From the NCBI GenBank assembly GCA_017459635.1, contig JAFUCO010000077.1:1-32750 (forward strand): a stretch of 32,750 nt of DNA, read 5' to 3'. The DNA is from Blautia sp. (lineage in GTDB: Bacteria > Bacillota > Clostridia > Lachnospirales > Lachnospiraceae). Numbering within the stretch: position 1 is the first letter of the stretch; each line of letters begins with the position of its first letter. The notes beneath the pieces were generated by a model. It saw nothing but the letters and a program-made list of their open reading frames with translations. It searched no databases and was not told the DNA's origin. The position numbers and the translations under genes were made by a program. This document shows, one piece after another, positions 1-32,750 of the stretch.

Positions 1-23
1 CCAGAGGCCGCGGTTCCGTACAT
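1..23 (-). CDS. possible 5' end of a gene running off the left edge
   Basis: On the minus strand an ATG at 23-21 is preceded by a GGGGGAGG-type ribosome binding site (complement of 33-40) with a 9-base gap. Only seven codons (M-Y-G-T-A-A-S) lie in the window, so no function can be given. A weak TACTAT -10-like box lies upstream on the same strand, without a clear -35. The call rests only on the binding site and start codon. Confidence 0.3.
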
Positions 24-110
24 ATGGTCAGTCCTCCCCCTACAGCGTCCGACTCGCCAAAATCTTTTCGATACCATAGTACCAAAAATTCCAATCTATA
101 ACACTAACTA

Positions 111-155
111 AATGACATTGGAACCGTCCCCTGTCTTATTTTCCCCTGTCTTATT
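111..155. repeat. REP-like element at the 3' end of the dehydrogenase gene
   Basis: This is a member of the dispersed family with core GGGACGGTTC (here GAACCGTCCC at 121-130). One arm is the AATGACATTGG word, also seen at 30382. The other arm is a CCCCTGTCTTATT word present twice in tandem. It overlaps the stop codon of the next gene (TAA at 153-151), so on the minus strand the stop is followed at once by the element, reading towards GGGACGGTTC. Confidence 0.75.
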
Positions 156-1236
156 GTTCTGTCTCATTTATAAACGCTTCATAATACCCCAGTATATGTT
201 CCATAACTTCTTCGTTCTGCAGTTTCCCGTATTTTCTCAGTATCTCATCGGGGGAGCAGGTTTCTTTTATTTCTGTCCAGATTGGGTCGGTGTCGTCTTC
301 GTAGAGCAGGGCTGCGGCGGCTGTACGGTACAGGACATCGGCGTCTTCTCCGTTCTTTATCAGAAGCTTTATCGGGCCCAGGATTCTCTCATCCGGGCCG
401 AGCTTGCGTTGTGGTTCACGGGCATTCCTTGCTATGGTATCTACAATGGCAGGGTTCGTAAACTTTTTCTTTGAAAGAGCGGCGAACTCTTCCTGATCTG
501 CAATATCGTAATCGAATTCTTTACATATGGCACGGTTCGTTGCTTCATAGTTCTTATCCAGCAATTTAAGTATGCTCGGATCGTTTGCTGCCTCAGCATA
601 ATCTGTATAGCCATACAGATTTCCCATATAAGCGATGATTCCGCTTGCCGCATTGTAAGTGAGTATCTTTCTTTTAAGGAGATTTCCAAAATTTGTTTCT
701 CCGCGAAAGCTCATTGCAGGCGGAGTGAATCCCGGCAGTCGGGACGCGTCAAACGGAAGGACCGGATAATCCTCCGAAAGAATATCTGTACCGGCCGCAT
801 TTGTTGTGCAGAATACCGCTGCTTCGCTTACAAGTACATTCGGAAGTCCAATGGCCTGCTGCAGACGTTCTGCTGGAGAAGCAGCATTCTCGCATGTTAT
901 CACATACATCTGTCTGTCCCTCGGCAGGTTCTCCTTAAGCCATACGGCTGCATCCGAAAGATTTGAACCTCCTACCGATACCATCACCGTATTTATGTCT
1001 GAAAAATCTACACGCTCTTTAGGCCCTGCTGTTTCATAGTCCGAAACAGTGACCGGTGCTTTTCGGTCTCCATAAAAACGAACAGTATAGCCTCCTTCGG
1101 AATTTGCCCTGCTAAGGCTTTCGATAAGCTTTTCATCTTTATCTGCAAAAATCACCGGCAGATCAGCTTCCGCCGCCAGCCGTCCTATAAACCCTCTGCC
1201 GGTTCTCCCGGCACCCAGGATCAGGATTTTCTCCAT
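151..1236 (-). CDS. mannitol-1-phosphate 5-dehydrogenase-like protein (copy 1)
   Basis: 361 aa member of the polyol-specific long-chain dehydrogenase family (MtlD-like), expected to catalyse NAD-linked polyol-phosphate/ketose-phosphate interconversion in the cytosol. The N-terminus carries a Rossmann signature (GAGRTGRGFIG, residues 8-18). The C-terminal half has the family segment around K190 and N195, and a basic RxxR-P-RKL-type segment that fits binding of a phosphorylated substrate. In MtlD the catalytic run is K-x5-N-x2-H; here the His position is Ser198, so chemistry or substrate may differ. The start is ATG at 1236 behind a GGCGGGGG site. It lies 39 bp downstream of a paralog (1276-2631) and is probably the last gene of the catabolic operon. 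The fold is secure; the substrate is unknown. Confidence 0.8.
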   Translation of the reverse strand: MEKILILGAGRTGRGFIGRLAAEADLPVIFADKDEKLIESLSRANSEGGYTVRFYGDRKAPVTVSDYETAGPKERVDFSDINTVMVSVGGSNLSDAAVWLKENLPRDRQMYVITCENAASPAERLQQAIGLPNVLVSEAAVFCTTNAAGTDILSEDYPVLPFDASRLPGFTPPAMSFRGETNFGNLLKRKILTYNAASGIIAYMGNLYGYTDYAEAANDPSILKLLDKNYEATNRAICKEFDYDIADQEEFAALSKKKFTNPAIVDTIARNAREPQRKLGPDERILGPIKLLIKNGEDADVLYRTAAAALLYEDDTDPIWTEIKETCSPDEILRKYGKLQNEEVMEHILGYYEAFINETEQ

Positions 1237-1275
1237 AATATACCCCCGCCTCGTTTATTCTGAACATTTTCCAGT

Positions 1276-2631
1276 TTAATCCTTTATATAACCTTCTTCT
1301 CTTAACAGTTTTATTTTTTCCCGGATCAATCCTGCAAGATCCCCTTCCGGATCAAGTCCGCATACGTTTTCAAGAATATAATCTGCTCCCCTTTCTTTAC
1401 GCAGTCTTGCCAGTTCTACCGCCGAAGGATCATCTTTATTCGTATAATATAACGCTGCCGCGATAGCCGTACACAGGTTTTCCGGTATGATACCATAGGA
1501 AGCTGCCATTCGGGCTGATCCCACCAGACGATCGTCCGGACCAAGCTTACGAAGCGGATCCCTCGCATTACGCTCGATCTTATCAACTATCACATAATTC
1601 TGAAGCTTTGCAAGCGAGCCCCTTGTAAACTCCATCTGCTCCTTGAGATCCATCCCGTATTTTATGCAGAGCGCCTTGGCTGTTTCGCTGTACACGCCCT
1701 CTAGAATGTCAAGTATCCTTTCATCATGAGCCGCCTCTGCAAGTATTTCGTATCCAAGAAGGGCTCCCATATAAGAAAGAGTTCCGTTTGCAGCATTATA
1801 TGTGTAGAACTTTCTTTCCAGAAATCCGCCAAACTCTTCGATAAGATGAAGGCCTGTGATTTCCGGCAGGCTTCCTTTGATGCGGGATTTGTCCACATGA
1901 AGCTCCCAGTAATCCTGAACATTGACCATCAGCGGATCTTCCCTCAGCTGCTCCGGTTCCGGCTCTATCGCGCTCCTTAAGATAACAGCCTCGGTTACTC
2001 CCACTTTCTCTCTGAAATACTCCATCACCCGCCCGGCTTCGTTATCCATCCAGGTTCCTTCCAGGTCGGTCACGCCTTCGGTTTTCTTTGGAGCCCCTTC
2101 CAGGTCGGTCACGCCTTCGCTTTTCTTTGAAGACCCCTCCATGTCAGTCACGCCTTCGTTTTCCTCTGAAAATCCTTCCTCTTCACCTCTGTTATCGTAT
2201 AAACTGGCTATCCCGGATGACAGTCTTTTTTCAATACCCTCCCGGATTATATCCGCCGGTTTTTTCCAGTTCTCACAGGCAACAATATTCAGTATGCCTC
2301 CTGATTTTGCTTTTTCAGCAACACCTGCCGCCAGATACGGTACGATCTCTTCAAGGTTTTTGCCTCCAACCGCATGGAAAACCGCATCTGCCTCCGCAAT
2401 TGCTCCGGCGATCTCTTCTTTGTCATCATAGCTGAGAGCTCTTGCCCCCTGCACAATACAGTTTCGTTCAGGATTACCAAGTATATTCACCGTGTAAGAA
2501 CCCCTTGCATTGATCAGATCAACCAGTGACCTGTTCTTTTCCACAAACACAAACGGGATCCCGCTCAGGTACAGAAGATGCCCGATAAACCCCCTGGCTA
2601 TCTTCCCCGCCCCAAATATGACACATGACAT
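1276..2631 (-). CDS. mannitol-1-phosphate 5-dehydrogenase-like protein (copy 2) with repeat insert
   Basis: 451 aa paralog of the downstream dehydrogenase, about 90 residues longer. The Rossmann motif is GAGKIARGFIG (residues 7-17). The catalytic segment has K274 and N279, but Asn282 replaces the family His, as Ser does in the neighbour. The RNARDPLRKLGP segment near the C-terminus matches the phosphate-binding region of MtlD. Much of the extra length is a low-complexity acidic insert at about residues 147-203 holding three 13-residue units (GVTDLEGAPKKTE type), placed just after the NAD-binding domain where copy 1 has none. The start is ATG 2631 with GGAGGG six bases upstream. A 157-bp gap with no recognisable signal separates it from the kinase. 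Substrate unknown. Confidence 0.8.
   Translation of the reverse strand: MSCVIFGAGKIARGFIGHLLYLSGIPFVFVEKNRSLVDLINARGSYTVNILGNPERNCIVQGARALSYDDKEEIAGAIAEADAVFHAVGGKNLEEIVPYLAAGVAEKAKSGGILNIVACENWKKPADIIREGIEKRLSSGIASLYDNRGEEEGFSEENEGVTDMEGSSKKSEGVTDLEGAPKKTEGVTDLEGTWMDNEAGRVMEYFREKVGVTEAVILRSAIEPEPEQLREDPLMVNVQDYWELHVDKSRIKGSLPEITGLHLIEEFGGFLERKFYTYNAANGTLSYMGALLGYEILAEAAHDERILDILEGVYSETAKALCIKYGMDLKEQMEFTRGSLAKLQNYVIVDKIERNARDPLRKLGPDDRLVGSARMAASYGIIPENLCTAIAAALYYTNKDDPSAVELARLRKERGADYILENVCGLDPEGDLAGLIREKIKLLREEGYIKD
2059..2175 (-). repeat. in-frame 39-bp minisatellite inside the dehydrogenase gene
   Basis: Three contiguous 39-bp units (2059-2097, 2098-2136, 2137-2175) encode GVTDxEGxxxxxE blocks of 13 residues. 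The first two are nearly identical as DNA and the third is diverged. The period is a multiple of three, so copy-number changes keep the frame. Confidence 0.9.
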
Positions 2632-2788
2632 TTTATTCCCTCCAAATTTACAGGATTTGAAACTGAATCAGAAGTATCATAAACCTTATTTACCTCATGC
2701 CAAAGGCACATGCCTGCTCTGACGTGGTTTGGGATGCTCTCATTAAGAGTCGCAGAAGGAATTTCCGGCTTATACCGTGTTTAAAATC
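2632..2788. other. intergenic gap without recognised features
   Basis: 157 bp between the kinase and the copy 2 dehydrogenase. Apart from the GGAGGG site of the dehydrogenase I see no promoter, terminator or REP core, which fits read-through within one operon. Confidence 0.5.
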
Positions 2789-4384
2789 TTAACCACACTC
2801 AAAGCCCGCATATTCCAGAAATCTGCGATATCTCTCCATCAGCACATCCCGAAGCTTCCCCTCAGGATATATCACATCAGAAATCCTGCACATTTCCCTG
2901 ACTTCACTTAAGTCCGCCGCCGCGCCTTCCCCGATCATCGCCGCCAGCGCTGCCCCGAAAGCAGACGCATTCTTCTCTTCCATCAATAAAAGCGGTGCTC
3001 CGAAAAGCTCTGCCTTAAGACGGTTGAGCACAGGATTGACCGCTGCTCCTCCGCATACTCTGATTGCCTTTCTGTCATTTTCATCCGGCCTGCAGTTGTC
3101 TCCATTCGACTTTCTTTCAGCTTCGCCGGACCCGCAGTTGTCCCCGTTCGACTTTCTGTCAGCTTCGCCAGGTCCGCAGTTGTCTCCGTTTGACTTTCTG
3201 TCAGCTTCACCTGGCCTGCAGGTGTCTTCATTTCTCAGATGCCTTTTTTCTTCAGGACCTACCGTCATCTCCCTGCTTCTGTTTCTATCCGCAGTACTTT
3301 CTATCGAAGACTCCTTCTCAACCGTATCAAATATATGATAAAGACTGAAAGCCACTCCTTCAAGCACAGAATATGCCATATCCTCCGGGCCTGTGCTTCC
3401 CCGTATCTCGTTAAAAGAACCCAAAGCACCGGGGTCTGGACAAGGTGATCTTCTTCCGGAAAGATACGGCAGAAATACCGGTGCGTTTCTGATATGCTCT
3501 TCAGTGAGCCGCTCTGTACCTGTCTGCTCCGCAAAAACTCTCCTTCCAAAAGAAAGCGCATCTCCGGTCGAAGCAGTTACCCCATAATGAACAAAACCTG
3601 TGATATAAGGTCCGGATATCAGCTGTGTGTCCGATATTATTCCCTTTTCTATACATCCCAGATGTTCACTCGTTCCCGTAATGTCAAACCAGTCCCCGTA
3701 ATTCACCGCTCCGATGCCAAGAAGCGCTGCGAAATAATCATTTAGCCCGGTATACACAGGTGTTCCTGCTCTAAGACCGGTTTCCCGCTCCGCAGCAGGT
3801 GTAACCTTACCTGCAATGTCCCAGGGGGTCATAAGCGGTGGAAGTATTTCCTTATTTATTCCCAGCGCTTCAAGCAGAAAATCGCTGTACACACATGTCC
3901 CGGTATTTGCAAGTCCTCTCCATGTAAACGGATCACTGACCTTTTTTCCGGTCAGCATTTCGCAGATCATATCCTTCAACTGACAGAAGGATCTTATCTC
4001 CCCTAGCTTTCTTTTCCCATACAACAGTTTAGGAAGCGGATAGGATGTAAGCTCCGGGTGATCCATTCCCGTTTCACGCAAAAAAACTTCCCGGGAATAC
4101 TTATTTTTAATCTCGAGAAGCTCCTGCATGCCTTCTTTCCCCTTCCAGGGCAGTATATACTTGTCATTCACAACATAGGTACCGGTCTGGGAAGAAAGTC
4201 CGACGGCAGCTATCCCGTCTTTCCCGGATATCCCGTCCAGCGCTTTTACGACGGCAGCTTTATAGCCCTCCATATCCTGAGAGGGGTATGCAGCAGAGCT
4301 CTGCTGCACACTTCTCCCACCGCTTACAAGAACAGCTTTTACAGAGGATGTCCCAAGATCTATCCCCAGAAAAGCTTCATTCAT
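2789..4384 (-). CDS. FGGY-family carbohydrate kinase (xylulokinase-like) with repeat insert
   Basis: 531 aa from ATG 4384. FGGY kinases phosphorylate free sugars or polyols with ATP. The N-terminal phosphate-1 motif is FLGIDLGTSSVKAVL (residues 5-19). A catalytic-Asp region is seen at GLNDYFAALLG (about 213-223), and the adenosine-side motif at IRVCGGAAVNP (441-451). Between the EGVAFSLYHIFD helix and that motif, where family members have only a short linker, about 80 extra hydrophilic residues (358-440) carry 14-residue repeats of GEADRKSNGDNC type. The start ATG overlaps the stop of the upstream dehydrogenase (ATGAATGA), which suggests translational coupling; a TTG two codons earlier is less likely. 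Context suggests a ketose or polyol as substrate, but the sequence does not say which. Confidence 0.82.
   Translation of the reverse strand: MNEAFLGIDLGTSSVKAVLVSGGRSVQQSSAAYPSQDMEGYKAAVVKALDGISGKDGIAAVGLSSQTGTYVVNDKYILPWKGKEGMQELLEIKNKYSREVFLRETGMDHPELTSYPLPKLLYGKRKLGEIRSFCQLKDMICEMLTGKKVSDPFTWRGLANTGTCVYSDFLLEALGINKEILPPLMTPWDIAGKVTPAAERETGLRAGTPVYTGLNDYFAALLGIGAVNYGDWFDITGTSEHLGCIEKGIISDTQLISGPYITGFVHYGVTASTGDALSFGRRVFAEQTGTERLTEEHIRNAPVFLPYLSGRRSPCPDPGALGSFNEIRGSTGPEDMAYSVLEGVAFSLYHIFDTVEKESSIESTADRNRSREMTVGPEEKRHLRNEDTCRPGEADRKSNGDNCGPGEADRKSNGDNCGSGEAERKSNGDNCRPDENDRKAIRVCGGAAVNPVLNRLKAELFGAPLLLMEEKNASAFGAALAAMIGEGAAADLSEVREMCRISDVIYPEGKLRDVLMERYRRFLEYAGFECG
3091..3216 (-). repeat. in-frame 42-bp minisatellite inside the kinase gene
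   Basis: Three contiguous 42-bp units (3091-3132, 3133-3174, 3175-3216), with diverged partial units on both sides, encode 14-residue blocks with the invariant core RKSNGDNC. The DNA copies differ at only a few positions, pointing to recent expansion. Confidence 0.9.
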
Positions 4385-5393
4385 ATACAAACACCGCCTT
4401 TACAAAGCCTTCCGGCCTTGTCCGGACCATCTCGATCCCCTTTTCATACTGCGAAAGAGTGATCCTTTCGGAGATCATCGGCTTTACATCTATCACACCA
4501 TCAGCAATCAAAGTGACCGCCTTTTTATGCTGATTCCAGTTATTCCCGGCACCAAGCACCCGCAGATTATTAATATGTATATCATCCATCCTTATGGACA
4601 TGTCTTTACCACGGCCATAACCGGCCAGCATGACCGTTCCTCCCTTTCTCGGAAGGCGCAGAGCCATCTGTATGCAGGACTCAATTCCAGTTGCGTCTAT
4701 CACAAGGTCACTGCCGCCGGGATGGATACTTTTCAGGATCTCCTCCGGTTTTTCCTCCGCTGTCGATATCACTCTGTATGCGCCCATCTTTTCGGCAATG
4801 CCCAGTCTTCTTGACGATGAAGCGATCACCGTAATGCGCCGCATCCCCATAGCCTTTCCGACCGCCAGCATGCACAGGCCGATAGAGCCTGCGCCGATGA
4901 TCGTCAGGGTGTCTCCAAATCTCGCTCCGGCTTTTTCCATTGTGCCAAGCGCTACTCCGAGAGGCTCATTCAGCGCAGCTTCCTCAAAAGAGACATTTGC
5001 AGGTTTTTCAGCCAGTCCATAAACCGGGACTGTCATATATTCAGCATAAGCCCCGTTTCGCTTAAAACCGATCTCTTCAAATTCCCGGCAGTATCTCCAG
5101 TTTCCGCTGCGGCAGGCATCGCAGGTAAGGCAGACAACATCGTTTGATCCTATGACTTCCTTAGATATCCAGCTGCTGTCCTCCTCTTTTCCGACAGCCT
5201 CCACTATCCCGCTCCACTCATGTCCGGGAATAAGCGGATATCTGGCAGGTATCCTGCCATCGATCACCTCAAGATCCGTAGCGCAGATAGCCGCCGCCTT
5301 TACCCTGACAAGGGCAAATCCCGGCTGCACATCCGGTCTGTCCGCTTCAACAAGGTGTATCCTTCCCGGTGATTCTATACGTACAGCTTTCAT
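4377..5393 (-). CDS. zinc-dependent medium-chain polyol/alcohol dehydrogenase
   Basis: 338 aa from ATG 5393, the sorbitol/threonine dehydrogenase type of the medium-chain family; a cytosolic NAD(P)-linked oxidation of a polyol to a ketose is expected. Catalytic zinc ligands are visible as C in ICATD, H in the PGHEW motif and E in NEPLG. The structural zinc loop is CLTCDACRSGNWRYC with its four Cys. The nucleotide-binding motif is IIGAGSIGLCML. The start is chosen because GAGG sits six bases upstream of ATG 5393, and the two further upstream candidates (GTG, TTG) lie inside a REP-like repeat. It overlaps the kinase start by 8 bp. Substrate is inferred from neighbours only. Confidence 0.85.
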   Translation of the reverse strand: MKAVRIESPGRIHLVEADRPDVQPGFALVRVKAAAICATDLEVIDGRIPARYPLIPGHEWSGIVEAVGKEEDSSWISKEVIGSNDVVCLTCDACRSGNWRYCREFEEIGFKRNGAYAEYMTVPVYGLAEKPANVSFEEAALNEPLGVALGTMEKAGARFGDTLTIIGAGSIGLCMLAVGKAMGMRRITVIASSSRRLGIAEKMGAYRVISTAEEKPEEILKSIHPGGSDLVIDATGIESCIQMALRLPRKGGTVMLAGYGRGKDMSIRMDDIHINNLRVLGAGNNWNQHKKAVTLIADGVIDVKPMISERITLSQYEKGIEMVRTRPEGFVKAVFVYE

Positions 5394-5403
5394 AATTATC
5401 CTC

Positions 5404-5428
5404 AACACAGGGGACGGTTCTCTGTGTT
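5404..5428. repeat. REP-like element upstream of the dehydrogenase
   Basis: The core GGGACGGTTC (5411-5420) is flanked by inverted arms AACACAG and CTGTGTT, giving a 25-bp hairpin. It is oriented opposite to the element at 5599-5622, so the two form an inverted pair around the 34-bp tandem repeats between them. Confidence 0.8.
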
Positions 5429-5500
5429 CTTAGCCGTCCATCATATACATACATTACGCTATCTATTCTTTTACTGCATCCCTTTTTCCAGATAACACAA

Positions 5501-5603
5501 GGAACCGCATCTGGTATGATTTCAAATAACGCAGAAAACCGCATCTGATATGATTTCAAATAACACAGAAAACCGCATCTGCTCTGATTTTTGAATTGCA
5601 CAG
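5501..5603. repeat. tandem 34-bp repeat, three copies
   Basis: Units at 5501-5534, 5535-5568 and 5569-5603 share AACCGCATCTG, a TGATTT segment and a terminal CAG. The first two are nearly identical; the third is diverged and 35 bp. The junctions (ACACAGAAAACCG) resemble the REP arm and core (ACACAGAGAACCG), so the array may derive from that family. There are no spacers, so it is not a CRISPR array. It is non-coding, between the DUF362 and dehydrogenase genes. Confidence 0.8.
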
Positions 5604-5622
5604 AGAAGCGTCCCCTGTGTTC
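5599..5622. repeat. REP-like element directly after the DUF362 stop codon
   Basis: CACAGAGAAGCGTCCCCTGT followed by GTTC, one core mismatch from the family consensus. It abuts the TGA stop of the DUF362 gene, so on that gene's strand the stop is followed by AACACAGGGGACG. Confidence 0.75.
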
Positions 5623-6663
5623 TCAATGCTTATTTCTTCCCCAGAATGTATTGTATTTATCGGGTGTCCACTCCGGCTTTATGTCCTTAACCGCATCCTC
5701 CGCCGTGATTTCAGCATCATCATTGTCAATATCGATCAATGTATAACGGTCATTGCCCATTCCCAGCTCCTTCATGTAACTCAGCTGGCGGAGTCCGTGC
5801 CGTGTCTCCACTCTTTCGATCAGTGCCTTTCCGCCGCCGTCCGGCAGGCCGTAAATAAGATCAATGCAGGCATTATCCGCCGCAAGAATATCCAGGGACG
5901 CCACAAATCCGATATCCGGTGTAACTACAGGCTCCGCTTCAGGACCTTCACAGTCGCAGGAAACTGACATATTGCGCATGGTATTGATATAGCATACATG
6001 CGGAGCAAAATAGTCTATAGTAGCCTTTGTGCTCTCGGATATACGCTCCATCAGTTCCTCTTCCGCAATGCTCCACAGATTTGACGAGCCTGCGGCAGTA
6101 TGTATAGCTTTCTTTCCGATACGGCCATCCGCGCATCCTATGCCTATATTCTTGTTCGATCCGCCGAATCCGCCCATAGTGTGCCCTTTGAAATGAGTGA
6201 GGACCAGCAAAGATTCATAAGACGGCATATTCTTTCCCACATGCATCTCCGTGAACCACTTTCCGCCCTTTACAGGAAGGGAAGTCACACCTTCCTCATC
6301 TGTGATGTCTACCGGGCAGAAATTCCATCCATTGATCTCCAGGGTTTTCCTGTGCTCCTCGGTAGTATACCTGCTGCCCTCATAATAAGTGTTCGTCTCA
6401 ATGATCGCCGCATCTCTAAGACGGGAGCCAAAAAGCTCTTTCACCCATGGGCGCGGAATGATATTCGGACCCTCCGCCTCACCTGTATGAAGCTTTACTG
6501 CTGTTTTTCCGGTAATAACAGAAGATACCCTGTCATAGATTTTCAGCAGGCCTTCAGCAGAAAGGTCACGGGTAAAATAAACCACCGAGCTGTCACCTGT
6601 CCTCTTCTCAAATGGAACATACTTTTCACCATCTTTACCTGGAACCGGTCTGATTTTTGTCAT
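5623..6663 (-). CDS. DUF362 domain protein
   Basis: 346 aa. It is recognised by the family signature around residues 154-182: a FKGHTMGGFGGSNKNIG core followed by a Gly/Cys-rich GCADGRIGKK stretch. A later segment with CDCEGPEAEPVVTPDIG and DNACIDLIYG also matches the family. DUF362 proteins are often linked to redox or iron-sulfur enzymes, but the biochemical role is not established. This one ends without the CxxCxxCxxxC ferredoxin motifs seen in many relatives. The start is ATG 6663 with GAGGAGG and a closer AAGGAG upstream. It lies between a transporter and a polyol dehydrogenase on the same strand, so it is probably co-transcribed with the catabolic genes. Confidence 0.75.
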   Translation of the reverse strand: MTKIRPVPGKDGEKYVPFEKRTGDSSVVYFTRDLSAEGLLKIYDRVSSVITGKTAVKLHTGEAEGPNIIPRPWVKELFGSRLRDAAIIETNTYYEGSRYTTEEHRKTLEINGWNFCPVDITDEEGVTSLPVKGGKWFTEMHVGKNMPSYESLLVLTHFKGHTMGGFGGSNKNIGIGCADGRIGKKAIHTAAGSSNLWSIAEEELMERISESTKATIDYFAPHVCYINTMRNMSVSCDCEGPEAEPVVTPDIGFVASLDILAADNACIDLIYGLPDGGGKALIERVETRHGLRQLSYMKELGMGNDRYTLIDIDNDDAEITAEDAVKDIKPEWTPDKYNTFWGRNKH

Positions 6664-6750
6664 TCTCCTTTACCTCCTCTGTTTTCAGTTATTCTATCCC
6701 TTTTAAGACACATATGAAATGCATCCAACTGCTGTTATTGAGGCTCCCTC

Positions 6751-7956
6751 TTAAGAAAGCAGAGAACCGTCTCCCGTGTTACTTCTTGTGTTCTTCAGGC
6801 GCAAAACCCCTCCGAGAAGCAGCACCGGAAAGATCACTCCGGCCAGAATGCCCATCTTCAGGTTGTCCCCGCACACTCCGGATACCAGTCCGGCAAGCGT
6901 CGGCCCTCCGGAGCACCCGATATCCCCTCCAAGTGCCAGCAGCGCAAACATCGCCGTTCCTCCTCTTGGCATTGAAGCGGAAGCCTTACTGAAGGTTCCC
7001 GGCCACATTATTCCCACCGAAAGCCCGCAGGCCGCTACACCCACAAGGCTTATAACCGGATTCGACACAAGAGAAATGCACAGGTAAGAGGTAATACAAA
7101 GCAGGCTGCTGTATATCATAAAACGATCCAGATCAAGCCTGTCTCCTTTTTTTCCGTAGAAAGCACGGGCGGCTCCCATACAGATCGCGAAAGCCATCGG
7201 CCCGGCAAGGTCACCCGCGGTCTTTGATATTCCAAGTCCCTTCTCCGCAAATGTTGATGCCCACTGGCTTACCGCCTGCTCGCTCGCCCCAGCGCAGATC
7301 ATCATCACCATGAATATCCAGAAGATCCTGATCCTGAAAAGCTCTCCGATCGTGAAGCCCGTCTCGCCTTCTTTGATAAGGGGCGCTATAGGCACTCTTG
7401 AAAATGCAAAACAGTTTACCAGCGGAATGACCGACCAGACAAGGGCCATTATCTTCCAGTTCTGAATACCAAACAAGGCAAAAAATCCGGTGGAAAGCAG
7501 AACGACCCCTACGTGTCCCCAGCAGTAGAAGGAATGAAGCATGCTCATTGCCTTCTCCTTATTATCCGATGGGCATGCCTCCATCACGGGGCTCACAAGA
7601 ACCTCCAAAAGCCCTCCGCCTACCGCATAGATAACGACCGATATCATTATACCCGCAAACGGATCCCCGAAGAGCTCCGGAAGCACTGTCAGCAGAATAA
7701 GCCCTGCCGCCGCAGCAGCGTGCGCTATTATCATAGACAGCCGATAGCCGATCCGGTCTACAAATGTTACAGATAAAACATCTACCAGAAGCTGCACACC
7801 GAAATTCATCGTCACAAGAAAAGTGATCTTAGACAGCGGAATTCCATAGCTTCTCTGAAATGTCAGAAACAGCAGCGGCACAAAATTATTTACTATCGCC
7901 TGTACTATGTATCCGACAAAACATGCTGTTATTGTCTTTTTATATTTATCCTTCAT
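6751..7956 (-). CDS. MFS transporter, probable sugar or polyol uptake
   Basis: 401 aa membrane protein with about 12 hydrophobic segments. It shows an MFS-type loop between helices 2 and 3 (VDRIGYRLS) and a charged central loop (about residues 190-205). Its place in the cluster suggests that it brings in the unphosphorylated substrate of the dehydrogenase and kinase. The start is ATG 7956 with AGAGGG upstream. The last residues are unusual: the final segment, ending NTGDGSLLS, is encoded by a REP-like repeat (6759-6797), so the C-terminus appears to have been replaced or extended by the repeat. A hydrophilic tail after the last helix would tolerate this. The MFS call is firm; the substrate is inferred. 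Confidence 0.82.
   Translation of the reverse strand: MKDKYKKTITACFVGYIVQAIVNNFVPLLFLTFQRSYGIPLSKITFLVTMNFGVQLLVDVLSVTFVDRIGYRLSMIIAHAAAAAGLILLTVLPELFGDPFAGIMISVVIYAVGGGLLEVLVSPVMEACPSDNKEKAMSMLHSFYCWGHVGVVLLSTGFFALFGIQNWKIMALVWSVIPLVNCFAFSRVPIAPLIKEGETGFTIGELFRIRIFWIFMVMMICAGASEQAVSQWASTFAEKGLGISKTAGDLAGPMAFAICMGAARAFYGKKGDRLDLDRFMIYSSLLCITSYLCISLVSNPVISLVGVAACGLSVGIMWPGTFSKASASMPRGGTAMFALLALGGDIGCSGGPTLAGLVSGVCGDNLKMGILAGVIFPVLLLGGVLRLKNTRSNTGDGSLLS
6759..6797. repeat. REP-like element forming the 3' end of the MFS coding region
   Basis: AGAGAACCGTCTCCCGTGTT (6761-6780) is the core with one arm, followed by a second arm-like word CTTGTGTTCTT. It is translated in the transporter frame and supplies most of the last 13 codons before the stop at 6751-6753. 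Confidence 0.7.
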
Positions 7957-8136
7957 TTTTTCCCTCTGGATATGCTGCGTTTTCTTTCCCTTTCCTCAGA
8001 AGCAGATTGCATACCTCTGATTTTCAAGCCCGGCTTGCTGGTCTTGCATCGGACTGCCCGCTCTCATCATCTCCGGCACACCTCATGCAATCGCCAGATG
8101 CTCATTCTTTCCCTGGACAGACCGTACCCCGGAGCT

Positions 8137-9276
8137 TCAGTGCTCTGCCGCATACAGCCCGGGCTGCTTCTGCCATCTGATCATCCGAAACTCCCTTGGT
8201 GTCATTCCAAAACTGCGCCGGAACTGGCGGTTAAAATATGAAATATTATCAAAGCCATGGTCCATCGCCACCTCCATCACCGGATGATCTGTTTTCTCAA
8301 GATCCTCCGCCGCCTTATGTATACGCAGGGAATTGATATACTTAACACAGGTCATCCCGGCATTCTGCTTGAATATGCTCATAAAATAGCTCTCCGAAAA
8401 GCCGCTGACATCCGCAAGATGTGAAATTGTGATCGGCTCCTGGTAATGCTCCCCGATATACCTGAGCACCTTCTGGAACTGCTTTTTGTTCTCGCGCTCG
8501 GCCCCGCTTACAGCACTGTCCTTCACATAGCCGGCTGCAAATAGCAGATATATAAGATGCAGAAGCTGCTCTTTAAGAAAAAGCTCATAGTATCCGTTTT
8601 TCTCCTGAAAAGTACTAAGTGCTCCCAGAAACGTCCGGCGTATTTCTTCATAACAGCTGCTGCCTTTGCTCATCCTCTCTGTCATGTGCATCTGCCCCTG
8701 GGAAAGAGGCCGGAGATACTGAAGCGCCGACAGGTCCTGGCCTGCTGCCCCGAGAAAATCGAGGTGAAACACAAGACTGTCCGAAACCATCTCCTCGCCG
8801 GGTATCTCCATCGCGGAATGAAGTGTAAAGGGCGGCACGATTATAAGATCTCCCGCCCGGGCCTGAAACTGCTGTTGTCCTACCCTGTAATCAGAAACTC
8901 CGCTTATGATAAGGGTGACCTCCATCTCCTCATGCCAGTGAAGCGCAAGCTCTGTATAAGTATCCGGGACCTTGCAGTGGTAGCTGTTGACGGGGAGAAA
9001 AATATCCCCATGCTCCGCCTGCTCCTTCTGATCCGGAGTAACTGAAGCAGCTTTTGCTACAGGCTCCGAAGAACCGGCTGCCGTATCTTTCACATAATCC
9101 GGAAAATCCGCTGTATTACCTTTCGTATTATCCGGTAAATCCGCCGCATTACCTTCCGCATAATCCGGAAAATCCTCCGCATTACCTTCCGCATGATCCG
9201 GAATAAAGGTTATCGCATCTTCCATATTCTCCGGTACAGTCTGTCTTTTTTTACTAATTTCAGATTTATGTATCAT
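8137..9276 (-). CDS. AraC-family regulator with repeat-bearing N-terminus
   Basis: 379 aa. The middle contains a cupin-type sensor region (LHWHEEMEVTLIISG, then AGDLIIVPPFTLHS), expected to bind a sugar. The C-terminus holds two AraC helix-turn-helices (ISHLADVSGFSESYFMSIFK and VMEVAMDHGFDNISYFNRQF). It probably controls the downstream operon, the divergent GH13 gene, or both. The first 80 or so residues are not typical of the family: they contain 11-residue units (DYAEGNAADLP type) ahead of the sensor. ATG 9276 gives the longest protein but has no clear ribosome binding site. ATG 9225 (MEDAIT) has GGAG only three bases away, so the start is uncertain. Confidence 0.85.
   Translation of the reverse strand: MIHKSEISKKRQTVPENMEDAITFIPDHAEGNAEDFPDYAEGNAADLPDNTKGNTADFPDYVKDTAAGSSEPVAKAASVTPDQKEQAEHGDIFLPVNSYHCKVPDTYTELALHWHEEMEVTLIISGVSDYRVGQQQFQARAGDLIIVPPFTLHSAMEIPGEEMVSDSLVFHLDFLGAAGQDLSALQYLRPLSQGQMHMTERMSKGSSCYEEIRRTFLGALSTFQEKNGYYELFLKEQLLHLIYLLFAAGYVKDSAVSGAERENKKQFQKVLRYIGEHYQEPITISHLADVSGFSESYFMSIFKQNAGMTCVKYINSLRIHKAAEDLEKTDHPVMEVAMDHGFDNISYFNRQFRRSFGMTPREFRMIRWQKQPGLYAAEH
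9095..9193 (-). repeat. in-frame 33-bp minisatellite in the AraC regulator gene
   Basis: Units 9095-9127, 9128-9160 and 9161-9193, with a partial unit from 9194, share the DNA words ATCCGG and CATTACCTTCCGCA. They encode 11-residue blocks (D-x-x-x-G-N-x-x-D-x-P) in the N-terminal extension. Confidence 0.88.
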
Positions 9277-9406
9277 ATCGTAGTTTTGTGTTATTTTTTA
9301 ATGAGAATGAGCAAGAAAATCTGTGTTCTAAGGTGTATTGTAGCATTATCAAAAACAAAGCACAACATAAATCCGTAAGGAAATGCAATAAAGGGGGATT
9401 TTAAAA

Positions 9407-10951
9407 ATGGCAGCAAAATGGTTAAAGGATGCAGTTTTCTATGAGATCTATCCACAGTCCTTCCGTGATACCAACGGCGACGGAATCGGTGATTTCAACG
9501 GTATCATCGAAAAGCTTGATTATATAAAAGATCTTGGCTGCAACGCACTGTGGATCAATCCCTGTTTCGATTCACCATTTAAAGATGCAGGCTACGATGT
9601 CAGGGACTACAAAAAAGCGGCAGCCCGCTACGGCACAAATGAGGATCTGTACAGACTTTTCGAAGAGGCTCATAAAAAAGGCATTCACGTACTCCTGGAC
9701 CTTGTTCCCGGACACACCTCCGAAGAGCACGAATGGTTCCGCCAGAGCCAGAAGGCAGTAAAGAACGAATATACAGACCGCTATATCTGGACCAGCTTCT
9801 GTTTTGAGGGTGCCGAAGGTTATCCTTATGTCGGCGGTGAAAGTGAACGCAGCGCAACCTACCTGCTCAACTTCTTCAAGTGCCAGCCCGCTCTCAACTA
9901 TGGCTTCCACAAGGTGACAAAACCGTGGCAGCTTCCCGAGAATCATCCTGAGGCACTTGCTACCCGCGAGGCTATGAAGGATGTAATGCGTTTCTGGCTG
10001 AGCCACGGCTGCGATGGCTTCCGCGTTGACATGGCTGCCTCCCTCGTCAAAAACGATGACGAAAAGAAGAGTGGCACAAGCGCTGTATGGCGTGATATCC
10101 GCCGCATGCTCGAACTGGAATATCCGGACGCCGCAATGGTATCTGAATGGAGCAATCCGCCGCTCGCTCTGAGAGCCGGCTATGATATGGACTTCTATCT
10201 TAACGAAAGAGGCAACGGTTATTCAACCCTTATCCGTGACTACCAGAACCATGACGGAGAAGACCACAGCTACTTCAAGAAAGATGCCGGCGGAAACATC
10301 AACCGCTTCCTTGATCAGTACCTTACCTGGTACGAGGATACAAAGGATAAGGGTTATATCTCCCTTCTGTCCTGCAACCACGACACACTCCGTCCCAGAT
10401 ACAATCTGGATGAGGAAGAACTGAAGCTTGCCTACGCATTTATATACACTCTTCCAGGTGTACCGTTCCTGTACTATGGTGATGAGATAGGTATGAAATA
10501 CCTTGACATCCCAACCAAGGAAGGCGGATACTTCCGTACAGGATCCAGAACCCCGATGCAGTGGAGCAAAAGCGCAAACCTCGGCTTCTCTACAGGAAAC
10601 AGCGAAGACCTCTACCTCCCGGTAGATCCTTCCGAAGACGCCCCGACCGTAGAAGCGCAGGAAGCTGACCCGTCCTCACTGCTCAACACGGTAAAGGCAA
10701 TCCTTAAGCTCCGTCACGACCACGAAGACCTGCAGGCCGACGCACCCTTCGCAGTGATCTGCAGCGAGCCCGGAAGACCGCTGGTTTACCGCCGTGGAAA
10801 CCTCATCCTCGCCGTAAATCCTGACGGTAATGCAAAAGAAGTAAAGACAGATCTCGGAAAAGCAGAAAACATCTTCACCCTCGGAACCGCAGAATACAAA
10901 GAAGGTACACTGAGCCTCGGCGCACAGTCATTCGCGGTATTCAACGTATAA
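9407..10951 (+). CDS. GH13 alpha-glucosidase / oligosaccharide hydrolase
   Basis: 514 aa, the alpha-amylase superfamily, retaining cleavage of alpha-glucosidic bonds. The N-terminus FYEIYPQSFRDTNGDGIGDF (11-30) is typical. Catalytic residues are visible: nucleophile D208 in DGFRVDMA, acid/base E247 in AMVSEWSNP, and N324-H325-D326 in region IV. Region I reads DLVPGHTS (98-105), with Gly where many members have Asn before the His. No signal peptide is present, so it acts on imported oligosaccharides. Subfamily and linkage cannot be fixed by eye; oligo-1,6-glucosidase or trehalose-6-phosphate hydrolase-like activity are options. The start is ATG 9407 behind AAGGGGG. Codons ending in C are common, suggesting high expression. 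It is transcribed divergently from the AraC gene. Confidence 0.88.
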   Translation: MAAKWLKDAVFYEIYPQSFRDTNGDGIGDFNGIIEKLDYIKDLGCNALWINPCFDSPFKDAGYDVRDYKKAAARYGTNEDLYRLFEEAHKKGIHVLLDLVPGHTSEEHEWFRQSQKAVKNEYTDRYIWTSFCFEGAEGYPYVGGESERSATYLLNFFKCQPALNYGFHKVTKPWQLPENHPEALATREAMKDVMRFWLSHGCDGFRVDMAASLVKNDDEKKSGTSAVWRDIRRMLELEYPDAAMVSEWSNPPLALRAGYDMDFYLNERGNGYSTLIRDYQNHDGEDHSYFKKDAGGNINRFLDQYLTWYEDTKDKGYISLLSCNHDTLRPRYNLDEEELKLAYAFIYTLPGVPFLYYGDEIGMKYLDIPTKEGGYFRTGSRTPMQWSKSANLGFSTGNSEDLYLPVDPSEDAPTVEAQEADPSSLLNTVKAILKLRHDHEDLQADAPFAVICSEPGRPLVYRRGNLILAVNPDGNAKEVKTDLGKAENIFTLGTAEYKEGTLSLGAQSFAVFNV

Positions 10952-10954
10952 GGA

Positions 10955-10978
10955 AACACAGGAGCGGTTTCCTGTGTT
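10955..10978. repeat. REP-like element 3 nt after the GH13 stop
   Basis: Perfect 8-bp arms AACACAGG / CCTGTGTT surround AGCGGTTT, a core variant. The orientation relative to the gene is the same as at the other gene ends. Confidence 0.75.
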
Positions 10979-11000
10979 CTATCCCTCAGACCTTCACTTC

Positions 11001-11046
11001 TAAATGGAGAGTCCCACTCCTCTGCAGGAGTGGGACTCTCCATTTA
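11001..11046. other. 46-bp perfect hairpin, 21-bp arms
   Basis: TAAATGGAGAGTCCCACTCC plus T (11001-11021) is followed by the loop CTGC and its exact reverse complement (11026-11046). Neither side is followed by a T-tract in the direction of transcription, so it is not a standard intrinsic terminator. It may still end or stabilise the GH13 transcript. Confidence 0.85.
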
Positions 11047-11108
11047 AAAATTACATGTCTGATTAAAGGGCTTATTCCAATATCAGTGCCTTAGCCCTGT
11101 TCACTTAG

Positions 11109-11133
11109 GAACAAAGGGGACAGTTCTCTGTTC
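11109..11133. repeat. degenerate REP-like element
   Basis: The core GGGACAGTTC has one change from the family and the outer words GAACA / TGTTC. It lies in the intergenic region between the convergent GH13 and HAD genes. Confidence 0.55.
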
Positions 11134-11152
11134 ACTCTTCCAGTATCCAAAT

Positions 11153-11172
11153 AACCGTCCCCTGCATTCTTC
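11153..11172. repeat. REP-like half element abutting the HAD stop codon
   Basis: AACCGTCCCCTGCATTCTTC sits directly next to the TAA stop (11175-11173). On the HAD strand it reads stop, GAAGAATGCAGGGGACGG. Only one arm is recognisable. Confidence 0.65.
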
Positions 11173-12531
11173 TTATGCTGCTTCGTCCAGTACTTCTTCC
11201 TCTAATTCTTCCTCTACTAACTCTTCCTCTATTAATTCTTCTTCAGCTTCCTCTTCTTCCGCCCCGGGAGCCTGATACTGTGTCTCAGCTTTCGTGATCT
11301 CCTCCGGGTAGATCTGGGCAAAATCCTCCTTCATCGAAACAGGAATGAATCCCTGATCAATGTATTCCTGAGATTTTTCATCCCAGTCCTGCATGCCCCA
11401 TTCTCTCTCGGTATCATCTGCAACTACCATATACGCCTCTGAAGGATATTCATTATCGATGAGTGCATATTGCATCATACTGGTATCGCTTCCGCTGTTT
11501 CCGAAAGCAAGGACCGGGCGCTGTCCTATTTCTCTTTCTATGAATATGGTCTTGTTGGCGTTCAGGTTTTTCTGAACAAAACCGCCTGTGATGATCAGTT
11601 GGTCATCCTTGCCCTCTTCGCCATACTTATAATCCATATTCGATGATGTTTTTTCGTGGCCTTCAAGCTTGATCTCAAACTCTGTACCGATCACGTGGCT
11701 CGGGGTGACAAAATCCTTGATCGGAGAATTTGCCACGATCGCACGTGTTGTCGTACGCTCTGTACCACTGATCACATAGATCGTAAAATCGTTATCATAA
11801 AGGTATTCCACCAGCTCTGCCATCGGAAGGTAAAAACCATCGATGTAACGCATATTGTTAAAGCTTGCAGTTTCCTTCTGACCGAACTCTACAGCATGGT
11901 CATAAAGCTCCTGCACCGTCATACCGGAATATGCTCTTGCAAAGTCTCTCGCAAGCTCTTCTCCCGCTTTGTACTCCGGAGTGATGGAATCCGCAACTTC
12001 CTTTAACTCTTTCTTGTCTCTTTCAGAAAGCCACTCACTGTCATCCAGAAGAGTATCGCAGAAGTCGATATACATCATTGTATCATAATATGTAAAAAAC
12101 GTCTCGCAGGTGAGTGTTCCATCCATATCAAAAACAGCGATACGGTCTTTCACCGGAATAAAGTTGTCCGGATCATCCTCATTAGTAACCATTGTTACAT
12201 AATCTCTCAGGCTCTCCGCAACAGGAGAATCCTCTGTCCAATACTCACTAAGCGGAAGCTCTGCATCTGCGTCCGCAGCTTCATCCTCTGCAGCCGCAAC
12301 CTCAGCAACAGTCTCCTCCGCAGCTGCAACCTCAGCAACAGTCTCCTCCGCAGCTGCAACCTCAGCAACAGTCTCTTCTGCAGCTGCAACCTCAGCAACA
12401 GTCTCTTCTGCAGCTGCACTCTCCGCAGCCGTCTCCACTGCCTCTGCAGGAACATTCGCAGTAAATGCAGTGCAGGTAAGCAGCGCGAGTGTCAAAGGTA
12501 ATACACTACAATTCTTTTTCAGTTTACTCAT
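11173..12531 (-). CDS. exported HAD-superfamily phosphatase with repetitive termini
   Basis: 452 aa. A signal peptide is visible (basic start MSKLKKN, hydrophobic core to about residue 26, likely cleavage near AEA at 29-31), so it should act outside the membrane. The catalytic HAD domain begins with DMDGTLT (nucleophile D135, acid D137). Motif II is VISGTERTT and motif IV GNSGSDTSMM, with the family Asp replaced by Asn at its start. The overall type resembles phosphoserine-phosphatase-like HADs. Between signal and domain lie four exact copies of AEETVAEVAA (residues 41-80), an Ala/Glu linker. The C-terminus is a Glu-rich tail of five-residue repeats (EELVE type). The start is ATG 12531 with AAAGGAAG upstream. 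Substrate unknown. Confidence 0.82.
   Translation of the reverse strand: MSKLKKNCSVLPLTLALLTCTAFTANVPAEAVETAAESAAAEETVAEVAAAEETVAEVAAAEETVAEVAAAEETVAEVAAAEDEAADADAELPLSEYWTEDSPVAESLRDYVTMVTNEDDPDNFIPVKDRIAVFDMDGTLTCETFFTYYDTMMYIDFCDTLLDDSEWLSERDKKELKEVADSITPEYKAGEELARDFARAYSGMTVQELYDHAVEFGQKETASFNNMRYIDGFYLPMAELVEYLYDNDFTIYVISGTERTTTRAIVANSPIKDFVTPSHVIGTEFEIKLEGHEKTSSNMDYKYGEEGKDDQLIITGGFVQKNLNANKTIFIEREIGQRPVLAFGNSGSDTSMMQYALIDNEYPSEAYMVVADDTEREWGMQDWDEKSQEYIDQGFIPVSMKEDFAQIYPEEITKAETQYQAPGAEEEEAEEELIEEELVEEELEEEVLDEAA
11202..11246 (-). repeat. 15-bp in-frame repeats at the HAD C-terminus
   Basis: Units 11202-11216, 11217-11231 and 11232-11246 (CTAATTCTTCCTCTA type) encode five-residue acidic blocks near the C-terminal end. 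Confidence 0.8.
12291..12410 (-). repeat. 30-bp in-frame minisatellite in the HAD linker
   Basis: Four units (12291-12320, 12321-12350, 12351-12380, 12381-12410) encode AEETVAEVAA. They differ only at synonymous positions (TCCTCC versus TCTTCT, GCC versus GCT), so they are young copies. Confidence 0.95.
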
Positions 12532-12583
12532 TTTTTCTTCCTTTCTGAGTGTGGTTAATACTCTACGTATTTACTGAAGCATT

Positions 12584-12621
12584 CCTGTACGGCATCGTCT
12601 CTATAAAAAATGCCGTACAGG
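12584..12621. other. hairpin upstream of the HAD gene
   Basis: CCTGTACGGCAT (12584-12595) and ATGCCGTACAGG (12610-12621) are exact inverted copies around a 14-base loop. It lies in the 347-bp non-coding region 12532-12878, 53 bp upstream of the HAD start, and could be a leader structure. No clear promoter was seen here. Confidence 0.6.
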
Positions 12622-12708
12622 TACAAATAATACCGTTCATATATTGTAGCGCCGAAAAAGATGTCTGTAAAGAAGTTTTCCTGTAACTGTTCAGAACAGC
12701 CCGAAGCA

Positions 12709-12753
12709 CTGTTACCATTCACGGCCCAGCCGCAAGCGGCCGTGAATAGCCAC
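12709..12753. repeat. short MITE-like palindrome, related to 16211-16413
   Basis: The ends CTGTTACCATTCACGGCC and GGCCGTGAATAGCCAC form an inverted repeat with a short Gly-codon-like GC-rich centre. The same end words (TGTTAC-ATTCAC / GTGAATAG-AAC) bound a longer element at 16211-16413. A short palindrome, CTGTTCAGAACAG, lies just upstream at about 12688-12700. Confidence 0.6.
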
Positions 12754-12823
12754 TTAGACATGATAGTGTATGTATGTCAGATATAACAGCATCAAAAACC
12801 ACCGTTATAGATGAGGAGTAACC

Positions 12824-12862
12824 AAAAACAAGACAGAGAACACCTGCCCTGCCTTGTTTTTT
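12824..12862. terminator. probable bidirectional terminator after the thiamine operon
   Basis: AACAAG (12827-12832) and CTTGTT (12853-12858) pair, extended inward by CAG/CTG. T-rich runs follow on the plus strand and A-rich runs (U on the minus transcript) on the other side. The interior resembles a decayed REP element (GACAGAGAAC ... CCCTGCC). It would end the minus-strand thi operon and possibly plus-strand reads. Confidence 0.6.
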
Positions 12863-12878
12863 GTCTTTTGTTGCATTT

Positions 12879-13631
12879 TTATTGTTTTAAAATATTCAGT
12901 ATCTTTTTTTTGTACTCCAGAAACTCTTCTGTCAGCGAAAAATCTTTCCGCTCATTTCTTTTTACGCTTATCCTGATCTCATCATCTATCCGTCCAGGTG
13001 ATCCTGTCATGATATAAACGCGGTCTGACAGCATCAACGCCTCATCTATGTCATGAGTTATAAAAATAGTGGACAGATCGATCCGGCTCATAATATCAAG
13101 ATACCAGTCGTGCATCTGGCCTTTGGTTATCATATCAAGTGCTGAAAAAGGCTCATCCAGCAGCGCGACTCCCTCTGAACCAAGATATGTTCGCAGAAGA
13201 GCTGCCCTCTGGCGCATTCCACCTGAAAGCTGCGACGGGTACTGATACTCTGTACCCGCAAGTCCGAACTGCGCAAAGTATGGAGCCGCTGTCCTTCGTG
13301 CATCCGCTTTTTTTGCTCCGCGTATTACCAGTGGAAGCGCCGCATTATCAATGATCTTCTTATGTGGAAGAAGAAGATCCTTCTGGAGCATATAGCTGAC
13401 CTTTCCAGGCTTCTCCGTAATATCCTCACCGGAAAGCATTACCCGGCCGCTGTCCGGCCGCACAAGTCCTGATATAACCTGAAAAAGTGTTGTCTTTCCT
13501 GATCCGCTGAGCCCCAGCAGAGACACAAGCTCACCTTTTTCAAGCCGGATACTGATGTCTTCTATTATCATCCGTCCGTCATAGGACTTTGAAATATGTT
13601 CTGTGCGAAGCAGAGAACTGTCTGCTGCCAT
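12879..13631 (-). CDS. thiZ: ABC transporter ATP-binding protein, thiamine-precursor uptake
   Basis: 250 aa from ATG 13631. This is the nucleotide-binding subunit driving import through the ThiX permease at the membrane. Walker A is GLSGSGKTTLF, the signature is LSGGMRQRAALLR, Walker B is VALLDEPFSALD, and the switch His lies in IFITHDIDEA. The start is chosen for the strong GGAGGAGG site just upstream; an ATG 22 codons earlier extends the frame but has no better signal. It is last of four genes behind a TPP riboswitch. On its own the sequence also fits nitrate/taurine-type importers; the riboswitch and the neighbouring THI5-like protein decide the role. Confidence 0.82.
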   Translation of the reverse strand: MAADSSLLRTEHISKSYDGRMIIEDISIRLEKGELVSLLGLSGSGKTTLFQVISGLVRPDSGRVMLSGEDITEKPGKVSYMLQKDLLLPHKKIIDNAALPLVIRGAKKADARRTAAPYFAQFGLAGTEYQYPSQLSGGMRQRAALLRTYLGSEGVALLDEPFSALDMITKGQMHDWYLDIMSRIDLSTIFITHDIDEALMLSDRVYIMTGSPGRIDDEIRISVKRNERKDFSLTEEFLEYKKKILNILKQ

Positions 13632-13875
13632 CAGGTATTCCTCCTCCCTGAAAGCACTTTCAGATGCCGACTTACTGTTGTTCTTCGGGGGCATCATACT
13701 TTGTCTCCGTTATAAAATGAAGCACTTCCCGCAGCACGCTGCATAGGTACAGCCTGTCTTGCAAAATGTGTTAAGCAGCAGGCTGCGGGGAATGATCCCT
13801 GAGAGATTCAGGTTATTTACTCTCCGCCTGAATTGACAGAAGCCAGGCTCAAATTCCTCAAGCCGAAGCTGAACT

Positions 13876-14874
13876 TCATTCAAGATAGTCGTTAGAATAA
13901 CCGATTCCGCTCAGGTCATGCTCTGTCAGGCCGTTCTTATAAAGCCATCCGTAAAAGCCGTCCCATCTGGCAGGATCAAACACACCCCATGAAGAGGCAT
14001 CCGCAATATACTGTCCGCTCAACCACTCCTGGCTTGCATAGACAAGATCCTGTGAACCGGTAAGAGAGCCTGTCTCATCTCCTTCGATGAGAAGATCCGC
14101 CGCTTCCTTCGGATTCTGCACGGCATATTCATATCCCTTCGCTGTAGCTCTGAGAAAAGCCTTTGCAGTTTCGGGAGATTCCTCAAGGAAATCATTGTTG
14201 GCAAGGATTACCGGCGTGTAATAATCAAGCTCAGATGTGATGTCGCTGAAATTCCAGTAATCACAGTCCACGCCTTCCTGTTCGGCATTTATTCCGCTCC
14301 ATCCATAGAATACCCATACCGCATCCGTCTGGTTGGCTGCAAGCGCCGCCGGCTCATCGGTAATGTCATTTGGTATAAGCGTAACCTTGTCAAAGTCGGC
14401 CCCTTCCTGCTCCATGCAGTAGCGGATCATAGCCATCTCAATAGGACTCTCCCAGGTCGAATAAACCTTACCCTCAAGGCCCTTCGGTGATTCTATTCCG
14501 TCCCCCGCTCTTGACAGGATTCCGGAAGTATTATGCTGAAGAATAGCCGCAACCGCAGTCACCTCAAGCGGTTCTTCAAGGTCAAGCGAAGCCGCCATTG
14601 TATCCTGAGCATCCACCGCGAATTCAGCCTGTCCGGCTGCACACATAAGCACCGAACCGTTTTCAGGCGGCTGCACAATCTCTACATCCAGCCCCTCTTC
14701 TTCATAATACCCAAGAGCCTTTGCGGCATAGATTCCCGTATGATTGGTATTAGGTGTCCAGTCAAGGCAGAACGTGATCTCTGTCAGATCATCTTCTGCA
14801 AAAACTGCCGGAGAAAAACCTGCAGCTATAGCTGCTGCTGCAAAAACCGCGGTGACCATCTTTATTTTTCTCAT
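13876..14874 (-). CDS. thiY: THI5/NMT1-like substrate-binding protein (thiamine precursor)
   Basis: 332 aa from ATG 14874. It has an N-terminal signal peptide (MRKIKM, then a hydrophobic Ala-rich core ending near VFAED) and no lipobox Cys, although substrate-binding proteins of Firmicutes are usually anchored. The mature part begins with the family motif LDWTPNTNHTGIYAAKALGY, diagnostic of the NMT1/THI5-like group that binds hydroxymethylpyrimidine-type thiamine precursors. A long ligand-binding two-lobe body follows (about 300 residues). The site GAAGG lies about six bases before the start. The gap to the upstream permease gene is 261 bp and contains a REP cluster, unusual within an operon. 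Confidence 0.85.
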   Translation of the reverse strand: MRKIKMVTAVFAAAAIAAGFSPAVFAEDDLTEITFCLDWTPNTNHTGIYAAKALGYYEEEGLDVEIVQPPENGSVLMCAAGQAEFAVDAQDTMAASLDLEEPLEVTAVAAILQHNTSGILSRAGDGIESPKGLEGKVYSTWESPIEMAMIRYCMEQEGADFDKVTLIPNDITDEPAALAANQTDAVWVFYGWSGINAEQEGVDCDYWNFSDITSELDYYTPVILANNDFLEESPETAKAFLRATAKGYEYAVQNPKEAADLLIEGDETGSLTGSQDLVYASQEWLSGQYIADASSWGVFDPARWDGFYGWLYKNGLTEHDLSGIGYSNDYLE

Positions 14875-14920
14875 ATATACCTTCTTTCCCGGAGCCGCCA
14901 TGCTCCGCGTTTTATAAAAG

Positions 14921-14988
14921 TAAGACAGGGGACGGTTCTCTGTCTTAGAGAACCGTCCCCTGTCTTAGAGAACCGTCCTCTGTCTTAC
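14921..14988. repeat. REP cluster of three cores inside the thiamine operon
   Basis: GACAGGGGACGGTTCTC (14924-14940) and its reverse complement GAGAACCGTCCCCTGTC surround TGTCTTA, giving a 17-bp-arm hairpin. A third copy (GAGAACCGTCCTCTGTC) follows in tandem, with 20-bp period to the second. It lies between thiX and thiY. All arms use the word AAGACAG instead of AACACAG. Confidence 0.9.
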
Positions 14989-15135
14989 TTTCAACTGTTC
15001 AATACTCTTTCTGAATAGTTACACATCCGGCGATGCCTGCTTCAAGAATCGTCCATTACTGCCCGATGCCTGTTGCTTAAGAGTTTTCACATGTCTGTCA
15101 CATCAAATACTTCCAGCTGCTCTGAACCGTTACAC
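14989..15135. other. remaining thiX-thiY spacer
   Basis: It contains a weak inverted pair (AACTGTTCAATA / TGAATAGTTAC, about 14993-15023) that recalls the ends of the MITE-like elements at 12709 and 16211. Nothing else is recognised. Confidence 0.35.
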
Positions 15136-15903
15136 TTACTTCTGCTTTCGGTTCCACGGCATAAAAACCCTCTTGAGCAGCTCCACCACTCCCATAAGCA
15201 GAAGACTTATCATGATAATGAGTATAATCACTGCAAACATCCGGTCAAAGGCATATGCTTTTTTTACCCTGGTCATATAAACGCCGAGGCCTTCAAAACC
15301 TCCCAGCCATTCCGAGATAACCGCCCCTACCACTGCATAGGATGCAGAGATCTTGAGGCCGGAAAAGAAATACGGCAGTGCCGCCGGAATCTTTACATGA
15401 CGGAATATCTGCACCCTGCCGGCTCCCATGGAGCGCAGAAGATTGATGCAGTCAGGATCAACTCCCTTATAACCGTCAAGAAGCCCGACAGCTATCGGGA
15501 AAAAGGTAGTGATCACTACCAATGTGATCTTGGGTGCCATTCCAAAGCCCATCCAGAGTACCAGAAGCGGAGCAATAGCTATTGTCGGGATAGTCTGCGA
15601 GATGACCAGTATAGGATATAGCGCCTTTTCAATAAGGCTGAACCTGTCCATGATCGTAGCTATCAAAAAAGCAATACCTATTCCCAGGAGCAGGCCATAA
15701 ATCGCTTCCTGCACCGAGATTACCGCATGGTGCATCAGATTACCGAAATCACTGATAAATGCCTTAACTACCGCTATGGGCGAAGGCAGCATATATGCCG
15801 GAACCGCCCCTGAGGCAGTAACGATATGCCAGATGAGCAGTATCAGCAATATGGCAATAGCAGCCGGCAGTCTGTCAGTGATATTTGCCGATTTTTCTTT
15901 CAA
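15136..15903 (-). CDS. thiX: ABC transporter permease, thiamine-precursor uptake
   Basis: 255 aa from TTG 15903. It is an integral membrane subunit with about six hydrophobic helices. The cytoplasmic coupling (EAA-type) loop is visible around LLRSMGAGRVQIFRHVKIPAALPYF's first part, and the following helix ends SEWLGGFEGLGVYM, as in nitrate/sulfonate/HMP-type permeases. No ATG gives a good start. TTG 15903 is preceded by AAGGAGAGG with nine bases of spacing, so it is preferred over the longer frame to 15954. The first 29 bp overlap the end of the thiamine-binding protein gene, suggesting coupled translation. Confidence 0.8.
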   Translation of the reverse strand: MKEKSANITDRLPAAIAILLILLIWHIVTASGAVPAYMLPSPIAVVKAFISDFGNLMHHAVISVQEAIYGLLLGIGIAFLIATIMDRFSLIEKALYPILVISQTIPTIAIAPLLVLWMGFGMAPKITLVVITTFFPIAVGLLDGYKGVDPDCINLLRSMGAGRVQIFRHVKIPAALPYFFSGLKISASYAVVGAVISEWLGGFEGLGVYMTRVKKAYAFDRMFAVIILIIMISLLLMGVVELLKRVFMPWNRKQK

Positions 15904-16168
15904 TTGAAAGGACCTCTCCTTCCGGTTTGTAGCTGACTTTAATGTAAGCGGCAACAGACGGAGCGCCTGCGCGGATCGCGATATGCTGGCATTCCTTTAC
16001 AATGTCCATCAGTTCATCGTAAGGTCCCTCGATAGTTGTCTCAAAAGGCCCGACATAATAATTGTATCCTGTGCTCTTAATATAATCGATGACCTCGTCA
16101 ACGATCCTGCAAAGCTCATCATCATCCGGCGCCGCCGGCAGGGACTGAATTGCTACACTTGCTTCCAT
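15875..16168 (-). CDS. MTH1187/YkoF-like thiamine-binding protein
   Basis: 97 aa, a small ferredoxin-fold protein of the thiamine-binding family (formerly DUF77). Features are the early beta strand EASVAIQSLP, an acidic helix, GYNYYVGPFETTIEG in the middle (ligand-side loop with T-x-I-E-G), and VSYKPEGE near the C-terminus. Relatives bind thiamine or HMP in thiamine-salvage operons of Firmicutes. The start is ATG 16168 with AGGAG eight bases upstream. It is first in the operon behind the TPP riboswitch. Confidence 0.85.
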   Translation of the reverse strand: MEASVAIQSLPAAPDDDELCRIVDEVIDYIKSTGYNYYVGPFETTIEGPYDELMDIVKECQHIAIRAGAPSVAAYIKVSYKPEGEVLSIERKIGKYH

Positions 16169-16210
16169 AGTAATGCTCCTTTCAATTTAAACCTCTTAAT
16201 AATAGTAAAT

Positions 16211-16413
16211 TTTTTTGTTACTCCTATTCACAGCCGCCTGCGGCAGGACCTTAGCCTTCCATTCGGAATCGCGCCCTTGCGGGCTTCATCGCTGCTTCGC
16301 AAAAAACATTCCTCATGCAGGGCTCAGACCCTGCAGGAATATTTACTCTTCTCAGTTCATGCAGGCATGGCAGAGCAGCGTAAATATTCCTACGGACGTG
16401 AATAGTAACAAAA
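16211..16413. repeat. MITE-like structured element in the thiamine operon leader
   Basis: About 200 bp bounded by imperfect inverted ends: TTTTTTGTTACT, then ATTCAC at the left (16211-16231), and GTGAATAGTAACAAAA at the right (16398-16413). Inside are two further pairs: TGCAGGG/CCCTGCA (16316-16335) and GGAATATTTAC/GTAAATATTCC (16335-16390). It shares its ends with 12709-12753. There is no convincing reading frame. It lies between the riboswitch terminator and the first gene, so it would be part of the operon leader. Confidence 0.7.
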
Positions 16414-16425
16414 TCTTCTGAGACG

Positions 16426-16452
16426 AAAAAAACCTCCCGCATCAGGGAGGTC
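16426..16452 (-). terminator. riboswitch-controlled intrinsic terminator
   Basis: On the minus strand ACCTCCC, a six-base loop and GGGAGGT are followed by a run of seven U (complement of 16426-16432). It lies about 40 bases after the TPP aptamer and would stop transcription when TPP is bound. Confidence 0.88.
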
Positions 16453-16489
16453 TTCATTTTACAGAATAGGAAAATGATTATATATATAT

Positions 16490-16582
16490 CCGGTATACTC
16501 GCTTCCCTACGCCGGTATTGCCCGGATCAGGTAATGAGGGTCCTGTAAATATACATTCTCAGCTTTCGCTCCCCTAGCAGTT
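16490..16582 (-). promoter_or_regulatory. TPP riboswitch (THI-box aptamer)
   Basis: Read on the minus strand it contains the hallmark runs AGGGGAGC, GCTGAGAATG, ACCCTCATTACCTGATC, and GGCGTAGGGAAGC in the correct order and spacing. This is the conserved core of the TPP aptamer. It is followed by a terminator and a thiamine-uptake operon, so the operon should be switched off by TPP. Confidence 0.95.
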
Positions 16583-16588
16583 ACTGTG

Positions 16589-16617
16589 AGGATAAACCGA
16601 AATGCTGAAAATGTCAA
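16589..16617 (-). promoter_or_regulatory. sigma-A-type promoter of the thiamine operon
   Basis: On the minus strand TTGACA (16617-16612), a 17-base spacer and TATCCT (16594-16589) lie just upstream of the riboswitch, placing the transcript start near 16582. Confidence 0.85.
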
Positions 16618-16664
16618 GGGAATTTTGAAAATGACGGACACAGAGGCGGCTCGGAACACCGGAC

Positions 16665-16712
16665 GAACACAGAGGACGGTTCTCAGTGCACTGAGAACCG
16701 TCCCCTGTGTTC
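16665..16712. repeat. REP-like palindrome at the 3' end of the DUF6062 gene
   Basis: Two cores in head-to-head arrangement: GAACACAGAGGACGGTTCTC and its reverse complement (one mismatch) meet at AGTGCACT, making a nearly perfect 48-bp palindrome without a loop. The TGA stop codon of the next gene (16713-16711) is part of the terminal GTTCA word. Confidence 0.92.
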
Positions 16713-17475
16713 ACTGATTTCTATACACCGGATCCGCGGGATACCCGCTGTGCAGCTTCTGCATGGTGCGCTGCAGCGCATCACGGGAGTTCTTCCAGTC
16801 GGCATCCTTATTCCGGTAATCAAACTTGTCCACGAACCAGTCGATCTCTTCCTGGATCCGGTTGAAATTATCCTCCATCACGCTGCTCATAAGGGATGCA
16901 AATTCCTGCAGCTGATCTCCCGAAAGTTCCTTTTCCGCTTCCTCCATCAGCTCGCCAAAGTGTGGAATACAGAAGCCTTTGCAATTCTTTACCTTTTCAC
17001 GAAAAGCCTCATCCTTCTTATACATAAAGAAGAATGTCGATATATAGCACACAAACTCATCCTTCATCCGCTCGCAGATATAGCAGGAGCTTTCCCTGCC
17101 GTCCGCCCATGCCCGGATAGTATTTGTCTCATCACTTTTCTTACTTGTGATGCGTTTGAAAAATCCACCCTTTCCGGCAGGAGAATATCCTGCAAGCTGA
17201 TCATGCAGTTCTTTCCTTACCTTCTTAAGATGAGTCTGCAGAATAAGGGCATTTCCAAGAGCATTCCCGTAATCAAACATCATTTTGGTATGCAGCCTGC
17301 AAAAACCTGCCTCATCTGTCTTCTCCCTGATATCACTCTCCATATAGGAGGAGCTGCTGCCGAGCACAAAATCTATAGTCTTCTGAAGCAGCTTCCGCTC
17401 AAGAAAACAGAACGGACACTCGTCATTCTCATTCATCGCATCATTTAACGGGATAGTATACAGCTTCTCTTTCAT
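16711..17475 (-). CDS. DUF6062 family protein
   Basis: 254 aa from ATG 17475, with GGAGG upstream. The family has no known function. The sequence is soluble and rich in Cys in paired positions: ECPFCFLERK near residue 20, GFCRLH near 60, a central SCYICERMKDEF, and GFCIPHFGEL further on. The repeated C-x2-C plus C-x2-H pattern suggests metal binding by two similar halves, which is inference. It is followed on the same strand by a REP palindrome and then the thiamine promoter. It may be co-transcribed with the upstream SHOCT gene (45-bp gap). Confidence 0.75.
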   Translation of the reverse strand: MKEKLYTIPLNDAMNENDECPFCFLERKLLQKTIDFVLGSSSSYMESDIREKTDEAGFCRLHTKMMFDYGNALGNALILQTHLKKVRKELHDQLAGYSPAGKGGFFKRITSKKSDETNTIRAWADGRESSCYICERMKDEFVCYISTFFFMYKKDEAFREKVKNCKGFCIPHFGELMEEAEKELSGDQLQEFASLMSSVMEDNFNRIQEEIDWFVDKFDYRNKDADWKNSRDALQRTMQKLHSGYPADPVYRNQ

Positions 17476-17520
17476 AATCGCCTCCGGATCCTCCGACACA
17501 TGCCCTGTATTACTTACGGT

Positions 17521-17949
17521 CTATCTTCTCTTTTCGTACCGCTCCCTCAGCACCTGATATTCCTCTTTTGTCACCAGTCCGTTCTGCAGATAACTGTCAA
17601 GCTGGGCAATATATTTTTCTTTATCACTCTTATTCACGTATTTGATTGTGCTGTCACCGGGCTCTTTCTTTTTCTCTCTGGGCTGGTTGAGCCCAGGTGT
17701 TCTCGGTCTGGACAACTCTTTTACAATACCAATAACCGAACATATCATCCATATAACTGCAATAATCAGTACTGCCAGGAACAACAGTTCTACATGCATG
17801 GCACGCAGCATAAAGCTTATCTGCGTCACTCCCAGCCCACGGTATCTGATGAATTCAAATATAATAGGTATCCTTTCCTTGGGAACCCACGCCAGCACTA
17901 TCGTTCCAAAAATAAGACTTATAAAATATGTCCATATTTTCCTGTTCAT
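17521..17949 (-). CDS. small membrane protein with C-terminal SHOCT domain
   Basis: 142 aa from ATG 17949, with GGAGG six bases upstream. Two hydrophobic segments (about residues 5-22 and 50-72) are followed by a charged linker and a SHOCT motif at the end (YIAQLDSYLQNGLVTKEEYQ then VLRERY). SHOCT is a short helical module found at the ends of many small membrane proteins, with a suspected oligomerisation or binding role. No specific function can be given. Confidence 0.7.
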   Translation of the reverse strand: MNRKIWTYFISLIFGTIVLAWVPKERIPIIFEFIRYRGLGVTQISFMLRAMHVELLFLAVLIIAVIWMICSVIGIVKELSRPRTPGLNQPREKKKEPGDSTIKYVNKSDKEKYIAQLDSYLQNGLVTKEEYQVLRERYEKRR

Positions 17950-18126
17950 AAAAACACCTCCGCACACGTCCCGGTTAAACTCTTATTCACAGTATACACC
18001 ACTATATACTGTTTTAACAGACTTTTCTTCATCATACACGATGAAACAGCCCGGGCCCCAAAAGGCGTGCCGGCTCAGGAAAGAACAAACTGTTCGCTGT
18101 ATTCAAAATCCTCCCCCGTGTTCCGG
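17950..18126. other. intergenic region, nothing recognised
   Basis: 177 bp between the SHOCT gene and the ATPase gene. A degenerate REP trace (CCCCCGTGTTCCGGTTAC, near 18111-18130) may be present at the ATPase 3' end, too weak to call. Confidence 0.35.
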
Positions 18127-19176
18127 TTACATCCCCACTTCCAACATTACAAAGTCTTCAAATCTCGGCAGCGCGATCTCAATTCGTGCACGACCGGTCT
18201 CACGGATGATCCCGCTGCTGACGAGTCTCTTTTTATAAAGATAAAGCTGTTGAGGGCTGATCTCCATCAAACTATGGAGTGCAGATATGTCTTTTATATC
18301 ATTAGCCGCTATAAGGATGATTATCTTCTGATCCAGATCAGACAACTCAGACCACACTTTTTCATAGACATATTCACTAAGATACTGATCAAACTCCGGA
18401 ATTACATCCTGAAGCAAAGTACCTTCCCCATGCTGCCAGTACAGGTATCCAAGAACCTGAAAAGCAAATGAGTATCCCTTTGTAAGGCGTGTCATGGACG
18501 CAGCCATATCATTTGATATGTCAAAAATTTCTTTGTATGCAGCCTTTACAGCAGCAGGATTAAGAGGTTCCAGCTTTACTTTTGGAGCCCGGTATAAAAA
18601 GGTCAGAGTTTTGACATTCTGGATATTCTGTATATTGTCATAAAGGCCGGTCATTAAAAGAAAAACCGGAAGGTTTTCCCGTATCAGGATCTGAAACGTT
18701 GCAGCAAAAACGCGGATATGTTCCGTATTGGATACTTCATCCACAGCGATCAGTACTTTCTTATTATGTTTTGCTATCTGTCGGAGCATCTGCTCTATGG
18801 CATTTTCTATGTCAGTAACCGGAACAGTATTCTTTGCAGAAACACCCAGTCCGAAAGCTGAGAAATTCAGTTCCGCTTCAGAAAAAATCTTTTTGTTTCC
18901 GGGTACATCGTATAGCTTAGCTGCAGTAGACTGCAGCATATCACGGTCGGGATTCAGATTAATTACTATCCATGAAGGATCTTCTTTGAAAGAGTTGCAG
19001 ATTTCAGTCATCAGCACTGTTTTTCCGGATCCCCGGATACCTGTTATCATATAAACCTGACTTGAAGGCAAATCCGATGTCCAGTCTTCCATAATCTGGT
19101 TTTTCTGAGATACTCTGTTGATATATCGTGCCGGTGTTTTTCCAAATGAGATAGTAAAAGGATTGTTTTTTCTCAT
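18127..19176 (-). CDS. AAA/STAND-like ATPase with C-terminal winged helix (paralog 1)
   Basis: 349 aa. An N-terminal NPF-x-I-SFGK-xP motif precedes Walker A (GIRGSGKT, 46-53). Walker B is VLIAVDEV (141-148), and a sensor-like LLMTGL segment follows near 178. The C-terminal third looks like a winged helix (DISALHSLMEISPQQLYLYK then RLVSSGIIRE). It resembles the archaeal-ATPase-like, ORC/AAA group of stand-alone ATPases common in Firmicutes; the cellular role is unknown. It is a clear paralog of 30412-31488 with the same motif order. The start is ATG 19176 with GGAGAGG upstream. A strong promoter and an A/T iteron leader precede it. It is divergent from the SH3 peptide gene. Confidence 0.8.
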   Translation of the reverse strand: MRKNNPFTISFGKTPARYINRVSQKNQIMEDWTSDLPSSQVYMITGIRGSGKTVLMTEICNSFKEDPSWIVINLNPDRDMLQSTAAKLYDVPGNKKIFSEAELNFSAFGLGVSAKNTVPVTDIENAIEQMLRQIAKHNKKVLIAVDEVSNTEHIRVFAATFQILIRENLPVFLLMTGLYDNIQNIQNVKTLTFLYRAPKVKLEPLNPAAVKAAYKEIFDISNDMAASMTRLTKGYSFAFQVLGYLYWQHGEGTLLQDVIPEFDQYLSEYVYEKVWSELSDLDQKIIILIAANDIKDISALHSLMEISPQQLYLYKKRLVSSGIIRETGRARIEIALPRFEDFVMLEVGM

Positions 19177-19189
19177 ACAGCCTCTCCGA

Positions 19190-19256
19190 TATGTTTTTAT
19201 TTATTCTTATTTATTTCAAAAGATCTTATTTATTTATATATATTTTTATTTATTTT
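19190..19256 (-). repeat. A/T iterons in the leader of ATPase paralog 1
   Basis: On the minus strand the word AAATAAATAA recurs four times (partly overlapping AATAAATAA units) between the -10 box and the ribosome binding site. The other paralog has an analogous array built from a different word. Confidence 0.7.
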
Positions 19257-19285
19257 ATTATACTATCCTTATCTGTCATGGTCAA
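19257..19285 (-). promoter_or_regulatory. promoter of ATPase paralog 1
   Basis: TTGACC (19285-19280), a 17-base spacer, then a perfect TATAAT (19262-19257) on the minus strand. Confidence 0.85.
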
Positions 19286-19298
19286 TCCTATTCTCCGT

Positions 19299-19351
19299 CG
19301 CTCAGTTCCATCCGCTGATCGTCCGGAAAGGGCATAAGAATGACTGATAAG
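19299..19351 (-). pseudogene. fragment of a Uma2-type gene
   Basis: 19303-19327 is identical to 20541-20565 inside the intact Uma2 gene, and similarity continues to about 19351. On the minus strand it reads PDDQRMEL, matching the Uma2 segment. It has no start and no further domain, so it is a decayed remnant of a second copy. Confidence 0.75.
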
Positions 19352-19533
19352 TTTGAGGAACATTCTAAAGTTACTTTTTATTGTCATTTTTTGGTCACTT
19401 TTAATTTCCGGTTCCCCGTGGATTCTCCTTTAATACTCCGTATGTAAATATGTAAGATGAAAAACAAACACAAAAAAACAAATAATAAAAACAATTTCAA
19501 CTTAAAAAATATAAAAAACGGAGGATTAAAACA
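19352..19533. other. A/T-rich leader and upstream region of the SH3 peptide gene
   Basis: 182 bp, strongly A-rich in the last 80. It holds the GGAGG site (19521-19525). A clear -35/-10 pair could not be identified. Confidence 0.4.
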
Positions 19534-19827
19534 ATGACAGATATGAATAAGATCAACGATATGGAACTTACAAACGTAGCAGGTGGTAACGGTGCTCCGG
19601 GACAGTGTCTGCATCTTGCACAGCCGTGTGTACAGAGCGGTTACCTTGCACTTCGCACTCAGCCGGCTTATAACGATGCCAACGAGATCGCACAGATCTA
19701 TCCGGGAAACAGATTCTATGTAGACCTTAACCAGTGCACATGCGGCGGCGGTTATACCTACTATATGGCAAACTACAATGGTTGCTGTGGATGGGTAAAC
19801 GCAAGCTACGTAACACTCCTTGACTGA
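19534..19827 (+). CDS. double-glycine-leader peptide with SH3 domain
   Basis: 97 aa. The first 18 residues (MNKINDMELTNVAGG region) have the form of a bacteriocin-type double-glycine leader: polar, with EL-x2-V before GG. Cleavage after GG18 would leave a 79-residue product. That part carries a bacterial SH3-type fold: GYLALRTQPAYNDANEIAQI, then a YVDL strand and the terminal GWVNASYVTL. It has six Cys, including a CTC pair and a CC pair, which fits disulfide formation after export. Ribosome site GGAGG is nine bases from ATG 19534. A hairpin terminator follows. No C39-type exporter or immunity gene is in the window. The likely role is a secreted cell-wall-binding or signalling peptide; this is inference. 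Confidence 0.72.
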   Translation: MTDMNKINDMELTNVAGGNGAPGQCLHLAQPCVQSGYLALRTQPAYNDANEIAQIYPGNRFYVDLNQCTCGGGYTYYMANYNGCCGWVNASYVTLLD

Positions 19828-19847
19828 TAACCATACAAATCAATATT

Positions 19848-19904
19848 GAGTCGGACAAAGCCCTTGCTGTGAAGTAACCATTATTTGCAGCAAGGGCTTT
19901 TCTT
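19848..19904 (+). terminator. hairpin terminator of the SH3 gene, copy A of a 57-bp repeat
   Basis: AAAGCCCTTGCTG (19857-19869) and CAGCAAGGGCTTT (19888-19900) form a 13-bp stem followed by a T-rich tail. The whole 57-bp block recurs at 31642-31698 with 50 of 57 positions identical by eye and the stem fully kept. Confidence 0.85.
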
Positions 19905-20057
19905 CTATCTCTTCTTTCTTTTTTAGATTCAATTCCGGGACGCTCCGAATTTGTAACCGAAACCTTATCATCTGCAAGAAGCACCTTTTGTTTAAAAACC
20001 ATGTGCCCGCCGTAGACTCTGTTTCTCCCTGTTCTCTTTTGTTTTTATAGTCAAGCC

Positions 20058-20861
20058 TCAGAGTCTTCTGGCTACCCGTGAAAAATCGATGGAGCATTTT
20101 CCTTCGGAAATTCCTATCGGAATCACTGAATCAAACCCGTAAATCGTCGGGGTATAGTCCTCCTCCTGCAGCATATGGACGATCACGTTTCTGTTTTTTG
20201 GATCCACTATCCAGTACTCACGCACTCCGGCATTCTTATATTTGTAAAGCTTGAGTATCATGTCCTTGTGCCTCGAGGAGGGTGAAAGGATCTCAACTGT
20301 GAGATCCGGGGCACCTTCGTACCTTATGGCATTTGAGTCATACTCATGGCAGATCACCAAAAGGTCAGGCTGAACCATAGTATAATTGTCCTTGTCAAGC
20401 CTCACATCACAGGGCGAGAGATAAACATCACAGTGCGGAGCATGCTTATCAGTACATTCCCGGAACAGAATATGTAATTCTCCAAGAATTTTCTGGTGCG
20501 TCATCGACGGAGCTCCCATATCATACAGAACACCATCGATCAGTTCCATCCGCTGATCGTCCGGAAGAGCATAATAATCATCTATCGTGTACTTTTTACG
20601 GGGAGATGTCCCATACGCTACTCCCCCCTCCCTCAGCGTGTCAGCAGAATATGTATAAGGCCCGGCATAGGAGAACGGCCTCTTCGCGGCTTCCGCGATC
20701 AGCACTCGTTCTATCGCCTCCAGCGTGTCCTTCCTGGGTGCCTTAGTCCTGCCCCCAAACAGCTTTTCAACAGTGCTTACCGGAACCCCCGAGGCTTCGG
20801 ATATCATCTTACTTGTAAGTCCAAGTTCGATCTTCTTCGCCTTCATTTCCTTTAATGTCAT
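20058..20861 (-). CDS. XRE helix-turn-helix fused to Uma2-family nuclease domain
   Basis: 267 aa. Residues 1-55 form an XRE-type helix-turn-helix (MISEASGVPVSTVEKLFGG as recognition part). Residues 90-265 are a Uma2 (DUF820) domain of the PD-(D/E)XK nuclease superfamily: YYALPDDQRMELIDGVLYDM at the start, the VQPDLLVI Asp at 166, Glu190 in DLTVEILSPSS, and GVREYWIVDP later. Function of Uma2 proteins is not settled; they are frequent in multiple copies. The DNA-binding fusion suggests self-regulation or a sequence-targeted nuclease. The start is ATG 20861 with AAGGGGG. A strong promoter is upstream. A decayed copy of the Uma2 part lies at 19299. Confidence 0.82.
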   Translation of the reverse strand: MTLKEMKAKKIELGLTSKMISEASGVPVSTVEKLFGGRTKAPRKDTLEAIERVLIAEAAKRPFSYAGPYTYSADTLREGGVAYGTSPRKKYTIDDYYALPDDQRMELIDGVLYDMGAPSMTHQKILGELHILFRECTDKHAPHCDVYLSPCDVRLDKDNYTMVQPDLLVICHEYDSNAIRYEGAPDLTVEILSPSSRHKDMILKLYKYKNAGVREYWIVDPKNRNVIVHMLQEEDYTPTIYGFDSVIPIGISEGKCSIDFSRVARRL

Positions 20862-20919
20862 GATAATCCCCCTTCCCGTTCAGCGGAATGATGTTTTTGC
20901 ACTGGAACCATCTATATCA

Positions 20920-20948
20920 ATAGTATCAAATTCCGAACGAAAAGTCAA
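20920..20948 (-). promoter_or_regulatory. promoter of the XRE-Uma2 gene
   Basis: TTGACT (20948-20943), 17-base spacer, TACTAT (20925-20920) on the minus strand, about 60 bp before the start codon. Confidence 0.82.
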
Positions 20949-20953
20949 TATGG

Positions 20954-21002
20954 TTCGGCATAATTTCATCCATATTTCATCCGTTTCGGCATTATTTCGT
21001 CC
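20954..21002. promoter_or_regulatory. candidate operator: two direct repeats
   Basis: TTCGGCATAATTTCATCC (20954-20971) and TTCGGCATTATTTCGTCC (20985-21002) lie 31 bp apart (three helix turns), directly upstream of the -35 box. They may be bound by the XRE domain of the gene itself. This is inference from position. Confidence 0.5.
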
Positions 21003-21075
21003 TTTTCAAAGACAGAACCTTAGTCTGAACAATTATAGCACTGACTAATGGCATTGGGGCGGTTATCTGGTGAAT
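21003..21075. other. decayed REP-like stretch
   Basis: TAATGGCATTGGGGCGGTTA (about 21046-21065) resembles the AATGACATTGG arm with a degraded core. Otherwise nothing is recognised. Confidence 0.4.
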
Positions 21076-21168
21076 ACATGGGACGGTTCTCTGTGCACTT
21101 TTTCAGTGCACAGAGAACCGTCCCATGTGTTCCCATGTGTTCCCATGTGTCGGTGTTCCCATGTGTTC
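21076..21168. repeat. REP-like long hairpin plus 10-bp tandem array after jetC
   Basis: A perfect 24-bp inverted repeat (21076-21099 and 21105-21128) with loop TTTTC contains two opposed copies of GGGACGGTTC. The right arm runs into three exact tandem copies of TCCCATGTGT (21121-21150) and a fourth at 21157-21166, ending just before the jetC stop codon (21172-21170). Here the family arm word is ACATG. Confidence 0.93.
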
Positions 21169-21169
21169 A

Positions 21170-24100
21170 TCAAAACATCAGCTCCATCTGCCCCTCATCA
21201 CTGCTTACCTGTATCCTGGCTGTGCTCAGCACCTCCGGTTCATTGCCGGAAACGTGCTTCCCTCTCAGATACTGCGCTTTATTCAGAACTGATTCGACAA
21301 GGTTTAGGACATAAATATTATCAAATCGATTGTAGATAGATTCTCCTCCTAGTCCCGTAAGGCATATCAGCTGTGTATTGTTTTTCTTTGCAACCTCCAT
21401 CATCGGCTTAAGCAGATGTGACGCGTTGGTCTGGGCAAACGGATTATCCATAAGCAGCACCTTGCCTTCATTCCGGTCCGCAAACAGGTCTGTTTCATCC
21501 CTTCTCATATAATACAGCAGACTGGACAAAATGATAAAAGCCGATAAAAAACCTTCCCCTCCGGAATTCCTTGCCACTTCGCTCCAGGAGATCTGTATTT
21601 CGCGCATGGCCTCTATCTTATAAAGCTGTATCCTCACATTTGCCACACCGACTGCCGCATCATAAAGCTCTCTGGTCGTCATACGTTTTCCGACGAAATC
21701 ATGCAGGGAACCGTTTTTATCAAGCAGAGAAATTCCCTTAAGTGTCAGTTCATCTACAAGATCTTCTATTTTACGCTGATAAATACCCTCATTTTCATCC
21801 CATGAGGGAAGAATTATCCTGAGCATTTTAAGAGATTTACCCCGGACAGTCACACCTGAATTACGGTCTATCCTCCCCATCTGCGAATGAACATCCGCTG
21901 CATATTCCTTTAAAGCGGCAACCACCTGCATCCGTTCCTGTTCAACCACGGATATATCAACCATCAGCTTCGCCATAAGGTCACGGTAAGACTGAAGGAC
22001 TATATCAAGCTGCCTCAGTACCTGCCCGGCATCTGTCGAAAGAGCAGATATTGTTTCCAGCGGTTTGCGATAATAATCATCCTGAAATTCTTCCATAAGC
22101 AGTATCTGCTGCAAAGCCTTCTCCAGCCTGCCCTGCTGTAAAGCAGCTGTATCTACTGCATTATGGTATTCTTTCTGCAGCTTTCCCGTAAGATGGCGAA
22201 AATCCTCTTCTTTAAACCGGTCAAAGTCCCCTGTGGCAAATACAGGTTCCATTACCGGAACATCCTGATATTCAGAAAGAGCAGTCTGATTTGTCACATA
22301 TACTGACACTCTGTGAGATATCTGCTCGACACGGTCAGCATGATCCTTTTTCTTATGAACCAGCAGTCTCTTCTGCTCTGCATAATTGATAACCTGAACC
22401 TCTTCCCTGTCAAGAGGCGTCATCGTCCCACAGTCCCGCTGCATTGCTTCAAGATTCTTCTTCTGCGATTCTTCCCTTTTTCCGCATTCAATTTCGAGCT
22501 TGTGTTTTTCCCCTGTTATATCCTTAATGCTGCGATTCAACATCCCGGCTCTCTCTTCCGCCAGATCATGCTCCGCGGCACTGTACTTTATCCCTGCCCA
22601 GTCCTCCGGCGAAAAACCATATTTCGATGCCCGTCGCTTTAATTCCTTTTCAGTCTTTGTAAGCCTTTCCCCCGCTTTCTTTTTATCTGCCTGAATTTCC
22701 TTCTCCTCGTGAGATATATTCTCCGTGATTGCTTTAAATCTGGCTGTCAGCGCCTGGTAATCATCAAGTATTTCCGAACTTATGCCTTCCGGGCATGGCG
22801 ACTCCTGATATATGTCGTAGTCTTCGGCCTGCTTCCTTATCTCAGCTTCTTTCAGCTGTTCCTCCATCCTCTTAGCCTCCAGGCTCCGAATCTCGCTCTC
22901 CGCTGACTCCAGATCTGCCTGCAGGGTTTTCTTTTCTCTGTCAAGTGCACTCAGCTTTTCTTCACATTCTCTCAAGGCCTGCATGTTAACAAGACAGCGT
23001 TCATAACTATTTGTTAATTCCCCCAGTTCCCTCTTCTCGCGATTCTTATCATCAAACCTTCTCTGCAGTCCTGCAATTTCATTTTCCAGCTGTTTAAGAA
23101 AGCTCTGCTCCTCCTTTATCCTGTCTTTGGCTGAAATCTGTTCCTCTCTTATCTTTATGAGCTGTTCCTTCAGCTCGTCTATCGAGGATAAGCATTCCTC
23201 ATAGGCAGCTTTTGAAACTGCCTGTTCTCCTATTCTGGATCGCCGCTCCAGATACTCCTTCATCTCTTTTCGTTTACGGTCGGTCTCTTCGATCCTGCGG
23301 TCTTTCTCATGACGCTTCCTTGCAAGGATCTCTTCAAGGCGTTCCTCATTCAGAAGATCCTGATTGAACATCATGTAAAAATGTACACCGGATCTTTCTG
23401 CTGTCTCATCCTCCTGTACCTCATAATTATCAGCAAGACTCTCTCTTGTCACAACCGGAACCGGCGTTGATGTATAAATATGAATATCTGAATTCCGGAA
23501 TTTTTCAAACTCCTTCTCTGTCATAAGAAGCGCATAAGGAAGAAAGGGATTCTTCTCCACCAGAATCAGATTTTCTTCTTCACTCTTGCCGTTTCGCTTA
23601 AGCCATTCCATGCCATATACATAATTCAGTCCAAGGCTTTCAAATGCATCCTTAAGCTCCGGAGTAAGCTCCACTGTCTGCCCTGTTGTCAGCTTATGTA
23701 TCTCATCCTCAAGCTCCTTTGCTTCAATAGTTCCTTTTTGAACCGAAAGATCAAGTTCCATGATCTTTGCGTCCGCCGCCTCAAGGATCCTTTCTTTATC
23801 AAAAAGAACTTCCTCCCTCAGTTCAAGATATTGAAGCACGGTTTTTCGATATATTATCTCATCCTCGTATTCCGCAAGGCTTTTCTCCGCAGCTTTCAGC
23901 TTTTCTGTTTCTGATATTCTTGCTTCTTCCCGGAGCTGCACAGCATCCTCCAGTTTTCGGATCAGGCTCTCTGTGTCACTCTGAGTAGCGCGTTTTGCAG
24001 AACGCTCTGATGCTATCCCTTCCAGTTCCCTGTCAAGATTATCAGCCATGACAGTAAGACATCCAGGTTCATACTGCCCAAGAATATTGCGGGTCAGATC

Positions 24101-25591
24101 AGCCTTCCAATGAGAAACATATCTCTCTTCTTCTATGTCATACGCCTTAACGAGAGCGCCCAGCTCTCCTCTTTTCTGTACGGCAGTACGGATTTCCCTT
24201 TCTGCTTTTTCCAGATATTCGTAAATACCCTTCTTTTCTTCGGTTTTCTCCTTAATGGCCACGTCAACGCTGTCAAGCGAAGAGACGGCAACTGCAAGCT
24301 CCTCCTCAAAATGTTTTCGGAGAAGATATCCTATATATTCACGTTCCGGCTTAAGGTCCTCCCCCCGGCGCCTTAGGACTTCCAGCTTCTGCACCGCTGC
24401 CTGATAATCCTCCGCAGCTGTGTCATATTGCTCCTGCCGGTCTGCAATATCCAGAAGATTCAGCCTTCGTATGTTTTCTTCATACTGCTGTTCTGTTTCC
24501 AGAAGCTCCACATTCCGGGCATCTGTCTTTTTATGCAGAAGATCGATCTCATCCTGCGCGGCATAATAATCTGCCGAATGTTTCAGATGATCTGTCAACC
24601 GTATCTTCTCCTCAAGTTCTTCTATAAAAGCCTTTTCGGATGCAGTCTCTTTCTCCGCCTCCTCTCGCATTTCCTGAAGCACCTGCAGATATGAAGCTAT
24701 TTCATTTCTCTTCTCATTACTGTTACACGCAGCCTCCCGGTATAAACCGGCGTTCTCCCGGATTTTTGCCGCCTCTTCCTCGAAACGGAGGATTATATCC
24801 CTTCGTTTTATCTTTGCCTCATTGCTGCGATAACCTGCAATATACTTCTCCAGGATTTTCCGGAATTCCTCCATACGGTTCTGTTCACGGTTAAGCTTAT
24901 TCTCTATTGTATCCAGGAACCATTTTTCCACCAGCCCGCGTTCATCCCTGCAGTCTGCAAAAAGCTTCGAAAGTCCTGATTCTTCCTCATTGACCTTTTT
25001 TATGATATTCTGCCATTCCCGATAATTGATACCATACTCCAGCAGCTTTTCAAAATACTGCCTTGCCTGGGCAGCATTATTCATGTCATAGCTGAAAAAC
25101 CTTATACCGCGGTCACGTTTGTAATCATCAAAAAGCCCCCTGCATTCAGCAAAGCTCTTAAGCCTGTACTCATCCCTGTCCCTGGTAACAACAGGCAGAT
25201 GACACAGGTCCTGCATACATGGCTCCTTGTACTCACTGATAAAGTTTATCATCTCAAGCTCATCGTCATTTCCCTCTCCCGGCTTCTGGTTCTGGCGAAC
25301 CATCATTCCGGTCAGGACAAACCCGGCACGCTGCTCCAGTATCCATTCTACCAGTATGAAGGTCGGTTTGTTTGATGTAAAGTAACTGTAAAAAGGACGT
25401 TCTTTAGTACTGCGATATCGTTTTTGTACAAAAGGAGCAGTGATCATCTGAACAAGGACCGACTTTCCACCTCCGTTATCCAGATTGATCAGCGTACTCT
25501 CCCCATTAAAAAACATGGTCTCATCACTCACACGTATCGTATTGTGATTATAATTGAGGTTGATGAACCTGACCGCGTTGATCTTACTCAT
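21170..25591 (-). CDS. jetC: Wadjet JetC, SMC-like ATPase
   Basis: 1473 aa SMC/MukB-like motor of the Wadjet system, which recognises and helps cleave small circular DNA such as plasmids. Walker A is DNGGGKSV (38-45). Long heptad-rich coiled coils (about 250-620 and 790-1200) surround a globular hinge near 640-780 (NPFLPYALLMTEKEFEKF). The signature is SGGEGF (1343-1348). Walker B reads VLLMDNPFAQTN (1378-1389), with Asn directly after the Asp where classical SMC/MukB proteins have Glu. The gene overlaps jetB by 8 bp (ATGAGTAA) with GGAGGACAGG before the start. Last gene of the operon. Wadjet subtype is not type I-like by size; II or III cannot be separated by eye. Confidence 0.93.
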   Translation of the reverse strand: MSKINAVRFINLNYNHNTIRVSDETMFFNGESTLINLDNGGGKSVLVQMITAPFVQKRYRSTKERPFYSYFTSNKPTFILVEWILEQRAGFVLTGMMVRQNQKPGEGNDDELEMINFISEYKEPCMQDLCHLPVVTRDRDEYRLKSFAECRGLFDDYKRDRGIRFFSYDMNNAAQARQYFEKLLEYGINYREWQNIIKKVNEEESGLSKLFADCRDERGLVEKWFLDTIENKLNREQNRMEEFRKILEKYIAGYRSNEAKIKRRDIILRFEEEAAKIRENAGLYREAACNSNEKRNEIASYLQVLQEMREEAEKETASEKAFIEELEEKIRLTDHLKHSADYYAAQDEIDLLHKKTDARNVELLETEQQYEENIRRLNLLDIADRQEQYDTAAEDYQAAVQKLEVLRRRGEDLKPEREYIGYLLRKHFEEELAVAVSSLDSVDVAIKEKTEEKKGIYEYLEKAEREIRTAVQKRGELGALVKAYDIEEERYVSHWKADLTRNILGQYEPGCLTVMADNLDRELEGIASERSAKRATQSDTESLIRKLEDAVQLREEARISETEKLKAAEKSLAEYEDEIIYRKTVLQYLELREEVLFDKERILEAADAKIMELDLSVQKGTIEAKELEDEIHKLTTGQTVELTPELKDAFESLGLNYVYGMEWLKRNGKSEEENLILVEKNPFLPYALLMTEKEFEKFRNSDIHIYTSTPVPVVTRESLADNYEVQEDETAERSGVHFYMMFNQDLLNEERLEEILARKRHEKDRRIEETDRKRKEMKEYLERRSRIGEQAVSKAAYEECLSSIDELKEQLIKIREEQISAKDRIKEEQSFLKQLENEIAGLQRRFDDKNREKRELGELTNSYERCLVNMQALRECEEKLSALDREKKTLQADLESAESEIRSLEAKRMEEQLKEAEIRKQAEDYDIYQESPCPEGISSEILDDYQALTARFKAITENISHEEKEIQADKKKAGERLTKTEKELKRRASKYGFSPEDWAGIKYSAAEHDLAEERAGMLNRSIKDITGEKHKLEIECGKREESQKKNLEAMQRDCGTMTPLDREEVQVINYAEQKRLLVHKKKDHADRVEQISHRVSVYVTNQTALSEYQDVPVMEPVFATGDFDRFKEEDFRHLTGKLQKEYHNAVDTAALQQGRLEKALQQILLMEEFQDDYYRKPLETISALSTDAGQVLRQLDIVLQSYRDLMAKLMVDISVVEQERMQVVAALKEYAADVHSQMGRIDRNSGVTVRGKSLKMLRIILPSWDENEGIYQRKIEDLVDELTLKGISLLDKNGSLHDFVGKRMTTRELYDAAVGVANVRIQLYKIEAMREIQISWSEVARNSGGEGFLSAFIILSSLLYYMRRDETDLFADRNEGKVLLMDNPFAQTNASHLLKPMMEVAKKNNTQLICLTGLGGESIYNRFDNIYVLNLVESVLNKAQYLRGKHVSGNEPEVLSTARIQVSSDEGQMELMF

Positions 25592-26297
25592 CCTGTCCTC
25601 CTAAAACACTCATCACCCGCTCATAATTTACTTTATTCAGCAGGTTCCAGTCCATAAAATGATCCAGCTTTCTGGTTGTTTTTATCATTTCATCCTGCTC
25701 TATATATTCTATCAGACCCTGCATCTGAAGGAAGCGCAGGATATGATACAGAAATCCTTCTTTTGTCGTTTTCTGGCGGGATCCCTGATCACCGGAACGA
25801 AGAGCCTCATATGCCTGCAGCATCTGCGTAAAAGCGATGCCGCAGTTTTCCTGCTGGCTTTCATCCAGCCTGTCCGCCCCTTCCTTCAAATGCTCCGAAA
25901 TGCTGTTCTGAAGGTCTCCTACGCGTATATAATCACGGGTTTTACTGCTGCTGCCCTGCCCGTCAAAAAACTCCAGCAACAGTACCAGAATGGAAAACTG
26001 CGCCAGATAATAGTCACTGTCTTTTGCATTGCTGCGGCAGAGTTCTTTCTTCAGCTGAGCCTTGGAAAAACCCAGAAAGCGGTTCTGGTTCCCCGGGATT
26101 ATGTAGATAACATCGCCGTAACGCTCTATGGCACTGTCTGATATTTCACCCTGCGATTTTACCAGATTCTGCACTGACTCATTTTCAATATACATTTTAT
26201 AAAGCTGCGGCGCATCCTCTTCCCGCAGCTCATGATGCTCCAGAAGATAATAGAATATCTCCTGGCTGGTCCTCACTTCATCAAACTCATATGCCAT
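25584..26297 (-). CDS. jetB: Wadjet JetB, small accessory (kite-like) subunit
   Basis: 237 aa, a soluble, helix-rich protein of the size and position of JetB (DUF4194/DUF6063-like). In the Wadjet complex this subunit bridges JetA and JetC, analogous to MukE. The N-terminus (YEFDEVRTSQEIFYYLLEHH) and the winged-helix-like C-terminus (FLYHILRFLQMQGLIEYIEQ) are visible. The ATG overlaps the end of jetA by 11 bp, and jetC starts within its last codons, so the three are translationally coupled. Assignment rests on order and neighbours as much as on sequence. Confidence 0.88.
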   Translation of the reverse strand: MAYEFDEVRTSQEIFYYLLEHHELREEDAPQLYKMYIENESVQNLVKSQGEISDSAIERYGDVIYIIPGNQNRFLGFSKAQLKKELCRSNAKDSDYYLAQFSILVLLLEFFDGQGSSSKTRDYIRVGDLQNSISEHLKEGADRLDESQQENCGIAFTQMLQAYEALRSGDQGSRQKTTKEGFLYHILRFLQMQGLIEYIEQDEMIKTTRKLDHFMDWNLLNKVNYERVMSVLGGQDE

Positions 26298-27915
26298 CTG
26301 CCCGATCCTCTCTGATGCTTATAACTACATCTGAACATCGTATAGTACGAGTCTCTGTACGGTTTTCCTGTATATTTTCAAATATGACAGGAGGCCTTCC
26401 CGATGCCTTTTCAATAAATACTGCTGTGATATTATAATAGTCCGGATTTTCGCCCAGTATTTTAAGGATCATATCATTCAGCCGGAAATCGCCCGATTCT
26501 TCCTGGATATAGTCTGCTTTTTCCTTCTTAAGAGCTCTGACATCAATTGCTCTTGCTCTCAGAAGCTCCACCATAACTTCTTTAAAAATATTTACGTCCG
26601 GAATCAGCTGCCTGATTTCCGCCTCTCCATTTAAACCGTCTTTGATTTCTGATAAAAAAACAGCTTTTTTCTCAATTGCCGCGCCAAGAAGCAGCTTCAG
26701 GCATTTTTCATACTTCTGAAGCTTGTTTCTCCTCCGCTGTTCCTGCTCGGTTCTCCAGGCTTCTTCATCAAAATCCATATCCACTGTACTGTCTGCCTCA
26801 TCCTCAGAAAAGGATGCCTTCTGAGGCTCAAAAGCTTTATTCAGGTTCAGTATGCGGTCCGGATCCCGGTTAAAAAGAGGATGAAAAAACAATTCCAGAC
26901 GGCTCAGGCTTTCCGGATTTTCAAGGATCCCGTCGTACAGGTCAGTCCGGAGATTGAAACGCTTTACCAGCGACATCTCTGCTATCTTTTCAAGTTCATC
27001 TGTATATAGCGATTTCAGGTCAAAGTGACCGTTAAGGATCTTCTGGTGCTCATCTATCGCACGGCTCAGATACACTTCGATCTCCCGGAGGTTCCTGAGC
27101 TTCTCTTCATCATCCGTATCAAGTGCCCTTACATCGATCCGGGTTTCCGTCAGCTCCTTCACCCGGCTTTTTACCGTTTCCCGGTATCCCCTGAATTTAT
27201 CCCTTGTATCTGTGATCGTATCCAGATCTTCTTTAAGGAGCTTCTCATAATCCGACACACTATAATCCAGAACATTCCGCCTTATACGGCTCATCGCTTC
27301 CTGAATCTTCTGAATCTGTATTCGCATCAGATTAAATACGTTTTTTATATCATCAAGGGCCTTATCATAGCTCTGCTTTTCCAGGTGCATGCGAAAGATC
27401 ATCTCCTGAATCGTGAGCTTCATATTGTTCTCGACTTCCAGTGTTCCCAGCAGCAGATTATAACCGTCATCCGTCAGATAATACGAAGTACGGCGCGTTT
27501 CCTGCTCAAGATAAACTATCCTGTTTGCCACATAGCTGATATGGATCTGCTGCCATTCCATAGCGTCAAAATCATAACCCCGGAAATACATGGGCTTCCC
27601 CTCATTCGAAAGGATATTGTTGATAATATAATCCGCAAGGTCATGACAGTCCTGATATGTCATAGGTTTTTGGAAATACCGCGAATTAATGCTGTCGATG
27701 AATGCGCTGATGTCATCGATCATACAGGGGTCTTCCTTAAGCGACTGCTCCATAACAAACAGCATTACAGCAAAATCCATATTAAGCTGCTCATAAAGCT
27801 CATCAAATCCAAACTGCTTCCAGATTGATTTCTGGCTGCTGTTGAAGAACAGAAGCGCGTAAAGCCCGACATTCTTCATCCTCTTAGAAAAAGCCTTCAG
27901 GAATTCATATTGCAT
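26287..27915 (-). CDS. jetA: Wadjet JetA, kleisin-like subunit
   Basis: 542 aa from ATG 27915 (MQYEFLKAF), chosen because GAGG lies six bases upstream; a GTG four codons earlier is inferior. Its N-terminus is winged-helix-like, followed by long helices (about 180-310) and an acidic region near 375-400. This matches JetA of the DUF5716-type, MukF-like kleisin that links the JetC heads. The stop overlaps the start of jetB. A 103-bp gap separates it from jetD. Confidence 0.88.
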   Translation of the reverse strand: MQYEFLKAFSKRMKNVGLYALLFFNSSQKSIWKQFGFDELYEQLNMDFAVMLFVMEQSLKEDPCMIDDISAFIDSINSRYFQKPMTYQDCHDLADYIINNILSNEGKPMYFRGYDFDAMEWQQIHISYVANRIVYLEQETRRTSYYLTDDGYNLLLGTLEVENNMKLTIQEMIFRMHLEKQSYDKALDDIKNVFNLMRIQIQKIQEAMSRIRRNVLDYSVSDYEKLLKEDLDTITDTRDKFRGYRETVKSRVKELTETRIDVRALDTDDEEKLRNLREIEVYLSRAIDEHQKILNGHFDLKSLYTDELEKIAEMSLVKRFNLRTDLYDGILENPESLSRLELFFHPLFNRDPDRILNLNKAFEPQKASFSEDEADSTVDMDFDEEAWRTEQEQRRRNKLQKYEKCLKLLLGAAIEKKAVFLSEIKDGLNGEAEIRQLIPDVNIFKEVMVELLRARAIDVRALKKEKADYIQEESGDFRLNDMILKILGENPDYYNITAVFIEKASGRPPVIFENIQENRTETRTIRCSDVVISIREDRADGI

Positions 27916-28018
27916 GATATACCTCACATAAACAGGTTTAAAAGGACCATTCCCCTTGAACAGTCCTTAATCTGAAACTCTCCTTGCATGACCAGGCACC
28001 GGATCACTGCCGGAAGCT

Positions 28019-29008
28019 TCACCCCTCAAGATAATCACTGGCGTTCAGAATCTCCTGTGGAATGTACCGCCCGCTTTCCAGTATATTCTTCATCCTGCAA
28101 AGTGTCGTTTCATCAAAAAAAGAGAAAAACAGCCCCTTATTATTCCGGTTCTGATGTTCCTTTGTGTATGGAAGCGTCAGGGCCAGATCTCCCTTGTCAA
28201 GCATGGCAAGGTAAGCCGGAATGAACGGGCTTATCTGTCCTTCAGAAGAAAAAGCTTCTGCAAGTGTTTCATATATCATTATTCCTTCATAATCCAGATC
28301 CCCAAAATACAGGAGTTCATTCCCTTTGCTTTTCATATAAGGTTCAGCGCTTATCCCGAATTCACGAAAACAGCTGTTCACCCTCTTGCCTGCTCCATAG
28401 ATCAGTGTACCTATCTCTGCTCCAAGCAGACACTTGTTTCCCTCAAGTAAAAATCTCCTCATTCCAAAAAAAGGATCCTTGTTTTCCACAATAAGCAGCT
28501 TCTGAGGAGTCTTGCGATGCAGCGCAAAATATGCAAAAGGCTCAGCGGTGTTATAGATATTAAGAGTCTCCTCTTCTATCCCGCAGCGTTTAAGTATCCT
28601 TCTGCCGAATCCACCGGTCAGATACTTTTCTTCTCCCCATATCTCAAAACTTCTCTCATTTCCGGAAACCGGTACAGACAGCTTATTACTGTCTTTCTGG
28701 AGGAAATCCGAAAGGCGCCTGACATAATCCCTGTCGCGGTCATAAGCATCCAGGTGATTAATATAGTAATCTACATCTATCTGCGGATCTGTCCTGTACA
28801 AAAGCTCTTCCTTCCATTCGGAATAATCCGGCTTCTCCTCAATAAGCCAGTACATAGTATAAAGCGCCGGCTTCTTTCCGTTCCCGGGAGAGCTTTTCAC
28901 AGGCTTTATCTCGCCTTTATTTAAAAGGCCGCAAATATACCTGTACTGACTGTCATAAGAGTCCCTGATGCGCTTCCCAAGTAAATCTTCCAAGGTACAT
29001 TTCTTCAT
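28019..29008 (-). CDS. jetD: Wadjet JetD, toprim nuclease subunit
   Basis: 329 aa. JetD is the DNA-cleaving subunit, related to topoisomerase VI/Spo11 (DUF2220). The toprim metal site is visible: E175 in LLIVENKDPFF and the GDLDYEG motif (236-242, D237 and D239). An N-terminal DNA-binding (winged-helix-like) half precedes it. It is the first gene of the operon. ATG 29008 has AAGGA about nine bases upstream. A TTGACA box lies about 70 bp upstream without a good -10. With intact active-site residues in all four genes, the system looks functional. Confidence 0.9.
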   Translation of the reverse strand: MKKCTLEDLLGKRIRDSYDSQYRYICGLLNKGEIKPVKSSPGNGKKPALYTMYWLIEEKPDYSEWKEELLYRTDPQIDVDYYINHLDAYDRDRDYVRRLSDFLQKDSNKLSVPVSGNERSFEIWGEEKYLTGGFGRRILKRCGIEEETLNIYNTAEPFAYFALHRKTPQKLLIVENKDPFFGMRRFLLEGNKCLLGAEIGTLIYGAGKRVNSCFREFGISAEPYMKSKGNELLYFGDLDYEGIMIYETLAEAFSSEGQISPFIPAYLAMLDKGDLALTLPYTKEHQNRNNKGLFFSFFDETTLCRMKNILESGRYIPQEILNASDYLEG

Positions 29009-29191
29009 TAAACATTATCCTTACAGTTTAGTTTCTGATTGCAGAACTTGTGCACTACTGTCAAACCGATGTCCGCCCGGCTGAACATGACCGGCAGGCT
29101 TTCAGCGTCTGCACGATGAACCGTGATCGTTTCTTCAGACCTGGTCAGGCTGTGCCGGAACCTCTTTCTAAACAGCTGCCTTTTTTAAATG
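29009..29191. other. upstream region of the Wadjet operon
   Basis: 183 bp between the reductase and jetD genes. A TTGACA hexamer on the minus strand (29062-29057) is the only promoter-like signal; the -10 at 17 bp is poor. No REP core or terminator seen. Confidence 0.4.
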
Positions 29192-30334
29192 TCAGCACCC
29201 GAACAGCTCTGCCGTCTTTTCCATCCGCTCTGCCACTTCCACACCGAACGGACATCTCTCCTCGCATCCTCTGCAGCCGATGCATTCAGAAGCCTTGTGC
29301 TCCAGGGCTTCATAGTGAGCCTTCACGCTTTCCGGAACCTCCGGCTGCTGGGTCGCCAGATCGTAGAACTTGTTCACCATGGCGATATCGATATCTGCGG
29401 GACATGGCTTGCAATGGCCGCAATAAGTACACTGTCCGGCATAGGAATGCAGCGGAGCCGACGCAATAACAGAAGCATAATCAAGAGCCTCCTCCGGAGC
29501 AGTCTCGTAGGATACCGCTTCGTCTACCTGCTCCTTCGTGTCATATCCGCATAAAATTGAGGATACTCCGGGCCTTGTCAGAGAATAATGTATGCACTGC
29601 AGCGGAGTAAATGCCGTACCGAAAGGAGATGTCTTCTCGTCAAACAGACGTCCGCCGAAAAATCCCTTCATAACGGTTATTCCGACCTCTTTTTCCTCAC
29701 AGAGCTGATAAAGCGCCGCTCTTTCAGGATCAATTCCGGACAATGCCGCGTCGTACTCCCCGAACATGGTATCCAGATCCTCCGTCGCAGGATGCATGTC
29801 AAAGGCCGGATTGATTGAGAAAAGGATCATCTCAATAAAACCTGATTCAGCCGCAAGTTTCGCTATTCTTGGATTGTGTGTAGAAAGCCCGATATGCCTT
29901 ATCACACCCTGATCATGAAGCTGATGTACGTATTTGATATACTCCGTGTTCATGCACAGATCCCACTCATCCTTCGAGTCGATATAATGGATCATCCCCA
30001 GATCCATATAGTCTGTGTTCATCCGCTTCAGCATGTCTTCAAATGCCGGAACCACATGCTTCATCTCCCTGGAGCGGACATACTGCCCATCCTGCCAGGT
30101 AGACCCAATATGTCCCTGAACATACCACTTGTCACGACGTCCGGCCATGCCCTTCCCGATAATATCCCTCGATTTCGGGTCCGGCATCCAGCAGTCAATG
30201 ATGTTGATGCCCTTCTCCCCCGCATACCGTACCAGCTCAACCGACTCCTCTACATCATGACGCTCCAGCCACTCACCGCCAAAGCCGATCTCACTAACCA
30301 TAAGTCCTGTTTTGCCAAGCTTTCTGTACTTCAT
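29192..30334 (-). CDS. aldo/keto reductase with C-terminal ferredoxin domain
   Basis: 380 aa from ATG 30334 (GGAGG eight bases upstream). Residues 1-280 are an aldo/keto reductase barrel starting YRKLGKTGLMVSEIGFGG, with Asp and His of the usual active-site surroundings (NIIDCW, MIHYID). The C-terminus carries two Cys clusters, CTYCGHCKPCP and CIGCRGCEERCP, each able to hold one [4Fe-4S] cluster. Such fusions are common in anaerobes and probably couple carbonyl reduction to ferredoxin. It is not an evident part of the defence operon; it lies 183 bp upstream of jetD on the same strand. Confidence 0.88.
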   Translation of the reverse strand: MKYRKLGKTGLMVSEIGFGGEWLERHDVEESVELVRYAGEKGINIIDCWMPDPKSRDIIGKGMAGRRDKWYVQGHIGSTWQDGQYVRSREMKHVVPAFEDMLKRMNTDYMDLGMIHYIDSKDEWDLCMNTEYIKYVHQLHDQGVIRHIGLSTHNPRIAKLAAESGFIEMILFSINPAFDMHPATEDLDTMFGEYDAALSGIDPERAALYQLCEEKEVGITVMKGFFGGRLFDEKTSPFGTAFTPLQCIHYSLTRPGVSSILCGYDTKEQVDEAVSYETAPEEALDYASVIASAPLHSYAGQCTYCGHCKPCPADIDIAMVNKFYDLATQQPEVPESVKAHYEALEHKASECIGCRGCEERCPFGVEVAERMEKTAELFGC

Positions 30335-30381
30335 AGATAATTCCTCCATTTCATTTATCATATTGATCAGAGAATGGCCAA

Positions 30382-30413
30382 AATGACATTGGAACCGTCC
30401 CCATGGTTACATT
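30382..30413. repeat. REP-like element at the 3' end of ATPase paralog 2
   Basis: AATGACATTGGAACCGTCCC followed by CATGGTTACATT. The TAA stop of the ATPase (30414-30412) overlaps its end. It shares the AATGACATTGG arm with the element at 111. Confidence 0.8.
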
Positions 30414-31488
30414 AGTAGTGTTCTTCTTCGTATGTCCGGCGTACAAATTCATCGAAATAAGGCAGTGTAAAGGAAACAATCCCCCAACTGTCTCCTTTTA
30501 CGAGGCCTTTCTTAATCAGCCTTTTCCTGTATGGGTTGAATTCATCTTTACTCAATCCAAGAATCTCTCTGGCTTCCGCTGTCCTATGGTTTTGTGCCTT
30601 CGCAATTCCATAAGCAACAAACCGGTCTTTCTGCGACAGCCGTTCCCAGATGATATCATAGACATAATCATATAATCTGGCTTTCCAATCCTTCCGCACC
30701 GCTTCTGTATATTGGCATTGATTTTTCCAGGTAAAATAACCAATCAACTGAAAGGCGTATGGATAGCCCTTTGTTTCCCGGGCCATTTCCAGTGCAGCTC
30801 CAGAATCAATTCCCAATGTCTCTTTATAATCACACTGAATCTGCTGAATCTGCAAAGGCTCCATAACCAGCTTAGGTGCTCTGTACAGAAAAGTAAGATT
30901 CTTTACGTTCTGCAGTTCTTCTATATTTTCAGACAATCCTGTCATCAACAAATAAACAGGAAGATCATCACGGATATATAATTGAAAAGCACTGGCAAAT
31001 GTCACCATCTCCTTTGACTTAATAATCTCATCTATCGCAATTAATACCCGTTTGTTCTGTCTTTTGAGGCTCTCCAGCATTTTTTTCAATGCAATTTCAG
31101 GATTACTGATTTTGGGTGCTCCGGATACTTCCAGACCTACTCCAAAAAATGACAGGTTGATGCTTGCATTCTGAAAAACCCTGGCTAATGTTTTTTCGGC
31201 TGCCAGCGCAGAAATAATCTTATCGAGAATGTCGCCATCTGAACTGATACTGACAACAATCCAGTCTTCCTGTCTTTTAAAAAATGCTGTCGCGTCAGAT
31301 AGGAAAACTGTTTTACCTGATCCTCGCACTCCTGTGATCATGTAAACCTGTATCATCGGTTCGGGCGCCGTGTAATCATCCGTAACCTGACGAAGCTGTT
31401 TCTCACGCCGAATATTACGGATTGGCTCTTTTCCAAACATAATAGAATATGGGTTCATTTTTATCGCCAGAGATTCCCGTTTTTCCAT
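30412..31488 (-). CDS. AAA/STAND-like ATPase with C-terminal winged helix (paralog 2)
   Basis: 358 aa from ATG 31488 (AAGGAG nine bases upstream; the TTG seven codons earlier is less likely). Walker A GVRGSGKT (53-60), Walker B VLIAIDE (148-154), and the shared stretch LLMTGLSENIEELQNVKNLT and FLYRAPKL. The C-terminal winged helix includes EILGLSKDEFNPYRKRLIKK. It matches 18127-19176 over its full length, but at the level of an old duplication. Own promoter and iteron leader. Role unknown; membership of a defence or regulatory system is a guess from its position next to Wadjet. Confidence 0.8.
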   Translation of the reverse strand: MEKRESLAIKMNPYSIMFGKEPIRNIRREKQLRQVTDDYTAPEPMIQVYMITGVRGSGKTVFLSDATAFFKRQEDWIVVSISSDGDILDKIISALAAEKTLARVFQNASINLSFFGVGLEVSGAPKISNPEIALKKMLESLKRQNKRVLIAIDEIIKSKEMVTFASAFQLYIRDDLPVYLLMTGLSENIEELQNVKNLTFLYRAPKLVMEPLQIQQIQCDYKETLGIDSGAALEMARETKGYPYAFQLIGYFTWKNQCQYTEAVRKDWKARLYDYVYDIIWERLSQKDRFVAYGIAKAQNHRTAEAREILGLSKDEFNPYRKRLIKKGLVKGDSWGIVSFTLPYFDEFVRRTYEEEHY

Positions 31489-31545
31489 ACCGACATACTC
31501 CTTTTCCAATCCAACTCACAGTGATTTCTATTTTACTCGCGCAAA

Positions 31546-31594
31546 ATATTTTACCCTTTTAAATTCTTTTACCCTTTTTACCCTTATTACTTTT
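31546..31594 (-). repeat. GGGTAAAA iterons in the leader of ATPase paralog 2
   Basis: On the plus strand TTTTACCC occurs at 31549-31556, 31567-31574 and 31576-31583, with a degenerate unit between the first two; the spacing is 9 or 18 bp. They lie between the -10 box and the ribosome site. Confidence 0.7.
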
Positions 31595-31595
31595 T

Positions 31596-31624
31596 ATCTT
31601 AATTCATTTGTCCAGCTCAGTCAA
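31596..31624 (-). promoter_or_regulatory. promoter of ATPase paralog 2
   Basis: TTGACT (31624-31619), 17-base spacer, TAAGAT (31601-31596) on the minus strand. Confidence 0.78.
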
Positions 31625-31641
31625 GCTATTTGTAATTTATG

Positions 31642-31698
31642 GAGTCGGATAAAGCCCTTGCTGCGAAACAATCATTCTTTGCAGCAAGGGCTTTCCTT
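31642..31698. repeat. hairpin, copy B of the 57-bp repeat
   Basis: The same block as 19848-19904, in the same orientation. The stem AAAGCCCTTGCTGC / GCAGCAAGGGCTTT is perfect and even one base pair longer. No gene precedes it on the plus strand, so it may be the relic of a terminator whose gene was lost. Confidence 0.85.
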
Positions 31699-31913
31699 CA
31701 GTATTATCTTCGTGCATATGTGGCTTACAGCTTTTTTATCATTGCGGATTTTTGGAAGAAGGAGATACCGTAACAGATCACTTCAGCAAACTCTTCCTGC
31801 AGATCAGCCGCATACTCATTATCAGCGATCTGTTGGTGTTGCCGGCTGTTAAAGAGAGATAGTTTACCAGTGTAGCAATGGTGGAAGAAGCAATTCGCAG
31901 GTTTATCAAACAG
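31699..31913. other. unassigned region, possible gene remnant
   Basis: A 65-codon minus-strand frame (31922-31725, TTG start) ends ADLQEEFAEVICYGISFFQK and looks more like real protein than chance, but has no ribosome site or recognised family. Its 5' end enters the REP palindrome. It may be the tail of a lost gene. Confidence 0.3.
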
Positions 31914-31946
31914 AGGAGTCAATAGGGACGGTTCCTATTGACTCCT
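31914..31946. repeat. REP-like palindrome next to the RAYT pseudogene
   Basis: AGGAGTCAATAGG (31914-31926), GACGGTT and CCTATTGACTCCT (31934-31946): perfect 13-bp arms with the family core in the loop. It lies four bases beyond the transposase stop codon. Confidence 0.92.
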
Positions 31947-31949
31947 TTT

Positions 31950-32687
31950 TCATGCCTTCTGGACTATATTTCGGTTAATTCCAGTCAAGCGCTCAATCTG
32001 CCGCACAGTCAGCCCTTCGTCTTTCAGCTTGCGCAGCGCCTCATTGCTTTCCCTTCTCGCATATCTCTGCAAGGCCATCCCACTGTTCACGCCCAGACAC
32101 TTGCGAATCACTTCCAGCGCCCACGAATCGTCGTGTCACGGCCCATCGTAGTCCATGCATAGACCTTCGTTGACGGCGTTTATGAACGCCTCATACTGCG
32201 CCTGCCCACCAAGCAGACAGCACACCAGCGAAAGCTCCATGAAAGCGGGCGGCCGGTCGTAACGGGCATAGCTGCTCCACGGATATAATTCCGCGCTTCA
32301 CATATACCTGCCATGCGCGGATTGTTCAAACTGTACCTGAACACACCCAGCAGGTATGCGTTATTCTCAATGGCTTCGCTCTTGTAACGGTCCTGCAGCA
32401 GGGGTCCGCTCCGGTCATATTTTAGATTGAAATATTGGGAATAACTCACGACCGGCTTTTTCATTATCAACGGCGTATGGCCCTCCGGGTCGCAGACCAA
32501 CAGGTGAACGTAATTTTCCATCAGGCAGTAAGCACAGATTTTAGCCTCTGTTTCCCCGCAAAACCGCTCCAGCGAGGATAGAAACCGCTGATAATCCGCT
32601 GCCTCCCCAAACATAATTTGCTTTCTATGCCCGAACGATCAGGTGCATATTCCCGGATTCGCTGAGTTTTCCGGCCTGTCTCGGCAT
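31950..32687 (-). pseudogene. REP-associated tyrosine transposase (RAYT), inactivated
   Basis: Y1/HUH transposase of the REP-associated (IS200-like) type. A good ribosome site (GGAGGCGG) and ATG at 32687 open MPRQAGKLSESGNMHLIVR. A one-base loss near 32626 then shifts frame. The next block contains YCLMENYVHLL, where the first His of the HUH motif is Tyr, then YSQYFNLKYDRSG and NNPRMAGICEARNY. A two-base insertion (TATAT) near 32283 shifts again to PWSSYARYDRPPAF. After an in-frame TGA (DYDGP*HDDSWAL, near 32137) the frame continues to LTVRQIERLTGINRNIVQKA and a final TGA at 31950. Order and content match a full-length RAYT; three lesions plus the changed His make it non-functional. Confidence 0.88.
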
Positions 32688-32750
32688 AGCACCGCCTCCA
32701 CTCACATCAGTTTATAACCGAAGTTATATCAGAAACAGGAAAAGGAGTCA
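32688..32750. other. upstream flank of the RAYT pseudogene
   Basis: The window ends with AAAAGGAGTCA on the plus strand, the same word as one outer arm of the palindrome at 31914. A second REP copy probably continues past the edge, which would put a REP on each side of the transposase. Confidence 0.5.

Follow-up and report, generated by a model that had tools for sequence, protein, structure and literature searches.

The closest functional precedent for the gene described here is probably MAM of Faecalibacterium, a double-glycine-leader protein of gut Bacillota that is reported to be found in the cell envelope and not to be a bacteriocin, and for which an ABC transporter with a peptidase part has been proposed as the exporter (PMC12184118, PMC8836110). 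The likeness appears to be one of logic, namely a non-bacteriocin double-glycine protein, export by an ABC-peptidase and a place in the envelope. Compared by its description only, MAM differs in having three helices and another leader motif, and in adjoining its transporter in most species, whereas the family studied here has an SH3-like body and an NHLM-type exporter to which it is mostly unlinked.

Precursors of the NHLP/Nif11 type were inferred via their co-occurrence with the export genes TIGR03794/03796/03797 (PMC2887384). They too have a double-glycine motif, occur in several copies per genome and are often not adjacent to the exporter, but their leaders are long and related to NHase or Nif11, and their cores are hypervariable, with many modifiable residues (PMC2887384); the product of our gene, P0001, has an 18-aa leader and a conserved SH3-like body. 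The biofilm proteins of Synechococcus elongatus are likewise small, contain a double-glycine motif and have a role other than that of an antibiotic; they are however cyanobacterial, and an SH3 domain is not mentioned in the accessible portion of the report (PMC4997328). Finally, the Pfam SH3_3 proteins of the genus, including Sec-type tandem-SH3 proteins, share the domain subtype (~37-45% identity to the tandem protein of contig C25, a Sec-type protein of the same genome with four SH3 matches), while P0001 differs from the tandem proteins by its single domain and by a double-glycine leader instead of an N-terminal Sec-type signal. Our searches of the open-access literature turned up no description of an SH3 domain behind a double-glycine leader.

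A short gene with a double-glycine leader and an SH3-like body

The gene lies in a contig of a Blautia sp. genome, the whole analyzed stretch of which (32,750 nucleotides) is called the window below. Its features are as follows:

19520..19524, + strand: ribosome-binding site GGAGG, nine bases 5' of the ATG
19534..19827, + strand: double-glycine SH3 gene (open reading frame), product P0001, 97 aa
19534..19587, + strand: 18-residue leader ending in GG, from the C39-substrate consensus positions
19588..19824, + strand: predicted mature protein of 79 aa, 8.6 kDa, pI 4.8, with six Cys, given the inferred cleavage
19642..19812, + strand: SH3-like domain (residues 37-93), from a sub-threshold match to Pfam SH3_3, with relatives over or near the cut-off
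19857..19904, + strand: intrinsic terminator, a 17-pair hairpin with a T-rich tail, from its folding energy against shuffles

The consensus of C39-substrate leaders is I/L/V(-12), E(-8), L(-7), V(-4) and GG (PMC12184118, PMC6363468, as given there), and the leader of P0001, whose GG forms residues 17-18, agrees with it at 6/6 positions: Ile(-12), Glu(-8), Leu(-7), Val(-4), Gly(-2) and Gly(-1). Of the 126 ORFs of 50-200 aa in the window, P0001 alone matched the pattern [ILVM]xxxE[LM]xx[VI]xGG, and the same pattern appeared in 0/100 first-order Markov versions of the window; the leader therefore stands above chance. No strongly hydrophobic Sec-type stretch was seen in the first 40 residues (top 15-residue hydropathy mean 0.66). 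The terminator hairpin (19857-19900) folds at -31.1 kcal/mol (z -6.2), with none of 200 shuffles equally stable; a simple terminator scan with a loop limit of 8 gave no site there; the loop of this hairpin is longer than that limit.

From P0001 itself, the SH3 assignment is weak: the match to Pfam SH3_3 (PF08239) spans the domain but reaches only 12.8 bits (E 0.14) against a cut-off of 27. The relatives suggest it more clearly, since a paralog in the same genome (contig C88) scores 27.6 bits, two family members of genome G081 score 35.8 and 36.4 bits, and a 20-row family profile reaches E 2e-17 against a Sec-type tandem-SH3 protein from the genome of P0001. A Pfam scan of 10 family proteins gave no match whatever for two of them, and the best hit of the family profile in the PDB was only E 0.022. 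Searches with P0001 against NCBIfam (a sole, sub-threshold match) and against PDB sequences (mainly antibody chains, best E 0.011) returned matches that we judged to be chance. The preliminary description of this DNA had listed six Cys, a leader of the double-glycine type before an SH3 body, and the gene's own ribosome site and terminator; these features are confirmed, with the SH3 call leaning on relatives.

The six Cys (positions 25, 32, 68, 70, 84 and 85) probably form disulfides or a metal site. They are specific to the P0001 branch, as none is present in close relatives in G431 (62% identity) and G434 (57% identity). A named genome collection contained one match, from an uncultured Blautia MAG. 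It is a 3' fragment, its 5' end lying beyond the contig edge, that includes the Cys pairs and is 86% identical over residues 61-97; going by this match, the host would probably be a relative of Blautia within the Lachnospiraceae.

Members and distribution of the family

The gene was originally described as an orphan, which is true only locally. Its own genome, a MAG of 2.67 Mb in 109 contigs (66.8% complete), contains a second intact double-glycine SH3 gene on contig C88, near an NHLM-type exporter, with 40% identity to P0001, as well as a decayed copy on contig C40 in which the leader is kept and the SH3 region is interrupted by stops. The decayed copy (L041 4580-4951, - strand) has a short tandem repeat behind its leader, and a further double-glycine ORF with a repetitive tail lies 2 kb away on the same contig (L041 6961, + strand).

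The family recurs in other genomes. A leader-weighted profile found leader-bearing genes in 8 of 64 genomes of the genus, with 14 matches at 75 bits or more; below these, at 54.5 bits or less, came mainly tandem-SH3 proteins without the leader positions. P0001 scores 119.6 bits against the family profile, which includes P0001. In the sample of the taxonomic family, double-glycine SH3 genes were present in 5/397 genomes, and in the order sample, which overlaps the taxonomic-family and genus samples, our genome was the sole carrier among 295. No match was found in plasmid and phage collections at E 0.01, and these collections therefore give no sign of a mobile element.

Homologs with the same leader plus SH3, which the preliminary description had proposed to seek, thus exist and keep the leader: GG is found in 26/27 of the collected sequences and SG in 1/27, a count that is not independent because members were found partly via the leader. 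E(-8) is present in 17/27, L(-7) in 23/27 and V(-4) in 22/27 of this set, which includes the decayed C40 copy and a tentative G431 gene (see below). An SH3 tree, midpoint-rooted and without support values, hints at at least two SH3 lineages with the leader, and we did not rely on it. In genome G081, 12 family matches are spread over 9 contigs; several are at contig ends, and some perhaps represent one gene twice.

NHLM-type exporters and their co-occurrence with the family

Nothing in the window ties the P0001 gene to an exporter, and no exporter adjoins it. Searching the whole genome for C39 peptidases gave three matches, all on contigs other than that of the window, so that the earlier remark that no exporter is nearby holds and the suggested C39 peptidase-ABC transporter elsewhere in the genome is present. 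Two of the three matches are full exporters, each an NHLM ABC1 (TIGR03796; 901 and 898 bits, cut-off 853) adjoining an ABC2 (TIGR03797) that scores just below the cut-off of 709 (708 and 685 bits). Each exporter locus also has a short HlyD-like gene whose match to TIGR03794 is confined to the beginning of the model (27 and 36 bits, cut-off 156; N-terminal 46-53 of 421 positions); a full-length TIGR03794 HlyD partner was found in neither locus. The third C39 match (contig C83) is a 172-residue protein with no ABC part in frame. P0001 gave no match to the NHase- and Nif11-type leader models TIGR03793 and TIGR03798 (NCBIfam). The paralog on contig C88 is located 5.7 kb from the ABC2 of one exporter locus:

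C88 2137-2436: double-glycine SH3 paralog
C88 3777-4253: short HlyD-like gene
C88 8136-10325: ABC2
C88 10375-12810: ABC1

The proposed C39-type export of P0001 is plausible, with cleavage and export as inferred steps. In the model that we favor, and to which we give a somewhat better than even chance, an ABC exporter of the NHLM/NHLP type (TIGR03796/TIGR03797), whose genes lie elsewhere in the genome, would recognize the leader and cut P0001 after Gly18 with its C39 peptidase. The SH3-like protein of 79 residues would then leave the cell through this exporter and act at the envelope of its producer. Recognition and export are the steps that carry most support.

Across the genus, the exporter was found in 8/8 SH3 carriers as compared to 21/64 genomes overall (Fisher 4.6e-5, genomes treated as independent). 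The count of 21 consists of 19 genomes over the cut-off plus two that were added by hand, G413 (840 bits) and the contig-split G399; by the curated cut-off only, the exporter is in 7/8 carriers and 19/64 overall (5e-4). In the taxonomic-family sample it was found in 4/5 carriers and 41/397 overall (4.6e-4), the 41 being made of 35 over the cut-off and six hand-added at 692-853 bits; two candidates were scored per genome here, and the exporter counts may thus be low. Without our own genome, 3/4 carriers, all of other genera, have the exporter (p = 0.004). Genomes of one genus are kin rather than independent, and the carriers of other genera are less exposed to shared ancestry.

These caveats bear on the alternative that the leader serves another route or is a relic, in which case P0001 would not be an NHLM substrate and the co-occurrence would reflect common ancestry or a shared habitat. 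The genus counts indeed treat related genomes as independent, the genes are scattered, the C40 copy is decayed, and one carrier, G010 (93% complete), has two double-glycine SH3 genes and no C39 exporter at E 1e-10. However, the consensus positions of the leader are kept across the 27 members, the exporter accompanies the genes in three of the four carriers of other genera, and a C39 search of ten other carriers (excluding G458, which was found later) gave matches in 9/10, every one inside an NHLM ABC1 (in G399, a contig end leaves only the first 240 residues), so that these nine genomes have no C39 peptidase besides that of the NHLM exporter. We consider this alternative unlikely.

Linkage to exporters and gene neighbors

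Export by the NHLM system would also be consistent with linkage in some genomes. In G422, one contig carries an SH3 gene and, 7.3 kb away, a short HlyD-like gene; this contig and our C88 both hold a divergent ABC-2-type transporter gene (74% identity between the two). The ABC1 genes of G422 are on other contigs. In G431, a double-glycine gene lies 250 bases upstream of a HlyD-ABC1-ABC2 run on the same strand. The cargo of this operon matches the SH3 family by hhalign (88%, E 3e-6) when the leader is included and has nothing significant in Pfam; since neither its leader alone (10.8 bits) nor its SH3 part alone (12.9 bits, E 0.025) is significant, we call it SH3-like only tentatively.

Most exporter loci are without SH3 cargo. 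By our own reading of 55 exporter loci that include ABC1, a double-glycine ORF lies within 5.5 kb on the same strand in ten (L144, L157, L172, L174, L175, L178, L181, L188, L202 and L203), among which only L157 has SH3-like cargo. When 66 exporter loci were searched with the profile, SH3 members were recovered only in L040 (the C88 stretch with exporter and paralog), in L238 and, weakly, in L157; L238 is an SH3 contig of G458, included in the same set, and not an exporter contig. In L040, two SpoIIE-domain proteins are encoded at 122-1909 and 13226-14860, and G398 has a similar SpoIIE-domain protein after its exporter (50% identity).

No neighbor gene is common to most of the 22 SH3 loci that we compared. 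A first comparison of shared neighbors showed no more than one pair, from G399 and G422, and clusters that looked like chance; a further genome then revealed a Sec-type protein downstream. In 4/22 SH3 loci (G458, G399, G422 and G374), the next gene on the same strand, 36-167 bases downstream, codes for such a Sec-type modular protein, with the Sec-type start judged by eye. These proteins form one mosaic family, the first half of the G458 protein being ~43% identical to that of G374 and its last part 38% to those of G399 and G422, and the G399 and G422 proteins contain an SH3_3 domain (50 and 52 bits). Relatives of the modular proteins occur in 8/8 SH3 carriers as compared to 13/64 genomes of the genus, a test that is partly circular because the query was picked from the neighborhood of an SH3 gene; when the three genomes that show adjacency are left out, they occur in 5/5 carriers and 10/61 overall (4e-5). 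The relative in our own genome is on another contig, C44.

Selection and the possible role of the exported protein

The mature part of the protein shows dN/dS of 0.07-0.24 in 10/12 pairs. Synonymous change is saturated in two of the pairs that include P0001 and nearly so (dS 3.6) in a third, so that selection on P0001 itself is poorly measured; leader dN/dS reached 1.1-1.2 on few sites in two G081 pairs, and the leaders are too short to judge. The mature domain is thus under purifying selection in the measurable pairs, which favors a kept function over an arms race.

This result bears on the possibility that P0001 acts as a bacteriocin-like toxin, leaving the cell through the same exporter and aiming its SH3 module at the wall of competitors. 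Its leader is of the type found in class II bacteriocins, the leaders of relatives give sub-threshold matches to Bacteriocin_IIc, and G081 holds many divergent copies (12 matches on 9 contigs). Yet the mature part is acidic (pI 4.8) and conserved by purifying selection, no catalytic domain is attached to it, and no immunity gene was recognized in the window or as a gene common to the 22 SH3 loci, immunity proteins being short and variable. The cell-wall toxin raised in the preliminary description therefore finds no support, as no immunity candidate was recognized and purifying selection acts on the mature domain where measurable, and we regard it as improbable. A secreted signal sensed by the producers is very unlikely, for although double-glycine peptides are reported to include signals (PMC7018657) and two SpoIIE-domain proteins are encoded near the C88 paralog, a folded SH3-like domain is unusual for a signal and no receptor gene recurs beside the loci.

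Among the earlier proposals, a wall-bound protein seems to fit best. If the NHLM exporter releases P0001 as we propose, its SH3 module would most likely bind the envelope of the producer itself, through peptidoglycan or some other ligand in the wall, and the protein might work alongside Sec-exported proteins with related SH3 modules; the type of the SH3 domain and the existence of these Sec-type proteins both point to this step. A broader and more tentative possibility, which we hold to be less than probable, is a three-part system in which the NHLM exporter, the multi-copy single-SH3 proteins exported unmodified, and the Sec-exported SH3 modular proteins together build or decorate a surface layer; in that case, NHLM systems would export folded structural proteins besides modified peptides.

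NHLM/NHLP exporters are known mainly for modified peptides, and their presence here tracks a family of unmodified-looking SH3-like proteins. If our model is true, the cargo range of these exporters would be wider than known, and P0001 would join MAM as the second example of a double-glycine protein exported to serve the envelope of a gut bacterium. Genome mining that equates a double-glycine leader with "bacteriocin" may mislabel such genes.

Surroundings of the gene in the window

A complete Wadjet-type JetD-A-B-C set (21170-29008, - strand; JetD3, JetA3, JetB3 and JetC3 by PADLOC, 375 to 1713 bits) starts 1.3 kb from the SH3 gene. In G399, a JetD gene 74% identical to that of the window (L134 6993-7961, + strand) is 2.3 kb from a double-glycine SH3 gene, possibly by chance. 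Between our SH3 gene and the Wadjet set lies a Uma2-like gene (20058-20861, PF05685), a piece of which (20541-20577) recurs upstream of the SH3 gene at 19302-19338, perhaps as the remnant of a second copy. A TPP riboswitch (16487-16585, - strand; Rfam RF00059, 67 bits) is apparently placed ahead of ABC uptake genes, and two paralogous ATPases with 38% identity (18127-19176 and 30412-31509, - strand), the first of which matches PF01637, flank the region.
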